The notes below the pieces were generated by a model. The model was given only the letters and a program-made list of their open reading frames with translations. It was not told the origin of the DNA and made no database searches. From contig CAKZLB010000005.1 of the NCBI GenBank assembly GCA_937124965.1, positions 1 to 64,000 on the forward strand: a stretch of 64,000 bases of DNA, written 5' to 3'. This document shows positions 1-64,000 of this stretch, piece after piece. This DNA comes from an uncultured Bacteroidota bacterium (lineage in GTDB: Bacteria; Bacteroidota; Bacteroidia; NS11-12g; UBA9320). A program made the position numbers and the translations under genes. Numbering within the stretch: the stretch's first letter is position 1; each line of letters opens with the position of its first letter.

Positions 1-1724
1 CCTGCCGTTGAAGCTGAAACGTCAATTTTACCGGTTGATGCATTAATGCTTAACCCGGATGTAGAGCTATAGGTTCCCGCTGTTGAAGCAGAAGGCGTTG
101 GATCACTTCCGTTTTTGCAATAAATTCCACCACTTGGATAAGTAAACGAAGCATTATCTAAGGAGTTTACCGAAATCGCTCGTGATCCGCATGAACCTGG
201 TGTTACACAACCACCTTCACCTCTTACATAATAAGTTGTATTCGATGTTGGAGAAACTGATAATGTCGTTCCACTTGATATCGTTCCAACCAAGCTTCCT
301 CCACATGATCCAGAATAAACCTTCCATGAAGTGGCATCATTCTTTGTACCCGAAACCGTTAACGTAGTGGAACTTCCTGTGCATATTGTTGTCGATGAAG
401 CCGTCACTGTTGGTACCGTTGGGGCTGTGCAGCCACTTGGGAGACTATATGACGCCTTTCCTGACCAGAGTTCCCGATGATTTGAAGATCCACACGATCC
501 AGTAGGAGGAACATCATACAGCCCAATAATAGTACCGGATTCGTTCATAATACCCGAAGGGAAATTACCACCAGAGCCAGGGTTGATGTTTCCTGTACTT
601 AAATTCCATGAGGTCGATCCACTTTCTTGAACAGCAGAACGGAATCGTGAAACACCACCATCATAAAAGAAAATGAATTTATGCCCTGTACTCGTAATAT
701 TAAACGCCCCTCGTGTTGAGTATGAGTTACTTCTAATAGTTCCAGTTGAATGACTGATTGAAGACCCACTAAAATCAATGGTAGTCATTTTCATATTACT
801 CTGATGATTATACGAAACAATATATGCAGTATCTTGACCTGGTTCAATTTCGATGTCGTTGCCATACCCTTCGTATTCGGATGTCCATGGAGAAACAGAA
901 AGTCCATTTCCAGCAATCACTTTAGCCATTGTTGAAAACCCTCCACCAGACTTCATATAAACGTAACAAAGGCTTGCGTCTCGCCCTGAACCATTTGTTT
1001 CTGCAGTAAAAGCAAAATGTGGTCTATTATTCTTATCGAGCGCCATGGTAACATGACCAACTTCGTTGCTTGCACCACCTTGGTGATAAGGCGTTTGGTC
1101 AGACCACGTTGAAGTGCCTGTACGTTTAAAGTACTTAACTGTATACAAGCGATTGTAAGTACTTCCCATAAAAGACACAGAGTTATTAGAATTTGTAAAC
1201 TGTCCTGATACATGAGGTACACCGCTATTGTCCACCTTTATCATTGGGTCATAAATATTTTTCCACCCAGATGGATCTGTATAAGATACTATTTCTTCAA
1301 AAGACCACGACGTGCCATTACTACTGTAAGCATAGGCAAAACCTCTAGGTTGAGAGCAACAGCTTCCTCCCGTTTTAGAAGCACCAAAAACGACATGAAA
1401 GTTTCCACTATTATCAATGTCCATTGAAATATAGTCCGAAAAACTGTTAAAATTAATTGAGGAAGACATGTTGGTATGTGTAAATGATCCTACAGATGTC
1501 CATCCAGAGCCATTCCACTTTATAAGTTTCATAACACCTGTTCCTCCACCATCCCTCCAAATGGCATAAATATCTCCATTGGAAGCCTCTGCCAAAGCGC
1601 TAAATGGCCAGTCACAGCCAAGGCCATAGTCGACTCTTGCCGTCGAAAACGTTTGAGAATTTGTAAAATGAGAACTTAGAAGTAACACGATGACCATTGT
1701 CAGCGCTCGTAAATTTGATTTCAT
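1..1724 (-). CDS. Secreted Ig-like/beta-propeller-like surface protein, 3' end outside window
   Basis: The minus strand stays open from an ATG at 1722-1724 to the window edge (574 codons), so the C-terminus is missing. Residues 1-24 form a signal peptide ending in TNSQ. Residues about 25-400 contain repeated short segments of the type found in exported repeat proteins (NGDIYAIW, NSGNFHVVF, NNRPHFAF), suggesting a propeller-like fold. From about residue 425 there are Ig-like modules of the kind common in Bacteroidota surface proteins: Thr/Ser-rich, a paired-Cys pattern and a TYYVRGEGGC segment. By family habit the missing end probably carries a T9SS sorting domain, but this cannot be seen. A weak -7 element (TATTTTTC on the minus strand, 1752-1759) and a repeated box lie just upstream. 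Function is unknown; adhesion or glycan binding is only a guess. Confidence 0.8.
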   Translation of the reverse strand, partial: MKSNLRALTMVIVLLLSSHFTNSQTFSTARVDYGLGCDWPFSALAEASNGDIYAIWRDGGGTGVMKLIKWNGSGWTSVGSFTHTNMSSSINFNSFSDYISMDIDNSGNFHVVFGASKTGGSCCSQPRGFAYAYSSNGTSWSFEEIVSYTDPSGWKNIYDPMIKVDNSGVPHVSGQFTNSNNSVSFMGSTYNRLYTVKYFKRTGTSTWSDQTPYHQGGASNEVGHVTMALDKNNRPHFAFTAETNGSGRDASLCYVYMKSGGGFSTMAKVIAGNGLSVSPWTSEYEGYGNDIEIEPGQDTAYIVSYNHQSNMKMTTIDFSGSSISHSTGTIRSNSYSTRGAFNITSTGHKFIFFYDGGVSRFRSAVQESGSTSWNLSTGNINPGSGGNFPSGIMNESGTIIGLYDVPPTGSCGSSNHRELWSGKASYSLPSGCTAPTVPTVTASSTTICTGSSTTLTVSGTKNDATSWKVYSGSCGGSLVGTISSGTTLSVSPTSNTTYYVRGEGGCVTPGSCGSRAISVNSLDNASFTYPSGGIYCKNGSDPTPSASTAGTYSSTSGLSINASTGKIDVSASTA

Positions 1725-1759
1725 AATTTTTTATTGACTACTATTTAAACCGAAAAATA

Positions 1760-1797
1760 ATGCAACTAGGTTGTTTGGATTTGATGCAACTTGGTTG
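1760..1797. promoter_or_regulatory. Repeated near-palindromic box upstream of the 1-1724 gene
   Basis: Two copies of ATGCAACT(A/T)GGTTG lie at 1760-1773 and 1784-1797, 24 bp apart. The core CAAC-N3-GTTG of each is a dyad. Copy one touches the weak -7 element at 1752-1759 and copy two falls in the -33 region, the arrangement of a dimer-binding operator. The regulator is unknown. Confidence 0.4.
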
Positions 1798-1927
1798 AAT
1801 GTTTTTTTGGCTCTAAATTTTTCGCAATATACCCAAATAGAATTGTCAATTAAACGTCTTATGCTATTTTTTTCTAGTTAGATTTTATAGTTTCTTGATA
1901 AACTCTATTCATAACATTGAGGAATAA

Positions 1928-1958
1928 AAAAAGGTTAAGTCTATGACCTAACCTTTTT
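1928..1958 (-). terminator. Rho-independent terminator after lysA
   Basis: The stem is AAAAAGGTTA-A-GTC / GAC-C-TAACCTTTTT with loop TAT; only one A/C pair is mismatched. It lies 32 bp beyond the lysA stop and has a U-run on the minus strand. It is nearly symmetrical, so it may work in both directions. Confidence 0.85.
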
Positions 1959-1989
1959 AAATTGTACTTTAAACTTTAAATCAAACTCG

Positions 1990-3222
1990 TTAAATATCAA
2001 TCACCACTTGGTTTCTAGTCAAGTCTTCAAACGTCTCGCGTTTTCTAATTAAGTGCGCTTTGCCTTTATAAATCAATACTTCTGCAGGACGATATCGAGA
2101 ATTGTAATTTGAACTCATGCTGATTGCATACGCACCCGCATTATGAATTGCTAAAATATCTCCCTCACGCACTTCGTTAAGTTGACGGTCGTAAGCTAAC
2201 GTATCTGTTTCGCAGATATATCCAACAACCGAGTAAATACGTTTCGTTCCTGCAGCATTACTCAAATTAGTAATGGTATGATAAGCATCGTATAATTTTG
2301 GTCGCAACAAATGATTTTGCCCGCTATCAACACCTACAAAAACGGTTGAAGTTGTTTGTTTAATCACGTTTGCTTGAACTAAAAAATAGCCTGACTCACT
2401 TACTAAATACTTTCCAGGCTCAAACCATAGTTCTAACTTCCGTCCATATTCAGAACAAAATTCTTTAAAACGCTTGGTAATTTTTTCTCCCAACGATTTT
2501 ATATCGGTTGTTACATCACCCGGCCTATACCCTACTTTAAATCCAGAACCAAAATCCATAAATTCAAGATCTTTAAATTCACTTGCCACATTGAACAGTA
2601 AGTCAGCACCAGTCAAAAACACTTCGGCATCGAGTATATCAGACCCTGTATGCATGTGTAAACCATTAACTCGAATATCGTATGTTTTTACAACGCGAAC
2701 CAAGTGTGGCACTTGATGAATGGAAATTCCAAACTTTGAATCAATATGGCCAACAGAAATATGCGAATGACCTCCAGCCATAATATGCGGATTTAAACGA
2801 ATACACACAGGAATTGTTGAACCATACGCATCGCCAAACTGCTCGAGAATAGAAATGTTATCAATATTAATTTGAACACCTATTTTCACGGCTCTTTGAA
2901 TCTCGTCAAACGACACACAGTTTGGTGTATATAATATTTCATGCGGTTCATAGCCAGCTTCTAAACCCAGCATTACCTCTTGAATTGAAACAGTATCTAA
3001 ACCACAACCTTGCTTTTTTAGCAGCTTTAAAATACTGATGTTGGTTAATGCTTTGCAAGCGTATTTAAGTTTCAAGTCTACTCCCTTAAATGCAGCTGAC
3101 AATTGTTTATATTGTTTCACAATCTTATCTGCATCATACACATAAACTGGTGAACCAAACTCATTTGCTACATTAAGTAAATCAACCCCTTGGATCTGAT
3201 AACTTGTTCCTTCTAACTTCAT
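1990..3222 (-). CDS. lysA: Diaminopimelate decarboxylase
   Basis: Catalyses the last step of lysine synthesis, meso-diaminopimelate to L-lysine plus CO2, using PLP in the cytosol; it also drains the peptidoglycan precursor. The 410-aa product has the family's alanine-racemase-like barrel: the PLP lysine in KYACKAL (K57), a glycine-rich phosphate loop around FGSGFKVG, GLHMHTGSD, WFEPGKY, and the Cys-containing YICETD segment where the family has CESxD. The C-terminal sheet has NAGAYAISMSSNYN. The reading frame extends upstream to 3267, but that start lies inside the neighbouring terminator hairpin (3249-3275). The ATG at 3220-3222 also matches the usual family N-terminus, so it was chosen. The gene stands alone between two terminators. 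Other fold-type III decarboxylases are less likely. Confidence 0.93.
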   Translation of the reverse strand: MKLEGTSYQIQGVDLLNVANEFGSPVYVYDADKIVKQYKQLSAAFKGVDLKLKYACKALTNISILKLLKKQGCGLDTVSIQEVMLGLEAGYEPHEILYTPNCVSFDEIQRAVKIGVQINIDNISILEQFGDAYGSTIPVCIRLNPHIMAGGHSHISVGHIDSKFGISIHQVPHLVRVVKTYDIRVNGLHMHTGSDILDAEVFLTGADLLFNVASEFKDLEFMDFGSGFKVGYRPGDVTTDIKSLGEKITKRFKEFCSEYGRKLELWFEPGKYLVSESGYFLVQANVIKQTTSTVFVGVDSGQNHLLRPKLYDAYHTITNLSNAAGTKRIYSVVGYICETDTLAYDRQLNEVREGDILAIHNAGAYAISMSSNYNSRYRPAEVLIYKGKAHLIRKRETFEDLTRNQVVIDI

Positions 3223-3248
3223 TATTTTAAATGGTATTATATAAAAAA

Positions 3249-3275
3249 AGCCTTTCTGCAATGGCAAAAAGGCTT
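3249..3275 (-). terminator. Terminator after the M48 protease gene
   Basis: Perfect 8-bp stem AAGCCTTT / AAAGGCTT, 11-nt loop, followed on the minus strand by a run of six or more T. It sits 21 bp past the stop of the M48 gene and 26 bp before the lysA ATG, so lysA needs its own promoter or readthrough. Confidence 0.85.
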
Positions 3276-3296
3276 ACAATCTTTTATTGCCAACGA

Positions 3297-4100
3297 TTAT
3301 GGTAAACTGTTCTTAAAATCATTATATCGATCCTTAAACGTCTCTCCTACTTTTGCACCCTTATCTTCCCAATACGATTTAATATCTTCAACTCGGTTAT
3401 CAGGATTTGGGTGTGTACTTAAAAACTCTGGTCCGCCGCCACCGCCTTGCTCTACAATCTTTTCAAAGAAACGTGCAGCTCCGCGTGCGTCGTATTGTGT
3501 TGGGTATAAGTAATCTACAGACCTCATATCGGCTTCAGACTCGTTATCTCTGCTATATTTCAAACCAATCATTCCTTTCGCAACTTGGGTTAGTGTACCT
3601 TGATCGTTCCCAAAAAGAATAGCAAACAACACTTCTGTACCATATTGTTTAGTTAAAGCTTCTGTAGAGTGACGTTCATCAGCGTGTGCTATCTCATGTC
3701 CCATTACACCTGCCAACTCATCTTCACTTTCCAAGAACTTTATTAATCCAGTGTAAACATAAATGTAACCACCAGGAGTACAGAAAGCATTTAAAACTGA
3801 ATCATCTTCAATAATCTTAGTTTGCCAAACAAATTCATCTCTGTACTGAACTTTGCCACTGGCCAATAATGTATCAGTGATTCTACGTAAATGAGCATAT
3901 GCTTCTGGATAGCTCGCACTATCTAAAATAGGATAAGTTGCAGGGTCTGATTCGATTTCAGCAGCTACCTGTGCACCAAATGTTATATCGTCTTGAAGGG
4001 AGAAAAGGTTTACTGTTTTTTTGTTTCCCTCATCATCTTTACAGGCACTTAATCCAAGTGACAAGGTAAGGATGACTAGTAATGTGTTTCTTATTTTCAT
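3297..4100 (-). CDS. M48-family metalloprotease, lipoprotein
   Basis: A 267-aa zinc endopeptidase anchored by a lipid. The signal peptide ends in the lipobox LSAC with Cys20, followed by acidic residues. The catalytic motif is HEIAH at 135-139, and the third-ligand region NESEAD is at about 186-191, which together define peptidase family M48 (BepA/LoiP/Oma1 relatives). Bacterial relatives degrade or assist folding of outer-membrane proteins. A role in envelope quality control is therefore likely, and the neighbouring tamL fits that, but substrates cannot be read from sequence. An exact -7 element, TACTTTTG, lies 17 bp upstream and a strong terminator follows, so this looks like a single-gene unit. 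The TPR domain of BepA is absent. Confidence 0.9.
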   Translation of the reverse strand: MKIRNTLLVILTLSLGLSACKDDEGNKKTVNLFSLQDDITFGAQVAAEIESDPATYPILDSASYPEAYAHLRRITDTLLASGKVQYRDEFVWQTKIIEDDSVLNAFCTPGGYIYVYTGLIKFLESEDELAGVMGHEIAHADERHSTEALTKQYGTEVLFAILFGNDQGTLTQVAKGMIGLKYSRDNESEADMRSVDYLYPTQYDARGAARFFEKIVEQGGGGGPEFLSTHPNPDNRVEDIKSYWEDKGAKVGETFKDRYNDFKNSLP

Positions 4101-4117
4101 GCGTAATATTACTGGTG

Positions 4118-4125
4118 CAAAAGTA
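4118..4125 (-). promoter_or_regulatory. -7 promoter element of the M48 gene
   Basis: Exact TACTTTTG on the minus strand, 17 bp before the ATG, inside the short gap after tamL. No convincing -33 TTG at the usual spacing. Confidence 0.6.
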
Positions 4126-4136
4126 AGCGAACATTT

Positions 4137-6380
4137 TTAAAATGGATACCCTACCGCTATATTCCAAACTGGGCGTTTAAAAATCCACCCATCTTTAAAT
4201 GCATTTCTAATTACTGCCCTTTCCAAAAGAGGAAAATTTGGATCCCATAAGGGTACTCCCCAATCTGCTCTTAACAGTAAAAAGTCAAAGTCAAACCTAA
4301 ATCCAAAGCCAGTGTTAATTGCAAATTCTTGAGCGAATCGACTGGTATTAAATTCTCCTTCTGGAAAAAGTGTATCGCTTTTCAGATTCCACACGTTGCC
4401 CATGTCTAAAAACAAGGCACCGTTTAAGTCAATAGCATTACGAATCATGTTAAATCGATATTCAATGTTACCAAGTAAGCCAAGCTCCCCAGTTCTGGTT
4501 AATTGCAAATTATCCTCTGCTGAAAAGGCTCCTGGACCAACAGTTCGCAACCTCCAACCTCTTAAATAGTTTGATCCACCACTTGCAAATCTTCGTTCAT
4601 AAGGAAGCACGGATCGATCTCCTATTGGTACTCCTACTCCACCATAACCTCTCAAAACTAGTTCGTTGTTTCTGTTTATTACTAAATGAAACCGCAAATC
4701 TGCGTCGGTACGAATAAACGTTGAATGGTTAACACGAAATTTTGCACCATAATCGGTTAACTGAGGTAGCCATATCCCAGATACCTCCAATAGATTTGAC
4801 TGAACCGACCAATATCGCTTTGCATCCTTTGTTTTATTCGTATAAAACCCACCAATCTGCTGACTCGTTATCAAATTATTGGTAAAAATTCTCTCTAAAG
4901 TTTGAAGGTAACTAGCGCTTGCTTGATCATACAAGTTTTGGGTATACGATGCCTCATTTAAACTGACAAGCAATGGAGAGTACGATATTCTAAAACGATC
5001 ATCTAATAACTCGTAGGTATAGGAAAGTGGGAAAAAATTTCGTCTGTAAAACGGATTCAGTTCAAATAAGTAACTCGCATTCACATTGGTGTGCACTGCA
5101 TTTATTTTAAGAGAATTTCCTTTTTTACGAAAAAATAATAACTGTGGAATTTTAAGCTCTGTATTTAACTCTTGAATAAACGTACTAAAACTCGATGAGC
5201 TGTCTGACGTAAATTGCGTTTCAAGTGCTGTTCGAACATTAATATTGAATTCTTCGCCGTTATGAAAAACGTTTTTATTCTTGAGCGAAAACTCGTTTGC
5301 AAGACCAAAATTCCTGCTCGACTGACTGTTATTAAACCGTTGCTCCGAAGAAATTATCTGAGGTTGCCAAACGAAATCAAACTTTGTTGAAGGCCGTAAC
5401 ATCACTAACACATCCAACTGCTCGATATCATTGTCAGCTTGTTGAATTTCGACACCAACGTTGTTGAATAAGTTTAAGCTGATTAACCTGCTGTACGTCG
5501 TTGCCAAGTTTTTCTGACTAAACAACTCCCCTTCTTTTAACAATATATTGTTTGCAATGACCGCAGGTGAAATATCCATTCCATTCATTACAAATGTGAT
5601 ATCGTGCTTTATATTACGTACCGTGTCATTGAGCGATATTCCTGTTCTGTAAACCACCAAAACATTACGAATTCTCTTTTTTACATGTTTGGAGCTGTCT
5701 GGATCCGTAATATTTACGTCTACGTAAACATCGTGAGGTGCGAATGTAGTGTCCAATTGAAAATCAATATACGATGGATTGAACGCATAATATCCTTTGT
5801 TGCGCAACAAATCGCTTATTCGCGTCCTCTCCGAACCAAGTTTCGTAAAATCAATCGGTTCACTGAGTTTAATTTTTGAATCATCACGTGTTGCGAATAG
5901 AATAGAATCGAATTCCAGTGAAGAAGTGTTATAGGTTACCCGTTTTACCGTATAAGGTTGTCCTTCATTAACTTGATAAATCACTCGTTGCTTACGCAAA
6001 TTAAATGCGCGTGACAAACGGGTTTGATCTACTTTGTAGGTAACGGTATTATCAAAGTATCCCTTTTTAATCAGATAACGATTTATGTTATCTGCAGATG
6101 CTTGAATCGCTGATGAATCAACTAAAACAGGAGGTTCCCCAATCTTCTTTAATCCAACTTGCTTACCAAAATAGTTAGCCCACATATGGGCTTTGACAAT
6201 AATTATTTTCCTATTGGGTTCAAAACGAACTTGATCCAACAATTCCGATTCGCTGGCTGATTCGTCCATCCCAGCAATCCTATTTTTTTGTAGTAGGTAT
6301 TTATTTTCTGGAACTAATTTACTGTATTTGCACGAAGTGAATGACAGGACAATAACCAAAAGTAACATTACCTTTGCCAT
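4137..6380 (-). CDS. tamL: TamL-type BamA/TamA-family outer-membrane lipoprotein
   Basis: A 747-aa Omp85-superfamily protein. The N-terminus is a lipoprotein signal ending FTSC (Cys17), the feature separating Bacteroidota TamL from proteobacterial TamA. POTRA-like segments occupy about residues 20-360, including NRYLIKKGYFDN and LLRNKGYYAFN. The C-terminal half is a 16-strand-type barrel with the family signature GGSNYLRGW and a final aromatic residue (VGYPF). It is expected to work with TamB in outer-membrane protein assembly. The ATG at 6378-6380 was chosen because the lipobox starts there. An upstream Met at 6470 would add 30 residues of non-signal sequence reaching into the divergent methyltransferase. 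Only 18 bp separate the two divergent starts. Confidence 0.88.
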   Translation of the reverse strand: MAKVMLLLVIVLSFTSCKYSKLVPENKYLLQKNRIAGMDESASESELLDQVRFEPNRKIIIVKAHMWANYFGKQVGLKKIGEPPVLVDSSAIQASADNINRYLIKKGYFDNTVTYKVDQTRLSRAFNLRKQRVIYQVNEGQPYTVKRVTYNTSSLEFDSILFATRDDSKIKLSEPIDFTKLGSERTRISDLLRNKGYYAFNPSYIDFQLDTTFAPHDVYVDVNITDPDSSKHVKKRIRNVLVVYRTGISLNDTVRNIKHDITFVMNGMDISPAVIANNILLKEGELFSQKNLATTYSRLISLNLFNNVGVEIQQADNDIEQLDVLVMLRPSTKFDFVWQPQIISSEQRFNNSQSSRNFGLANEFSLKNKNVFHNGEEFNINVRTALETQFTSDSSSSFSTFIQELNTELKIPQLLFFRKKGNSLKINAVHTNVNASYLFELNPFYRRNFFPLSYTYELLDDRFRISYSPLLVSLNEASYTQNLYDQASASYLQTLERIFTNNLITSQQIGGFYTNKTKDAKRYWSVQSNLLEVSGIWLPQLTDYGAKFRVNHSTFIRTDADLRFHLVINRNNELVLRGYGGVGVPIGDRSVLPYERRFASGGSNYLRGWRLRTVGPGAFSAEDNLQLTRTGELGLLGNIEYRFNMIRNAIDLNGALFLDMGNVWNLKSDTLFPEGEFNTSRFAQEFAINTGFGFRFDFDFLLLRADWGVPLWDPNFPLLERAVIRNAFKDGWIFKRPVWNIAVGYPF
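6369..6376 (+). promoter_or_regulatory. -7 element for the SpoU/TrmH methyltransferase gene, inside tamL
   Basis: Exact TACCTTTG, 22 bp before the TTG start at 6399 and lying within the first codons of tamL on the other strand. No -33 TTG at the expected spacing. Confidence 0.5.
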
Positions 6381-6398
6381 CACAGCAAAATCCTGACG

Positions 6399-7124
6399 TT
6401 GGTTACTAAAAATGAAATAAAATTTGTCCAGTCTCTTCACAGAAAGAAATATCGCCAAAAATACAGCCAATTTATGGTTGAAGGCGAAAAATCAGTGATA
6501 GAACTCATCAACAGTGAATTGATTTTGACTAATGTATTTGCGACTCCAGAATGGATCAAATCGAATGCAAGTACTTTGAACATTCCAATAACAGAAGCGT
6601 CAAAAGTGGATTTGGAACGAATGTCGTTTTTCAAAACTGCCTCACCGGTAATTGCAACTGCAAAACAACCAGAAAATCGATCGTTAGATTTAACTCAAAA
6701 ATGGATACTTGCATTAGATGGAATCAACGATCCTGGTAACTTAGGTACTATTATTCGAATTGCAGATTGGTATGGAATTTCTCAGATTTACTGTTCCCCA
6801 ACTACGGTCGACCAATTCAATCCAAAAACTATTAGTAGTACGATGGGATCGTTTACGCGAGTTTCTGTACAGTATTTGGATTTAGTTGAGTTGCTAAAAT
6901 CTACCAATAAAACAGCTTACTTCACGCTAATGGAAGGTGAGTCAATTTACAAAACAGCGGCACCATCGGGTGGAATTATTGTTATTGGCAGTGAAGCAAA
7001 TGGAATTTCAAATGAATTAATGTCAATTCCACATAACTCAATAACGATTCCGAGAGTCGGCAATGCTGAAAGCTTAAATGCGGCAGTGGCTACAGGTATT
7101 ATTTGCGATCGATTAACACAATAA
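6399..7124 (+). CDS. SpoU/TrmH-family RNA 2'-O-methyltransferase
   Basis: A SAM-dependent 2'-O-ribose methyltransferase of the SPOUT class, 241 aa, acting on rRNA or tRNA. Residues 1-95 look like the SpoU substrate-binding domain (SLHRKKYRQKYSQFMVEGEK). The catalytic knot domain follows: motif 1 LDGINDPGNLGTIIRIADW, motif 2 IVIGSEANGIS and motif 3 IPRVGNAESLNAAVATGI, where the Asn and Ser are catalytic or SAM-binding. The start is a TTG at 6399; no ATG is in frame before residue 26, which lies inside the conserved N-domain. The inositol-phosphatase-family gene follows after one base, so the two are co-transcribed. RlmB or TrmH specificity cannot be told apart. Confidence 0.88.
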   Translation: MVTKNEIKFVQSLHRKKYRQKYSQFMVEGEKSVIELINSELILTNVFATPEWIKSNASTLNIPITEASKVDLERMSFFKTASPVIATAKQPENRSLDLTQKWILALDGINDPGNLGTIIRIADWYGISQIYCSPTTVDQFNPKTISSTMGSFTRVSVQYLDLVELLKSTNKTAYFTLMEGESIYKTAAPSGGIIVIGSEANGISNELMSIPHNSITIPRVGNAESLNAAVATGIICDRLTQ

Positions 7125-7125
7125 C

Positions 7126-7908
7126 ATGAAGTATTCAGCACAAATTCAGGCGATTTTACGAGAAGCCAAAGAAACATTTCTAGATAATACAAGTCATCAA
7201 TTTACACAACTTGACACCAAAGGATTAAACCAATTAGTAACGGATATTGATGTTTCTATTGAAAAGTTTTTGGTAGAGAAGTTTTTGCAACTAATACCGG
7301 GTAGCTCCATTATAGCAGAGGAGCAGACGGGTGTTCAAACAGATGCAGAATATCAATGGATAATAGACCCAATTGATGGAACAACAAACTTCATTCATCA
7401 AGTACCCGTGTATAGTATAAGCGTTGCACTCCAGCAAAATGGATCAACTATCGCTGGTTTTGTTTACGAGGTAAACCGAGACGAGCTTTTTTGGGCGGAC
7501 GAAACTGGTGCATTTATGAATAATCAAGAGATACACGTTTCTAAAAACAAGTTATTCTCCGACAGCTTAATTGCAACTGGGTTCCCGTATTATGAGTTCG
7601 GTAAAGTCCCTGAATATTTAAAAGTTTTAGAATTTTGCATGAAGAACACTCGAGGCGTCAGACGACTGGGTAGCGCGGCTGTAGACCTTGCATACGTGGC
7701 ATGTGGGCGATTTGATGCATTTTTTGAGGTTGGTCTTAGTGCTTGGGATGTGGCTGGTGGAGCATACATCGTTAAACAAGCTGGGGGAAAGGTTTTTGAC
7801 TTTAACAATTCCGACAACTATATCTTTGGAGGAGAAATCATTGCAGGATCTAATTCAATTGTTGAAACTCTTGCAAAAGAAATCTCTCGAAACTTTGATG
7901 AAAAATAA
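7126..7908 (+). CDS. Inositol monophosphatase family protein (SuhB-like)
   Basis: A Mg2+-dependent phosphatase of the IMPase/CysQ/FBPase superfamily, 260 aa, cytosolic. Metal-binding motifs are in the right order: EEQTG (E65-E66), DPIDGTTNF beginning at D81, and WDVAGGAYIVKQAGG near the C-terminus. The full length and the DPIDGTTN motif favour an inositol-1-phosphatase-like enzyme over CysQ. Substrate range in this superfamily is broad, so the true substrate is unknown. It starts one base after the methyltransferase stop and overlaps the amidase gene start by 11 bp, making a three-gene unit. There is no functional link between these genes that the sequence shows. Confidence 0.9.
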   Translation: MKYSAQIQAILREAKETFLDNTSHQFTQLDTKGLNQLVTDIDVSIEKFLVEKFLQLIPGSSIIAEEQTGVQTDAEYQWIIDPIDGTTNFIHQVPVYSISVALQQNGSTIAGFVYEVNRDELFWADETGAFMNNQEIHVSKNKLFSDSLIATGFPYYEFGKVPEYLKVLEFCMKNTRGVRRLGSAAVDLAYVACGRFDAFFEVGLSAWDVAGGAYIVKQAGGKVFDFNNSDNYIFGGEIIAGSNSIVETLAKEISRNFDEK

Positions 7909-9238
7909 ACGTACCGTATTTGCAATAACCGCCCTTCTAACGTGGGTAGTGTTGTCATCATATACACCAGTATCCGTTCGAAGAACCATTACTGATATTA
8001 CATCCGTACAACAAGAAAGGGATTCGGAAAACACGGCGAATCAGCGTTTTCTGAAAGTTCTAGATATTAACCTTGATTCAAATACGTTTTACGAAAAAAT
8101 TGATTTTGGATTTACATACACAAGTTTTGTATTTGAAGTACCGAGTGATGTTTCATTTATTAACACGTATTACGTTTCGTCCAATCATTCAACAACGTTT
8201 TTAGACTCAGTTCCAGTTGGTGATATTCCTTCTGACGTTCGACGATCACCCTTCGTGATTCCTGAAACAGAACAAACATCATTTTCGTTTTATTCGGGCA
8301 AATTACATGGCACGTTACGATTATTCTTATTTTTTGCGCCTCCATTAACTATTGAAAAACCAAAATCATTAAACAAGGCTATAACTTACTGCTCAAAACC
8401 AGAACTAATAACTGGAGAGGTCTGGAGAGAAGGACTTCCCGAACCTGTTGGTACTCGAACTCGCCATGAAGTAGCGCATTGCATTATTCATCATGCGGCT
8501 AGTTCTAATTCAAATAAAGACTATGTAAATGTAGTGCGGAATATTTTTTTACTGCACACTCAAACAAACGGCTGGGATGATATTGGATACAACTTTGTAA
8601 TTGCTCAAGATGGTACCGTTTTCGAAGGTAGAGAACACCAAGATATCGACAGCACAGATAATATTATGGGGGCTCATTTTTGTGGTAAAAATACTGGCAC
8701 CATGGGAATATGTATGTTAGGCAATTACCAAGAAACGTCACCTTCAACTAGTTCTTTAGAATCACTAAAGCATCTGATTACTTGGAAGTGTTATATTGAC
8801 AAGATTAATCCTCTTGGATCCTCTGCGCACCCAACAAGCAGCTCAAATAAGCTTAATCATATTGCTGGACATCAAGACGGTTGTGCAACAGCGTGCCCTG
8901 GAGACTCATTATACATTCTGCTCCCAAAACTACGTATCACCGTTGATTCGCTCGTCAAAACATGCAATGCTTCGAAAGTTAGTAGTCTTACAGAAAGTTC
9001 AAAAACGTTTTCATTTACACCTAGCAAGACTCCATTTGAATACTTGTTAAAATGGGATGCATCGCTGGAGGTTAATGAAATTATTATTTATAACAATTTA
9101 GGACAGCGCATCATCACTCAAAAAGCGCACAACAACCATGGAGTAAATCCAGTGACCCTAAACCAAAAAGGCATTTTTGTTATTCGACTTTTACTACAGA
9201 ACGGTACAGTGGTCTCAAAGAAAATAAGCACCCAATAA
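7898..9238 (+). CDS. N-acetylmuramoyl-L-alanine amidase (amidase_2/PGRP fold) with T9SS sorting domain
   Basis: Cleaves the bond between N-acetylmuramic acid and the stem peptide of peptidoglycan. The 446-aa product starts with a signal-anchor-like peptide (residues 5-22). The zinc amidase domain covers about 175-345: IIHHAAS with the first zinc His near 198, GWDDIGYNFVIAQDGTVFEG, GAHFCGKNTGTMGICMLG, and HIAGHQDGCATACPG with the second His and the metal-region Cys. Residues about 370-446 form a beta-sandwich with IIIYNNLGQRI and GIFVIRLLLQNG, the type A T9SS sorting signal. The enzyme is therefore predicted to be exported across the outer membrane, and may act on foreign cell walls rather than its own. 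The ATG at 7898 overlaps the upstream gene by 11 bp. Residues 23-170 are not recognised. Confidence 0.88.
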   Translation: MKNKRTVFAITALLTWVVLSSYTPVSVRRTITDITSVQQERDSENTANQRFLKVLDINLDSNTFYEKIDFGFTYTSFVFEVPSDVSFINTYYVSSNHSTTFLDSVPVGDIPSDVRRSPFVIPETEQTSFSFYSGKLHGTLRLFLFFAPPLTIEKPKSLNKAITYCSKPELITGEVWREGLPEPVGTRTRHEVAHCIIHHAASSNSNKDYVNVVRNIFLLHTQTNGWDDIGYNFVIAQDGTVFEGREHQDIDSTDNIMGAHFCGKNTGTMGICMLGNYQETSPSTSSLESLKHLITWKCYIDKINPLGSSAHPTSSSNKLNHIAGHQDGCATACPGDSLYILLPKLRITVDSLVKTCNASKVSSLTESSKTFSFTPSKTPFEYLLKWDASLEVNEIIIYNNLGQRIITQKAHNNHGVNPVTLNQKGIFVIRLLLQNGTVVSKKISTQ

Positions 9239-9300
9239 ACCACTTGGTTTAGAAGCGAAAAAAGGTCAAAATATGCTTACTGTTTCTTAGAGTATTTGCG

Positions 9301-9308
9301 TACTTTTG
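9301..9308 (+). promoter_or_regulatory. -7 promoter element of the RND/MMPL gene
   Basis: Exact TACTTTTG, 13 bp before the ATG at 9322, giving a predicted leader of only about nine bases. The -33 region is TGTTTC, not a clear TTG. Confidence 0.6.
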
Positions 9309-9321
9309 CAGCCCTTTTACT

Positions 9322-11841
9322 ATGTGGGAAAAAATATCCGTTTTTGTTCTTAGAAATAGATTACTACTGATCGTAGTTCTTGCTATTTTAACTGCATTCA
9401 TGGCTTACAAAGCCTCATATGTTGAGTTACAATACGACAATCCCAAATTTATTCCTGATACCGATGAAGAGTACATCGCTTATCAAGATTTCAAATCAAC
9501 TTTTGGAGATGATGGTAGCGTTTTGGTTATCGGCATCAATACACCAAAGATAAAGACTACAGATTTTTTTAATGCCTGGTGCGATTTATCAGACAGTATT
9601 GGAAAAATGAATGGAATCGAAAAGATTCTTTCGGTTTCCAATGTACCTAAAATGGTTCTTGGGCAGCAAATCACGGTTTATGAAGAAGACTCTTCCTTTA
9701 TCGATGTCTTCAACCAAGAAGAAGTTGTTCGTGTTAAACCAAAAAACGATCAGGAAGTAGATTCTTTACTGAAGGAAATAAAAAACTTACAATTTTATCA
9801 AGGTATCCTTGTCACCGATTCCTCAGACTTTACGTTAATGGCGGTCACCTTAAAAAAGGACTTACTTGATTCTAAACGCAGAATCCCTTTTGTAGAAGGT
9901 ATTGTTGAAAAAGTAAAAACCACGTGTGCTGCGCATGATGTTGAGACACACTTTTCTGGATTACCTTACATACGAACCCGTTTTTCTAGCATGGTGCAAA
10001 GTGAATTAGAAATGTTCACAGCACTTTCCATGTTGATCACTGCATTAATTTTATTATTCTTTTTCCGATCTCTTTATACACTTATTTTTTCGATGCTTGT
10101 TGTCGCAATTGGTGTAGTCTGGAGTTTTGGAATACTTGTTTTATTGGGATACAAAATCACAATGTTTATTGGATTGTTGCCGCCGCTCATAGTAGTAATT
10201 GGCATCGCAAACTGTATCTATTTACTCAACAAGTATCACGACGAGTACAAAACACATAACAACAAGATGAAAGCACTTCAACGTGTAATTAGTCGCGTGG
10301 GCATTGCGGTTTTCTTTACCAATTTAACAACAGCAATTGGATTCGGTGTTTTTGTATTAACCGGTAGTACTGTTTTGAAAGAGTTTGGCTTAACTGCATT
10401 CCTAAGTGTGATGTCGGTATTTGCCATTTCAATTGTACTAATACCACTAATATTTAGTTATTTACCAGAACCAACAATTCGTCAAACAAAACATCTCGAC
10501 AACAAATGGTTGAATGCTGGTATCAAAAAACTTACAAATGTTGTTACTAAAAAACGTAAGACAGTTTATCTAATAACAGGGTCGGTCGTTGTTTTAATGA
10601 TTATTGGTTTGACCCAAATGAATGCCGTTGGCTTTATGGTTGATGACATTGCAAAAACGAACCAAATATACAAGGACTTAAAGTTTTTTGAGAAGAATGT
10701 AAAAGGTGTCATGCCGTTCGAAATAGTTATTGATAGCCGTGTGCCTTATGGCATTCAGGATCACAAACTACTACGAAAGATGAATTACTTCGAGCAAGAA
10801 AAACTTGCAAAGTATCCTGAATTCTCTAAGTCAATTTCCATTGCTCAAGTCATAAATTTTGCACGACAAGAGTTAAATGGTGGCAATCCTCAATACTACC
10901 GGACTCCTAGTGCTCTAGAACTATCCAAAATACTTGGACTATTTCCCAACTCAAATAAAGGAAATAGTGAAAAAATGATGGGTTCAATGATTGATAGTAC
11001 GCGTCAGAAAGCACGGATTTCTGTTCAAATGGCGGATGTAGGATCACGAAGAATCGAAGAGCTTAAAAGAGAAATTGCCGCTGTCGCTGATACAGTTTTT
11101 AATTTCAAAAGAGAAGTCGGAAATGAAATCATAACAGACTCAATTATTTCTATTCTGCCAAGTGAAATGGATTCTACACAAATGGATACCACCTACCACA
11201 CAGAACTCGAATATGTGTTTACACCTGTTGATTCAGCGTCACGAAAAACTATCTCTCTTACCGGAACTTCTATTATATTCTTAAAGGGTAATAATTACCT
11301 TAACAAGAATCTGATGGTGAGTTTACTAGTGGCCTTTTTAGTCATTGGGTTGATTATGGCAACTATTTTCACTTCTGCAAGAATGATTGCCATTAGCCTA
11401 ATTCCAAACTTCATTCCTTTACTTATTACAGCAGGATTAATGGGGTATTTTGGTGTAGCATTAAAACCAAGTACTGTTCTAGTTTTTAGTATCGCCTTTG
11501 GTATAGCCGTTGACTTTACGATTCATTTCTTGTCAAAATACAGGATGGAACTCCGACGAAATAAATACAATATTCAAAAAGCTGTTAAAAAGGCTCTAAA
11601 CGAAACTGGTGTGAGCATGGTTTACACCTCGGTAATTTTGTTCTTTGGGTTTATCATTTTCTCATTTTCTTCCTTTGGTGGGACGATAGCTTTAGGCGTA
11701 TTCACATCGTTAACGTTAGTAGTTGCCTTGTTAAGTAACTTAATTGTTTTACCGAGTTTGTTGTTAAGCTATGACTTAGCAAAAGAGCGGGCTAAGAAAA
11801 AGAAATCACCGTTGATCGACTATCCAGACGAAGTAGCTTAG
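9322..11841 (+). CDS. RND-superfamily (MMPL/SSD-type) exporter
   Basis: An 839-aa inner-membrane exporter with the internally duplicated RND layout. Each half has one N-terminal helix (residues 12-30; about 655-675), a large periplasmic loop, then a block of five helices (about 225-385; 675-825). The first block has sterol-sensing-domain-like features (FIGLLPPLIVVIGIANCIYLL, then LTTAIGFGVFVLTGS). The proton-relay position of the second block falls near FGIAVDFTIHFLSKYR. No adaptor or outer-membrane factor gene is adjacent, unlike drug-efflux RND systems, so it belongs with the MMPL/HpnN/Patched-like group that moves lipids. The substrate is unknown. It converges on the MFS gene with only 3 bp between the stops and no hairpin. 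Confidence 0.85.
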   Translation: MWEKISVFVLRNRLLLIVVLAILTAFMAYKASYVELQYDNPKFIPDTDEEYIAYQDFKSTFGDDGSVLVIGINTPKIKTTDFFNAWCDLSDSIGKMNGIEKILSVSNVPKMVLGQQITVYEEDSSFIDVFNQEEVVRVKPKNDQEVDSLLKEIKNLQFYQGILVTDSSDFTLMAVTLKKDLLDSKRRIPFVEGIVEKVKTTCAAHDVETHFSGLPYIRTRFSSMVQSELEMFTALSMLITALILLFFFRSLYTLIFSMLVVAIGVVWSFGILVLLGYKITMFIGLLPPLIVVIGIANCIYLLNKYHDEYKTHNNKMKALQRVISRVGIAVFFTNLTTAIGFGVFVLTGSTVLKEFGLTAFLSVMSVFAISIVLIPLIFSYLPEPTIRQTKHLDNKWLNAGIKKLTNVVTKKRKTVYLITGSVVVLMIIGLTQMNAVGFMVDDIAKTNQIYKDLKFFEKNVKGVMPFEIVIDSRVPYGIQDHKLLRKMNYFEQEKLAKYPEFSKSISIAQVINFARQELNGGNPQYYRTPSALELSKILGLFPNSNKGNSEKMMGSMIDSTRQKARISVQMADVGSRRIEELKREIAAVADTVFNFKREVGNEIITDSIISILPSEMDSTQMDTTYHTELEYVFTPVDSASRKTISLTGTSIIFLKGNNYLNKNLMVSLLVAFLVIGLIMATIFTSARMIAISLIPNFIPLLITAGLMGYFGVALKPSTVLVFSIAFGIAVDFTIHFLSKYRMELRRNKYNIQKAVKKALNETGVSMVYTSVILFFGFIIFSFSSFGGTIALGVFTSLTLVVALLSNLIVLPSLLLSYDLAKERAKKKKSPLIDYPDEVA

Positions 11842-11844
11842 TAT

Positions 11845-13194
11845 TTATTTTTTAGTATTTAAGAGCTGTTTCTGGATTTTTTCAAGTGGAACACCTTTCG
11901 TTTCAGGAACTTTAACCAGTACCCAAAGAAGTTGCAGCACCATCATGCCTGCAAAAAAAGCAAAAATCACCCATGGTGTGTCTTTTAAAACTCCATCTGT
12001 AGAATCTAAAAAGTACGGCGTTATGAGTGTGATAATTGCAGCAAAAACCCAATGAACACTTGAACCAAAAGACTGCCCCAGCGCTCGAACCTTTGTTGGG
12101 AATATTTCTGCGATAAAAACCCAAATTACTGCACCTTGCCCAATTGCATGTGAGGCAATAAACGAACATAAAAAAACTAATAAAACCATAGGGTTAGCGC
12201 CTGTTTTAAATGCCCATGCCACGCCACTAAGGCTTACTATATAACCAAGAGAACCAAATAACAACAACGTTTTTCGTCCTACTTTATCTATCAGGTTCAT
12301 TCCAATCAATGTAAAAATTAAGTTTATTCCTCCAATGGAAATGCTGCTTAGTAAAGAATCTTTTCCAGCCAAACCTGAGATTTCAAGAATTTCAGGAGCA
12401 TAGTATAGTATAAAGTTAATTCCAGACCACTGATTAAAAAATGCCAAGATAAATGCAAGCGTCAATGGTTTTGAAAATACTCGGGAGAATAGACTTAGCT
12501 TGTCTTTCGTTTGTGGAACAACCACCATAGCTTCTAATTCTACTTTTGCCAATTCTTTTGAATACACGCTTTCCAATACACGTAATGCCGAAGTAACATC
12601 CTTTTTCTTTAATGCTAACCATCTTGGGCTTTCTGGAAGTGCAAACACTAAAGCACAGTATAAAAGTGCAGGAATAGCCTCCACTCCCAACATCCAACGC
12701 CAATCATTACCGCCACCAAAACCATCGAGCAGATAGTTTGACAAGTATGCTATAAAAATTCCAAGTACAATATTAAACTGATACCTCCCTACAAGTCTTC
12801 CTCTGTGTTTTGCTGATGCGATTTCAGAAATGTATGCAGGAACAGTGACAGAGCTTGCACCTACTCCAAGTCCACCAAGGAATCGAAAAAATGAAAAACT
12901 ATACGGGTCTGGTGCAAAAGCACTCCCCAAGGCACTAATGAGGTACAACAAACCGATAATCAACAACATGGGTTTTCGACCATATCTCTCTGTAGGAATT
13001 CCTGCTGTAAGCGCGCCGACAACTGTTCCCCATAAAGCCATTGACATAATGAATGTTCCATGGAATAAAGGCGACAAGTTCCATAAAGCCTTTATTGGCT
13101 GATTTGCTCCAGAAATAACAACGGTATCAAAACCAAATAAAAACCCAGCAAGTGCCGCGGAAAATGTCCAAAGTGCCGTTTTGTTTTTTAGCAT
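11845..13194 (-). CDS. Sugar-porter family MFS transporter
   Basis: A 449-aa transporter with twelve predicted helices, of the major facilitator sugar porter family (XylE/GLUT relatives). Diagnostic motifs: FGFDTVVISGA in helix 1, ERYGRKPMLL in the 2-3 loop, RFLGGLGVGASSV, the PESPRWL motif after helix 6, FNQWSGINFILYYAP in helix 7 and PETKGVPLEKI after helix 12. It probably imports a hexose or pentose with protons. The frame extends to 13236, but the ATG at 13192-13194 matches the family N-terminus and the extra 14 residues are polar. No sugar catabolic gene is nearby to indicate the substrate. Confidence 0.92.
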   Translation of the reverse strand: MLKNKTALWTFSAALAGFLFGFDTVVISGANQPIKALWNLSPLFHGTFIMSMALWGTVVGALTAGIPTERYGRKPMLLIIGLLYLISALGSAFAPDPYSFSFFRFLGGLGVGASSVTVPAYISEIASAKHRGRLVGRYQFNIVLGIFIAYLSNYLLDGFGGGNDWRWMLGVEAIPALLYCALVFALPESPRWLALKKKDVTSALRVLESVYSKELAKVELEAMVVVPQTKDKLSLFSRVFSKPLTLAFILAFFNQWSGINFILYYAPEILEISGLAGKDSLLSSISIGGINLIFTLIGMNLIDKVGRKTLLLFGSLGYIVSLSGVAWAFKTGANPMVLLVFLCSFIASHAIGQGAVIWVFIAEIFPTKVRALGQSFGSSVHWVFAAIITLITPYFLDSTDGVLKDTPWVIFAFFAGMMVLQLLWVLVKVPETKGVPLEKIQKQLLNTKK

Positions 13195-13836
13195 AACTGA
13201 AATATTATGGTTTGGGTGTTCGTATTTTACAAGCAAAGTAGCATTATTTCTGAATAATGGATTAACTCACCAGAAATCTAACTGCGAGAATGCTTCGACA
13301 AAAACCAAGGCAACACGAAAAAACAAATGTTAATGTCTGATAACCAGAGTTCGATTATTATTTATGGTTTAGAACGCTAGGAAATAGTGATTGTCAACTA
13401 ACATTTATGCAGTAATAGCGGGCTATTTCAAATAATTTTTAGGAAGAGAAGCGCTTTTTCCTAGTGGAATAAATATATGTTGTTCCATAAAACCCAATAT
13501 ACTTCGTTGAATTTGATTGATTAATCCCGAATTGTGTATTAGTACTTCGTAGTGAGAGTTAAAAGCCCAATAAAATCCAGGCTTTTGTCGATTTTAGCAT
13601 AGTTACCACTATGGTGAATGAGAAAAAGCCAGAGCAACGTTTGATTTTGCAGGGATTTTCTCTCGTAATAGATTTACTAATGCATAATTTGGGTTCAACC
13701 CGCTAAATCTTCACAAAACCGCCTTGTCTATTGACTTTTATGAAATTCTAAACCTATAAAGAAGAATCGAACTCAGGTTGATAGTTAATTCTTAAGTCTC
13801 AATCAATACCTTTGCGCCTTCGTCAAAATTAACAGA
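13195..13836. other. Non-coding stretch between the MFS gene and ileS
   Basis: About 640 bp with no coding region that stands out; the longest tidy reading frame with an ATG in the centre is only 31 codons (13612-13707). It contains a hairpin at 13561-13586 (AAAAGCC / GGCTTTT, 12-nt loop) that is weak as a terminator because only four T follow, and the ileS -7 element at its right end. It could hold a small RNA or a decayed gene, but nothing seen decides this. Confidence 0.5.
13807..13814 (+). promoter_or_regulatory. -7 promoter element of the ileS operon
   Basis: Exact TACCTTTG, 22 bp before the ileS ATG. TTA stands 19 bp upstream at the position where the consensus has TTG. The predicted leader is too short for a T-box-type riboswitch. 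Confidence 0.65.
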
Positions 13837-16800
13837 ATGTCTGAATCAAGTTCAAACAATACAAACTATAGAGAATACGGTGGATTAAATCTACCTGAAG
13901 TCGAGAAAGACGTAGCACTATATTGGGAGAAGAATGAAATCTTTTCTAAGAGTGTTGCTAATAGAAACGCTTCAAAACCCTTCGTTTTCTTTGAAGGTCC
14001 GCCGTCAGCCAATGGTTTACCTGGAATACACCATGTTATGGCTCGTACTATCAAAGATATTTTTTGTAGATATAAAACACTTCAAGGTTATCAAGTTGAA
14101 CGCAAAGCTGGCTGGGATACGCATGGTTTACCTGTAGAATTAGGTGTTGAAAAAGAACTCGGTATTACGAAAGAGGATATTGGAAAAACGATATCAGTTG
14201 AAGAATACAATGAAGCTTGTAAAAAAGCTGTGATGCGTTATACAGACGTTTGGAACAATCTGACTAAACAGATGGGCTATTGGGTAGATATGGAAGATCC
14301 ATATGTTACATACAAACCAAAGTACATGGAATCTGTTTGGTGGCTTTTAAAACAAATTTATAATAAAGGACTTATTTACAAGGGATACACGATTCAACCA
14401 TATTCTCCTAAGGCTGGAACAGGACTGAGCTCTCATGAGTTAAATCAGCCTGGTACGTATCAAGATGTTACCGATACAACTGTTGTTGCACAGTTTAAAT
14501 ACACTCCAATTGAAGGTTTAAGTGCTCCATGGTCGAATGATTTAGAAGTATACTTCCTCGCATGGACGACCACTCCATGGACGTTACCGTCGAATACTGC
14601 ATTAACCGTCGGTCCAAAAATTGATTATGTTTTAGTAAAAACGTTTAATCAATACACACATGACCCTATCCATGTTGTTTTAGCAAAAAGTCTTGTAGGC
14701 AAACAATTCAGCGGAAAGTACTTCTTAGCTGAATCCGATGATGACTTTAAAATGTATACGGATTCTTCGAAAAAGATTCCATACTCAGTACTTTCTGAAT
14801 TTAAAGGTACCGACTTAGTCGACCTACGTTATGAACAACTTTTCACCTATACCTTACCGCATGAAAATCCTGAAAATGCGTTTCGAGTAATTTTGGGAGA
14901 TTTTGTCACTACAGAAGATGGAACAGGAATAGTTCATACGGCTCCTACTTTTGGTGCAGATGATGCAAAGGTTGCCAAAGAAGCGAATCCTCCTGTCCCA
15001 CCAATGCTGGTGTTAGACAAACAAGGCAACCCTATTCCGCTCGTGGATCTTCAAGGTAAGTTTATTGACGTAATGGGCGACTATGCAGGCAAATACGTCA
15101 AAAATGAATATTACGCCGACGGTGAAGCACCTTCCAAATCTGTTGATGTAGAGCTTGCTATTGAGTTAAAAACTCGAAATCGTGCGTTTAAAGTAGAAAA
15201 ATACAATCACAGTTATCCAAATTGTTGGCGCACCGATAAACCGATACTATATTATCCGTTGGACTCTTGGTTTATTAAAATTCAATCGGTTAAGGATCGA
15301 ATGTTTGACCTAAACGAAACGATTAACTGGAAACCAAAATCAACGGGTGAAGGTCGTTTTGGGAATTGGCTAAAAAATGCAAATGATTGGAATCTTTCTC
15401 GTTCAAGATTTTGGGGAATTCCATTACCAATTTGGCGAACCGAATCTGGTTCTGAAGAAAAAATAATTGGTTCAATTGAGGAGCTAATGACTGAAATAGA
15501 CAAGTCAATAAGCGCTGGACTAATGGATCAAAATCCATTCGAAGGTTTTGTGTTCAATGATTTCACGGACGAGAATTACGACAAAGTTGATTTACATAAA
15601 AACATCGTTGACAAAATTGTCCTTTGTTCATCTTCAAATGAACCGATGAAAAGAGAATCAGACCTTATAGACGTTTGGTTTGACTCAGGCTCTATGCCGT
15701 ATGCACAATGGCATTACCCTTTCGAAAACAAAGAGCGTATTGATAATAATCAATCATTCCCTGCTGATTACATTGCTGAAGGAGTTGATCAAACGAGAGG
15801 GTGGTTTTATACATTACACGCAATAGGAACCATGGTCTTTAATTCAGTTGCTTATAAGAATGTTATCAGTAACGGACTAGTTTTAGACAAAAATGGGAAT
15901 AAAATGTCTAAGAGGCTTGGCAACACAGTTGACCCATTTAAAACGATGGATAGCTTTGGTGCCGACATCGTTCGATGGTACATGCTGACTAACGCATCAC
16001 CATGGGATAATCTAAAATTTAGTCAAGACGGTTTAGACGAAACAAAACGGAAATTTTTTGGAACGTTATACAACGTCTATTCATTCTTTGCATTGTACGC
16101 CAACATTGATAATTATTCCTTTGATAAGAAGAATGTAGACACCTCAAAATACCAAGAAATTGATCATTGGATCATTTCTAAGCTCAACAGCTTAATACGT
16201 TTTGTAGAAGAATCTATGAATGATTATGAGCCAACAAAAGCTACAAGAGCAATTCAGGAATTCACAACAGAACATCTGAGTAATTGGTATATCAGGTTAT
16301 GTCGTCGAAGATTTTGGAAAAACGATGACCCAGCAGATAAAGTTGCTGCATATTCAGTTTTATATACTTGTTTAAAAGAGCTTTCTGTATTAATCAGTTC
16401 ATTTGCTCCTTTTTATGCTGATCGCTTGTTTCAAGACTTGACCGGCAACCAGGAAGGAAATTCTGTTCACCTCGCTGACTTTTCGAAAGTTGACACCTCT
16501 GCCATAAACAAAGAGTTAGAGCAAAAAATGGACTTAGCGCAGCGAATCACATCAATGGTTCTTGCCATTCGTAAAAAAGAACGAATCAAAGTCCGTCAGC
16601 CACTACAAAAGCTATTAATTCCAGTTCAAAATGATCAGCAAATGAGATTCATTGTTGACGTTGCAGATGTCATTAAGCGAGAGGTTAATATTAAAGAGAT
16701 CGAATTTCTGACCAAGGAAAGTTCGATTCAAATTGTTCAAGAATTGAAACCAAATTTTAAATTATTGGGCCCAAAAGCGGGATCAAACATGCGCTTTATT

Positions 16801-17259
16801 GCTCAAGCTTGTGGAACATTGGACCAAAATGATATTGCAATGATTCAATCCGAAGGTAGCATTGATTTAAAGTTATCAAATGGGGAAATATTTAAACTTG
16901 CAATTGACGAAGTGATAATAACTTCTACGGATATGCCAGGGTGGCAAGTGACGTCAGAAAATGGCGTTACGGTTGCACTAGATTTGACTATAACTCCCGC
17001 TTTAGAACAAGAGGGAATTGCACGAGAAATTGTCAATAAAATTCAAAATTTAAGAAAATCTAAAGACTTCCAAGTCACTGATTACATTGATGTTACAATC
17101 TCGTCAAATGACAAAATAAATATTGCCATTGAGGCGTTTAATGATTACATTCGCGGCGAAATTTTGGCGAGTAGAATCAATATAGATTCTACTTTAAGTT
17201 CGTCAGATGAGATAGACATCAACCAAGAAATATTAAAAATTGAATTGCGGAAATCTTAA
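13837..17259 (+). CDS. ileS: Isoleucyl-tRNA synthetase
   Basis: Charges tRNA-Ile with isoleucine in the cytosol. At 1140 aa it has the longer form seen in Bacteroidota and eukaryotes. The class I catalytic motifs are PSANGLPGIHHVMA (HIGH-type, about 57-70) and GNKMSKRLGN (KMSKS-type, about 688). The CP1 editing domain lies in between, with TTPWTLPSNTAL and GTGIVHTAPTFGADD. WFDSGSMPYAQWHYP and EGVDQTRGWFYTLH confirm IleS rather than ValRS or LeuRS. The C-terminal anticodon-binding and tail domains follow. It starts an operon with the TraR/DksA-like gene (11 bp later) and lspA, an order found widely in the phylum. Confidence 0.97.
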   Translation: MSESSSNNTNYREYGGLNLPEVEKDVALYWEKNEIFSKSVANRNASKPFVFFEGPPSANGLPGIHHVMARTIKDIFCRYKTLQGYQVERKAGWDTHGLPVELGVEKELGITKEDIGKTISVEEYNEACKKAVMRYTDVWNNLTKQMGYWVDMEDPYVTYKPKYMESVWWLLKQIYNKGLIYKGYTIQPYSPKAGTGLSSHELNQPGTYQDVTDTTVVAQFKYTPIEGLSAPWSNDLEVYFLAWTTTPWTLPSNTALTVGPKIDYVLVKTFNQYTHDPIHVVLAKSLVGKQFSGKYFLAESDDDFKMYTDSSKKIPYSVLSEFKGTDLVDLRYEQLFTYTLPHENPENAFRVILGDFVTTEDGTGIVHTAPTFGADDAKVAKEANPPVPPMLVLDKQGNPIPLVDLQGKFIDVMGDYAGKYVKNEYYADGEAPSKSVDVELAIELKTRNRAFKVEKYNHSYPNCWRTDKPILYYPLDSWFIKIQSVKDRMFDLNETINWKPKSTGEGRFGNWLKNANDWNLSRSRFWGIPLPIWRTESGSEEKIIGSIEELMTEIDKSISAGLMDQNPFEGFVFNDFTDENYDKVDLHKNIVDKIVLCSSSNEPMKRESDLIDVWFDSGSMPYAQWHYPFENKERIDNNQSFPADYIAEGVDQTRGWFYTLHAIGTMVFNSVAYKNVISNGLVLDKNGNKMSKRLGNTVDPFKTMDSFGADIVRWYMLTNASPWDNLKFSQDGLDETKRKFFGTLYNVYSFFALYANIDNYSFDKKNVDTSKYQEIDHWIISKLNSLIRFVEESMNDYEPTKATRAIQEFTTEHLSNWYIRLCRRRFWKNDDPADKVAAYSVLYTCLKELSVLISSFAPFYADRLFQDLTGNQEGNSVHLADFSKVDTSAINKELEQKMDLAQRITSMVLAIRKKERIKVRQPLQKLLIPVQNDQQMRFIVDVADVIKREVNIKEIEFLTKESSIQIVQELKPNFKLLGPKAGSNMRFIAQACGTLDQNDIAMIQSEGSIDLKLSNGEIFKLAIDEVIITSTDMPGWQVTSENGVTVALDLTITPALEQEGIAREIVNKIQNLRKSKDFQVTDYIDVTISSNDKINIAIEAFNDYIRGEILASRINIDSTLSSSDEIDINQEILKIELRKS

Positions 17260-17270
17260 TTGATAGCACG

Positions 17271-17657
17271 ATGAAAGAAGTAGAAAAAACCAGATATTCA
17301 GATTCTGAATTGTTAGAGTTTAAAGAAATCATTGAGAAGAAACTTAAAGATTCAACAGATGAATTAAATAACTTATTGAAATCGTTGCAATCGGATAACG
17401 AAAACGGTACAGACGATACAGGAAGTACATACAAAACATTAGAAGACGGCTCCTCAACAATGCAGAAAGAAAGCATTTCTCAAATGGCGGCTCGTCTTAA
17501 AAAATTCATTCAAAACTTACAAGCTGCTTTGGTGCGAATCGAAAACCGCACATATGGGATATGCAGAGTAACTGGTAACCTAATTTCTAAAGAGCGTTTG
17601 CGTGCTGTACCACATACAACTCAGAGTATGGCTGCAAAAGTGAATCAGTACAAATAA
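17271..17657 (+). CDS. TraR/DksA-family protein with degenerate zinc finger
   Basis: A 128-aa relative of DksA/TraR, proteins that enter the RNA polymerase secondary channel and tune transcription with ppGpp. Residues 10-95 are a charged, helical coiled coil. The C-terminal finger region has the framework YGICRVTGNLISKERL then AVPHTT, but of the usual four cysteines only one (about Cys99) remains, so zinc binding is unlikely. This loss occurs in many Bacteroidota members, so it is a family trait, not damage. It sits between ileS and lspA, with 11 bp before and no gap after. Whether it contacts RNA polymerase is not shown. Confidence 0.85.
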   Translation: MKEVEKTRYSDSELLEFKEIIEKKLKDSTDELNNLLKSLQSDNENGTDDTGSTYKTLEDGSSTMQKESISQMAARLKKFIQNLQAALVRIENRTYGICRVTGNLISKERLRAVPHTTQSMAAKVNQYK

Positions 17658-18347
17658 TTGAGTTTAGAGTCTAAAAATCACGTTCGTTCGTCGCTGATTA
17701 CTGCTGCAATAGTTGTTCTAGTTGTTCTTTGTGCAGATCAGTTTTTTAAATTTTGGGTAAAAACAACAATGATTCCTGGTTCTTCAGGTGAAATACCTGT
17801 TCTAGGAGATTGGTTTCGTTTGCATTTTACAGAAAATGAAGGAATGGCCTTTGGGTGGAAACTTCCTGGCACTGGAGGAAAGTTATTTCTAACGTTGTTT
17901 AGGCTGGTTGCCGTTTCAGGTATCGTCTATTATCTCGTTCTTCAATCAAAGTTAAAAGCTTCAAAAAGCACTATAATCCTCTTAGCATTAATTTTAGGTG
18001 GAGCATTAGGTAACATTATTGACAGTGTGTTTTACGGACAATGGTTTACCGCAGGTGCAGATGGAGGTTATGGATTATCGAGCTGGAGTGAGAACGGTAA
18101 CGGGTATGCGCCTTATTTCCACGGCAAGGTGGTTGACATGTTATATTTCCCTTTGTTTGACGGGACCTATCCAGAATGGTCACCATATCGTCCAGGTCAA
18201 TCGTTTACATTCTTTAGTGCCATCTTCAACATAGCAGATGCCGCCATTAGTATTGGTTTATTTTCAATCCTTTTATTTAAGAGAAGTCTTTTTAATAGCC
18301 CAAGCGATCAAAAAGAAGGAGAAGAACCACTAGTTAGAAATGACTAA
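17658..18347 (+). CDS. lspA: Lipoprotein signal peptidase (signal peptidase II)
   Basis: An aspartic protease in the inner membrane that removes signal peptides from lipidated prolipoproteins; it serves the many lipoproteins in this window. The 229-aa product has four membrane helices and the family boxes CADQFFKFWVK, FTENEGMAFG, GGALGNIIDSVFYG (first catalytic Asp) and FNIADAAISIG (second catalytic Asp). The last two flank a 60-residue periplasmic insertion typical of Bacteroidota LspA. The start is a TTG at 17658, immediately after the TAA of the preceding gene. No other start precedes the conserved first helix, so translation is probably coupled. Confidence 0.92.
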   Translation: MSLESKNHVRSSLITAAIVVLVVLCADQFFKFWVKTTMIPGSSGEIPVLGDWFRLHFTENEGMAFGWKLPGTGGKLFLTLFRLVAVSGIVYYLVLQSKLKASKSTIILLALILGGALGNIIDSVFYGQWFTAGADGGYGLSSWSENGNGYAPYFHGKVVDMLYFPLFDGTYPEWSPYRPGQSFTFFSAIFNIADAAISIGLFSILLFKRSLFNSPSDQKEGEEPLVRND

Positions 18348-18380
18348 TTTTCATTTATTCTACACTAAGTCATTGTTAAA

Positions 18381-18400
18381 TATCCTGTATTAATAGGATA
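18381..18400. repeat. Inverted repeat between lspA and the repeat-protein gene
   Basis: TATCCT-N8-AGGATA, perfect 6-bp arms. It lies 34 bp after lspA and 17 bp before a 7/8 -7-like element (GACATTTG, 18417-18424) of the next gene. It may be an operator or a weak terminator; the following bases are only moderately T-rich. Confidence 0.3.
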
Positions 18401-18477
18401 GTTCTATTTGTTTTATGACATTTGCGCATGGTTTGGAAGAAGTCCAGATCGTTGTAAATTAAGTAGTAGATAAAAAA

Positions 18478-19437
18478 ATGAAACAAGTATCTTTATTAAT
18501 TATTGCCTTAGTCAGTACGTTTGGCTTAATGGTAAATGGTCAGGCAGGCTTACCTGCTGACGCAACTCCAGGGAAATGTTATGCAAAATGTTACATTCCT
18601 GATCAGTGGAAAACTGAAACAGAACGAGTACTAATCAAAGAAGCTGGCACAAAAAAAGTTGCAGTAGCTGCAAAATTTGAAACTCGTACAGAAAGAGTTT
18701 TGGTTAAAGAAGCGTCAACAATTTTAAAAGTAACTCCAGCAAAGTACGAAACTAGAACCGAAAGAGTTTTAGTAAAGGAAGCTTCTAAAAGAATTCAAAC
18801 GTATCCAGCTAAATATGAAACAAGAACTGAGAGAATCAAAGTATCTGATGCTACCAATAAGTGGGTGAAGCAAAAAGATGCAATGTGTAGTTCTGAAAAT
18901 AGTGATGATTGTATGGTTTGGTGTCTTGTTGAAGTACCTGCGCAATACAAAACTGTTACAAAGCAAGTTGTTTCTGAACCAGCCAAAACTGTAGAAATAG
19001 ACATTCCTGCTGAGTATAAAACTGTTACTAAAAGAGTTTTAGTTTCTCCAGCAAAAACTGAAGAAATTAAAGTAGAAGCTGTTTATTCTAACGTTCCAAA
19101 AAGAGTGCAAGTGGCTCCAGCAACGTTTAATACTATTGACATTCCTGCTGAATACAAAACAGTTTCAAAGCGTGTTTTAGTAAAACAAGGTGGTATGTCT
19201 GAATACAGAGAAGTTGTTTGTGCGAAATATGTAACGAACGACCTAGTAAGACAAGTACAAAGAGCTTTAATGGCAAAAGGATATAGTGTTGGACCTGCAA
19301 GAGATGATAATATTCTTGGTAAGGACACAAGAGCAGCATTAATCAAATACCAAAAAGACAATGCCTTACCAGTTGGTAACATGAATAAAGAAACAATGAA
19401 ACACTTAGGCGTACCAGCAAAATACTGGGACAAATAA
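18478..19437 (+). CDS. Secreted protein with eight 23-residue repeats and a C-terminal peptidoglycan-binding domain
   Basis: 319 aa. A signal peptide occupies residues 1-21 (ends NGQ). Residues about 39-260 are eight units near 23 residues each with consensus P-A-x-Y-x-T-x-T-(E/K)-R-V-L-V-x-x-A. Units 1-4 carry the E-type core (RTERVLVKEAS) and units 5-8 the K-type (KTVTKRVLVSPAK). A Cys-containing linker (four Cys, about residues 136-150) splits the two sets, and a Cys pair lies near residues 34-38. Residues about 258-313 are a PG_binding_1 domain (VRQVQRALMAKGYSVGPA ... DTRAALIKYQKDN). The protein is therefore likely attached to the cell wall in the periplasm. Role unknown. It ends in a strong terminator and is a single-gene unit. 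Confidence 0.8.
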   Translation: MKQVSLLIIALVSTFGLMVNGQAGLPADATPGKCYAKCYIPDQWKTETERVLIKEAGTKKVAVAAKFETRTERVLVKEASTILKVTPAKYETRTERVLVKEASKRIQTYPAKYETRTERIKVSDATNKWVKQKDAMCSSENSDDCMVWCLVEVPAQYKTVTKQVVSEPAKTVEIDIPAEYKTVTKRVLVSPAKTEEIKVEAVYSNVPKRVQVAPATFNTIDIPAEYKTVSKRVLVKQGGMSEYREVVCAKYVTNDLVRQVQRALMAKGYSVGPARDDNILGKDTRAALIKYQKDNALPVGNMNKETMKHLGVPAKYWDK

Positions 19438-19458
19438 TACTTCGAAAACTTAATATAG

Positions 19459-19490
19459 AAAGCGTTTCACAGTTTGTGAAGCGCTTTTTT
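19459..19490 (+). terminator. Terminator after the repeat/peptidoglycan-binding gene
   Basis: Twelve-base arms AAAGCGTTTCAC / GTGAAGCGCTTT with one G-U pair, loop AGTTT, then TTT. Lies 22 bp after the stop. Confidence 0.9.
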
Positions 19491-19576
19491 ATTGTCCAAT
19501 AAAGTATGGTTGATTCAATTCGTGTGTATATCGAAACTTGTCGAAATGCCGTTTACCATGTATCTCCGCAGTAATT

Positions 19577-20092
19577 ATGAAAAGAATCATTTTGTGTCTT
19601 CTTTCTCTTTGTCTCAGCATTTTAACCATAGCTCAGGTAAAGTTTGATAGTCTGTCGTATGAACAGGCAATTGAAAAGGCTAATCAAGAAAATAAATATG
19701 TTTTTTTAGACTTCCGGGCCGACTGGTGTAAACCATGCATCGAAATGGAACAAACTACGTTTAAGGATGTCGAACTAGGTGACTATCTGAAAGCAAATGC
19801 AATATCACTGAAAATAGATGTTGACCAGTTCAGTGGAATGGACGTTAAAGAAAAATTCAATGTAAATCAATATCCTTCGATGTTGCTTATTGATCCCTTT
19901 GACGAGGCTGTTCAACTCCGTTTAATCGGATTTATGACAGCTCCCATTTTAATGAAGGAACTAAATTTTGTAATGAACGACATTGAGCCAAAAACTGAGG
20001 AAGAGCAAGACGAACCAGTGGTCGTTGATGAAAAAGTCAAGCAAAAGAAAAAATGCTTTTTAACAAAATGGTTAGATAAAGTAACTGAATAA
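19577..20092 (+). CDS. Exported thioredoxin-family protein
   Basis: 171 aa. A signal peptide covers residues 1-18 (ILTIAQ), so it acts in the periplasm. The thioredoxin fold follows with FRADWCKPCIEME, redox Cys51 and Cys54, and the cis-Pro region NQYPSML. The arrangement (thioredoxin_7/DsbD-gamma-like) suggests a thiol reductase for exported proteins. The C-terminus is acidic, then Lys-rich, and carries one further Cys near the end. The ATG at 19577 was chosen because the signal peptide begins there. The gene converges on the 56-aa micro-ORF with 7 bp between stops. Substrate unknown. Confidence 0.85.
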   Translation: MKRIILCLLSLCLSILTIAQVKFDSLSYEQAIEKANQENKYVFLDFRADWCKPCIEMEQTTFKDVELGDYLKANAISLKIDVDQFSGMDVKEKFNVNQYPSMLLIDPFDEAVQLRLIGFMTAPILMKELNFVMNDIEPKTEEEQDEPVVVDEKVKQKKKCFLTKWLDKVTE

Positions 20093-20099
20093 TCAATTC

Positions 20100-20270
20100 T
20101 TAGTCATCTAACTTATCTAAGACCTCTGAATCATCATCGTCATCATTCACCTTCGTGTTATTGATGAATGTCGGTTTTAATATAAAATACGCACCAACAA
20201 AAACGATTACTGGAACCAGTATTTCAGAAGCGATTAGTAATATTTTAAAAGACTGAGAAGCCTCACCCAT
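20100..20270 (-). CDS. 56-aa single-span membrane micro-protein coupled to the AGCS symporter
   Basis: A 57-codon frame read directly from the sequence. The ATG at 20268-20270 overlaps the symporter stop as TAATG, so translation is very probably coupled. The product has a short N-terminus with Lys9, one hydrophobic helix (residues 10-32, containing ILVPVIVFVGAYFIL), then a strongly acidic tail with five consecutive Asp and a DKLDD end. Its position and topology fit a small accessory or regulatory subunit of the transporter, but no family is recognised. It ends 7 bp from the convergent thioredoxin gene. Confidence 0.7.
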   Translation of the reverse strand: MGEASQSFKILLIASEILVPVIVFVGAYFILKPTFINNTKVNDDDDDSEVLDKLDD

Positions 20271-21856
20271 TATTTCTTTGCTTTAATTGCTTGCAAATAT
20301 CTGTTTAATTCTTCCCTTACCTTAGGGAAAAGTAGAAATAATCCAATAATATTTGGAACAGACATCGCAAAGATCATAGCGTCACTAAAATCCGTCACAG
20401 CTCCTAAACTTGCCGCAGACCCAACAACTATAAATAAACAAAACAATATCTTGTACGAATAATCTGACTTCTTTGAGCGACCAAATAGGAACATCCAGCT
20501 TTGAAGTCCATAATACGACCACGACAACATCGTAGAAAATGCAAATAGAACAACAGCTGTTGTTAATACATACGGAAACCACGGAATAACAGAAGCAAAT
20601 GCTTTACTAGTTGCTAACACACCATCTGGTGACTTTACTCCATAGGTCATAATACTTCCATCTCCATTTGTAATAATGATAACCAAAGCTGTCATAGTAC
20701 AAACCACAACAGTATCAATAAACGGCTCCAACAAAGCAACTAAACCTTCCGACGCTGGGTATTTAGTTTTCACCGCCGAGTGCGCTATTGCCGCTGAACC
20801 AACACCAGCCTCATTACTAAATGCCGCTCGTTGGAAACCAATAATCAACACACCCAAGAGTCCACCAGTAATACCTTTGGCATTAAATGCACCATCTATT
20901 ATTTGAGAAAATGCAGAACCAACACTACCAATATTCATAGCGATGATAACTATTGCAGCTACAAAATAAATTCCCACCATAAAAGGTACAATTTTCTCAG
21001 TAATACTGCCAATTCGTTTTATGCCACCAATAATTACTATCCCAACTAAAACGGACATTATAATTCCAAAAATAACCCCTGCAGACGTTGAACTAGCTCC
21101 TAACATATCATTAAACTGACTAGCTGCTTGATTTGCTTGGAACATGTTTCCACCACCAAAAGAACCACCAACACACATAATCGCAAAAATGATAGCCAAT
21201 ACTTTACCGAGTTTACCTTTTCCAATTTCTGCAAGTCCCTTTTTTAAGTAATATGATGGACCTCCATACACAGTACCATCCGATCCTACGTCGCGGTATT
21301 TAACCCCTAAAGTACATTCAACGAACTTAGAAGACATTCCTAGAAGACCAGCCAATATCATCCAAAAAGTTGCACCAGGACCTCCCAGCGAAATTGCAAT
21401 GGCCACCCCAGCAATGTTCCCTAAACCAACAGTCCCAGATAACGCGGCAGTTAATGCTTGAAAATGGGATACCTCTCCATCATGACCTTCCACTCTAATT
21501 GTTTCAATCGAGTCTCCACCAGGTGTAACATCACCTGCCATAGGATCTACGGTAACATGATCTAAATCATCATATTTACCTCGAACAATATTGATGGATG
21601 TTGGAAAACGTCTAACATTTACGAGTTTAAAAATAACTGTAAATATTAAACCGGCAGCCAATAACAAAATAATGACTAAAGGCATTTTAACATCTTCTGT
21701 AATTGGGACGGAATAAAAAACAAAGTCAGACCAAGCTTTAGAAACTGGTGTAAACTTGTTATTTATCCGCTCGTCCAAGCCTTTTGAGGCAGTTTCTTGA
21801 GCAAATAGTAAAACTGATTGTGTGAAAAATAAAATAAGTCCGAGGAATCGTTTCAT
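20270..21856 (-). CDS. Sodium:alanine/glycine symporter (AGCS family)
   Basis: A 528-aa inner-membrane cation-coupled amino-acid importer. An N-terminal cleavable-type signal segment (residues 1-20, LLFAQ) and a periplasmic linker precede the first transport helix, a layout common to Bacteroidota members. Diagnostic segments are HFQALTAALSGTVGLGNIAG, the AGCS signature after helix 2, then GGPGATFWMILAGLLGM, the periplasmic YGGPSYYLKKG, and FSNEAGVGSAAIAHSA, the second substrate/sodium motif. About ten helices follow. Substrate choice between alanine and glycine cannot be read. The micro-ORF overlaps its stop. The -7-like AAAATTTG at 21903-21910 lies at the end of the upstream NlpC gene. Confidence 0.92.
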   Translation of the reverse strand: MKRFLGLILFFTQSVLLFAQETASKGLDERINNKFTPVSKAWSDFVFYSVPITEDVKMPLVIILLLAAGLIFTVIFKLVNVRRFPTSINIVRGKYDDLDHVTVDPMAGDVTPGGDSIETIRVEGHDGEVSHFQALTAALSGTVGLGNIAGVAIAISLGGPGATFWMILAGLLGMSSKFVECTLGVKYRDVGSDGTVYGGPSYYLKKGLAEIGKGKLGKVLAIIFAIMCVGGSFGGGNMFQANQAASQFNDMLGASSTSAGVIFGIIMSVLVGIVIIGGIKRIGSITEKIVPFMVGIYFVAAIVIIAMNIGSVGSAFSQIIDGAFNAKGITGGLLGVLIIGFQRAAFSNEAGVGSAAIAHSAVKTKYPASEGLVALLEPFIDTVVVCTMTALVIIITNGDGSIMTYGVKSPDGVLATSKAFASVIPWFPYVLTTAVVLFAFSTMLSWSYYGLQSWMFLFGRSKKSDYSYKILFCLFIVVGSAASLGAVTDFSDAMIFAMSVPNIIGLFLLFPKVREELNRYLQAIKAKK

Positions 21857-21908
21857 ACTAATTGTTTAGGTCACGCAATATGCCCAAAACACTATGATTA
21901 TGCAAATT

Positions 21909-22589
21909 TTATCTTATTCGTTTGATTTGAAACAACGAATGGGTAAGGTTTTGAATTTCACTGTGAACAATTCCTTTAACCGTTAGGTCATCTATCCGAA
22001 CGCCGCCTGACGCATGAATTATTTCACGTTGGTTTATCATCATGCCAACGTGATTAACACGCTGTTTCTCATTGACAAAAAATACTAAGTCTCCCGCCTT
22101 TTGATTACCAAACAATACCTCTTCTCCTATAGTAACTTGTTGTGAGGCGTCTCTTGGTAGCGAAACACCAATTACCTTATGAATTACTTGAACAAATCCT
22201 GAGCAATCTATTCCCATAAATGTGCGACCACCCCACAAATAAGGACTGTTTAATAATGACTTTGCAATTTTTATGACGTTTGCTTTTGGTACCTCAGTAC
22301 TCTCATTCTTCCCTGAAATTTCAGATCCCATTGGCAAAACGGTGTTTCTATCTAAAACAAACGGTCGAGATACGAGATCATCAGACTCAACAATATCGGA
22401 AGAAAATTGGTTTTCACTAATCCATCCTTCATAGCCATCGAAGTCCATTTTAACTTTTAGCCATTCCGGAGTTTTAGAAAGTACAATGTAGGTTTCGCCA
22501 AATAGAATTTGTGTTACAATTTCAGCCTGACTTTTAGGCTCTGATCGTACTGGAATAACAGAAAGTTTACATTGGCCTTGTACAGCCAT
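21909..22589 (-). CDS. NlpC/P60 cysteine peptidase with SH3-like domain
   Basis: 226 aa. Residues 1-62 resemble a bacterial SH3 module (PVRSEPKSQ ... PEWLKVKM ... GWISENQF), a wall-binding element. Residues about 105-226 are the NlpC/P60 hydrolase with catalytic Cys129 (IDCSGFVQV), His180 (VNHVGMM) and a third residue at His192 (IIHASG). The family cleaves the D-Glu-meso-DAP bond of stem peptides. No signal peptide is visible at this start, which suggests a cytosolic role in recycling muropeptides (as in dipeptidyl-peptidase VI) or a misplaced start. It begins 2 bp after the ferredoxin gene, in one transcript. Confidence 0.87.
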   Translation of the reverse strand: MAVQGQCKLSVIPVRSEPKSQAEIVTQILFGETYIVLSKTPEWLKVKMDFDGYEGWISENQFSSDIVESDDLVSRPFVLDRNTVLPMGSEISGKNESTEVPKANVIKIAKSLLNSPYLWGGRTFMGIDCSGFVQVIHKVIGVSLPRDASQQVTIGEEVLFGNQKAGDLVFFVNEKQRVNHVGMMINQREIIHASGGVRIDDLTVKGIVHSEIQNLTHSLFQIKRIR

Positions 22590-22591
22590 TG

Positions 22592-22939
22592 CTATAAATG
22601 TAATCGAGCTTTTCGCTCTAATAATTCTTCCTCGGTTTCAACATGGTTTATATCTGGTATGCAGCAATCTACTGGACAAACCGCCGCGCACTGTGGCTCT
22701 TCATGAAAACCTTGACACTCAGTACACTTGTCTGGTACAATGTAATACACTTCATCTGAAACAGGCTGATGTTTTTCATCCGCATCGGTAACAACATTTC
22801 CCATCAACGTATATGTCCCCTTAACCCCTGTTCCATCTGCTACAGACCATTCGGCACCAGCTTCATATATTGCATTATTTGGGCATTCAGGTTCGCATGC
22901 CCCACAGTTTATACATTCGTCTGTTATAATAATCGCCAT
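22592..22939 (-). CDS. 2x[4Fe-4S] ferredoxin (YfhL/Fdx type)
   Basis: 115 aa, cytosolic electron carrier. The first cluster motif is [12 protein letters not shown] (Cys9, 12, 15, 19). The second is [19 protein letters not shown] (Cys72, 75, 84, 88) with the nine-residue gap between second and third Cys that marks the YfhL-like group. Between the clusters is a 40-residue insertion rich in Gly and Asp, and the end is a charged helix. The redox partner is not apparent. An exact -7 element lies 18 bp upstream, and the NlpC gene follows after 2 bp. Confidence 0.92.
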
Positions 22940-22956
22940 GTGATTCTAATTTTTGT

Positions 22957-22964
22957 CAAAGATA
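22957..22964 (-). promoter_or_regulatory. -7 promoter element of the ferredoxin-NlpC unit
   Basis: Exact TATCTTTG on the minus strand in the 39-bp gap downstream of the cytochrome gene, 18 bp before the ferredoxin ATG. Confidence 0.6.
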
Positions 22965-22978
22965 AGTTCGAAATTTAT

Positions 22979-24883
22979 TTATCCCTTACCTTTAAGCTGT
23001 GAAAAACGCTCCTTCGCTTTGTTAAAATATGGTTTGCGCTCAAGTAATTTTTGCAACCAAAATAGCTCGCTTTCTTTATCTCCAATAACAGAGTATAACA
23101 ACACAAAGTTTTCAATAGCTTTAATATTGTCTGGATCTAATGCTAAAACGCGTGTTAGAAACTTTTTCGATTGTGCATACTTGCCTGTTCGGATATACAG
23201 ATAACCCAGGTTATTCAGAGCTGGAGTATATTCAGAATATTGATTTATACATTCTTTTAATACGCTTTCTGCGCTTTCCCAGTCCTCAATTTTTAGCATA
23301 TTTGAGCCAAGCTCACTCTTAATCGCAAACTCCGTAGGTTGTTTTAAAACACTTAATTTCAACCAGTCTATAGCCATAACAATGTTACCTATCGAAGAAT
23401 ATGCTTTGCCAATTCTGTATGCTGTCACACCATTCACATCGGCAATTTCCGTTTTCTCAACTAATGTTACAATGTCTTGCCATTGCTGTTTTTGATAATA
23501 ATAATGAACTTTCAACGTCGGAAACTCTGATTCATCCAACAACGCTTTTGCTTTTTCCTGATAAATAGGTAGTGGATCAAATTTTTCGAAATACGTTAAA
23601 TACGCTTTAATCAATGTTTCTTTAGATGGGTTATCATTATTAACGCTATACAACCCTTTTACTTCACCATCATTTTTAGGTTCATACCCTTCTGAATAAA
23701 TGCCAATTTTATGGTCATGCACACTTACATGAGGAATATCTTCTGCTGAACTTGATGGCATATGGCACAGAACACAATTATCGCCTTTCAGCGTTCTAAC
23801 CTTAAGTTGCTCTGAACAAGTTGTTAAACTTGAGCTATGACACGATTCACACTTTTTGTTGAATTCAGCGGTTGCAGTATTTTTCACACTAACATGAGGG
23901 TTGTGACAACTTATACAGGTAAACGACATACCTGATTTATTCGACTGGATAAAACACTTACTGTTTTGAAACCTATCTGAATGGTTTGCCATATTAAACA
24001 ACTGGCCGTTTTCATACTCAGGTAGGAAGATTTCAAAGATATCCGATAGTACCATTCCGGGCCTAAAGTCGGTAAAATTCTTTCCCTCTTTTAAGACATT
24101 ATTTCCTTGTAAATGGCACCGTTGACAAACATCAATTTGTCGTTCCCATTGTAAGTTCGATGGATTTACGATAGTATAGTCGATATCGGTTGATGGCAAT
24201 TCACCAGTTCGTCGGAAGTTGACATGAATACTCCCCGGTCCATGACATCGCTCACAATCAATTCCATTGGGGACATACGTAAATGCTTTCATACTGCCTG
24301 GCTTCATAGTAGGCATCGCATTGTGGCAACTCATACATTCTTGATCGATAACTCTACTAAAGCGTGAATTATTTCCATTTTCAAAGCCTGGAGGAAAATC
24401 GAGCTGACCCTTTTGAGCGTACCATGTGAAAGGGGCTTGAACTATGTAATCTCCCTTTTTAACCAAGTGGCTATTGGTGTGCTGCCCGGAGCCTATGATG
24501 TATGTAATTTCTTCGGTTCTTGAATAAACAGTATCCTTAGCGTCCAAGCGAAATTCTTTCACATAAAGCTTATCACTTTTCCAGAAAGGGTAATAATAAA
24601 AATTAGTTGCAGAATCGTATAAAACATGATTCGTAGTCAAGTTTGCACTGCTTTTAGACTTAGAGGCAGTATCAAAACTCATTCCCATACCCGTGTGGGA
24701 AAACGTTTGCACTTTATCCAAATGACATTGAGCACACGTACTAATTCCTACGTAATGAGCAGAATCACTATGATTTAAGTATCCAACTGCGTCGGTAGTT
24801 TGTGGACTATTACAAAATTGTGTTAAAAACACAATGGCAATTGCCAAAGTTCCAAAAACCCAGATGGATTTTCGGTGTTGCAT
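22979..24883 (-). CDS. Seven-haem c-type cytochrome lipoprotein with C-terminal TPRs
   Basis: 634 aa. Signal peptide with a lipobox-like TQFC (Cys24). Seven CxxCH haem sites are at about residues 50, 183, 210, 253, 323, 345 and 370, in an arrangement like the cytochrome c554/NrfA-related multihaem proteins. Residues about 430-630 are tetratricopeptide repeats (GKAYSSIGNIVMAIDWLK; LNNLGYLYIRTGKYAQSKKFL). It should sit on the periplasmic side or outer membrane and pass electrons, with the TPRs docking a partner. It lacks the NrfA CxxCK site, so nitrite reductase is not supported. The gene abuts the rhodanese gene with no spacing. The haem-lyase system is not in the window. Confidence 0.88.
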   Translation of the reverse strand: MQHRKSIWVFGTLAIAIVFLTQFCNSPQTTDAVGYLNHSDSAHYVGISTCAQCHLDKVQTFSHTGMGMSFDTASKSKSSANLTTNHVLYDSATNFYYYPFWKSDKLYVKEFRLDAKDTVYSRTEEITYIIGSGQHTNSHLVKKGDYIVQAPFTWYAQKGQLDFPPGFENGNNSRFSRVIDQECMSCHNAMPTMKPGSMKAFTYVPNGIDCERCHGPGSIHVNFRRTGELPSTDIDYTIVNPSNLQWERQIDVCQRCHLQGNNVLKEGKNFTDFRPGMVLSDIFEIFLPEYENGQLFNMANHSDRFQNSKCFIQSNKSGMSFTCISCHNPHVSVKNTATAEFNKKCESCHSSSLTTCSEQLKVRTLKGDNCVLCHMPSSSAEDIPHVSVHDHKIGIYSEGYEPKNDGEVKGLYSVNNDNPSKETLIKAYLTYFEKFDPLPIYQEKAKALLDESEFPTLKVHYYYQKQQWQDIVTLVEKTEIADVNGVTAYRIGKAYSSIGNIVMAIDWLKLSVLKQPTEFAIKSELGSNMLKIEDWESAESVLKECINQYSEYTPALNNLGYLYIRTGKYAQSKKFLTRVLALDPDNIKAIENFVLLYSVIGDKESELFWLQKLLERKPYFNKAKERFSQLKGKG

Positions 24884-25192
24884 TTACGATGGGTTTTGCA
24901 TTTGCCAAGCAATCATTCCGCCTACCAAATTACGTACATTTTTAAAACCTTGCTTTGTCATATAGTCTACTGCTGCTGCGCTGCGACCACCTGACTTACA
25001 ATGAACTACAATTTCATCTTCCATCCACTCATCAAGGTCATCTAATCTCCCCTGTAAGTCTCCTAATGGAATTAATTTCGCATTAATATTAAATTCTTCG
25101 AATTCCCACGGCTCACGTACATCAATAATATGAATCGTTTCTCCTTTGTCTAAACGTTCCTTTAATTCATTTACGGTAATGTCTCCAGTCAT
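24884..25192 (-). CDS. Rhodanese-like domain protein
   Basis: A single rhodanese domain of 102 aa, without a signal peptide, so cytosolic. It has IIDVREPWEF (CH2A-type motif) and the active loop VVHCKSGGRSA with catalytic Cys65, which would carry a persulfide. Single-domain rhodaneses move sulfane sulfur; the six-residue active loop favours a sulfur rather than an arsenate or phosphate substrate. It lies between a T9SS-exported protein (3 bp upstream) and the multihaem cytochrome (0 bp downstream), hinting at sulfur oxidation or sulfur-redox sensing, but that is inference. Confidence 0.88.
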   Translation of the reverse strand: MTGDITVNELKERLDKGETIHIIDVREPWEFEEFNINAKLIPLGDLQGRLDDLDEWMEDEIVVHCKSGGRSAAAVDYMTKQGFKNVRNLVGGMIAWQMQNPS

Positions 25193-25195
25193 GTT

Positions 25196-27121
25196 TTATT
25201 GTTTAATAAGTTTAGCACTTAAGCGCTCGTTTTGTTTTGTGGTAATAGTAATAAAATAAAGTCCAGAAGTCAACCGACTTACATCATACGTTGACTCGTT
25301 TATTTTGTAAACTGAGACTTCTTGACCTTGCGAATTCAGCACAGTCAAAGACTCAATGTCTTCAGTGATTGTAATTTTACCTTCTGCAGGATTTGGATAA
25401 ACTGCAAGACTTCTATTCTGTCTGACGGTGTTCTCTGATGCGAGCCATGGATCTTCCGCTCCAACTATTGGTCGTATCATTGGTGCACCAACAAGAGCCT
25501 TGTTCGAGTTTTGTATCCAACCATCGCCTACATTAAAATATATATTCTTATTGAATTCTTTTGAACGAATATTCCCATTATTCTTATCAAAACCAACGGT
25601 TAGATTAAAGTCTTGATCTTGGCTCCACCCAACATAAAACGTTCCTTTCTCTAGAGGAATAGCTGAGTCTAATGGAATGGTAAAAAAACCTCTATTTGTT
25701 ATTCCATCGTAGATATCTTGTCCAACAAATGATTTTGAAAACACCATAACATCCGATCCACCATTGATCTCAATATCTGTATATATCTCAAAAATAAATC
25801 GCTGACGTGCAACATCTTGCGTGTTGTACGTTAACATAAAATCAACAGCTCGTAAGGTATCTGCTTTTTTTAGATCGAAGGCCAATACAATTCGTCCTTC
25901 TTCTGACCTAAGATCATTAAAGCCAAAACCAGACTCAGCAGTTCCATCGTCGTATGCGTAATGTCGACCAAAAGTCTGAGTAGTGGTAAGCTTATCATTT
26001 CCTTGAAATAACACTGAATTTATTCTACCAGATTCGCGAACATAATAATCTCTAGTAATGACTACCGGATACCCCGATAAACCAGTTAAGTCATACGATT
26101 TTACTTTACGTTCAATAAAACCATCTGCAGGTACGTTTCCAGCATTGTCGGCAAAATTGGTATTTACTAAACTTACACCGTTTGACAATTCCTGATACCG
26201 CACTTCTGCATTTATAATTGCATTGTTTCTATTGGTCACTCCAAAATATATCGAGTCTGCTGCTTCTGTTAAGTCTGCCAAAAAATGATCGTATGGTAAT
26301 TCGTAGAAATTTTTTAACAATGACGTCGGGCTTGTTTCAATTGCATAATCGTCGTAAAAAACATCATTAAACTTTCTGTTTTTGTTGAGATAGATATAAT
26401 CTAAATGCCAATGGTTGTTATTTCCCCAACGATGGGTCAAATTCACAAATTGAAACTGAAAACCGGTATGTAAATATTTAGCATTTGAAATTGGAATAAT
26501 GACTTGTTTGAATTGTTGATCATCACTACCATTCACACCCCATATATGATTCCACTTGCCTTGATTATCTCGAAACAATAGTTTTATTGAATCGTTTTCT
26601 GTGATAAAGTCCCCTAACCCACTGGCTTGATAATAGAAACTAAAATAAAACGAATCCCCTAACGCATAAGATATTCCTGCAGAATCAGAAAGGTTTATGT
26701 ATTGCGAGGTTAGTGTATCACCATAATCGATAGATTCTTTTTCTATTGAAGTATATGGCAATCCCTCGGAATTTAGATAATCAAAAGTAGCTACGCCATA
26801 ACTTGGTGGGTTCACTCCAAAACTGCGATTGACATATACATTGTTATCCTGCCATTTTGAAGAATCAGGGTACATCAACGTGGATGTGAAATCCTCAAAA
26901 AATGGAATAGTCAGTGTATCATCAGTACCCCATTTAGCGTGTTTGTTCTTTTGATTCCATTGATATTCAGGATGCTCTTTAAGATACGACTGGATTGCGG
27001 GATTACATTGTAATGGTTTTAAACCAATCTGGCCAAAGCTTACAATGGCAGATAAAGTCATCAATAGTGTAACACAGATCCATTTATTAACTCCCATTCT
27101 TACGTCCATTTTGAATATCAA
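25196..27121 (-). CDS. Secreted protein with type A T9SS sorting domain
   Basis: Up to 641 aa. A signal peptide (IVSFGQ cleavage region) lies near residues 10-31. The middle contains jelly-roll-like segments (FYFSFYYQASGLG, HWHLDYIYLNKN) of the kind found in adhesins and carbohydrate-binding modules. The last 75 residues have SLAVYPNPAEGKITI, VLNSQGQEV and SGLYFITITTKQNERL, the type A T9SS sorting domain, so it is exported to the cell surface or medium. Met codons at 27121, 27109 and 27097 are all possible starts; the last gives the tidiest signal peptide. It heads an operon with the rhodanese and multihaem cytochrome. Function unknown. Confidence 0.85.
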   Translation of the reverse strand: MIFKMDVRMGVNKWICVTLLMTLSAIVSFGQIGLKPLQCNPAIQSYLKEHPEYQWNQKNKHAKWGTDDTLTIPFFEDFTSTLMYPDSSKWQDNNVYVNRSFGVNPPSYGVATFDYLNSEGLPYTSIEKESIDYGDTLTSQYINLSDSAGISYALGDSFYFSFYYQASGLGDFITENDSIKLLFRDNQGKWNHIWGVNGSDDQQFKQVIIPISNAKYLHTGFQFQFVNLTHRWGNNNHWHLDYIYLNKNRKFNDVFYDDYAIETSPTSLLKNFYELPYDHFLADLTEAADSIYFGVTNRNNAIINAEVRYQELSNGVSLVNTNFADNAGNVPADGFIERKVKSYDLTGLSGYPVVITRDYYVRESGRINSVLFQGNDKLTTTQTFGRHYAYDDGTAESGFGFNDLRSEEGRIVLAFDLKKADTLRAVDFMLTYNTQDVARQRFIFEIYTDIEINGGSDVMVFSKSFVGQDIYDGITNRGFFTIPLDSAIPLEKGTFYVGWSQDQDFNLTVGFDKNNGNIRSKEFNKNIYFNVGDGWIQNSNKALVGAPMIRPIVGAEDPWLASENTVRQNRSLAVYPNPAEGKITITEDIESLTVLNSQGQEVSVYKINESTYDVSRLTSGLYFITITTKQNERLSAKLIKQ

Positions 27122-27146
27122 CGACTTAAAAAATCGCTTATTGCGG

Positions 27147-27154
27147 CAAATTTA
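27147..27154 (-). promoter_or_regulatory. -7 promoter element of the T9SS/rhodanese/cytochrome operon
   Basis: Exact TAAATTTG on the minus strand, 26 bp before the outermost ATG; no clear -33. Confidence 0.55.
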
Positions 27155-27204
27155 TTGAAATAAGAATAAGACGAACGATTGACAATCAACATTCTACTGT
27201 TTTA

Positions 27205-30200
27205 TTACCGTATTACGGTTACAGTGCCTTTGTAATTACGTTTAATGTTGTCTATTCCAATGCTTTCTATGATGTAAACATATGCCTCATTCTCGACAAC
27301 TTCCCCTTTATATTGGCCATTCCAACTTTGATAAAGTGAATTGCTTTCAAAAATCTTTTCACCCCATCGCGTGTATATTGAAATATGGTAATCTTTAATG
27401 TACCAGCCTGGTGTAACAAAAAAATCATTCAGTCCATCGCTGTTTGGTGAAAATGCATTTGGAACATACAACCAACTGTGAACATCTATACAGTCTTCGT
27501 TAGAGATACTTATTACTTGTGGTTTATTTTCAACATTGTTCTTGTGACCTATTATTCGATAACAGAAATGTGGTCGTTCATTGAGCCGCGTTTGTTTATC
27601 GTAGAACACTGAATCATTTCCAGAGTCCGTATATCCCAGTGAGAAAAAGCTCCCATCTTCTTCTTTTCGTTGAATTTCATACTTGTCTACACCAACATCC
27701 CAACCCTCATAAAAACTCCATCGCAACACAGGTCGTTGAAACTTCCCAGTATCAGCTTTAAGCAAAATTGTTTTTGCTAAATTGCTATAAGGTGCTTCAT
27801 CTTTGCAAACATCTACAGCCCTAACTCTATAAAAATACGATTGGCTATCTACTTCCACAGCCTTATCATCAGCATCCAATACATTAGCGCTTACATTATT
27901 GTTAATTACCCTATAAGTATTTCCGTCAAATGACTTCTCAAGAATATAGTGATCAATTGGCATTTTGCTGTAAGGAGTTGGTAGCCACTCAATACGCACG
28001 TAGTCATCATGTTGTACAGTTGCCCGAACCAACTCATTCGGTGGCAGCGAATTAACGTATATCGGAGTAGCTTCACAGGTATCACTCCAACTAACTTGGT
28101 TGTTTCCTTTAAGTTCTTTCGCTAAAACTTTATATCGATGTTTTTGGTAGCACAAAATATTCGTATCAATGTATTCAAACGTATTACCGTTTACAGAATC
28201 AATCAATCGATAATCTTTAACATCTTCCTCGTCTGCTCTGTAAATGAAGTATGTCTCAACATTTTCCCATCCGCTGTATGCGTTCCAATTTAGTCTACTT
28301 TGATTGAGCTCTCCTTTTGCTGAAACCTCAACCGTGCAGTCGTTTTCATCCGGAAGTACCGGACTTATAAGACCACACGAATTTCGAACCGCAACTCTTG
28401 AGCAATACACATTGTGTAATGTATTTACTTGACCGATGGTTGCTGTTAATCGGTCCTGATCATAAATCTCCTCTAATAAATTGTCTTCTCGATAAACAAG
28501 ATAACTCTTAAAATCTGGAATAGTACTTCGTTTCCAATCTGCAAGATATGAGTAGTCATTCACAACACTTACCCGAAGTAAATCTGTAGGAATGGGTGGT
28601 ATTGTATCCCCTACCCTTAATAGATTGTTGGTTAACAACGTATCTGTGCATCCAATATCATCTTCTATAATTAACTGTAGTTTAACCGGACCTACCTCAG
28701 AAAAAGTTAAGCTAGGGTTTTGACCACCATACTGAAAAGTATCATTAATTGTCCACTGCCAAGAAACAATTTTACTATCTGTTTCTGATTGGTCAACAAT
28801 GTTAATTTTACTACCTACACAAACTTCTTTGGATTCTGTCGAGAAGTCAGCGTTTATTTTTTTGATTTCTACAAACTTGGTTGTGTCTTTTGTACAACCA
28901 TGACGCGTTGTTACTTTCAAGTTTACAGGATACTTCCCTCCTACGTCGTAAATATTTTTAGGGTAAAAGTCGGTACTCGTCTGACCATCACCAAAGCTCC
29001 AGTTCACATTTGCTAAACTCCCATATGGCCAACTATTGTTGCTAAACAAGGTTGGAACACCAGGGCATGGTCTTGACATTCCAAAATCAGGCACAGGCAA
29101 TGGATACACATAAATCGTATCAATTGGTGGATGCGTATATGTGCACCCAAATGTATCGGAAAGCGTTAACAACGGAATAAACCGCCCAGTGTCTTGATAA
29201 GTATGCGTAACTTTTAATTGATTTTTAAGAATGTTTCCGTCACCAAAATCCCACGTAAATCCGCTACACCTACTTGTATCTGCAGTAAATGTTACATCCA
29301 AAGGAACACATCCTTCAGTTTTGTCAAAAACATAAGAGCCAACTGGACCTCTTACCAATACAAAACCTGGGTATTTAAACGAATCTACGCAACCCCATTC
29401 GTCAACAACCTTAAGGCTAACATCGTATGAACCGGCTTTTAAATATAACTTTTTAGGGTAGCGTTCTTGAGATCCTGTACCATCACCAAAATCCCATTGC
29501 CAACTTACTATCTTTCGTGATGAATTTAAGGTAGAACGATCCTCAAATCCAACATGAAGTGGTGGGCAATCGGTAATTAAACTGTCTGCATGAAATTTAG
29601 CAGTTAAAACCTCATCAGCAATGTCTACGGTATCTTGTAACCTTGTCACACAATTGTTTTCGTCCGTCATATATACACGAACTACATACTTTCCTGGCTT
29701 TTTAAAGGTGTGGGATATTACTTTGAGATATGACGTCTCACCGTCTCCGAAATCCCAACTATATTTCCAATTCTCATCTTTTACAGGTGTTTCAAAAAGA
29801 GGGCTAAAAATATATTTTAAACCACTGCAATCTATAAATCGTGTAATTTTGAGTGTTGCATTTTTAGTCCCGTACACTTCAGTTTCAAAATCTTTAGAGC
29901 CTTTACATCCATTAGAATCTACTCCAATCAACGAAATAGGCCATTTACCATTATCAGGTCCCGGTTGAAATAATTCAAATGTATCTTTTCCATCCGCTCC
30001 TATTGGTATTGTGTATTTACCAATATTCCATGTGAGGCTTGAGTAATTCTTTGGGTCAGATGAAGTAGAAAGGTACACGTTAATCGGACCACAACCTGGT
30101 TTACCTGTCATCGCTCCCTCCACTATTGGACCGGTAATGTCATAAGAAATTTCCATCGCTCGAGCACAACCACCAGTAGCCGATGTGTCGGTTGCACGAT

Positions 30201-32490
30201 AGTATACTTTTTGCTTCCCAGGTTGTAGAAACTCTGTTGAGATACGACGAGTAAAAAAGCTGTCAGTATCGTTAATAATCCACAAATACGCTAGATAGCT
30301 TTCCGAAGCACTTCCAGTAAAATTAAACTTTGTAGGTGCACATAAGTCTCCGTTGGACGTAAATCCACCACTAAACGTTTGTTTTGGTTCAAACTTATAC
30401 TCTACAGAATCAATACATTTCGAAGTAGAATTAAAGGCTAACAACTTCGCACGTTTTGCAGTATCAGTCCCAATACGAATTATGGAGTCATAAAACAATG
30501 ACTTATTCACAACCCAATGAACACTATCGTAGTGCTTAGAGATATTAGCCAAAATCATGATGTCATTAGAACATGTATCATGGAGAGTTTTAAGTTTTGC
30601 AACTGGAGGAAGAATATATATTCTATTTTCAAGGATAGTGGTATCAAAGCAACCCCTATCTTCAGTTACAAGCATGGCGTCATAATAACCAGTATCTTTT
30701 TCTTTAACGTCAAACTGGAAGTTCCATTTAAATCCGAACTGATTTCTTTTTGCAGAATCTACGTGGTTTGTTTCACCCGACTTTGATAACAGTTTCCAAA
30801 CTATGCGGTCGATAGAATCTTTCAGCTCAGTGTCTGTTTTATTTAAGATAAGACCTTGCGATGCATTACATAGAGTATCTATTCCTGTTTCAATTTTCGG
30901 CTTTCTTTTTTTACCCAATTTTATAGAAAGCGTTACTTCACCTTCACACCCTTCGTCTGTTACAACCTTTAGCGTAACTACAAATGTGCCTGGTTCCTTG
31001 TAGCTATGAGTAACTGACGTTGGAGATTCTCCTTTAATTTCTTTTGTCGTACCATCTCCAAAATCCCATGTTTGTGACGCAATTTTATGCTCATCAAGGT
31101 TTGATGTATTATTAAACACAACATCAAATGGTGCGCAACCAGATGTATCTGGGCTTGCAGATACTTCTATAGGTTGAACTTGAATTAATTTAGTAAATGT
31201 GTCTGATACACAGCCATAATTGTTTTTTGTGATTAAAGAAACTACATGCGCTGAAAAAGACGTAATAGAAATTGTCGCTTTTTGAGTTGTAGTCACTGGT
31301 TGTCCATCTAAAAGCCATGTCCAACTGGTACTACCAGAGCCTTTATCTTCTGCTAATACATTAAACGGAACATAGCAAGAAGTGGTGTCTTCAACAAATA
31401 ATTCAGGTTTTGGACTAGGTGTTACTATTACCGCATTTGCATACGTTCTTGTTTGAGTACATTTTCCATTCTTGGAGACAGTTAAAACAACATCATAACT
31501 CCCAGGCTTATCATAGGTAGTTACAGCATGCTTTGTCTGAGCTTTGTCTCCATTTCCAAATTTCCATGAGTACGACAAACCATTAATATCAGGTGTTGTC
31601 TTATTTGTAAATGTAACTTCCATCGGAGCACAACCAGCAGTGCTACTAATATCAAAATCTACATTTATTGGGTTTATATTAATAAATGACTTTTTAGTCA
31701 TTACACCTTTACAACCATTGCTATTAGTAACTGTTAAGGTTATGGTGTAACTCCCGTTTGATTTGTATTCGTGTGTTGGATTCTCAGATGTCGAAGTATT
31801 TCCATCTCCAAAATCCCATGAATATGAAAAGCCTGAACCGCCTTTCTTGGTTAAGTTCTTAAAGGCTACTTTTAATGGTGGGTTACAACCATACGTTTCA
31901 TCAGCTTCAAAATCTACTTCTGGAACCGGCCAAACTTCAATAATATTGTCTTTTTTAATCTTGTCTTCGCACTTATTTGCATCTACAACAAGCATAGACA
32001 CCGAGTACTTACCCGGAAACTTGTAAACATGGTAACCACTTGTAGAGTTCAGTGTATTACCATCTCCAAAATCCCATGTTATATCATTTATCGCACCAGT
32101 ACCTTTCTTACTTTTATTGCTAAAAGGTACAGCCAATGGCGCACAACCGGAGGTTTTCAAAGGTGTAAAATCTGCTACTGGTAGCTCGAAGACTTCAATA
32201 TACGTCGACCTTGTTTTTGTCTCAACTTTACCTTTATCGTCGGTAATTTTTAACGTAACCGTATACGTACCAGGTTTATAAAAAATCGCAGAAGGGTTTT
32301 GCTTGGTAGACGTGTTGCCGTTTCCGAATGTCCAATACCAAGATACAATGTTTCCGGTAGATTTGTCTTTAAAATTGACAGTAACTGGTGTACAGCCAGA
32401 GGTTGTATCTGCACCAAAATCAGCAACAGTTTGACCGTACGCAACACTGCTACAGAGGAAAATAATCAGAGCGAAAATGGTGTGGCGCAT
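27205..32490 (-). CDS. Giant PKD-repeat protein with type B T9SS sorting domain (gliding-motility-associated C-terminal domain)
   Basis: 1761 aa. Signal peptide residues 1-20 (SSVAYGQ). Then a chain of about eleven PKD-type beta-sandwiches, each near 85-95 residues. Most carry the PKD core W-x-F-G-(D/N)-G (WTFGNGN, WDFGDGN, WSFGDGQ) and a recurrent S-G-C-x-P or D-C-x-P near each start. Around residues 1310-1660 come fibronectin-III-like domains (YLADWKRSTIPDFKSYLVY, VRIEWLPTPYSKMPIDHY). The last 90 residues have YVPNAFSPNSDGLNDFF, TRWGEKIFES and WNGQYKGE, the type B CHU_C sorting domain. The protein is thus an exported surface adhesin-like filament. ATGs occur at 32505 and 32490; the -7 element at 32511-32518 would place transcription start at about 32506, so the inner one is preferred. 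Confidence 0.9.
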   Translation of the reverse strand: MRHTIFALIIFLCSSVAYGQTVADFGADTTSGCTPVTVNFKDKSTGNIVSWYWTFGNGNTSTKQNPSAIFYKPGTYTVTLKITDDKGKVETKTRSTYIEVFELPVADFTPLKTSGCAPLAVPFSNKSKKGTGAINDITWDFGDGNTLNSTSGYHVYKFPGKYSVSMLVVDANKCEDKIKKDNIIEVWPVPEVDFEADETYGCNPPLKVAFKNLTKKGGSGFSYSWDFGDGNTSTSENPTHEYKSNGSYTITLTVTNSNGCKGVMTKKSFININPINVDFDISSTAGCAPMEVTFTNKTTPDINGLSYSWKFGNGDKAQTKHAVTTYDKPGSYDVVLTVSKNGKCTQTRTYANAVIVTPSPKPELFVEDTTSCYVPFNVLAEDKGSGSTSWTWLLDGQPVTTTQKATISITSFSAHVVSLITKNNYGCVSDTFTKLIQVQPIEVSASPDTSGCAPFDVVFNNTSNLDEHKIASQTWDFGDGTTKEIKGESPTSVTHSYKEPGTFVVTLKVVTDEGCEGEVTLSIKLGKKRKPKIETGIDTLCNASQGLILNKTDTELKDSIDRIVWKLLSKSGETNHVDSAKRNQFGFKWNFQFDVKEKDTGYYDAMLVTEDRGCFDTTILENRIYILPPVAKLKTLHDTCSNDIMILANISKHYDSVHWVVNKSLFYDSIIRIGTDTAKRAKLLAFNSTSKCIDSVEYKFEPKQTFSGGFTSNGDLCAPTKFNFTGSASESYLAYLWIINDTDSFFTRRISTEFLQPGKQKVYYRATDTSATGGCARAMEISYDITGPIVEGAMTGKPGCGPINVYLSTSSDPKNYSSLTWNIGKYTIPIGADGKDTFELFQPGPDNGKWPISLIGVDSNGCKGSKDFETEVYGTKNATLKITRFIDCSGLKYIFSPLFETPVKDENWKYSWDFGDGETSYLKVISHTFKKPGKYVVRVYMTDENNCVTRLQDTVDIADEVLTAKFHADSLITDCPPLHVGFEDRSTLNSSRKIVSWQWDFGDGTGSQERYPKKLYLKAGSYDVSLKVVDEWGCVDSFKYPGFVLVRGPVGSYVFDKTEGCVPLDVTFTADTSRCSGFTWDFGDGNILKNQLKVTHTYQDTGRFIPLLTLSDTFGCTYTHPPIDTIYVYPLPVPDFGMSRPCPGVPTLFSNNSWPYGSLANVNWSFGDGQTSTDFYPKNIYDVGGKYPVNLKVTTRHGCTKDTTKFVEIKKINADFSTESKEVCVGSKINIVDQSETDSKIVSWQWTINDTFQYGGQNPSLTFSEVGPVKLQLIIEDDIGCTDTLLTNNLLRVGDTIPPIPTDLLRVSVVNDYSYLADWKRSTIPDFKSYLVYREDNLLEEIYDQDRLTATIGQVNTLHNVYCSRVAVRNSCGLISPVLPDENDCTVEVSAKGELNQSRLNWNAYSGWENVETYFIYRADEEDVKDYRLIDSVNGNTFEYIDTNILCYQKHRYKVLAKELKGNNQVSWSDTCEATPIYVNSLPPNELVRATVQHDDYVRIEWLPTPYSKMPIDHYILEKSFDGNTYRVINNNVSANVLDADDKAVEVDSQSYFYRVRAVDVCKDEAPYSNLAKTILLKADTGKFQRPVLRWSFYEGWDVGVDKYEIQRKEEDGSFFSLGYTDSGNDSVFYDKQTRLNERPHFCYRIIGHKNNVENKPQVISISNEDCIDVHSWLYVPNAFSPNSDGLNDFFVTPGWYIKDYHISIYTRWGEKIFESNSLYQSWNGQYKGEVVENEAYVYIIESIGIDNIKRNYKGTVTVIR

Positions 32491-32510
32491 CAGAGTTTTG
32501 GTCATTGGAA

Positions 32511-32518
32511 CAAAAGTA
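32511..32518 (-). promoter_or_regulatory. -7 promoter element of the PKD-repeat gene
   Basis: Exact TACTTTTG on the minus strand. An AACGCA/TGCGTT inverted repeat (32527-32532, 32549-32554) brackets the -33 region. Confidence 0.6.
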
Positions 32519-32592
32519 AGACGCACAACGCAAATTAAACGTTGTCTATGCGTTATATTTTTTTGACATTTTTTTTTGGAACCGCCTAAAAA

Positions 32593-33198
32593 TTAATCGA
32601 TAAGATTTTCAGGTTCGCTTTCTAACCCTTCTTCTTCCTCGATTATATCTTTAATCATTACTCCTACAACCAAATCAACTTTTGAGTTTCGTTTTATCTT
32701 TGTTCCTGCGGGAATAACTTTATCCTGACCAGAATATTTTTGCTCTAAGACAACTTCACTATCTGGATCTTTAATTTCTTCTAGTTCAATTTCAATCTTT
32801 CTCCCAACAGTCAATCCGCGATTTTTTAATATTCTTTCGGCTTGCGTGAAAGATGTTTTACCAGCTAAATCAGGTACTTCAACATCTGGAACCTTATCTG
32901 CATTTAACACAAGGTACACCTTTCTTCCTTTTTTGACCTCAAAATCGGCATCCGGAACTTGGTCAACTATTGACAGAAGTGGTATTCCGTCTCTAAAAAC
33001 GGTATCTGTGATCTCATAGGTAAAACCACCATCTTCCAAGATTCGAATTGCTTTATCCATTCGCAAACCTTCTATTGCCGGAACTTGAACAAGTGGTTGA
33101 TCATGTTTTGTGTAGTAATGGATAAAGAGCAAAACCCCTCCTACTAATAAGGCTGTGGTCAATGCAATGAGCACTAATGTCTTGATAGGTTTAATCAT
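32593..33198 (-). CDS. Membrane-anchored PASTA-domain protein
   Basis: 201 aa. One transmembrane helix (residues 8-28), then two PASTA domains outside the membrane. The first is about 36-105 (VQVPAIEGLRMDKAIRILED) and the second about 107-180 (VEVPDLAGKTSFTQAERIL). PASTA domains bind peptidoglycan fragments or beta-lactams in PknB kinases and PBP2x. Here no kinase or transpeptidase domain is attached, so it may be a sensor or localisation factor. The C-terminus is Glu-rich. The gene begins 1 bp after the tandem Ddl gene, an operon link that supports a peptidoglycan role. Confidence 0.88.
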   Translation of the reverse strand: MIKPIKTLVLIALTTALLVGGVLLFIHYYTKHDQPLVQVPAIEGLRMDKAIRILEDGGFTYEITDTVFRDGIPLLSIVDQVPDADFEVKKGRKVYLVLNADKVPDVEVPDLAGKTSFTQAERILKNRGLTVGRKIEIELEEIKDPDSEVVLEQKYSGQDKVIPAGTKIKRNSKVDLVVGVMIKDIIEEEEGLESEPENLID

Positions 33199-33199
33199 A

Positions 33200-35872
33200 T
33201 CAGCTGTTTATATGTGCAGTTCGTTCTGCCCCAAAGGTCAATATTTCATCTATAAAATCAAAAGGTTTATATCCGTTGATTGCGGCCTGATGATATATGC
33301 ATGTTGCGGGTGTCATTCCAGGTAGCGAATTTATCTCAATGATAACTACCTCGACCTTATTATTCTCGAAAACTCGAACAAATGCATCAATTCGACAATA
33401 CCCCTCAACTTCCAAACATTCTGCCACAGCTTTTAGCACTTTTCGCACTTCTTTGGAAACGAAACTATTGAGATCCGAATCTGCTGCGAATCTTGCTGGC
33501 GTAATGTTTTGTCCTTCACCTGCAAGGAACTTTTCTGCAAGAGACAAAATCTCACCTTCGGCTAATGCTTCTGATGGTTCAAATATTTCATATTCTACCG
33601 TTTTGTTCTTGTACTTAGTTAAAAGACCACCAGTAATTTCAAGAAAATGGGAAGCGTTATTTTTTTGAATAAATTGTTCAACTAAAAAATAGTCCTTTTG
33701 CGGAAATTCCTCCTTATCCTGAATATCAAGCGATACTCTTAAAGAATCATCTACTACTGCGGTTTCTCTGAAAGTAGCTTCAGCATAATCCTCAAAATCT
33801 TTTATACTTTTTAGCTTTTTAACCGCACTACTGCAGCCTTCATCTGATGGTTTTGCTATAAGCGGGAACTTCATGTTCTTGACTTGACTTAAAACTTCAG
33901 CTTTTGTGTTCTTCCATTCGTTCTTCTGCACCAACAACCCATCAGCCACTAAAAATCCGTTTTCCCTAAGGATCTTATTGGTTTTGAATTTATCAATTGT
34001 TGTAGAGCTTGACTTTACACCACTGCCGTTGTATGGTATACTAAGTTTATCTAGTCTCTTTTGTACCTCTCCATCTTCGCCTGGTCTACCATGAAGCGCA
34101 ATAAACACAGAATCACAAAGTGATTTCAAATCTTCATATAAGATTTCCTTCGGCTCAAATATTGGTGCCTCAGAAGTATACCCGTCAATTACTTCCTGCG
34201 ATTCTTCAATTATCTTATTAAGAATCTCTGGTTTATGAAACTGTTCAACTTTTGCCTTAATGTCATCCGCATTGTCCTTTAACATTATATTAACGGGCAA
34301 GGTAAATAACCTATGGTGCTCTGAGCTGCCAGTTAAAAAAATGGGGATCGGTTGGTATTTGGTAGAGGAAGATAATTTTTCAAAAATATTTCGACCACTT
34401 TCCACGGAAATATGGCGTTCAGTGGAATATCCCCCCATTAAAATTCCAACCTTAGTTTTTTGAGATACTTTTTTCTGGTTTTCTTTACGAGCTTTATCCA
34501 AGGTCTGCAATAGAGCTGCAGCACCAATGAAAGAGGGCGCCGTTTCTATTCGCTCTGCAATTGACTTGCGAATAATGAAGGTTAAAAATTGGCTTGGATT
34601 TAGACCTATTTCTGCTGCTTGATGAAAAAAGAATGAAGATGGCATCATGCCTGATGTAGTATTCGGATCGTTCAACAATATGCGTTGATCTTTCGAGTAA
34701 AACCCATCGATTCGTGCGTAAACGTTAAAACCTAAATCATTGAAAAGCGACGAACATGATGTTCTAATTTTTTCGATTTCTTCATCGGGAAGTTCAATCG
34801 GTGTAATTTTCCGTGATAACCCTGGCAAGTATTTAGATTTATAATCAAAAAAGTTGGTCGACTTTGCAATTTCAGTTGGCGGCAATGCTACAATTTCCCC
34901 GCTGTCAGTGCGGATAACAATGCAACTAAATTCACGACCTTCAATAAACTGCTCAATTACTACCTCTATTTCTCCCCGACACGCCTCTAAATGTAATAGA
35001 TCTTTTTGCTTAAAACCTTTTTCAATTTCTACTAAAGCGAGTTCTGGATGGTCAATTTTCAAACCGTCAATTAACAGTGGAAAACCTAGCGAACTTCTTA
35101 TATCCGACAGTTCTCGTATAAATTGAACTTTATCACAACTCTCCCAAAATTCTTTGGTCAACGAGTCTCTAAAGAAACTTGTATTTAGAGCATTATTAAA
35201 ATCATCAAATCCTTCTTCTTTTAGAATTGTAATTCCGATTGAAGAACCTTGATTTGCGGCCTTAACAACTAATGGAAATCCGACTTCCCTGGTTGCTGAT
35301 TCATAGATAGATTGCTTCGCAGCAAACCAATTGGATTTTCGTACACGTATAAACTTTGGACTATCATATCCTTTTGAAACCATCCACTCTTTCTGAATGG
35401 CCTTGTTCATGCCAATAGATGACGGTAAAATTCCTGACCCAGAATACGGAATCCCATACCACTCCAACAAACCTTGAATAGTACCATCTTCACCACCTTC
35501 TCCATGCAAAGCAAGGAAAGCAAAATCTATCGTATCAACCAGCCTTTCCGGCGAAAGTAGCTCGCCGATAGTCGACAACATTTCCAACCTTGAAGTCCGA
35601 TCCAAAGAAAGACTTTCAGAATAAATCTGGAACTGATTTTCTGATTTAGGTAAGTAGTCAACTGGTGGATAAAAGTCCCGAATAGTACCACGGTACACAT
35701 ACTCCCACTGCAATATTACAAGGTGACCAAATTCATCGACAAAAATGGGAATTGCCTCAAACAACTCTTTGTCCAAATTATCGTACACGGTACGTCCACC
35801 AGCAAACGAAACCTCACGCTCGCGTGAACCACCACCAAAAAATATCCCAACTTTGATCCGATTTGAATTCAA
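33200..35872 (-). CDS. ddl: Tandem-fused D-alanine:D-alanine ligase (two Ddl units)
   Basis: 890 aa, about three times the usual Ddl length. Two complete ATP-grasp ligases are joined head to tail. Unit 1 (residues 1-455): GGGSREREVS, HGEGGEDGTIQG, VVKAANQGSSIG, IEGREF, RIDGFY and NDPNTTSGMMPSS, where Asp replaces the usual metal-binding Glu of ExN. Unit 2 (about 470-890): GGYSTERHIS, HGRPGEDGEVQ, YNGSGVKSS, IAKPSDEGCSS and EINSLPGMTP with the canonical Glu and Asn. Ddl joins two D-Ala using ATP to make the dipeptide that ends the peptidoglycan stem. Both units keep substrate loops, so both may be active, or unit 1 may have a changed substrate. It lies directly upstream of the PASTA gene. Confidence 0.88.
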   Translation of the reverse strand: MNSNRIKVGIFFGGGSREREVSFAGGRTVYDNLDKELFEAIPIFVDEFGHLVILQWEYVYRGTIRDFYPPVDYLPKSENQFQIYSESLSLDRTSRLEMLSTIGELLSPERLVDTIDFAFLALHGEGGEDGTIQGLLEWYGIPYSGSGILPSSIGMNKAIQKEWMVSKGYDSPKFIRVRKSNWFAAKQSIYESATREVGFPLVVKAANQGSSIGITILKEEGFDDFNNALNTSFFRDSLTKEFWESCDKVQFIRELSDIRSSLGFPLLIDGLKIDHPELALVEIEKGFKQKDLLHLEACRGEIEVVIEQFIEGREFSCIVIRTDSGEIVALPPTEIAKSTNFFDYKSKYLPGLSRKITPIELPDEEIEKIRTSCSSLFNDLGFNVYARIDGFYSKDQRILLNDPNTTSGMMPSSFFFHQAAEIGLNPSQFLTFIIRKSIAERIETAPSFIGAAALLQTLDKARKENQKKVSQKTKVGILMGGYSTERHISVESGRNIFEKLSSSTKYQPIPIFLTGSSEHHRLFTLPVNIMLKDNADDIKAKVEQFHKPEILNKIIEESQEVIDGYTSEAPIFEPKEILYEDLKSLCDSVFIALHGRPGEDGEVQKRLDKLSIPYNGSGVKSSSTTIDKFKTNKILRENGFLVADGLLVQKNEWKNTKAEVLSQVKNMKFPLIAKPSDEGCSSAVKKLKSIKDFEDYAEATFRETAVVDDSLRVSLDIQDKEEFPQKDYFLVEQFIQKNNASHFLEITGGLLTKYKNKTVEYEIFEPSEALAEGEILSLAEKFLAGEGQNITPARFAADSDLNSFVSKEVRKVLKAVAECLEVEGYCRIDAFVRVFENNKVEVVIIEINSLPGMTPATCIYHQAAINGYKPFDFIDEILTFGAERTAHINS

Positions 35873-36021
35873 TAGATTATCGATTAAAAAAATTATACTA
35901 ACTGACTGTCAACTCATTACCGAGATATTAAACACAACCGTGCTATTACCTCAAATTTGTTTAAACTTGCAAACTTCTATATTGGAACAATAATTGAAAT
36001 CTATCTTAACAAAAACAAGAA

Positions 36022-36570
36022 ATGAAGAATATAGTTATCGCCATTGCACTTAGTCTATGTTTTGTAACTGCAAACGCAGGAATAAAAGACAGCACCACAA
36101 CCAAACAAAGCTTACCTAGCGTCACCCTTAAAAATACAGAAGGAGACAATGTAGATATGTCATCGTACGCTACTAATGGAAAAATCACTATTATTTCTTT
36201 TTGGGCAACATGGTGCAAACCTTGTATCAAAGAATTACGAAACATAAATGACGTATTGGATGATTGGGTTGAAGAATACAACGTAGAATTGGTGGCAGTT
36301 TCTGTTGACGATAGCCGTAACACAGCATTAGTAAAACCATTTGCTGATGGACAAGGGTGGGACTTTGATATTTTATTGGATCCTAATGGCGAATTACAAC
36401 GAGCAATGAATGTAACAAATCCACCAGTCACGTTTCTAATTGATCAAAACGGCAAAATAGTTTACACTCATACAGGATATTTGGAGGGTGATGAATTGGA
36501 TTTGGAAGATGAAATTATTAAGCTGGTAGAAAACAACACGGAAGAAGAAGTTGAAGACGCTGCAGAATAA
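36022..36570 (+). CDS. TlpA/ResA-like periplasmic thiol:disulfide oxidoreductase
   Basis: 182 aa. A signal peptide (residues 1-20, TANAG) places it in the periplasm. The AhpC/TSA-Redoxin fold has the redox motif WATWCKPCIKELR (Cys65, Cys68), the ResA-type glutamate following it, and the cis-Pro segment TNPPVTFLID. The C-terminus is acidic. Family members reduce apocytochrome c or other exported thiols; the multihaem cytochrome at 22979-24883 is a possible client, though it is not adjacent. A weak -7-like TAAACTTG at 35962-35969 may drive it. A strong terminator follows. Confidence 0.88.
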   Translation: MKNIVIAIALSLCFVTANAGIKDSTTTKQSLPSVTLKNTEGDNVDMSSYATNGKITIISFWATWCKPCIKELRNINDVLDDWVEEYNVELVAVSVDDSRNTALVKPFADGQGWDFDILLDPNGELQRAMNVTNPPVTFLIDQNGKIVYTHTGYLEGDELDLEDEIIKLVENNTEEEVEDAAE

Positions 36571-36599
36571 ACTAAAATAGCAATACGAATTATAAACTA

Positions 36600-36632
36600 A
36601 AAAGGCTGCCCATGTGAGCAGCCTTTTTTTTT
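36600..36632 (+). terminator. Terminator between the TlpA-like gene and uvrA
   Basis: Stem AAAAGGCTGC / GCAGCCTTTT, 8-nt loop, then a T-run on the plus strand and complementary A-run for the minus strand. It can serve both convergent genes. Confidence 0.9.
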
Positions 36633-36644
36633 GTGATAGAAAGA

Positions 36645-39515
36645 TCAGTTCATTTTTTTTCTAAGAGCTGGGTTCAGAAAACCCCCTTCTAATTTCACTT
36701 TTAAAAATCTCCCAGTTTGTGAATCTTTACATGTTACTAAGTCTTCTGGTGTACCTTCAAAAACAATGTTTCCACCATTCTTTCCCCCGTCTGGACCTAG
36801 GTCAATTACCCAATCTGCACATTTTACAACGTCTAAGTTATGTTCGATTGTAATTATTGTATTCCCTTGATCAACTAAAGCGTTAAACGATTTGAGTAGT
36901 TTTTGAATATCATGAAAATGGAGCCCAGTTGTTGGTTCATCAAAAATAAATAAGGTGTGAGTGGTAGAAGTATTTTTACCCAAGAAAGAAGCTAGTTTAA
37001 TCCGCTGAGCTTCCCCTCCACTTAGCGTATTGGAAGATTGCCCGAGGCTAACATAACCCAAACCAACGTCTTGTAAAGGTTTTAGACGTTTTTTAATTAA
37101 CGATACTTTGTCAAAAAACTCTATCGCTTCATCCACAGTCATTGTGAGGATATCGTGAATGTTTTTACCGTTATACGTTACCTCTAAAACGTCTTGTTTA
37201 AATCGTTTTCCTTTACACACTTCACACGGTAAATGCAAGTCAGCCATAAACTGCATTTCAATAACCTCCTCTCCTTCACCCTTACAATTATCACATCTGC
37301 CACCTTCAACATTAAATGAAAATACCGAACTTTTATACCCTCGCTGTTTTGATAAAACTTGCTCTGAGAACAAATCCCTGATTGCATCATACGCTTTAAC
37401 ATATGTTACAGGGTTTGATCTAGATGACTTACCTATTGGATTTTGATCAATCATCTCTACAGCATCAATTTGTGTATAGTCTCCAGAAATTCCATCTGAC
37501 TCACCCGGGCGAATACCAGAATACTGGTCGAGCGATCTAAGCACTAATGGATAAAAGACTCCTTTTATTAAGCTCGTTTTTCCTGAACCTGAAACTCCAG
37601 TAACAACTGTTAGTGCTCCCAACGGTATTTTGGTATTAGCACCCCTAAGGTTGTGGAATCGTACATTTTTTAGTTCCACATGATTATTCCATTTTCTTCG
37701 ATGTTCAGGAACAGGAATTTCTCGCACGTTATTTAGGAAATCTGCAGTAAGAGTTTTTGAGGCAATCATATCATTAAATGTTCCGCTGAAGACAACCTCT
37801 CCTCCATTTGTACCTGCAAACGGCCCAATGTCTATTAGCTCATCAGCCGCGTTCATTAACTCTTCATCATGTTCAACAACTACAACGGTATTGCCAGCAT
37901 TTTGAAGCTTCTTAAGTACAGTTATTAGTCGTTCAGTGTCGCGAGAATGCAAGCCAATTGACGGCTCATCCAAAATATATGTTGATCCAACCAAACTACT
38001 ACCTAACGATGTTGCTAAGTTTATCCGTTGACTTTCTCCACCAGACAACGAATTCGACAACCTATTCAAGCCAAGATAACCCAGACCAACGTCAGACAAA
38101 AACTCAAGTCTTGACACAACTTCAACCAACAGTCTACTTGCTATTTCATATTGTTTTGGTTCAAAAGTGAACTCTTTAAAAAATTGAATCGCATCATCCA
38201 CAGTTAATAACAGCAACTCAGATAATGCAATTTTATTCGGTAAACCTTTACTATGAAATGGTAGACTTTCTGTTGAGACAATCTTTAAATAGTTTGAGTC
38301 ATTTCGCAGTCGCGTTCCTTTGCAATCAGGGCACATGGTTCTACCACGATACTTTGCAAGCATAACGCGATATTGGATTTTGTACGACTTTTCTTGAAGA
38401 AAATTGAAGAAATCATTTATCCCTTGAACACTTTCTGTTCCTTGCCACAGAAGATCTTTCTCGTCGTCAGACAAATCCATATACGGTTTGTGTATTGGAA
38501 ATCCTTCTGACTCAGAATCTATAATAAAGCTGCGTTTCCATTTGCTTAAAGACTCCCCCCTCCATGGCGCAACCGCACCTTCAAATAAGCTCATTCCTTT
38601 ATCAGGGATAACCAAGTTTTCATCAATACCTATTATAGTACCAAAACCTTGACACGATTTACACGCACCAAACGGATTATTAAAACTTAGAAAATTGATT
38701 GTTGGTCGTTCGAAGGTCATTCCATCTAATTCGAATAGGTTCGAAAATTCACTCTCGTTAACACTACCATCATTTTTGCGAATTTGTATTGTCATCGTGC
38801 CTTTTCCTTCAAAAAAGGCGGTTTGGATAGAGTCATTTAGCCTCTGCAAGAATTCATCATCTTCTTTTTCGTCAACAATAATTCTATCTATTAGGAGCAA
38901 TAAATCTTTTGCTCGAACCTTAGTTTCTTTAAAATCGTCAATTTTAACAACTTCTTCTTTGAATAAAAGTCGACTATAGCCTTTCTGAACTTCTAAATCT
39001 AATACAGTTGCTAGATCTTTTGCATTTTCAAAAGCTACCTCAGTCAAAATATACACCTGATCGTCGATCGAAGAATTTGTTAAAATAAAATCAATTACAT
39101 CTTGGACAGTGTGACACTTAACCTCATTTCCCGAAACAGGCGAGAACGTTTTACCCGCTCGAGTGAAAAGCAATTTAAGGTAATCGTAAATCTCGGTTGA
39201 AGTAGCCACCGTTGAACGGGGGTTTCTAGTATTGACCTTTTGCTCAATAGCTACACAAGGTGTCAAGCCTTTAATATACTCCACCTCCGGTTTATCAAGT
39301 TTACCAAGAAATTGTCGAGCGTATGAAGAGAGACTTTCGACATATCTGCGCTGTCCTTCAGCATAAAGCGTATCGAACACTAATGAAGACTTCCCCGATC
39401 CTGAAACTCCTGTCACCACAGTAAACTTGTTTCGTTTAATACGCACATCAATCCCTTTAAGATTGTGCATCCTGGCTCCAATAATCTCAATAACTTTTTG
39501 CTCGCTCTTAACCAT
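36645..39515 (-). CDS. uvrA: UvrABC system excinuclease subunit A
   Basis: Damage-recognition ATPase of nucleotide excision repair, 956 aa. It has two ABC ATPase modules: Walker A GVSGSGKSSL near residue 35 and GVSGSGKTSL near 645; signatures LSGGESQRINLA and LSGGEAQRIKLA; Walker B IFDEPTTGLH in the second. Two zinc modules are visible, CKSCQGFG ... CPDCKGTR and CDNCKGEGE ... CEVCKGKR. Length and order match canonical UvrA, though Bacteroidota often carry more than one copy and the second is not in this window. The gene is convergent with the TlpA-like gene across a shared terminator. Confidence 0.95.
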   Translation of the reverse strand: MVKSEQKVIEIIGARMHNLKGIDVRIKRNKFTVVTGVSGSGKSSLVFDTLYAEGQRRYVESLSSYARQFLGKLDKPEVEYIKGLTPCVAIEQKVNTRNPRSTVATSTEIYDYLKLLFTRAGKTFSPVSGNEVKCHTVQDVIDFILTNSSIDDQVYILTEVAFENAKDLATVLDLEVQKGYSRLLFKEEVVKIDDFKETKVRAKDLLLLIDRIIVDEKEDDEFLQRLNDSIQTAFFEGKGTMTIQIRKNDGSVNESEFSNLFELDGMTFERPTINFLSFNNPFGACKSCQGFGTIIGIDENLVIPDKGMSLFEGAVAPWRGESLSKWKRSFIIDSESEGFPIHKPYMDLSDDEKDLLWQGTESVQGINDFFNFLQEKSYKIQYRVMLAKYRGRTMCPDCKGTRLRNDSNYLKIVSTESLPFHSKGLPNKIALSELLLLTVDDAIQFFKEFTFEPKQYEIASRLLVEVVSRLEFLSDVGLGYLGLNRLSNSLSGGESQRINLATSLGSSLVGSTYILDEPSIGLHSRDTERLITVLKKLQNAGNTVVVVEHDEELMNAADELIDIGPFAGTNGGEVVFSGTFNDMIASKTLTADFLNNVREIPVPEHRRKWNNHVELKNVRFHNLRGANTKIPLGALTVVTGVSGSGKTSLIKGVFYPLVLRSLDQYSGIRPGESDGISGDYTQIDAVEMIDQNPIGKSSRSNPVTYVKAYDAIRDLFSEQVLSKQRGYKSSVFSFNVEGGRCDNCKGEGEEVIEMQFMADLHLPCEVCKGKRFKQDVLEVTYNGKNIHDILTMTVDEAIEFFDKVSLIKKRLKPLQDVGLGYVSLGQSSNTLSGGEAQRIKLASFLGKNTSTTHTLFIFDEPTTGLHFHDIQKLLKSFNALVDQGNTIITIEHNLDVVKCADWVIDLGPDGGKNGGNIVFEGTPEDLVTCKDSQTGRFLKVKLEGGFLNPALRKKMN

Positions 39516-39579
39516 ATCTATTTAACAACAAAATAACTGAAATGCTTTGTTTTTTATCTTAATGCTTTTAATAAATATT

Positions 39580-39609
39580 TTGTTATTTAAAAACTATGTT
39601 GTACTTTAG
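39580..39609 (+). promoter_or_regulatory. Complete -33/-7 promoter of the ECF sigma gene
   Basis: TTG (39580-39582), exactly 19 bp, then TACTTTAG (39602-39609; seven of eight consensus bases). Predicted leader about 97 nt. Confidence 0.65.
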
Positions 39610-39641
39610 TAGAACATTTAAACAAAAAAAGCCTATACATT

Positions 39642-39709
39642 ATACCTCTACTCTAAAAATTTTATTTACGACCGACTGATTATCAGTCATGTAACACAAA
39701 AAGAGGTAT
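39642..39709 (+). promoter_or_regulatory. Structured 5' leader that can mask the sigma-factor start
   Basis: ATACCTCT (39642-39649) is fully complementary to AGAGGTAT (39702-39709), which contains the only GAGG Shine-Dalgarno-like motif seen here, 1-2 bp before the ATG. Between them GACTGA-TTA-TCAGTC (39674-39688) forms a perfect 6-bp hairpin. Together they give a closed stem plus inner hairpin. Confidence 0.5.
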
Positions 39710-39710
39710 T

Positions 39711-40289
39711 ATGAAAGATCAAATTAAAGATAGGGCTTTAATCAAGCAGTACATTCAAGGAAATGAAGCATGTTTAGAAATGCTGATTAACAAACACAAG
39801 AACAAGGTGTTCACCACCATTTTGTTAATTGTTAACGACCAATACATTGCAGAAGATTTATTTCAAGAAACTTTCATAAAAGTTATTAAAACCTTTAAGT
39901 CTGGTAAATACAACGAAGAAGGTAAATTTTTGCCATGGGTTGTTCGAATTGCTCGAAACTTGGCTATTGACCATTTCAGAAAAGCTAAGAGAATGCCAAC
40001 TGTTACTTCTCAAGATGGTGAAGATATTTTCAGAACATTTCAAATTTCTGAGAGCAATAGAGAAGAATCGTACATTCGAGATCAACGTGATGACACAGTT
40101 CGTCAAATTATAAACATGCTGCCACCAGAGCAAAAAGAAGTTCTTGTTTTGAGGCACTATGGTGATTTAAGTTTTAAAGAAATCGCAGATCTGACGGATG
40201 TTAGTATAAATACAGCACTGGGTCGAATGAGGTATGCACTCAACAACATGCGAAAAATAATTACAGAAAAATCAATTTCATTGCAATAA
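39711..40289 (+). CDS. ECF-type RNA polymerase sigma-70 factor
   Basis: 192 aa. Region 2 (about 24-92) has LINKHKNKVFTTILL, DLFQETFIKVIK and WVVRIARNLAIDHFRK for -10 recognition and core binding. A loosely conserved linker follows, then region 4 (about 130-185) has LPPEQKEVLVLRHYGDLSFKEIADLTDVSINTALGRMRYALN, a helix-turn-helix. There is no region 1 or 3, so it is of the extracytoplasmic-function class. A typical membrane anti-sigma gene does not follow; instead a 77-aa soluble protein starts 47 bp later. Control may therefore act on the leader or through that small protein. Confidence 0.92.
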   Translation: MKDQIKDRALIKQYIQGNEACLEMLINKHKNKVFTTILLIVNDQYIAEDLFQETFIKVIKTFKSGKYNEEGKFLPWVVRIARNLAIDHFRKAKRMPTVTSQDGEDIFRTFQISESNREESYIRDQRDDTVRQIINMLPPEQKEVLVLRHYGDLSFKEIADLTDVSINTALGRMRYALNNMRKIITEKSISLQ

Positions 40290-40336
40290 TTAGACAATGA
40301 GGTGCGTTCAGAAGGTAAACAAATTAAAAGTACCGT

Positions 40337-40570
40337 ATGAATAACACCTCTACTTTAAATCAACTTTTACAACTATCCTACTCAGAACTATCTAAAAATG
40401 AAGAAGATACGTTGTTAAACGATATGATGCGCAATGAAGATTTGTGTGATTCATATGCAATAATTGAAAACATTAAAACCGTTCTCAATCAAGAAATTCA
40501 TAGTCCGAACCCTACTTCTATTAAAATTATTTTAGAAGAATCTCAGCGATCTGAATTAGAAACGCATTAA
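40337..40570 (+). CDS. Small protein following the ECF sigma gene
   Basis: 77 aa, soluble, mostly helical and acidic (SYSELSKNEEDTLLNDMM, SYAIIENIKTVLNQ), with no membrane segment and a single Cys. The position just after an ECF sigma gene is that of an anti-sigma factor. The N-terminal pattern is weakly like the cytosolic part of Bacteroidota anti-sigma proteins, but the zinc motif HxxxCxxC is absent. No family is recognised. Its last 4 bp overlap the convergent response-regulator gene. Confidence 0.65.
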   Translation: MNNTSTLNQLLQLSYSELSKNEEDTLLNDMMRNEDLCDSYAIIENIKTVLNQEIHSPNPTSIKIILEESQRSELETH

Positions 40571-40938
40571 GACAAGTTCTCTTTCTTAAGTATTTCAGCA
40601 AGTTTTTCTACGACTAGTGGTTTACAAATAAAACCGTGAACACTATCGTAAGTCTCAGATTTCTTAATATCCTTTTCATTGATAGAAGAGGAAAGCATAT
40701 AAACTTTAGTAGGGTACTTATTATTTTGGTAATCATCCAAGAAATCCCAGCCATTCATTTTAGGCATATTGATGTCTAAGAAAATTAATTGTGGAGGCTC
40801 ATCACTTGTAGTAGCTAGAGTTTTTAATGCTTCTTCCGCAGATGTAAATGCTCTTACATGAACATCACTATTCACAATACTAATTACTCTAGTATTAATT
40901 AGGTTCTGAATATCATCATCATCTATCAAAAAAATCAT
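40567..40938 (-). CDS. Stand-alone response-regulator receiver domain
   Basis: 123 aa, a lone REC domain. The acidic pocket is IDDDD (residues 5-9), the phospho-acceptor Asp55 lies in FLDINMPKMNGW, a Ser stretch LSSSI follows, and the conserved Lys is in FICKPL. There is no output domain, so it must act through protein contacts, either in a phosphorelay or as a feedback part of the neighbouring kinase. It starts 10 bp downstream of the five-PAS kinase and is surely co-transcribed. Confidence 0.92.
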   Translation of the reverse strand: MIFLIDDDDIQNLINTRVISIVNSDVHVRAFTSAEEALKTLATTSDEPPQLIFLDINMPKMNGWDFLDDYQNNKYPTKVYMLSSSINEKDIKKSETYDSVHGFICKPLVVEKLAEILKKENLS

Positions 40939-40947
40939 TCCCCGTAT

Positions 40948-43677
40948 CTAATTTTCTAAAAAATTCTTAACCTGAACTGTAAAAGTAGTTCCTTTTCCGT
41001 AATCCGAATCAACATATATTTCACCTTCTAGCTTTTCAACAGTTTCCTTTACAATGTAAAGCCCGATTCCTGTTCCTTTAGAATTGGAGCTAGCACGATA
41101 AAACAATTCAAAAATTGCGTGTAAATGTTCTGTTTCTATGCCTATTCCATTGTCGGAAACCTTAATTTTAGCATTATTTTTTGTCACCTCCACTTCTATG
41201 TTCAGATAACAATCAGGCTTTTCTATGTCCATATAACGTACAGCATTAGAAACCAAGTTGTTCATAATTACTGAAAGTCTATTTTCATCGGTAATTAATT
41301 TCACCTTTTGATTTATATTGATGGTGATATCAAGTTTTTCGGCATGTTCAGAGTAACGGTATTGATCAACTACGTCGTTTACAAACACATTCATGTCGAT
41401 CTCATCTTTCGATAATCCTAGCCTTGAGTTACGGGAGTAATCAACTATACTTTTAATAAACTCATCCAACTTGGCCAAACTCTTTTCCTGCAACCCTAGG
41501 TAATGCGTTGCCGTTTCTGAAATTTCTTCCAATCGCATTAGTTTTACTAAACCCATTACGTTAGCAATAGGTGCTCGTAAATCGTGAGCAGCGCTATAAA
41601 CAAATTGATCTAATTCCTGATTAATCTTAATTAGCTCTTCGTTTTGTTTTCGGATTTGTCTTTCAGCAACTTTACGTTCTGTTATGTCCTCAATAATTGT
41701 AACATTTCCATAATGCCTTCCAGCATCGTCATAAAGTGCACTTGAAGCAGTTTGTGCAACAATCGTTTTCCCTGACTTTACTTCATATTCTTTTTCTAAC
41801 GACACATATCTTTTTACGCCTGCTTTAAAATCATCATTGATTTGGGTGTTCATTTCTCGATAACTTGGAAGAAGCATGTCATTCTCCTTAATCACCTGCA
41901 TGTCCTCTTCGGAGTATCCAAAAATTCGTGTAAAAGCCTCGTTAATCTTTACAATGTTTTTATCATAGTTAGTATAAACCACTGCAAGACTGTTGCTATC
42001 GAACATCGTACGATAGCGCTCTTCACTATCACGCAACGCTTTAACAGATTGTTTAAGGTCGGTAATGTCTTGAACTGCGTAAAGTAAATCGCCTTTGCCG
42101 TTATCGTCTGAAAAATGTATGTTAATATTTAGGCTTCTTTCCTCACGATATGTATTTTCAATCAACACTTCAACTGAAAAACTTTCTAGCTTGTTTTTGA
42201 TGGCATCAAGAAATCTCGCTGTTAGTTCTTCAAAGCCATCTTTTATAAATCGTAACGGTTCAAAATCTTCTGGAGCTCCATTTAAGGACAACCCAAATAT
42301 GTCAGCCGATTTCTGATTGTACCGCACGACTGAACCTAGACAATCTTTATGATTAGCGATTAACTTTTCAAAGTTAAAGTTACATGCCTTAATCGTTGGG
42401 ATTAATTTGGGTGCGCTTACTTCCACCCAACCAATTGAATCTGAATTGAAAAAATGTTTATATTTTCTTTCTTGTTCACTCAGTTTGCTTTCTGCCAATA
42501 CATCTTCTGTAATGTCTTGTGCGTAAATAATTATTCCGCCAATTGTATCATCATTGTGGTACCATGGTTTCACATCCCATCTGCACCATGCATTTTCCCC
42601 ATTTGAATTCACGAATTGATCGCGTTTCATTCCAGAAGAGTTACCTTTTAGAGCTTGCTTGTGCTGGAGTTTCCACCGCAAGGGAAGGTTTGGGTTTAAT
42701 TCATAATGATTCCTCCCAATAATGTCGGATTTATATTTTGTTGGAAATTGTTTAATCCACTCATCAGCCACAAAAAGATAGTTCATATTACTATCTAGCA
42801 TGGCCACCGGAATTGGGCTATCTCGAACGAACGCTTTAAGTTGACCTTCTTGTTGTTTCTTGATAGCCTGATTTACATTTTCTTCAAAGCTTAATGATGA
42901 CTCTTGGATTTGTTCTGTTATTTTATTTCTGTGTGAAACGTCAATCACACTGCTGCGAATAAAGGTGCCATTTTGGGTCGGAATTCTAAAAACAGATATT
43001 TCACAAGAAAGTAACGTTCCATCCTTTTGTCGAATTTGCCAATCGAAAGATTTACGCTTATTCGATGAAACACAGCCTTTAAGCATTTGATCTGCCACAG
43101 ATTCGCCATCTGACACACTATCACTAGACTTGCTACTTAAGTCACCTAAGGTCATTCCAATTAGTTCATCTTTGTCGTATCCGAATAAAGTAGAAGCTTT
43201 ATCGTTTACAGCAACATACTTTTTCTTTTCATAGTCTAATATTAAAACCGCCTGTGGTGAATTTTCTAAAATTGAATCAAATAGTTTTTGGTCGGCCACA
43301 TTAATAGCGTTTCCATTTTTTGCTTTAAAAAATCGCTGAAACCTAATGGTAGAATTGGTTGGGATAGACACCATGCAATAGACCATACCATTTAATCGAA
43401 GACTACGGAACTCAATATTTGTCTTAGGGTCAATTATTACAATGTCATCCGAAGACTCCATCACAGACTGAGTGTTTGTCTCCCATGCCTGTTTGTCTTC
43501 TAAAAGATCAATTAACGCCTCAAGTGATTCTCCAAATTGGTTTGTGAATGATTGATTGTAGTACACTAATTCCTGCATTGGATTTAGTACTAATATTCCG
43601 TTCGGATTGGAGTCAAACAGTGAGCAATACTGGTTAACTATCGCAATCGTCTCAACTTTAGAGGTATAGAGACTCAT
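40948..43677 (-). CDS. Cytosolic multi-PAS sensor histidine kinase
   Basis: 909 aa with no membrane helix. Five PAS-like modules are arranged about 20-100, 135-255, 280-395, 405-540 and 550-675; the second and fifth are closest to consensus (FGYDKDELIGMTLGDL; FGYSEEDMQ). A HisKA domain follows with SAAHDLRAPIANVMGL (His about 698), then the HATPase domain: NNLVSNAVRY, SDNGIGIETEHL and GTGIGLYIVKETVEKLEG. It autophosphorylates in response to an internal signal, as in light, oxygen or small-ligand PAS sensing, and passes phosphate to the adjacent REC protein. A -7-like TACTTTTA lies at 43698-43705. Confidence 0.9.
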   Translation of the reverse strand: MSLYTSKVETIAIVNQYCSLFDSNPNGILVLNPMQELVYYNQSFTNQFGESLEALIDLLEDKQAWETNTQSVMESSDDIVIIDPKTNIEFRSLRLNGMVYCMVSIPTNSTIRFQRFFKAKNGNAINVADQKLFDSILENSPQAVLILDYEKKKYVAVNDKASTLFGYDKDELIGMTLGDLSSKSSDSVSDGESVADQMLKGCVSSNKRKSFDWQIRQKDGTLLSCEISVFRIPTQNGTFIRSSVIDVSHRNKITEQIQESSLSFEENVNQAIKKQQEGQLKAFVRDSPIPVAMLDSNMNYLFVADEWIKQFPTKYKSDIIGRNHYELNPNLPLRWKLQHKQALKGNSSGMKRDQFVNSNGENAWCRWDVKPWYHNDDTIGGIIIYAQDITEDVLAESKLSEQERKYKHFFNSDSIGWVEVSAPKLIPTIKACNFNFEKLIANHKDCLGSVVRYNQKSADIFGLSLNGAPEDFEPLRFIKDGFEELTARFLDAIKNKLESFSVEVLIENTYREERSLNINIHFSDDNGKGDLLYAVQDITDLKQSVKALRDSEERYRTMFDSNSLAVVYTNYDKNIVKINEAFTRIFGYSEEDMQVIKENDMLLPSYREMNTQINDDFKAGVKRYVSLEKEYEVKSGKTIVAQTASSALYDDAGRHYGNVTIIEDITERKVAERQIRKQNEELIKINQELDQFVYSAAHDLRAPIANVMGLVKLMRLEEISETATHYLGLQEKSLAKLDEFIKSIVDYSRNSRLGLSKDEIDMNVFVNDVVDQYRYSEHAEKLDITININQKVKLITDENRLSVIMNNLVSNAVRYMDIEKPDCYLNIEVEVTKNNAKIKVSDNGIGIETEHLHAIFELFYRASSNSKGTGIGLYIVKETVEKLEGEIYVDSDYGKGTTFTVQVKNFLEN

Positions 43678-43799
43678 AGATAAGTATTAATTTTCGTTAA
43701 AAGTAGTAAGTAGTTCCTCAAATATAACACCAGTAAAATGTTCAAACTAGTACTTTTTGAAGAAAAATAGAGAATCTTAGTTCAATTAATTAGACGCCT

Positions 43800-44744
43800 C
43801 TAATTAACTAAGTGACGTAAAATATCTAAACTAGCCTTAGCCATCTTGTTGTTCGTATCAATTAAAGGATTGATCTCCGTAATTTCTAGTGCTGCTAATT
43901 TTGGTGATTCTGAAAGCACCTGCAAAAGGGTCTTTGCTTCATCTAATGTCAAACCGTTGGGCACGCTCGTTCCTGTACCAGTGCTTACTTCTGGATCCAT
44001 TGAATCTACATCGAAGGATATATATAACAAGTCACATTCTTCTAAATAAGCCAATGTTTCACCAGCCACTTCTTCCATCGTTTTGTTTAAAAGTCGAGCA
44101 GGAACATAGTTCTTGATTTTGTTATCATCAATGTCTTTCCATTCAGGTTCCTCCAAATCTCGAATTGCAATTAAAACAAGATCCTTTGCTTGAATTTTGG
44201 GATGTACATTATTAGATCCAATGTGGGTAAGTTCATGCCAACATTTTACAACTTCATTACTTGGGTTGTTAATAGATGTAGATTGATACCCTTCCCCCAA
44301 GCTAGCACCCAAAGGCATTCCGTGAACGTTGCCACTCGGTGTTGTAAACGGAGTATGTAAATCAGCATGAGCGTCAATCCAAATTACTCCTAATCTCTTA
44401 GAGGGATACAAATCTTTTATAGCCGCGATTGTTCCGAGAGCATTGCTATGATCTCCAGAAATAACTAAAGGGAAGTTATTGTTTTTTAGTTCATCTTGAA
44501 CAGAATCAATCAACGCTAAATTCTGATTTTTAATTTCTTCTATGTACTTAGCGTGTGGGTTAGATGGTGCTTCACACATGACATGATTTCTGCTCTCAAC
44601 AGTTTTGTGCTTCAACTTTCCATAAACCGTATTGCCAGATTGGTTATCTTCAAGTCTAACTGCGATTGGACCTGTTGCTGGTCCTCTTGTGCCAGCTCCA
44701 AGTTCAGAAGGGTTTTCGACAATTACTATCTTTTTGTTTTTCAT
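43800..44744 (-). CDS. rocF: Arginase-family ureohydrolase, probable arginase
   Basis: Hydrolyses arginine to ornithine and urea with a two-Mn centre. The 314-aa product has the metal motifs in order: SGDHSNALG, WIDAHADLHTP and SFDVDSMDPEVSTGTGT. The N-terminal GAGTRGPATGP is the glycine-rich start usual for arginases. Agmatinase is less likely because the substrate loop and length fit arginase. The GTG just before the ATG at 44742-44744 is an alternative start. It follows the DUF58 gene by 11 bp in the same direction. Confidence 0.87.
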   Translation of the reverse strand: MKNKKIVIVENPSELGAGTRGPATGPIAVRLEDNQSGNTVYGKLKHKTVESRNHVMCEAPSNPHAKYIEEIKNQNLALIDSVQDELKNNNFPLVISGDHSNALGTIAAIKDLYPSKRLGVIWIDAHADLHTPFTTPSGNVHGMPLGASLGEGYQSTSINNPSNEVVKCWHELTHIGSNNVHPKIQAKDLVLIAIRDLEEPEWKDIDDNKIKNYVPARLLNKTMEEVAGETLAYLEECDLLYISFDVDSMDPEVSTGTGTSVPNGLTLDEAKTLLQVLSESPKLAALEITEINPLIDTNNKMAKASLDILRHLVN

Positions 44745-44755
44745 CACGTACGATT

Positions 44756-45658
44756 TTAACCTCTCATTTTATGTCTCTTAACCAAAAACGGCAAGAGTAT
44801 TTGGTCCATTGGTTTTGAAATATCACAATCAACAAAATCAATTTTGTATTGAGTACATCTGTTTTTTAATCCCTCATAAAAATCGAATACCTGATTTTGA
44901 TAATTCTCCTTTACCTCAGAAGGGAAGAGTTTAACCTGCTCACCGGTTTCAATATCTTGGAAAGTGTATGGACGATCTTCAAAGTCAAAGTCTAACTCTG
45001 ACTCATGGTGTATCGTATGAAACAGAATCACTTCATGTTTATTAAACTTGAGATGTTGCAAGGCATCAAACATTTCGTCTACATTTCCAGAATCAAACAT
45101 ATCGGAAAAGATAATGACCATGCTTCTCTTGTGCACTCGTTCGGCTATTTCATGTAGCACCTTGGCGACATTTGTACTTTTGTTTTCTGGCGAATTTGAA
45201 TAAAAATTACTCAGTAGCTTTAGCAAAAGCAAATGATGCGACGAGGAAGACTTTGATGGGATGTGTTCTTGAATTTTATCGTCAAATACTGTAAGCCCGA
45301 CAGCATCGCGTTGTTGACGTAAAAGATGCATTATCGACGCGGCTGCGACAGTTCCATAATACAGCTTGTTCTTGGATGTTTTGGGATAATACATGGATGA
45401 GGAAACATCCATCAGAATTTGACAACGTAAATTTGTCTCCTCCTCAAATCGTTTCACGTAAACACGATCCGTTCTGGCATATAACTTCCAGTCAATATTT
45501 TTAGTTGACTCACCAGAATTATACTGTCTGTGCTCGGCAAATTCTACAGAAAAGCCATGATACGGACTTTTATGAAGCCCAGTAATAAAACCTTCAACTA
45601 CTTGTTTTGCAAGTAATTCAAGGTTATCAATTCGAAGTAACTCTTTGTTTAAATCCAC
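44756..45658 (-). CDS. DUF58 protein with VWA-like fold
   Basis: 300 aa, soluble. It contains the DUF58 core AEHRQYNSGESTKNIDWKLYAR and YVKRFEEETN, then a von Willebrand A-like domain with a MIDAS-type motif DVSSSMYY (D-x-S-x-S). The usual partner, a MoxR-family AAA ATPase, is not next to it in this window. The group assists assembly or activation of exported enzymes in Bacteroidota (BatA/BatB-type loci). The start is a GTG at 45656-45658, placed immediately after the T-run of the trxA terminator. No other start precedes the conserved N-terminus. Confidence 0.87.
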   Translation of the reverse strand: MDLNKELLRIDNLELLAKQVVEGFITGLHKSPYHGFSVEFAEHRQYNSGESTKNIDWKLYARTDRVYVKRFEEETNLRCQILMDVSSSMYYPKTSKNKLYYGTVAAASIMHLLRQQRDAVGLTVFDDKIQEHIPSKSSSSHHLLLLKLLSNFYSNSPENKSTNVAKVLHEIAERVHKRSMVIIFSDMFDSGNVDEMFDALQHLKFNKHEVILFHTIHHESELDFDFEDRPYTFQDIETGEQVKLFPSEVKENYQNQVFDFYEGLKNRCTQYKIDFVDCDISKPMDQILLPFLVKRHKMRG

Positions 45659-45692
45659 AAAAAAACGATGGTTACAAAAATAACCATCGTTC
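45659..45692 (-). terminator. Terminator after trxA, abutting the DUF58 start
   Basis: Stem AACGATGGTTA / TAACCATCGTT (11 bp), short A-rich loop (T-rich on the minus strand), then a seven-T run on the minus strand that runs into the GTG of the next gene. Confidence 0.88.
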
Positions 45693-45721
45693 TGAGTATA
45701 ATATTGTTATGTGTACTTAAG

Positions 45722-46042
45722 TTATGCTAATTGAGCATCAAGTTTTCCAGAAATCGTGCTTTTAGGTACTGCACCTACTAATTTATCAACTACTTCTCCG
45801 TTTTTGAAAACTAATAAGGTTGGAATACTTCTGATTCCATACTTTGCTGGAGTTGCTCGATTTTCGTCAACATTCATTTTTCCAATCTTAACTTTTCCAT
45901 CGTATTCTTTCGCTAATTCTTCTACGATTGGTCCGATCATTTTACATGGTCCGCACCATACTGCCCAAAAATCAACTAAGACAGGTACGTCTGATTGAAG
46001 TACTTCTGACTCCCAATTTCCATCATTAAATTCTAATGCCAT
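45722..46042 (-). CDS. trxA: Thioredoxin
   Basis: General cytosolic dithiol reductase, 106 aa. It has the classical active site [10 protein letters not shown] (Cys30, Cys33), the buried Asp24 (VDFW), the cis-Pro loop [11 protein letters not shown] and the final [12 protein letters not shown]. Length and motif are standard for Trx1. The start at 46042 has an exact -7 element upstream, and a strong terminator follows. The divergent M23 gene starts 114 bp away. Confidence 0.95.
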
Positions 46043-46079
46043 TTCTATATGTGTTTAATTCGTTAACAAATGTTTGATA

Positions 46080-46087
46080 CAAAGGTA
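46080..46087 (-). promoter_or_regulatory. -7 promoter element of trxA
   Basis: Exact TACCTTTG on the minus strand, 37 bp before the ATG. Confidence 0.6.
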
Positions 46088-46156
46088 TCTGTTCAACGAG
46101 AAACTTAATATTATTGTTCCATAATTTGTATTGATAGCGTTATAACCACCCCTTAT

Positions 46157-47452
46157 TTGAAGAACTTAAATCTTAGTAACCTCGCAATTATTTTCTGTAC
46201 TCTTCTATTTTCGTTTCAATCGTGCAAACCTGACAAAACTACGTCACAGCATGATTCCACGACCGTGAGTGATACCACCGAAAACACTTTAGCTTTAAAG
46301 CCTAAAACGTATTACTGTAGCATCGAAATTGACAATCAATACGACCTGATAGACACATTTTCAGTTGAAAAGAACTCAGTCTTTATGAATCTTTTTGATG
46401 ATTACGAGACAAATGACTCACTTTTATTTGAAGCCATAGGGTTAGCAGATTCTATTTTTCCTATAAATAAAATCATTGCCAACCGAGGGGTAAACATGAT
46501 TTATAGACAAAAAAATGGAAAGAAACATGCCAGCCATTTAATTTATCATGCAAATGAAACCGATAGATTGGTTATTGGTTTTCGGGATTCAGCAGAAGCA
46601 AGATGGCATTACTTACCTGTAGATACAATTGAACGAAGTATTTATGCTAAAATCGACAGAACATTATATCATAGCATTTTAGACGCAAACACATCGTATG
46701 AGCTAGGCATCAAAATGTCTGAAGTCTTTGCGTGGCAGGTCAACTTCTTTAGAATTGATGCTTCAGATTTTTTTAAGGTGATTTACGACGAATATCAAGT
46801 AGGTGGCAAAGCTGTAAAGCTTGGTGAAATAAAATCTGCCTTATTTTATCACCGCGGAGATTCATTCTACGCTTTTAGTTATGAAAACGGCGTTGACAAA
46901 GGTTATTATGATGAAAATGGTCAGAGTCTGAAAAAAGCGTTTCTTAAAGCTCCATTAAAGTATAGCCGTATTAGTTCGAGATACACGAAACGAAGGTTTC
47001 ATCCTGTTCAAAAAAGATGGAAGGCACATTTAGGAACTGACTATGCTGCACCACGAGGAACACCAATTAGAACAGTAGGTGACGGTAAAATTGTTGCCGC
47101 GTCGTATTCTGGGGGGAATGGACGCTATGTTAAAGTGGAGCACAACAGCACGTATACCACTCAGTATTTGCACATGAGCAGAATCGCAACTGGGATTAAA
47201 CGTGGAAAGTATGTAAAACAAGGTGAAGTGATTGGATATGTTGGAAGTACAGGACTTGCCACTGGACCACATTTGTGTTTTCGGTTTTGGAAAAATGGAG
47301 TACAAGTTGACCCATTTAAGATAAAAGCACCGCCAACAACACCTGTTTCGTCAGAAAATTTAGAAGACTTCAAAAGTAACAGCAGTCAACAACTTGAGAA
47401 GCTAGGGCAAATTCAATTGTCCACAACGTCTAAATCAGCGTCATCCGAATAA
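46157..47452 (+). CDS. M23-family peptidoglycan endopeptidase lipoprotein
   Basis: 431 aa. A lipoprotein signal ends FQSC (Cys about 23), so it is anchored in the envelope. Residues about 275-395 are the LytM/M23 metallopeptidase: HLGTDYAAPRGTPI (His 291, Asp 295), YLHMS (His near 338) and GPHLCFRFW (His near 371), with the GDGKIVAASYSGGNGRYVKV strand. All catalytic residues are kept, so it should cut peptide cross-links. The N-terminal 250 residues are unrecognised and may mask the active site. The start is TTG at 46157; no ATG precedes the signal. Its last 40 bp overlap the convergent TonB-C-like gene. Confidence 0.88.
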   Translation: MKNLNLSNLAIIFCTLLFSFQSCKPDKTTSQHDSTTVSDTTENTLALKPKTYYCSIEIDNQYDLIDTFSVEKNSVFMNLFDDYETNDSLLFEAIGLADSIFPINKIIANRGVNMIYRQKNGKKHASHLIYHANETDRLVIGFRDSAEARWHYLPVDTIERSIYAKIDRTLYHSILDANTSYELGIKMSEVFAWQVNFFRIDASDFFKVIYDEYQVGGKAVKLGEIKSALFYHRGDSFYAFSYENGVDKGYYDENGQSLKKAFLKAPLKYSRISSRYTKRRFHPVQKRWKAHLGTDYAAPRGTPIRTVGDGKIVAASYSGGNGRYVKVEHNSTYTTQYLHMSRIATGIKRGKYVKQGEVIGYVGSTGLATGPHLCFRFWKNGVQVDPFKIKAPPTTPVSSENLEDFKSNSSQQLEKLGQIQLSTTSKSASSE

Positions 47453-48138
47453 AGCGTAACAATCATTTTTCGCTGAACATTCACAGGTTTGTTATTAATG
47501 GTTCCTGCGGTACAATTTGGTAACATTTTAATTGCTGCAACCAGCGTTCGTTGCTCAACATCTCCAGAATGTGTTAAAACTTCAGCAAAAATCACCTTAC
47601 CTTTTGCTCCAATAATAAACTGTATTTCTGCAGTAATGGTGTCGAAGCTCTGATTAAAGGAATCAGTTAAAACACTTTCTAAGAACGTTTCAACAGAGTC
47701 TTTACCACCAATAAACGTTGGTAATACTTCACAGTCTTTGTAGAATGGAATTTGCTTTTTTTGCGTTTCCTCTTTTGGTGGTTCGTACGTAAAATTATAG
47801 ATAAGTATTGTTTGAGCTGTTGAGATCTCACCATCACGATAGGCGGGATTCCACAATGGCATATTATCAATAAACCTAGTGACCTCCTCTTCGAAGCCCA
47901 GCCCAGTGTTTGGAAAAATAAAACTCTCAATAGCTACTTTTCCGAAAGTGTCTATGCTGACAAGTACCCTTATCTCCGCCGACTGTTTTGCTTTGAATGC
48001 TAAATCAGGAAACTTTAAATTTGCTTGTAAATATGCGTCATACGCCACATCTCCATTTGGAAAACTCGCTGGAATATCCACTTGACTATAACCACTAATA
48101 ACAAGTAAACTTAAGATTAAGACCCAGAGTAAACGCAT
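47413..48138 (-). CDS. Secreted protein with TonB C-terminal-like domains
   Basis: 241 aa. A signal peptide (residues 1-18, VISGYSQ) and no membrane anchor. Two TonB_C-like segments: residues about 30-115 (AEIRVLVSIDTFGKVAIESF) and about 145-230 (AEIQFIIGAKGKVIFAEVL, LPNCTAGTINNKPVNVQRKM). Without the inner-membrane helix it cannot be a normal TonB energy transducer and may bind outer-membrane receptors or the wall. Its ATG overlaps the stop of the kinase gene as TAATG, so translation is coupled. Confidence 0.8.
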   Translation of the reverse strand: MRLLWVLILSLLVISGYSQVDIPASFPNGDVAYDAYLQANLKFPDLAFKAKQSAEIRVLVSIDTFGKVAIESFIFPNTGLGFEEEVTRFIDNMPLWNPAYRDGEISTAQTILIYNFTYEPPKEETQKKQIPFYKDCEVLPTFIGGKDSVETFLESVLTDSFNQSFDTITAEIQFIIGAKGKVIFAEVLTHSGDVEQRTLVAAIKMLPNCTAGTINNKPVNVQRKMIVTLYSDDADLDVVDN

Positions 48139-49301
48139 TATTTCTTTAACGTAATTTTAAAGGTTGTTCGTTCGTTTGGAAGTGACTCTTTAACGATTAT
48201 TGTTCCGTTGTGGTAGTTTTCTACGATTCTTTTGACTAACGATAGACCTAACCCCCATCCCCTTTTTTTTGTAGTAAATCCTGGTTCAAAAACTGTTTTA
48301 AATCTTCCTGAAGGAATTCCTTTACCAGTATCTATAACTTCTAAATAAAGCATTTTTTCATTTTCGTAGATCTTGTAAGTAAGTGCTCCTTCACCTGACA
48401 TTGCATCAGTCGCGTTTTTGGTCAAGTTCTCTAAAACCCACGCAAACAGAGGAACATTTAGATGGCACGTCCCATCTTGTGTTTCATTTATTATTTCGAA
48501 AGACACCCGACTTGAAAGGCGTTTTTCCAAGTACCCAACGGTTTCACTCACAACGTCAAACATCTTTGTTGGTGTTAAAATTGGTTCAGAACCAATTTTG
48601 CTAAACCGCTCGGTTATTAATTCCAATCGTGTAATATCGTTCGATATTTCATCAATTATTTCGGTCGAAACATGCCCTTCATTTACTTTGATTAACTCCA
48701 TCCACGCCATAAGAGATGAAATAGGTGTTCCTAATTGATGCGCAGTTTCTTTACTCATTCCCACCCAAACCTGGTTTTGCTCAGATCGCTTTGAATAACT
48801 AAACGCATAATAACTTACGAGCAAAAAGATGGTAATTATTAATAGTTGAAAGTATGGATAGAGCTTCAACTTGGTAAACAAAATTGAATTTTCATAATAA
48901 ATAATGATGTTCTGATCATCAAACAAACCGGCAACAATTGGTTCATTCGACTCTTTCATAACCTCAATCGTTTTTTCAATATACTCTGTATCTTCTGCAA
49001 GCGTCGAATCTATGTTTCTGTTGGCGATAACAGTTCCATCTTCTAAGGTTACAATTACCGGAATAGTATTATTTGCACGGATAACCGACAAAGCATAAGT
49101 AATATCAAAATTGTCATCCGTTTGCATTGTAGCGATTTGACGCGTTGCTTCTGCCCACAATGCAACTTTTACCCGTTCCTCCTCTTTAAGCTTTTTTGCT
49201 AAATTATCAGTGTACAGCAGCGAAACTGCAACAATCAGCAAAGCCACACAGAGTAAAAGGACCTTTATGATTGACTTAACTTGATAATTATTGAATGCCA
49301 T
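48138..49301 (-). CDS. Membrane sensor histidine kinase, orphan
   Basis: 387 aa. Two membrane helices (about 11-29 and 146-164) bracket a 115-residue extracytoplasmic sensor. No HAMP domain is evident. The HisKA-like part has KETAHQLGTPISSLMAW (His about 187), followed by the ATPase domain with ENLTKNATDAM, IDTGKGIPSGRFKTVFEPGFTTK and GWGLGLSLVKRIVE. The AHQLGTP form of the H-box is common in Bacteroidota kinases of this type. No response regulator is adjacent. It forms a pair with the secreted TonB-C-like protein. Confidence 0.9.
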   Translation of the reverse strand: MAFNNYQVKSIIKVLLLCVALLIVAVSLLYTDNLAKKLKEEERVKVALWAEATRQIATMQTDDNFDITYALSVIRANNTIPVIVTLEDGTVIANRNIDSTLAEDTEYIEKTIEVMKESNEPIVAGLFDDQNIIIYYENSILFTKLKLYPYFQLLIITIFLLVSYYAFSYSKRSEQNQVWVGMSKETAHQLGTPISSLMAWMELIKVNEGHVSTEIIDEISNDITRLELITERFSKIGSEPILTPTKMFDVVSETVGYLEKRLSSRVSFEIINETQDGTCHLNVPLFAWVLENLTKNATDAMSGEGALTYKIYENEKMLYLEVIDTGKGIPSGRFKTVFEPGFTTKKRGWGLGLSLVKRIVENYHNGTIIVKESLPNERTTFKITLKK

Positions 49302-49388
49302 TGATTACAAAGAACGATTTTTTTCTTTTCAGTGGTACATTCTCTTTGATTGTTTCCATCCACATAGGGCAAAAACTAGAACTAACTG

Positions 49389-49396
49389 TATTTTTG
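49389..49396 (+). promoter_or_regulatory. -7 promoter element of the cyclase-family gene
   Basis: Exact TATTTTTG, 15 bp before the ATG at 49412; its presence argues against the longer frame that begins at 49295 inside the kinase gene. Confidence 0.5.
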
Positions 49397-49411
49397 AGTT
49401 TTACAAAAAAT

Positions 49412-50164
49412 ATGAAGTTCAAATTTGATCATAAAGGCAGTACGTATCAATATGACAGCGATACGTATTTTGATTTGTCAACTCCAATTAAAAATGGTGA
49501 CCACAATGTAAACGCATATTATTTAGCGCAGCCTGTATTTGAACCATTTCGTGCGGGCGACTTTGTCGGTTCTGTGGCACAAGGTGGAGCATGCAACTGT
49601 GAAACTATAACGTTTAACGCTCATGGAAATGGCACGCACACAGAGTGTGTCGGTCATATTTGTGATGAGGGTTATACTATAAATGGTTGCTTAAAATCAT
49701 TTCAAACGATGGCTATTGTTGCAAGCGTTACTCCTGAAAAACTTGAAAACGGCGACTCAATTATTCGACAGTCATCGCTTACAGATGTAAATTTATCTGG
49801 AGTTCAGTCTGTCATCTTAAGGAGCTTACCTAATAATACTTCAAAAAAAGAAGCTCATTATTCAGGCACTAACCCAACGTACTTTGAACCAGCATTAATG
49901 GCCCATTTGGCAAAAAACGGAATCAAACATGTAATTGTCGACCTTCCTTCTGTTGACCGTGAAGAAGATGGCGGAGCGTTACTCTCACACCATGCTTTTT
50001 GGCAATACCCAGATGCGCCACGAACAGATGCTACAATCACTGAATTAGCTTACATCGATAATGACATCGTTGACGGCACATATTTACTTCATATCCATAT
50101 AGCATCATTCGAATCAGATGCGAGCCCAAGTAAACCAATCCTCTACCCTATTTCCGAGATCTAG
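49412..50164 (+). CDS. Cyclase/kynurenine-formamidase-family hydrolase
   Basis: 250 aa, cytosolic metal-dependent amidohydrolase fold. The signature is HGNGTHTECVGH, a variant of the HxGTHxDxPxH metal motif. There are also strands LRSLPN and IVDLPSVDREEDGG. Relatives hydrolyse N-formylkynurenine or cyclic imides. Replacement of the Asp by Glu in THTEC keeps a metal ligand, but the exact substrate is uncertain. The ATG at 49412 was chosen because the 39 upstream residues overlap the divergent kinase gene and do not look conserved. The next gene starts at its stop (TAGTG). Confidence 0.82.
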   Translation: MKFKFDHKGSTYQYDSDTYFDLSTPIKNGDHNVNAYYLAQPVFEPFRAGDFVGSVAQGGACNCETITFNAHGNGTHTECVGHICDEGYTINGCLKSFQTMAIVASVTPEKLENGDSIIRQSSLTDVNLSGVQSVILRSLPNNTSKKEAHYSGTNPTYFEPALMAHLAKNGIKHVIVDLPSVDREEDGGALLSHHAFWQYPDAPRTDATITELAYIDNDIVDGTYLLHIHIASFESDASPSKPILYPISEI

Positions 50165-51162
50165 TGGACACCGAAAAGCTCCTTTATTTTGCAACCTCAA
50201 TAACGTCAAGCGTTGTTAATGCGCTACCTAAAAAATCGCGTTCGATTAACACAATTCTACTTGTAAAGTTGGATGAGATCGGTGATATGATTTATACATT
50301 TCACTGTATTGAAGCATTAGCTGAACAATACCCAGATGCTGAGATTACCGTATTGTGTAAACCAATGAATAGTGCATTAGTTGCTCAGACAGGAGTCGTT
50401 AAAACCATAGTAAATGACATTGTTGATTTACAAAAAAAGTATGACCTTCAGGTTGATTTCAGAGGAAATTGGTCTACTTTTAAAAAAGCCCTTTTCGGTG
50501 GATGTCGCTACTATTATGACCGCGGAAGTATTAGACTGCGTAACAAGTTTGACAGTGGGCAAGTTCATGAACTCTACACCAATCAAGACACAATAAAAGA
50601 CTTATTTCCAGAAGATTACACTTGGATAAAACCAAAACTTCATCCAACAACAGAAGACGTACAAAACGTCGAGCGACTATTGGTCGATCATGACCTTAAA
50701 CACTATATAGTTATGCATTGCGGTGCACGAGAAGAGATTCGACGATGGCCTGTTGAGCGTTTCGCAGAATTGATTTCTATGTTGTACCAGACGTACGACT
50801 TGAAAACAATTTTGATTGGCGCGCCCAATGAGGTTGAATTGGTTGACTCAGTTTGCAAACTGACTTCGCATGCCTTTTCATTTGCAGGAAAAACGAACCT
50901 GATGGAGTTAGGTGTACTCATGCGTAAATCGAGATTATTTGTCGGCAACGAAAGCGGCCCGTTGCATTTTGCCGTGATTGAGCAGAAACCGCTGGTAGCC
51001 TTATTTGGACCAGGAGTAAAGGATGTATTTTACCCATTGTATCCCAACCAAAAAGTCATTCATCACGTCACAGATGCATCGACCGAAGTTCAAAAAAAGG
51101 AAAGCATAATGAAGATAACTGTGAATGAAGTTTTTGAAACTATTCAAAGTTTAGGATTTTAA
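50164..51162 (+). CDS. Glycosyltransferase family 9 (heptosyltransferase-like)
   Basis: 332 aa, a GT-B fold enzyme on the cytosolic membrane face. N-domain: ILLVKLDEIGDMIYTFHCIEAL, which is the family start, then DLQVDFRGNW. C-domain: HCGAREEIRRWPVERFAELISML and LFVGNESGPLHFAVIEQKPLVALFGPG, the donor-binding pair. It should add a sugar (heptose or other) to lipopolysaccharide core. The start is a GTG whose first base is the last base of the upstream TAG. The SUMF1-type lipoprotein gene follows after 1 bp. Confidence 0.88.
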   Translation: MDTEKLLYFATSITSSVVNALPKKSRSINTILLVKLDEIGDMIYTFHCIEALAEQYPDAEITVLCKPMNSALVAQTGVVKTIVNDIVDLQKKYDLQVDFRGNWSTFKKALFGGCRYYYDRGSIRLRNKFDSGQVHELYTNQDTIKDLFPEDYTWIKPKLHPTTEDVQNVERLLVDHDLKHYIVMHCGAREEIRRWPVERFAELISMLYQTYDLKTILIGAPNEVELVDSVCKLTSHAFSFAGKTNLMELGVLMRKSRLFVGNESGPLHFAVIEQKPLVALFGPGVKDVFYPLYPNQKVIHHVTDASTEVQKKESIMKITVNEVFETIQSLGF

Positions 51163-51163
51163 G

Positions 51164-52882
51164 ATGAGGACTAAACTTCATATCGTATTATTCTTTGCTG
51201 TCTTTATTTCTTGTTTTTATGGATGTAAAAAGAATACGGTTCCCTCCTATAAAGGTTATGAACTAACTGGACAACAAGCACCTTTGGACATGGTTTTTAT
51301 TCCAGGTGACGGAAAAATTCCATCCTTTTACATTGGGCGAAGCGAAGAACCAAATATTAATTATGTCGCGTATTTGAGCTGGGTAAAAAACACATTTATC
51401 GATTATCCTGAAGTGTATGAAGACGCCAAAATACGCTTTAATTCAGGCGGATCTGTCACTCGATTTAATGACCCGACATTGGTTTATCATATGGAGCATC
51501 CTGCATTCGCGTATTACCCTATCGTAGGTGCCACATGGAATCAAATTCAAAACTACCTTGTATGGAAAACAGACCGATTGAATGAAGATATCTTAATTCA
51601 AAACGATTTTACGGAGGAAGATTTCAATCAGATGAATGAAGAAAACTTTAATACAGAATCTTTTATTTATGGTCAATATATGGGAAGAAGGAATAAGCCC
51701 ATGTATGTTGACAAGCGCAAAAAAACAACACGTTCTATTGCGTGGGATGACGGAATTTTATTCGCTGGATTTCGATTACCTAACGAGGCAGAGTGGGAAT
51801 TATTAAAAAACGAAGAAAATAATCAGGTAGTTCAATCTTCTTATCCCTATGGAGAAAATTATCCGTTTTTGCGATGGTTACGCCCAACATATGATGGTTA
51901 TTATAGTTTAGAAGGGATTTCAGACTATCATCATTTCTGGAAAAATCAAAATTCAAATAAAAAAATCGATTTAACGCACTATCAAAACGGAATTCAGGGT
52001 CCATATATTTCTCAAAAACCCAGCAATGTTGCTGGCAATGTAAAAGAGTGGCTAATGGACGTTTACCATGATACGGCTATCACTGATTGGGAAAGTCTAC
52101 CAGAATATTTTTACAAAATCGGTTTTGAAACCCGTGCAGAAAAGCAGCGAGGTATTTACGATCAAGATGGAATAATCGACTTAAAAGATAGTCTTGGTCG
52201 ACTTAAATTTAGAATATTAGGTATCAACTCCGATGGAAGTCCACTTTGGTCATTGCATCCGAGAAACGGCAGCACTATTCGGGTTGCTGGCTATGATACC
52301 ACTCGTCAATATATCGATACGGCTAACTTTTATTTTGAAACTGAGTTTGATTCATTCTATAAGCGTTTTAAGAAAACACTAACCAAAGTTTATTTCTTTT
52401 ATAAGAGCCAAACAACCGATGATAACAATCCATACAACTACTATAATGGGTTAGTTGAAAATCCAAATATGCTCATTTTGAAACCATATTTAGTAAACTA
52501 CAATTACCAAAAACCATTACTTGAGATACCTCCAGAACATGATTTTGAGGCCATTAACCGTGAGACTTATTTTTGGGTAAAAAAAGCGTGGGACACTCAT
52601 TTAGGTAATCAATATTGTTGTGTTAGTCTGATAAATATGTCTCGGTTTCAATGCAACGATACTGGAATTTATTATGAAACATTAACTCCAAAATATGAAC
52701 AAGTCACAAACGAAGACCATCAACAATACAAACTAATCCGAGGTGGTACTTGGGAATCACCCAATTTTAAAAACAGGGAATTTATGTTAGCTGATAGTGG
52801 CAGTTCTGATGTTGGCTTTCGAGTGCTTCTGCCCTACACCAATATGCCGGTCAAGGAAAAATACAAGGTGAAGTGGAAATAA
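51164..52882 (+). CDS. SUMF1/formylglycine-enzyme-fold lipoprotein (GldJ/GldK-like)
   Basis: 572 aa. A lipoprotein signal ends FYGC (Cys21), followed by lysines. The FGE-sulfatase (C-type-lectin-like) fold is spread over the protein: DMVFIPGDG, PIVGATWNQIQNYLVW, GFRLPNEAEWELLK, NVAGNVKEWLMDVY and RGGTWESPNFKNREFM ... GFRVLLPY. The layout, with a lipid anchor and large insertions, resembles the T9SS/gliding lipoproteins GldJ and GldK more than a sulfatase-activating enzyme; the two active-site Cys of the latter are not evident. It starts 1 bp after the glycosyltransferase. Exact identity within the family is open. Confidence 0.8.
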   Translation: MRTKLHIVLFFAVFISCFYGCKKNTVPSYKGYELTGQQAPLDMVFIPGDGKIPSFYIGRSEEPNINYVAYLSWVKNTFIDYPEVYEDAKIRFNSGGSVTRFNDPTLVYHMEHPAFAYYPIVGATWNQIQNYLVWKTDRLNEDILIQNDFTEEDFNQMNEENFNTESFIYGQYMGRRNKPMYVDKRKKTTRSIAWDDGILFAGFRLPNEAEWELLKNEENNQVVQSSYPYGENYPFLRWLRPTYDGYYSLEGISDYHHFWKNQNSNKKIDLTHYQNGIQGPYISQKPSNVAGNVKEWLMDVYHDTAITDWESLPEYFYKIGFETRAEKQRGIYDQDGIIDLKDSLGRLKFRILGINSDGSPLWSLHPRNGSTIRVAGYDTTRQYIDTANFYFETEFDSFYKRFKKTLTKVYFFYKSQTTDDNNPYNYYNGLVENPNMLILKPYLVNYNYQKPLLEIPPEHDFEAINRETYFWVKKAWDTHLGNQYCCVSLINMSRFQCNDTGIYYETLTPKYEQVTNEDHQQYKLIRGGTWESPNFKNREFMLADSGSSDVGFRVLLPYTNMPVKEKYKVKWK

Positions 52883-53087
52883 GGTATTTATATTTAGTCA
52901 AGCAGTATTAAGCGTGTTGAACAGCGTATCATAGGTAAGAAACCACAACTAACTATTTCAATGAATTCATTCAAATTTTCTACGTTGATGTTATAGTTCG
53001 TTGGTGCTAGGTTCTATGACATTACATGTGCATTTAGTTACGATCACGGATTACTAAGGATCTTATCGGTCAACAGGAAATAATTCG

Positions 53088-53095
53088 TATTTTTG
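53088..53095 (+). promoter_or_regulatory. -7 promoter element of the barrel/lipoprotein cassette
   Basis: Exact TATTTTTG. It covers the TTG at 53093, leaving GTG 53099 as the only usable start and implying an almost leaderless message. Confidence 0.5.
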
Positions 53096-53098
53096 GTC

Positions 53099-54121
53099 GT
53101 GCAATCAAAGTTCCATCGAACCATAATTCTCAGATTTAGTCTTATAGCATTCTGCTTATCCTTTAGCTTTAAAGCGCATTCGGATTGCGGTGACAATCTT
53201 ATTTCTGCAAAAAAACTTTACGAAGAAGGTAAACTTGACGACGCCATCAATCTGATATTACCTTGCAGTCAAACAGAAAGCGCCGTGCAATGGCAAGCTT
53301 ATAAGCTATTAACAAAAGCCTATTTAGCTAAACAGGATGACATAAATGCTAGAAATGCTGCTGTTCGTATGATTGAGTTACATCCTACGTATGAAGTAAA
53401 CCCTCGTTACGATTCTAAGGGTTTTATAAATTTATTAAAATCGATAGATGTCATTCCTAAATTATCCTTTGGTTTAACGATTATGTATGGACCTAACATT
53501 ACCTTACCCAGAGTTACAAAACTATACACACCAGCTATTTATGATAAAACGTACTCGAATAAAGGAGGGTTTCAACTTGGCCTTGTAGCAGGTTACAATA
53601 TAAATTTAAACCATGGTTTTGGCTTTAATATGATTTACAACGTTAAAAATTATCAGGTCAATTATGATTGGTCTGGAAATTCATATGATATTAGTGAATC
53701 CCTTAGATATATTGATTTTCCTCTAATGTATCGCTACTCATTCAGCACAAATAAGCCTGTACGATTTAGTATTCTTGCTGGGCCATATGCAAGTGTATTG
53801 GTCAATTCACATAACAATATTATTGCAAAAAATGAGGCAGTTAGTTCAGAGCTACCTCACTACGGGTCAAACGTTAGAAGAAAAAAGTTAGCGTATGGTG
53901 GACTAATTGGACTAGGATTGAACATAAAATCAAAAAAAGGGCATTTTAGTTTGGAAACTCGGTACAGTAGGTCAATAAGTAATATTACTGAAGAGTCAAG
54001 TAGGTATGACAATTCACTGCTGATGTATGACTTTGTCTATCTCGATGATGACATTCAACTTGATTATTTATCACTGTCAGTAGGTTATCATTTTTATATA
54101 AACTATAAGGTACCAAAATGA
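53099..54121 (+). CDS. TPR plus outer-membrane beta-barrel protein, paralogue 1
   Basis: About 340 aa. A signal peptide (SFKAHS) is followed by a Cys pair and TPR-like helices (about 28-105: AKKLYEEGKLDDAINLILPC, NAAVRMIELHP). A conserved hinge (YDSKGFINLLKSIDVIPKLS) leads into a PorT-like 8-10-strand barrel (about 120-340: IDFPLMYRYSFST, FSILAGPYASVL, LSVGYHFYI). The protein is thus an outer-membrane barrel with a periplasmic repeat domain. Start: GTG 53099, because the -7 element overlaps the only earlier candidate. The stop overlaps the ATG of paralogue 2 by 4 bp. Function unknown. Confidence 0.78.
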   Translation: MQSKFHRTIILRFSLIAFCLSFSFKAHSDCGDNLISAKKLYEEGKLDDAINLILPCSQTESAVQWQAYKLLTKAYLAKQDDINARNAAVRMIELHPTYEVNPRYDSKGFINLLKSIDVIPKLSFGLTIMYGPNITLPRVTKLYTPAIYDKTYSNKGGFQLGLVAGYNINLNHGFGFNMIYNVKNYQVNYDWSGNSYDISESLRYIDFPLMYRYSFSTNKPVRFSILAGPYASVLVNSHNNIIAKNEAVSSELPHYGSNVRRKKLAYGGLIGLGLNIKSKKGHFSLETRYSRSISNITEESSRYDNSLLMYDFVYLDDDIQLDYLSLSVGYHFYINYKVPK

Positions 54122-55128
54122 AGTACGTACTGATTTTACTAATTTCATTCGTTGGTTCGCTTAACGTATATGCGCAATCAAACTGCAACAATTCATTGTT
54201 TGAAGCCAGTAAACTATATGAGTCTGGTTTGGTGCAAATGGCCATTGATACATTAGAGCCATGTTACACTTCGCAAAACATTGAAAAAGATGAGCGACTA
54301 GATGCCGCAAGACTCTTAGCTTTATGTTACTTATTTTTCAAAAATTCAGAAAAGGTTGATAATTATGCTCTTGAAATGATTCAAATTGAGCCTAATTATC
54401 AGAAACACCCTTTTATCGACCCAAAGGATTTAACAGCTGTTCTGGATCAGTATAGAGTAGAACCTGCCTTAAGTGTTGGGTTCATGGCTGGAGTATCTGG
54501 AAACCAATTTAGGTTACTAAAAAACTATTCACCAGCAAACATTTCGTCAACATACACAGCTCGATCGGGTTTAACAGCTGGCATATTAGGAGAATATCGC
54601 CTGGGAAAATCAAGTGCGATAAGACTAATAGCGTCAATAAACTCTTATGGTTATGTGAGAGAAATGGACAATGTTGCTGGCACAAAGAAATCGTACACTG
54701 AGAATATTAATAGCATCGGTGTTCCATTGTTCTTTAGAAGGTATGTCACGCTTAAGAATTGGAAGCTGCATATGGACGTAGGTGGTCAATACAATTATGT
54801 GATATCGAGTTTTGCAGATATGCAATCAACAAGTTTATTTGATGGAACAACTCGTCAAACAAGTACAAGCACTAGTCCTTATCGAAATCGAAGTTTGTAT
54901 GGAGGAAGACTAGGGTTTGGAATGAGCAAAACTGCTGGTACAGGTCAGTTTGATCTAAATATTAGTTATGTTAGGTTTATTTCGAATTTTGCGGTACCTG
55001 AAGCGAGGTATGACAATGTTGACTTTCTATTAGCGACGCAATATTTTGATCCTGATTTTAGCTTAAACTCTATTGCAATAAATATATCATATCAATTTGA
55101 GGCAATACATAGAATAGTAAAACATTAG
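54118..55128 (+). CDS. TPR plus outer-membrane beta-barrel protein, paralogue 2
   Basis: 336 aa and a clear tandem paralogue of the preceding gene: same signal peptide position (VYAQS), Cys-containing N-domain (SKLYESGLVQMAIDTLEPC), hinge (FIDPKDLTAVLDQYRVEPALS) and PorT-like barrel. Identity between the two is limited, so the duplication is old and roles have probably diverged. ATG and upstream TGA overlap (ATGA), so they are co-translated. A 76-bp gap separates it from the first lipoprotein. Function unknown. Confidence 0.82.
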   Translation: MKYVLILLISFVGSLNVYAQSNCNNSLFEASKLYESGLVQMAIDTLEPCYTSQNIEKDERLDAARLLALCYLFFKNSEKVDNYALEMIQIEPNYQKHPFIDPKDLTAVLDQYRVEPALSVGFMAGVSGNQFRLLKNYSPANISSTYTARSGLTAGILGEYRLGKSSAIRLIASINSYGYVREMDNVAGTKKSYTENINSIGVPLFFRRYVTLKNWKLHMDVGGQYNYVISSFADMQSTSLFDGTTRQTSTSTSPYRNRSLYGGRLGFGMSKTAGTGQFDLNISYVRFISNFAVPEARYDNVDFLLATQYFDPDFSLNSIAINISYQFEAIHRIVKH

Positions 55129-55204
55129 TACGGTGAATAAAATGAATCACAGGTTAAGAAATGATGAGACAACTTTACAAAATAGATAACTGCAATAAAG
55201 ACAA

Positions 55205-56389
55205 ATGAGAAAGGGTATTTTATTTGGAGTTTTGTTCATGATGATTGGATTTTATTCGTGTAATAAAACTGAAACTCCTGCAAAAAACGATGCTGCGGTT
55301 CTTACTTTAAGCAATAGTCTAGTGGTTGAATTGGTATCTATTACACCATGCAATGACGGAGGATTTGTTGTTGGTGCAAGAAGTAGAAAAAACAGCCATA
55401 TGGACTTTTGGATCCTTAAATACGATAACAACTTTAACTTACTCTGGGAAAGATTGGTTGGTGGACCAAACGATGAAACCCTACATAAAATTCTCATAGA
55501 TCGGGATGATAACATTTTAGCTGGAGGTGAATCCGATGGATTTGGCCAGGACTCCTTCCCTTTGCATCAAGACAAACAAAATGTTCTGTATTTTCATTAT
55601 TTCGACAAAAATGGAAATACAAAATGGGAAACAGCGTATCCATTCAGTGATTTTAATTTTTCTGGTGGTGGCTGGCATAAACCAATAGTTACAGATATGA
55701 TTGAAGGTAATACTACCGAATTTATTATTACCGGAAAGAAACCTCATTTCTACAACAATCGGGTTGGTTCAGTGGGTATAACAATTAAACTAACTAAGTC
55801 AGGTATTTTCAGCGCTTCATATATCATAGATGTTTTTGATTTTTCAGATGCAACCTGTAATGCAGTATTTAAAATGGACAACACATACTCGGTGTTTTGG
55901 AATCATTATTTGTCTGGAGGATTTATGGAACTTGACGAATCTGCCCCATCCGAAAATGAAATTGATGTAGACAAAAGTAGGGCAGCGCAATGGGACTATT
56001 ATAATCTAATTCCAGATAATATTGCTCAACTTAAAATGCCCTTGCCAAATGGCACTTTCTCATTTAATTATTTCACCGCAAACAAAGCCTATCGATACTC
56101 TTATGATATCAATTCAAAACACACTACTGGGAACCCAATAACCTTAGACTTTGAGCCTCTGTATTCGGTAAATACCACGTATGACAATCACTTCATTCTT
56201 ACCGACAATACTGGAGGCATTTATGAAACCGATTCTGAATTCAAGGTCTTGAAGGAGTATACCAGTAACTATAAGCATGACGTGCTGTGTAAACTATATT
56301 CTGGGGAGTATATTGGTGGTTATGAGGCAAATAGCACAATTTATTTAACGCATTTCGATACGAATGGAAAAATCAAATCAAATGAATAG
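55205..56389 (+). CDS. Lipoprotein of unknown function, propeller-like
   Basis: 394 aa. Lipoprotein signal ends FYSC (Cys19). The body has repeated blades of the type GGFVVGARSR ... DFWILKYDNNFNLLWERLVGG and ILIDRDDNILAGGESD, like the delta-60/PQQ-type beta-propellers often seen in Bacteroidota surface lipoproteins. No enzyme motif is seen. It follows the two barrel genes and overlaps the next lipoprotein gene by 8 bp, so the four genes are likely one unit. Confidence 0.75.
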   Translation: MRKGILFGVLFMMIGFYSCNKTETPAKNDAAVLTLSNSLVVELVSITPCNDGGFVVGARSRKNSHMDFWILKYDNNFNLLWERLVGGPNDETLHKILIDRDDNILAGGESDGFGQDSFPLHQDKQNVLYFHYFDKNGNTKWETAYPFSDFNFSGGGWHKPIVTDMIEGNTTEFIITGKKPHFYNNRVGSVGITIKLTKSGIFSASYIIDVFDFSDATCNAVFKMDNTYSVFWNHYLSGGFMELDESAPSENEIDVDKSRAAQWDYYNLIPDNIAQLKMPLPNGTFSFNYFTANKAYRYSYDINSKHTTGNPITLDFEPLYSVNTTYDNHFILTDNTGGIYETDSEFKVLKEYTSNYKHDVLCKLYSGEYIGGYEANSTIYLTHFDTNGKIKSNE

Positions 56390-57593
56390 AAAACTAGTTT
56401 TTGTTCTTTTTTCCGTTGTTCTTTTTTTTAGTGCATGTAAAAAAGATGATCTTGAAAACCACGCTGGTATAAAGTTGTATAATGGTGTTGACTTCGTCAT
56501 TTCTTCCATTCAATATGGTAGCGAAAATCAAATTTACTGTATTGCTAAAACCAAAAATACTGATTCTACAGTTTTGCTCACATATAGCAACACTCTTGAA
56601 CTAATAAACACAACTAGAATAAACGAAATCAACGGACTTGAAGGGGAATTAACGTTGAAATATCTACCTCGAGGAGGTTGGTTTATTACCTCTGTCGAAC
56701 AGAATTATGACTTTACCACGTTAACAGCATTTTTGACGGATAAAAAATTTACAGTTTTAGAAAAGAAAGATTTAATTAAAATTCCTAATCCACCCAATTA
56801 CCCTGAGTCTGGTCGAGGTATAATAGACGTTTTCGATCAAAAAATGTTATCGGATGGCGACTTTGTAATAACGTGTGACACTGTTTTTCAAGAGGAACAA
56901 ACTCCAGGTAGACTTACTTCCGTGACCGGAATGAGTATTATACGTTTGAGTCCTGATTTAGAATTGCGATTTCCGCCTTTTAGTGGTAAACTTAAAACTC
57001 GTTCTTGGGAACCAAGGATTTCAGAATTGGAGGATGGTTCCCTTTTTTATATCCGGTACTCGCCATTAGGACGTCGAGCTTATGGCATTATAGAAAAGTC
57101 AGGGACGGTGCGGTATGAAAAGTTAAATTTAAGTAATTTCATTTATAGTGACCCAATTAACTTATCAAAAGCTAATGAAAATGTAATATTAGCTCAAGTT
57201 TTAAATAATGATCAACTTCAACAATATACGCTAATAGACCCCAATTCTGGAGACGTCATAAACAAATCTATTCTAGAGAAAAATACAACAAACGATGGTC
57301 ATTTAGGACCAAACCCATTGCCCAATAAGCTTGAACAAGGTTCTGGACATTTCATATATTCTGAAGGTATCCAAAAGCTCTTTTTTTTAGAAGTTGACGC
57401 TCAAGCAATTTTGACTAAAAGATTTGAGGTGGTAATGCCAGAATTTGATGAAATATTGTCTTACCGCCAACTATTTACACCAGAAGGCAACGTGCTTTTA
57501 GCGGTAAGTTTCGAGAGTGAGGGAAGTCTAAAATTTATGATTCAAGAGTATACTCCTGAAGGGGAGCAATTAGATTGGACTATCAAAAAATAA
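56382..57593 (+). CDS. Lipoprotein of unknown function
   Basis: 403 aa. Lipoprotein signal ends FSAC (Cys19), followed by two Lys and two Asp, which could permit surface export. The body is beta-rich with blade-like segments (VISSIQYGSENQIYCIAKTKN; GDFVITCDTVF; NVLLAVSFESEGSL) loosely like the preceding protein, suggesting an ancient duplication. The ATG at 56382 lies inside the last codons of the upstream gene. There is no recognised family. It ends 82 bp before the two-component system. Confidence 0.72.
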   Translation: MNRKLVFVLFSVVLFFSACKKDDLENHAGIKLYNGVDFVISSIQYGSENQIYCIAKTKNTDSTVLLTYSNTLELINTTRINEINGLEGELTLKYLPRGGWFITSVEQNYDFTTLTAFLTDKKFTVLEKKDLIKIPNPPNYPESGRGIIDVFDQKMLSDGDFVITCDTVFQEEQTPGRLTSVTGMSIIRLSPDLELRFPPFSGKLKTRSWEPRISELEDGSLFYIRYSPLGRRAYGIIEKSGTVRYEKLNLSNFIYSDPINLSKANENVILAQVLNNDQLQQYTLIDPNSGDVINKSILEKNTTNDGHLGPNPLPNKLEQGSGHFIYSEGIQKLFFLEVDAQAILTKRFEVVMPEFDEILSYRQLFTPEGNVLLAVSFESEGSLKFMIQEYTPEGEQLDWTIKK

Positions 57594-57612
57594 TCTAGAC
57601 GGTATCTAACAC

Positions 57613-57641
57613 TTTTAAGCCAATCTTAAGAATACTTTAAT
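57613..57641 (+). promoter_or_regulatory. 11-bp-period direct repeats upstream of the OmpR-type regulator (putative operator)
   Basis: Units TTTTAAG (57613-57619), TCTTAAG (57624-57630) and a weaker CTTTAAT (57635-57641), all in 11-bp register. The first unit lies 51 bp before the -7 element. This is the usual arrangement of tandem sites for OmpR-family regulators. Confidence 0.55.
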
Positions 57642-57671
57642 TGGTAATTAATTCATGTAGACAGATATTTG
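57641..57671 (+). promoter_or_regulatory. Promoter of the two-component-system genes
   Basis: TTG (57641-57643), 20 bp, GATATTTG (57664-57671; seven of eight consensus). The ATG follows 4 bp later, so the message would be leaderless or nearly so. Confidence 0.5.
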
Positions 57672-57675
57672 ATCC

Positions 57676-58344
57676 ATGAGAATTCTTATCGTTGAAGACG
57701 AAGAAGGTATTGCTGCGTTTTTAAAGCAAGGGTTGGAAGAGGAATCATTTGCGGTAGATGTATCCAACGACGGAAAAAAAGGATTAGAATTAGCGCTCAC
57801 AGAGGATTACGACTTATTGTTACTCGATTGGATGTTACCAGGAACTAGCGGAATCGAAATTTGCAGACAGTATCGAAAAAAAAACGAAACAACACCGATA
57901 ATTCTATTAACAGCAAAAGATACAGTAGATGAAACAATATTTGGTTTACAATCTGGTGCTAATGACTACATCAAGAAACCATTTCACTTTGACGAACTTC
58001 TTGAAAGAATAAAAGTTCAGCTCCGACCAAAATCTGGTGGGCATGCAGTGTTTGAGCTTGGCCCAATTACTTTAAACACAGAAACACATCAAGTTCACAA
58101 AAACGGGAATGCGGTTTCATTAACTCAAAAAGAATTTGCTTTACTAGAATTTTTAATCAGGAATAAGGGAAAAGTATGCAGAAGAACACGAATTATTGAA
58201 AGTGTTTGGGATATTCATTTTGAGTACAACACGGGAGTAATTGATGTATACATCAATGCTCTGCGAAAAAAGTTGTCATTAACAGAGAAAGAAAACTACA
58301 TCCAAACAGTTCGAGGTGTTGGATATATTGCCAAGGAACCATGA
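57676..58344 (+). CDS. OmpR-family response regulator
   Basis: 222 aa. Receiver domain (1-115) with VEDEEG, phospho-acceptor Asp51 in LLLLDWMLPGTSG, the Thr of LLTAKD and Lys in KKPFHFDEL. Winged-helix output domain (about 125-220) with LTQKEFALLEFLIRNKG, VWDIHFEYNTGVIDVYINALRKKL and IQTVRGVGYI. The close sequence style is CusR/CopR/ArlR-like. It overlaps the kinase gene by 4 bp (ATGA). The pair precedes a VIT1 transporter and a CusA pump, so metal control is likely. Confidence 0.93.
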   Translation: MRILIVEDEEGIAAFLKQGLEEESFAVDVSNDGKKGLELALTEDYDLLLLDWMLPGTSGIEICRQYRKKNETTPIILLTAKDTVDETIFGLQSGANDYIKKPFHFDELLERIKVQLRPKSGGHAVFELGPITLNTETHQVHKNGNAVSLTQKEFALLEFLIRNKGKVCRRTRIIESVWDIHFEYNTGVIDVYINALRKKLSLTEKENYIQTVRGVGYIAKEP

Positions 58345-59720
58345 ACATCAGTTTCAAAAATAGAATCGCGTTGTATTATATGATGGCTACAGCTATAATA
58401 ATGGCTGTAATTTTTAGTGCAATTTATATTGGCGTTCACCAAACCGTCATGCTAAACCTCGATGAAGATTTGGCATACGAAGCAGAAAAACACACGCATG
58501 AAATAGTAATACAAGAAGACAGTATTCACTTTATTAATAAGGCGGAATGGGAAGAGAGGGAACATCGGGAAATACAAGTAAACCCTGTTTTCATTCAACT
58601 GATTGACGTGAATGGGAGACTAATGGATAAGTCTCCAAATTTGAAATATAATCAATTGTCGTTTAAAGACTCTAAGGTTAAAGAGCACTTTGACTCTAAG
58701 TTGAGTAACCGATCTATTAGACAAGTTCAGCTTCCTGTCTATTACAAAGAGAATATAAATGGGTATATATTGGCTGCGATGTCCTCAGAGTCGGCTGAGT
58801 CAGTAATTTTAAAGCTCCAAAACGTCCTTATTCTTTCGTTCCTTATCATTCTAAGCGTACTATATTTTGTTTCACGATTCATTGCAGGTCGAGGTATTCG
58901 GCCAATTAAAGAAGTAACCAAAACCATAGCACGAATTACAAATAAGAACTTGACACAACGTGTTGCACTACCACAAAACAAAGATGAAATTTATGAATTA
59001 TCATATAGTTTCAACGATTTGCTTGAACGTATAGAAATGGCACTCGAACGTGAGAGGCAATTTACCTCTGATGCTTCACATGAATTGAGAACTCCGCTTG
59101 CTGCAATACGTGGCACGCTAGAAGTACTCATTCGAAAAAAGCGAAGCACAGACGATTATGAGGAAAAAATAAAATTTGCCTTGACCGAAATTGATCGTAT
59201 GTCAAATACTATTGAGCAATTACTATTGCTCGCTAGGTTAGACGAGAAGTCAGCAAATCACAAAAGCCAACACATTGACATAGAAACAGCTATTCAAGAA
59301 TCAATCAGTCACTTTACGGACGAAATAGCTCAAAAAAACATTAGGGTTGAGGTTGATTTTAACTCCTTGGAATCGAAAAAAGTTCCTCATTATTATTCCA
59401 GCCTTATTTTTAATAACGTCATTGGAAACGCAATAAAGTATTCTTACGACAAGTCTTCACTGAGAATAAGTGTTGAGCAATTTACCAATGAACTACACTG
59501 TATTATCGTGGATCAAGGAATTGGAATTAAATCAGAAGATTTAAAACAGATTTTCGGAAACTTTTTTAGATCTGATTCATTAAACCATAAACACATAAAA
59601 GGAAACGGTCTAGGATTGTCTATTGCTAAAAAATGCGCGGATGCGATACATGCAACCATTGAAATAACCAGCACTTTGAAAAAAGGAACATCAGTAACTG
59701 TGGTATTCAAATTAGTTTGA
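58341..59720 (+). CDS. Membrane sensor histidine kinase (CusS-like)
   Basis: 459 aa. Two membrane helices (about 12-34 and 155-175) with a periplasmic sensor of 120 residues between. A HAMP region (about 176-230, RGIRPIKEVTKTIARITNKNL) is followed by HisKA with ASHELRTPLAAIRGTLEVL (His about 246) and HATPase with VIGNAIKYSYDKS, VDQGIGIKSEDLKQIFGNFFR and GNGLGLSIAKKCADAI. Topology is that of CusS/CopS metal sensors. No obvious metal-binding His/Met cluster is seen in the sensor, so the signal is unproven. Confidence 0.92.
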   Translation: MNISFKNRIALYYMMATAIIMAVIFSAIYIGVHQTVMLNLDEDLAYEAEKHTHEIVIQEDSIHFINKAEWEEREHREIQVNPVFIQLIDVNGRLMDKSPNLKYNQLSFKDSKVKEHFDSKLSNRSIRQVQLPVYYKENINGYILAAMSSESAESVILKLQNVLILSFLIILSVLYFVSRFIAGRGIRPIKEVTKTIARITNKNLTQRVALPQNKDEIYELSYSFNDLLERIEMALERERQFTSDASHELRTPLAAIRGTLEVLIRKKRSTDDYEEKIKFALTEIDRMSNTIEQLLLLARLDEKSANHKSQHIDIETAIQESISHFTDEIAQKNIRVEVDFNSLESKKVPHYYSSLIFNNVIGNAIKYSYDKSSLRISVEQFTNELHCIIVDQGIGIKSEDLKQIFGNFFRSDSLNHKHIKGNGLGLSIAKKCADAIHATIEITSTLKKGTSVTVVFKLV

Positions 59721-59749
59721 ATTAATTTACTGTCAATAAAATAAACATC

Positions 59750-60457
59750 ATGAATAATACGCAAGAAGACTATTTAGCCAACCATTATATACATCGCAGT
59801 AATTGGTTGCGTGCCGCTGTGCTTGGTGCAAATGATGGAATTTTATCTACAGCAAGTATTGCAATTGGTGTAGCCGCTGCTAGTAACTTAAAAGAACCTA
59901 TACTCATTGCAACTCTTGCAGGTTTGATTGCTGGAGCGCTTTCAATGGCTGCAGGAGAGTATGTATCCGTCAGTTCACAAACCGACGTTGAACAAGCCGA
60001 TATTGAAAGGGAACGAATAGAGCTTGACGAAATGCCAGAAATAGAATTAGAACGACTAACCGAAATTTACGTTCAGCGTGGTTTATCGCAAAGCACCGCT
60101 AAAAAAGTTGCTGAAGAACTTACCGAACACGACGCTCTTGCAGCGCATGTTCGTGACGAATTAGGTATACATGAACAAAATCAAGCAAAACCATTACAAG
60201 CTGCCTTTGCATCGGGCGCTGCATTCAGTGCTGGTGGTATTCTGCCTTTATTAGTCGTAGTTTTTTTACCAATACTAAATCTCGAATATTACATCTATGC
60301 TTTTGCCATTTTTTTCTTAATTCTTTTGGGAGTTTTGGCTGCTAAAACTGGTGGTTCAAGTGTACTAAAAGCGGTGCTCAGAATTACTTTTTGGGGAACA
60401 GCAGCCATGGGACTTACTGCATTAGTAGGTCACATATTTGGTGTTAATTTAGGGTGA
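59750..60457 (+). CDS. VIT1/CCC1-family iron/manganese transporter
   Basis: 235 aa. Five helices with the family boxes RAAVLGANDGILSTASIAIGVAAA and GLIAGALSMAAGEYVSVSSQTDVEQADIERE, then an acidic, metal-binding cytosolic helical region (about 80-140), and the C-terminal helical hairpin. Family members export Fe2+ or Mn2+ from the cytosol. It starts 29 bp after the kinase gene, likely in the same transcript, and its stop is followed within 6 bp by the repeat upstream of the CusA gene. Confidence 0.9.
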   Translation: MNNTQEDYLANHYIHRSNWLRAAVLGANDGILSTASIAIGVAAASNLKEPILIATLAGLIAGALSMAAGEYVSVSSQTDVEQADIERERIELDEMPEIELERLTEIYVQRGLSQSTAKKVAEELTEHDALAAHVRDELGIHEQNQAKPLQAAFASGAAFSAGGILPLLVVVFLPILNLEYYIYAFAIFFLILLGVLAAKTGGSSVLKAVLRITFWGTAAMGLTALVGHIFGVNLG

Positions 60458-60463
60458 TTAAAA

Positions 60464-60481
60464 TCTTAAGACAATTTTAAG
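60464..60481 (+). promoter_or_regulatory. 11-bp-period direct repeats upstream of the CusA fusion (putative operator)
   Basis: TCTTAAG (60464-60470) and TTTTAAG (60475-60481), the same half-sites and period as upstream of the response regulator, again 51 bp from first unit to the -7 element. Confidence 0.55.
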
Positions 60482-60482
60482 A

Positions 60483-60501
60483 AAGGCTTCATGATAGCCT
60501 T
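60483..60501. repeat. AAGGCT-N7-AGCCTT dyad upstream of the CusA fusion
   Basis: Perfect 6-bp arms between the direct repeats and the larger dyad. It could end the VIT1 transcript or be an operator; no T-run follows. Confidence 0.35.
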
Positions 60502-60529
60502 AGGTTTCATAAAATACATTTGAAACCTA
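60501..60529. promoter_or_regulatory. 9-bp inverted repeat surrounding the CusA -7 element
   Basis: TAGGTTTCA-N11-TGAAACCTA, perfect arms. The -7 element TACATTTG (60515-60522) lies across the spacer and right arm, so a dimer binding here would block initiation. Confidence 0.5.
60515..60522 (+). promoter_or_regulatory. -7 promoter element of the CusA fusion gene
   Basis: Exact TACATTTG, 9 bp before the ATG at 60532; no -33 TTG is present, consistent with activator-dependent transcription. Confidence 0.6.
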
Positions 60530-60531
60530 TC

Positions 60532-63500
60532 ATGAAAAACGACTCTCTGTTAGAAAGAATCATTCAATACAGCATTCAACACAAGTTGATTGTATTGATG
60601 TTTTCATCAGCAATTATTGGATTTGGCATCTTTTCACTTTCTGAAATCCCCATCGGCGCGGTTCCTGATATTACCAATAATCAAGTTCAAATACTAACGA
60701 CGTCGAGGAATTTGGCAACAGAAGATGTTGAAAAATTTCTAACATACCCAGTTGAATTAGAAATGGCGAATCTACCCGACGTTCAGGAAATTCGTTCAAT
60801 TTCAAAATTTGGTCTTTCAGTAGTTACAGTTGTATTTGATGATAGAATTGGAACATACTTGCCAAGACAGTTGATTGCTGAAAAAATCAAAACTGCATCA
60901 GAAAAAATTCCCGTAGGATTTGGGACTCCATTTATGGGGCCGATTTCCACTGGTCTTGGAGAAATTTATCAATACACGATTGAAGTCGATTCTGCTCATA
61001 AAAACACGTATACTTTGTCGGAGTTACGTACCATTCAAGATTGGATTGTCAAAAGACAGCTTTCTGGTATTCCTGGAGTTGTTGAAGTTAATACATGGGG
61101 CGGTCATCTAAAACAATATGAGGTTGCAGTTAACCCAGAAAGTTTACAAAGTTTAAACATATCCGTAACTCAGGTCTATCGCGCACTTCAAAAAAACAAC
61201 AGCGTTGCAGGTGGTGGTTATATAGAAAAAAGTAATCAAGCATATTTCGTTAGAGGGGAAGGGCTAATTCGGTCTATTCGTGACATCGAAAATATTGTCA
61301 TCGATAATCGAGGTGGTACTCCAATTTTTGTTAAAGACGTTGCAAGGGTTCGGTTTGGTCATGCCACGCGTTTTGGTGCTATTACGGGAAACGGTGAAGG
61401 CGAAAAAGTATTAGGTCAAGTGATGATGCTTAAAGGTGCAAATTCAAAGGCAGTGATCGACGCCGTAAAAGAACGTGTAAAACAAATATCGCCTTCTCTC
61501 CCACCAGGAATCACCATAAATCCATTTTTAGAACGCAGTGAATTGATAACAAAAACAACTTTCACTATTGCAGAGAATTTAATACTAGGATTCCTGATTG
61601 TAGTTTTCGTCGTTGTTTTATTGCTCGGCAATCTTCGGTCAGGGATGGTTGTAGCCTCAATTATACCAATGTGTTTATTGTTTGCACTTTCATTAATGTA
61701 CCTATTTAACGTTGATGCAAACTTAATGAGCCTTGGAGCTATTGATTTTGGAATAATCATCGACGGAGCGGTAATTATCGTTGAGTATATTGCCTTTAAA
61801 ATCACCGCTAAAAGTAGTCAGATTCTTGCACTACCCAAAAATGAACAACAAGCATTAAAAGACAAAATCACCTTTCAAGGCGCAAGTAAGATGATGCATT
61901 CTGCTGTTTTTGGACAATTGATTATCATCATCGTATTTATTCCAATTCTCTCACTAGTTGGTGTTGAAGGAAAAATGTTTCGCCCAATGGCTTTAGTTTT
62001 CTGCTTTGCACTTATTGGTGCAATGATTCTTTGCTTCACGTATGTTCCAGTAATGGTATCGCTATTTATTAAACCAACTAATCCTAAAAAGAACACTCTA
62101 TCTAAAAGGCTAAATTCATTATTAGAAAAATCGTATAACCCAATAATCGTTAAGGCATTGCGCAGAAAAAAAACAGTACTAACATTTGCTGTTTTGCTGT
62201 TGCTGTTTTCTGGTTTTATTTTTTCACGAATGGGTGGTGAGTTTGTCCCAACTCTTGATGAAGGAGATTTTGTAATTCAGCCTGTACTTAAGACTGGTAC
62301 TAGTTTGAGCAATACAGTACAAGCAACCACACAGATAGAATCTATTCTTAAACGATTTCCAGAAGTGGAACAAGTGGTCAGTAGAATTGGCGCTGCTGAG
62401 GTACCAACAGACCCAATGTCGATGGAGGAAAGTGATGTCATGATTAAACTTCTTCCCAAAAAATATTGGATATCTGCTGATACCAAAGATGCACTTGCCG
62501 ATACATTTAAACGCGCACTGTCGGAGATACCGGGCGTTGAGTTCGAATTTACTCAACCCATTGAAATGCGGTTCAATGAACTCATTACAGGCGTCCGAGC
62601 AGACCTGGCAATAAAAGTTTTTGGAGAGGATTTGACGATTTTAACTCAAAAAGCTTTACAGATTGAAAGCGCCATTAGGCATATTGACGGTGCCGCTGAC
62701 ATTACCGTTGAAAAAATTGAGGGTTTACCACAAATGTCAGTTGTTTATAATCGACAACTTATCGCAAAATATGGAATTAATGTAGAGGAGCTAAACGATT
62801 TGATTACAATGGGGTTTGCAGGAAAAACAGCAGGGACAGTCTTGGAAGGTGAAAAGCAATTTGATTTAGTAATTCGATACGAAAATCAGCACCGTCAAAA
62901 CATTGAAGACCTTGAAAGCATGACAATTCGACTTCCAAATGGGAATCAATTACCACTAAGAGAATGCGCCACAATCAGCTATACCAAAGGACCAGCTAAA
63001 ATATCGCGAGACAATACCAAACGACGCATTGTGGTTGGTGTTAATGTTCGGAATAGAGACTTAGAATCGGTAGTAAACGACGTGCAAAAAACTATCAACG
63101 CTAACATAAAATTGCCGGTGGGATATACCATCGAATACGGTGGACAATTTGAAAATTTGAGAACGGCGCGACAACGGTTGATAGTTGCCGTTCCGATAGC
63201 CCTGCTTCTCATTTTCATCCTATTATATTTTGCTTTTAAATCCGTCAAACAAGCTTTACTAATTTACAGCGCTATTCCAATGTCAGCCATTGGGGGAATT
63301 ATATTATTGAATTTGCGAGATCTACCGTTTAGTATATCAGCGGGTGTTGGGTTTATCGCTCTTTTCGGAATCGCAGTATTGAATGGAATTGTACTTATTG
63401 AAGAGTTTAACGAATTAAAAGCTGATGGCGTGAGGAATATTCATAAGAGAATTTTACTTGGGACCAGAAACAGGTTGCGCCCCGTGCTTCTTACAGCATC

Positions 63501-64000
63501 CGCTGCCGCATTGGGTTTCTTGCCAATGGCTGTTTCTACTTCTGCAGGAGCGGAAGTACAGAAACCATTGGCAACTGTTGTAGTAGGTGGATTGATATCC
63601 GCATCGATATTAACCTTAATCGTTTTGCCTATTTTATACGTACTTTTTGAACAGAAAGATAACACTAAGCTCAAACTAAAAGGAAAACGAGTGATGAGTT
63701 TGTTGCTTTTATTTATTCCGTTGTTGAGCTTTAGTCAGACCAACACCATAACCCAAGAACAAGCCGTTGAAATTGCACTACGCAACAATCAAACTTTGAG
63801 AGCATCGGCACTTAGAATTGATCAACGAAATCAATTGGTTAAAACCTCTTTCGATATTGACAAAACAGAAATATATTTTAATAAAGACGAAAACAACATT
63901 GCACCAAACAATATTGCACTAAACGTGTGGGGCGTTAATCAATCCATTCCATTTCCAACTATTTATGGCGCCAATCGAGATGTGCTTCGGTCGAAATATA
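60532..64000 (+). CDS. CusA/CzcA heavy-metal RND pump fused to a TolC-like domain, 3' end outside window
   Basis: The frame is open from ATG 60532 to the window edge (1156 codons). Residues 1-1040 are a complete heavy-metal-efflux RND protein: VPDITNNQVQI, GAIDFGIIIDGAVIIVEYI in helix 4 with the proton-relay acids, GGEFVPTLDEGDFVIQ, FTQPIEMRFNELITGVRAD and helices to LILTLIVLPILYVLFE-type ends. A Lys-rich bridge follows, then a signal-like helix at about 1054-1069 (MSLLLLFIPLLSFSQ) and a TolC/OMF start, ITQEQAVEIALRNNQTLRASA, with helical continuation. The fused arrangement occurs in Bacteroidota. Whether Cu, Co/Zn/Cd or another metal is moved cannot be told. Confidence 0.9.
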   Translation, partial: MKNDSLLERIIQYSIQHKLIVLMFSSAIIGFGIFSLSEIPIGAVPDITNNQVQILTTSRNLATEDVEKFLTYPVELEMANLPDVQEIRSISKFGLSVVTVVFDDRIGTYLPRQLIAEKIKTASEKIPVGFGTPFMGPISTGLGEIYQYTIEVDSAHKNTYTLSELRTIQDWIVKRQLSGIPGVVEVNTWGGHLKQYEVAVNPESLQSLNISVTQVYRALQKNNSVAGGGYIEKSNQAYFVRGEGLIRSIRDIENIVIDNRGGTPIFVKDVARVRFGHATRFGAITGNGEGEKVLGQVMMLKGANSKAVIDAVKERVKQISPSLPPGITINPFLERSELITKTTFTIAENLILGFLIVVFVVVLLLGNLRSGMVVASIIPMCLLFALSLMYLFNVDANLMSLGAIDFGIIIDGAVIIVEYIAFKITAKSSQILALPKNEQQALKDKITFQGASKMMHSAVFGQLIIIIVFIPILSLVGVEGKMFRPMALVFCFALIGAMILCFTYVPVMVSLFIKPTNPKKNTLSKRLNSLLEKSYNPIIVKALRRKKTVLTFAVLLLLFSGFIFSRMGGEFVPTLDEGDFVIQPVLKTGTSLSNTVQATTQIESILKRFPEVEQVVSRIGAAEVPTDPMSMEESDVMIKLLPKKYWISADTKDALADTFKRALSEIPGVEFEFTQPIEMRFNELITGVRADLAIKVFGEDLTILTQKALQIESAIRHIDGAADITVEKIEGLPQMSVVYNRQLIAKYGINVEELNDLITMGFAGKTAGTVLEGEKQFDLVIRYENQHRQNIEDLESMTIRLPNGNQLPLRECATISYTKGPAKISRDNTKRRIVVGVNVRNRDLESVVNDVQKTINANIKLPVGYTIEYGGQFENLRTARQRLIVAVPIALLLIFILLYFAFKSVKQALLIYSAIPMSAIGGIILLNLRDLPFSISAGVGFIALFGIAVLNGIVLIEEFNELKADGVRNIHKRILLGTRNRLRPVLLTASAAALGFLPMAVSTSAGAEVQKPLATVVVGGLISASILTLIVLPILYVLFEQKDNTKLKLKGKRVMSLLLLFIPLLSFSQTNTITQEQAVEIALRNNQTLRASALRIDQRNQLVKTSFDIDKTEIYFNKDENNIAPNNIALNVWGVNQSIPFPTIYGANRDVLRSKY

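Follow-up and report, generated by a model that had tools for sequence, protein, structure and literature searches.

Response regulators of the OmpR family may activate or repress transcription from similar boxes. In the pho-box of PhoB, direct 11-bp units end ~10 bp before the -10 element and substitute for the -35 element. The box of PmrA (BasR) from Enterobacteriaceae, (C/T)TTAA(G/T)-N5-(C/T)TTAA(G/T), is arranged head-to-tail with an 11-bp period, as given in the accessible parts of two reports (PMC10729948, PMC3973317). AgrR, which according to the accessible sections of its report acts on most promoters studied as a Type II activator, has a 6-4-6 inverted repeat as box, supplemented at some operators by additional direct half-sites (PMC7380067), and the LciR box, ATTACAAnnTTGTAAT, is an inverted repeat in the available portion of PMC6989116. 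On the kinase side, the zinc sensor CzcS from P. aeruginosa binds the metal through His55 and Asp60, which are located in the N-terminal helix of its sensor domain (PMC5540610, accessible part). Our searches of open-access literature brought up no Bacteroidota operator belonging to a heavy-metal two-component system.

Here, we analysed a window of 64,000 nucleotides from an uncultured Bacteroidota bacterium (contig CAKZLB010000005.1); all features described lie on its forward strand. The pattern TYTTAAG-N4-TYTTAAG occurs exactly before the regulator gene of a two-component system (TTTTAAGccaaTCTTAAG, 57613-57630; unit 1, TTTTAAG, 57613-57619; unit 2, TCTTAAG, 57624-57630) and before a metal pump gene (TCTTAAGacaaTTTTAAG, 60464-60481; unit 1, TCTTAAG, 60464-60470; unit 2, TTTTAAG, 60475-60481). 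The tandem half-sites with 11-bp period proposed in a preliminary description of this DNA are thus present as exact pairs at both sites, but the third unit listed there for the regulator operon, CTTTAAT (57635-57641), has two mismatches. This weak unit coincides with a peak of TYTTAAG matches at offset 22 in 54 aligned regulator promoters, and a weak unit 4, AATTAAT (57646-57652), with a peak at offset 33; before the pump, GCTTCAT (60486-60492) and GCCTTAG (60497-60503) occupy the offset-22 and offset-33 peaks of 53 aligned promoters. Units 3 and 4 keep the 11-bp phase in both sets. Unit 4 of the regulator operon and units 3 and 4 of the pump operator were absent from the preliminary description. 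As read from these sequences, the operator is made up of four 11-bp units: the two distal ones are strong, and the two proximal ones, which lie over the -33 position, are weak. A 9-bp perfect dyad around the pump -7 element (60501-60509/60521-60529) was considered as a second operator and rejected, perfect dyads of 7 bp or more being found there in just 1 of 53 orthologous promoters. We regard it as likely that both sites serve as operators for the OmpR/PhoB-type activator encoded next to them, which would drive its own operon and the neighbouring pump.

The repeats recur at orthologous loci. A box, defined as a TYTTAAG pair with at most one mismatch, is located in the 150 bp preceding the regulator at 69 of 80 orthologue loci (regulators at 71-84% identity; mean 0.165 and maximum 2 in 200 dinucleotide shuffles) and upstream of 53 of 54 orthologous pump genes (0.025 expected). 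The pump at L108 has a two-mismatch box only. Outside this set of 80, we searched 25 orthologue loci of lower identity (61-69%) with our promoter model, and 23 contain a match with E<=0.05 in the stretch retrieved. The expectation that orthologous promoters keep the repeats was borne out. The sole negative controls were 23 paralogue loci (42-49% identity): boxes are absent from 22 of them, and 1 of 20 gave a promoter-model match, a partial one. As all loci were located via the regulator, the association of box and regulator is partly by construction. At eleven of the 80 loci, no box of this definition lies in the 150 bp next to the regulator; at four of these (L075, L105, L108 and L110; Algoriphagus) a box is found ~3 kb upstream instead, at L062 two sites are situated 0.8 and 4.6 kb upstream and at L044 one with a single mismatch 0.9 kb upstream, and L034, L078, L087, L095 and L106 have no box upstream within the stretch examined. 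In some loci, other genes that follow the box are metal- or redox-related by family.

Within single genomes the loosened motif behaves like background. With two mismatches allowed, the window contains 9 matches (6.75 expected from shuffles), and with at most one mismatch the 4.09-Mb genome contains 26 (29 for the reversed control pattern), so that the pattern reveals no wider regulon; across 58 genomes, this one included, the exact motif is not enriched either (17 sites vs ~39 for the reversed control, i.e. a background of ~0.3 per genome). Taken alone, these numbers would fit repeats that arose by chance in AT-rich DNA or that belong to Bacteroidota promoters in general. As the loosened motif is close to background, only the exact pairs stand out within the genome, where the exact motif occurs twice, both times at this locus, and it is the relatives that decide: the conservation counts before regulators and pumps, together with the near-absence from paralogue loci, already contradict a chance or general-promoter origin, whose probability we consider close to nil. 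The promoter model, built from 81 promoters that all stem from other genomes, finds the two window sites at E 2e-8 and 7e-8 and nothing else in the genome at E<0.05, the next match having E 0.06, in a search whose first scoring covered 150 of 3942 candidates.

Both pairs are positioned identically relative to the promoter. Following the numbering of -7 elements and the start-prediction rule in the accessible part of PMC6847099, the regulator promoter contains the -7 element GATATTTG (57664-57671), with one mismatch to TAnnTTTG of the Bacteroidota primary sigma factor, and a predicted start at 57676, the first base of the ATG, whereas the pump promoter contains a perfect TAnnTTTG, TACATTTG (60515-60522), and a predicted start at 60527. 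The 51 bp between the first base of unit 1 and the -7 element, noted previously for both sites, was confirmed (57613 to 57664 and 60464 to 60515). Among the orthologues, we looked for a -7 element of no more than one mismatch at 49-51 bp from unit 1. It is present in 52 of 53 pump promoters (shuffles, 1.67), being perfect in 33 of 53 (shuffles, 0.1), and in 53 of 69 regulator promoters (shuffles, 3.25); the latter is a shuffle-controlled recount of an initial 68/69, as the best-offset counts had resolved ties towards 50.5 and inflated the fit. Conservation of the spacing thus holds for pump promoters and for regulator promoters whose box is 61-63 bp from the ATG (52/54), but not for the 15 regulator promoters with a box 91-124 bp away (13 from Dyadobacter, 2 from Algoriphagus), where the -7 element is found at that distance in 1 of 15, i.e. 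at chance level. The pump promoter had also been described as lacking a -33 element. Scored as TTG 19-21 bp upstream of the -7 element, none of 53 pump promoters has one, but this is not specific to the pump, as only 2 of 54 regulator promoters do. Both promoters may depend on the activator. TTTG-N4-ATG is found in 45 of 54 regulator promoters, and the regulator mRNA is therefore probably leaderless.

The same promoter geometry bears on the role of the bound regulator. Given that OmpR-family members can do either from similar boxes, it might mainly repress, or activate one promoter and repress the other, and the TTGG located 19 bp before the -7 element of the window's regulator promoter could allow that promoter to work unaided. 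However, this TTGG is not conserved, the spacing to the -7 element is alike in pump and near-box regulator promoters, and the units are situated upstream of the -7 element rather than across it, so that we consider either mode unlikely.

The regulator (222 amino acids, 57676-58344) is CusR/CzcR-like and of the OmpR/PhoB type (OmpR-type in the preliminary description): it combines a receiver (PF00072, 102.7 bits) with a Trans_reg_C winged helix (PF00486, 90.2 bits), both above gathering. Head-to-tail repeats of ~10-11 bp, to which such regulators bind, are present and conserved at the orthologous loci as its putative binding sites. Its best family is TIGR01387 (CztR/SilR/CopR), with 218.1 bits below the cut-off of 279.2, and it scores 156.7 bits against the PmrA/BasR equivalog NF007928 (cut-off 330). 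PmrAB proper and CusRS proper were both rejected as readings of the system, on the missed family cut-offs and on the box, which consists of direct units and not of the inverted repeat of the CusR/CopR type. The recognition helix is almost invariant among the 80 orthologous regulators and differs from those of PmrA and CusR. As the half-site pair matches the published PmrA consensus and the regulator deviates from BasR at positions 188, 193, 195 and 196, residues proposed to read bases, the boxes might instead be bound by some other OmpR-type regulator in the cell that shares the specificity of PmrA. Against this, the boxes follow the clade of the window regulator and are missing from nearly all paralogue loci, and the only strong sites of the genome flank this very gene, making a different regulator highly improbable.

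The sensor histidine kinase (459 amino acids, 58341-59720) has TIGR01386 as best family (201.2 bits, under the cut-off of 292.55). Residues E47, H51, E72, E74 and H75 are conserved ahead of its HAMP domain, in a region that by eye is periplasmic, and H51, E74 and H75 are present in 77 of 77 aligned kinases. The gene of a putative VIT-family (VIT1) metal transporter (235 amino acids, 59750-60457) follows after 29 bp and probably shares the operon. The pump ORF (60532-64000) leaves the window and ends at L113:7879; its C-terminus is apparently fused to a TolC-like part, and an ORF that reads as CusB-like follows (L113:7885-9030), both assigned from reading the sequence. The pump exceeds the cut-off of TIGR00914 (CusA/CzcA HME-RND; 1116.5 vs 701.45 bits). 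The CusA copper/silver subgroup has a methionine triad, M573, M623 and M672; a pairwise alignment with E. coli CusA places Q, E and E in these columns, and TM4 reads DFGIIIDGAVIIVE, a CzcA-like motif. The former label CusA can thus not be maintained: the pump looks CzcA-like, and divalent metals of the Zn/Co/Cd type are likelier substrates than copper.

Based on these findings we propose that the kinase senses a periplasmic metal, probably a divalent cation, by means of the conserved His and Glu residues that directly follow its first membrane helix. Once phosphorylated, the regulator would bind head-to-tail to the four half-sites as two dimers, first occupying the strong units 1 and 2 (about -63 to -46) and then, cooperatively, the weak units 3 and 4 (about -41 to -24), where it may substitute for the missing -33 element and recruit RNA polymerase to the fixed -7 element. 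In this way it would activate the operon of regulator, kinase and VIT transporter, and thus itself (positive autoregulation, with a predicted leaderless mRNA), as well as the adjacent pump operon. The self-regulated metal regulon suggested earlier is supported at the sequence level, and the recurring twin sites point to a self-amplifying switch that would turn on metal export in dozens of related bacteria. One may speculate further about a regulon that extends through the whole phylum Bacteroidota. Its CzcR-like regulator would have evolved to read a PmrA-type box independently of PmrA, and the metal switch, with its four sites, leaderless mRNA and self-amplification, would be passed on as one unit from class to class and even from phylum to phylum. 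In certain hosts (Algoriphagus) it would also drive ArnC/ArnT-like glycosyltransferases and so join metal sensing and envelope modification as in PmrAB; we regard this scenario as rather doubtful. In a protein tree the window regulator stands on an unresolved branch, within no starred set, and transfer of the locus is therefore no more than a suggestion.

To our knowledge, activation at Bacteroidota promoters, with their TAnnTTTG and a -33 element that is hard to see, has been little mapped. With a box kept at fixed spacing in dozens of genomes, regulons become predictable from sequence, and activation on the Bacteroidota sigma factor can be tested directly. The box moreover provides this phylum with a candidate metal-inducible promoter, and it allows a natural comparison of two different recognition helices reading one and the same box.

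Among the described systems, two possible parallels were dropped: the DAP-seq motif of R. anatipestifer PhoP differs, its most conserved part being TTTAACA in the accessible portion of PMC9603813, and for pneumococcal CiaR, considered for a similar TTTAAG box, the publication checked does not contain this string. With the CusR/CopR/CzcR/AgrR-type systems of Proteobacteria, which provide the best family of both regulator and kinase, each below its cut-off, the locus has the adjacent HME-RND pump and the autoregulation (here predicted) in common, whereas their operator, in the accessible parts of the reports, is an inverted-repeat box and the units here are direct. E47, H51 and E54 of the kinase are placed after the first membrane helix similarly to the ligands given for CzcS in the part available, a likeness judged by eye, and the kinase has a second conserved cluster, E72, E74 and H75. 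The pho-box likewise consists of direct 11-bp units, and unit 4 here ends 11 bp before the -7 element, but half-site and signal differ and the strong pair is distal. Both window sites fit the PmrA consensus, as accessible to us, letter for letter; however, four units take the place of two, next to a metal pump and a Bacteroidota -7 element.

Both copies of the box TYTTAAG-N4-TYTTAAG lie in AT-rich DNA, the window having its relatives among the Bacteroidota. The first, TTTTAAGccaaTCTTAAG (57613-57630), is located 63 bp upstream of the ATG of a response regulator gene (57676-58344), which is indeed OmpR/PhoB-type, as stated in the preliminary description, and is followed by two more genes, one for a histidine kinase (58341-59720) and one for a transporter of the VIT family (59750-60457). 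The second, TCTTAAGacaaTTTTAAG (60464-60481), is found upstream of the RND metal pump. The -7 elements, GATATTTG at 57664 and TACATTTG at 60515, both start 51 bp from the beginning of unit 1, i.e. the half-site most distal from the gene, so that the identical spacing noticed earlier is borne out; the Bacteroidota -7 consensus in PMC6847099 is TAnnTTTG. A 9-bp perfect inverted repeat around the pump -7 element (60501-60529) was rejected as a candidate, a perfect dyad of at least 7 bp being present there in 1/53 relatives. By pattern search the window's own genome (4.09 Mb) contains two exact boxes, both at this locus; relaxed versions are not enriched in the window or this genome, and across 58 genomes, this one included, exact boxes occur at background level (17 sites vs ~39 for the reversed control).

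Upstream of orthologues, the box is kept in related genomes, in line with the preliminary description. From a regulator scan of genome contigs the best 80 of 200 relatives were taken, all orthologue-like (71-84% identity) and originating from many Bacteroidota families, with a few metagenome contigs assigned to Ignavibacteriota, Calditrichota and Thalassovita. Allowing up to one mismatch, 69/80 loci have a box no more than 150 bp upstream of their regulator gene, 55 of these boxes being exact, as compared to a mean of 0.165 loci and a maximum of 2 in 200 dinucleotide-preserving shuffles. Similarly, 53 of the 54 orthologous pump genes (identity >60%, start within the locus) have a box between -200 and +30, which is exact in 46; mononucleotide shuffling yields a mean of 0.025 and at most 1. 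Among the 11 loci without a box adjoining the regulator, four (L075, L105, L108, L110) have one ~3 kb upstream, L062 has sites 0.8 and 4.6 kb upstream and L044 a one-mismatch box 0.9 kb upstream; the stretch examined upstream of the regulator contains no box in L034, L078, L087, L095 and L106. The contig filed under Thalassovita (Pseudomonadota; locus L097) holds a copy of Bacteroidota type, including boxes and elements resembling TAnnTTTG, and is possibly mis-binned. Overall, the earlier finding is judged correct in substance and better supported than from the window sequence alone, and the box is regarded as a new, putative operator within a system whose kind is already known. No description of such a box in Bacteroidota was found among the titles and abstracts in open-access literature searches.

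As initial -7 offset counts broke ties towards 50.5, flattering the spacing, we use counts redone with shuffles, where the expectation derives from shuffling all sequence behind the box. A -7 element (at most one mismatch) 49-51 bp from unit 1 is found in 52/53 pump promoters (1.67 expected) and 53/69 regulator promoters (3.25 expected), perfect elements numbering 33 (0.1 expected) and 9 (0.26 expected), respectively. Of the 69 regulator promoters, 54 have the box 61-63 bp from the ATG and the other 15 (13 Dyadobacter, 2 Algoriphagus) have it at 91-124 bp. The constant spacing claimed earlier thus holds for pump promoters and near-box regulator promoters (52/54), but not for far-box ones (1/15 vs 0.62 expected), where the spacing is lost or the -7 element is located elsewhere; regulator promoters in these loci (L069, L074, L079 and other Dyadobacter) may work differently. 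The 54 regulator promoters whose box is at most 66 bp from the ATG include 45 in which an exact TTTG precedes the start codon by 4 nt, 2 in which it does so by 3 nt and 7 that have none. As TTTG-N4-ATG places the predicted start at or beside the A of the ATG (57676 in the window, -7/ATG region 57664-57678), the regulator mRNA is predicted to be leaderless, which would be unusual given that 87% of predicted Flavobacterium johnsoniae transcripts have leaders >10 nt according to PMC6847099.

Aligned on unit 1, pump promoters have the consensus TtTTAAGcaAATCTTAAGAaa...tT.AGa.....cTtAG, then ta..tTTg, and regulator promoters TTTTAAGcaAATCTTAAGAaa...ctAA......tTTaA. Peaks in TYTTAAG matches at offsets 22 and 33 indicate four units in 11-bp phase, i.e. 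a putative operator with two strong distal and two weak proximal units. In the numbering of PMC6847099, which puts the T of the -7 element at -12, its G at -5 and the start 4-5 nt past the element, the window units span roughly -63 to -24, with the proximal pair over the -33 position. The pump promoter had been described as lacking a -33 element, and a TTG 19-21 bp upstream of the -7 element is indeed found in 0/53 pump promoters (2.5 expected); it occurs in 2/54 regulator promoters (2.7 expected), so the TTGG of the window's regulator promoter is not a conserved feature. However, as -33 is generally weak in F. johnsoniae according to the same source, its lack alone does not prove dependence on an activator.

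A sequence-only promoter model (81 promoters left from 107 after thinning at 85% identity) ties the box to this regulator clade. In the window's own genome, with 150 of 3942 candidates scored in a first pass, it matches at 60463 (E 2e-8) and 57613 (E 7e-8), the next best reaching only 0.06. In seven other genomes (G058-G064, reached via L035, L043, L046, L062, L075, L081 and L076), which gave promoters to the model or closely resemble genomes that did, all matches at E<0.001 lie on the regulator-locus contig and weaker ones are scattered. Among the best 29 more distant orthologue loci from a phylum sample, besides the window, 27 have a match at E<=0.05. As species of the 80 may recur among some of the nearer ones (L159 resembles L078 in its upstream stretch), only the 25 loci of 61-69% identity are counted: 23 match at E<=0.05, 22 at E<=0.01, the two misses being L176 and L167, in which the contig end truncates the upstream stretch. 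These matches fall anywhere in the 3-3.7 kb fetched, in most cases upstream of the regulator but in L161 solely downstream, and in two loci inspected closely, L175 and L178, precede a small gene ahead of the regulator gene, ~0.6 kb upstream; a same-family orthologue (67%, genome G009) has a box at -63. Paralogue loci (42-49% identity) yield a match in 1/20, partial, with 16.3 bits, and none in three further ones (L115-L117, 42-43%). No orthologue of the regulator is present at E<=1e-40 in the four same-genus genomes searched (two <90% complete), and 82-84% identical regulators occur in several families, e.g. Flavobacteriaceae, Cyclobacteriaceae and Saprospiraceae, which suggests horizontal spread of the locus; the protein tree does not settle the place of the window's regulator.

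Family models place the regulator closest to the CztR/SilR/CopR subfamily, yet under its cut-off; it shares 42% identity with E. coli CusR. The pump, described earlier as CusA, scores far over the CusA/CzcA cut-off, but alignment gives Q, E and E at the CusA methionine-triad columns, and TM4 is DFGIIIDGAVIIVE. This pattern is of the CzcA-like, divalent-metal kind. By eye, RND pump and TolC-like channel are apparently fused in one ORF of ~1450 codons (60532-64000, running past the window end), followed by a CusB-like gene; the two lie within L113:3521-9030, L113 being the own-genome locus that reaches past the window end. In the kinase, alignable in 77/80 loci, H51, E74 and H75 are invariant and E47 and E72 conserved at 95%, in a region like the zinc-binding region of CzcS (PMC5540610).

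In various loci the box also precedes thioredoxin-like/ApbE/DUF3570 genes, a VIT protein, DUF2231/rubrerythrin genes, and genes for a haem-binding domain protein and a Rieske protein. Behind the box of Lutibacter-like loci (L049:7342-8433, L059, L061) lies a protein of 364 aa that carries a VIT domain at its C-terminus (Pfam, L049) and whose N-terminal stretch looks ferritin-like by eye. In Algoriphagus (L075:1931-5000; L105, L108, L110) the box heads a glycosyltransferase operon of GT2-like (by eye) and LAB_N/PMT_2 (Pfam, L075 only), i.e. ArnC/ArnT-like, genes that continues into the regulator gene. This operon recalls the PmrA regulon, a likeness on which a less likely reading is based, one that would join metal sensing to envelope modification. 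Both window boxes match the PmrA consensus (PMC10729948), although the recognition helix of the regulator, NTGVIDVYINALRKKL, near-invariant across the 80 orthologues, differs from BasR/PmrA and CusR at the base-reading positions proposed in PMC3973317. Whereas the boxes of heavy-metal regulators from Proteobacteria are inverted repeats as described in PMC7380067 and PMC6989116, those of the window consist of direct 11-bp units.
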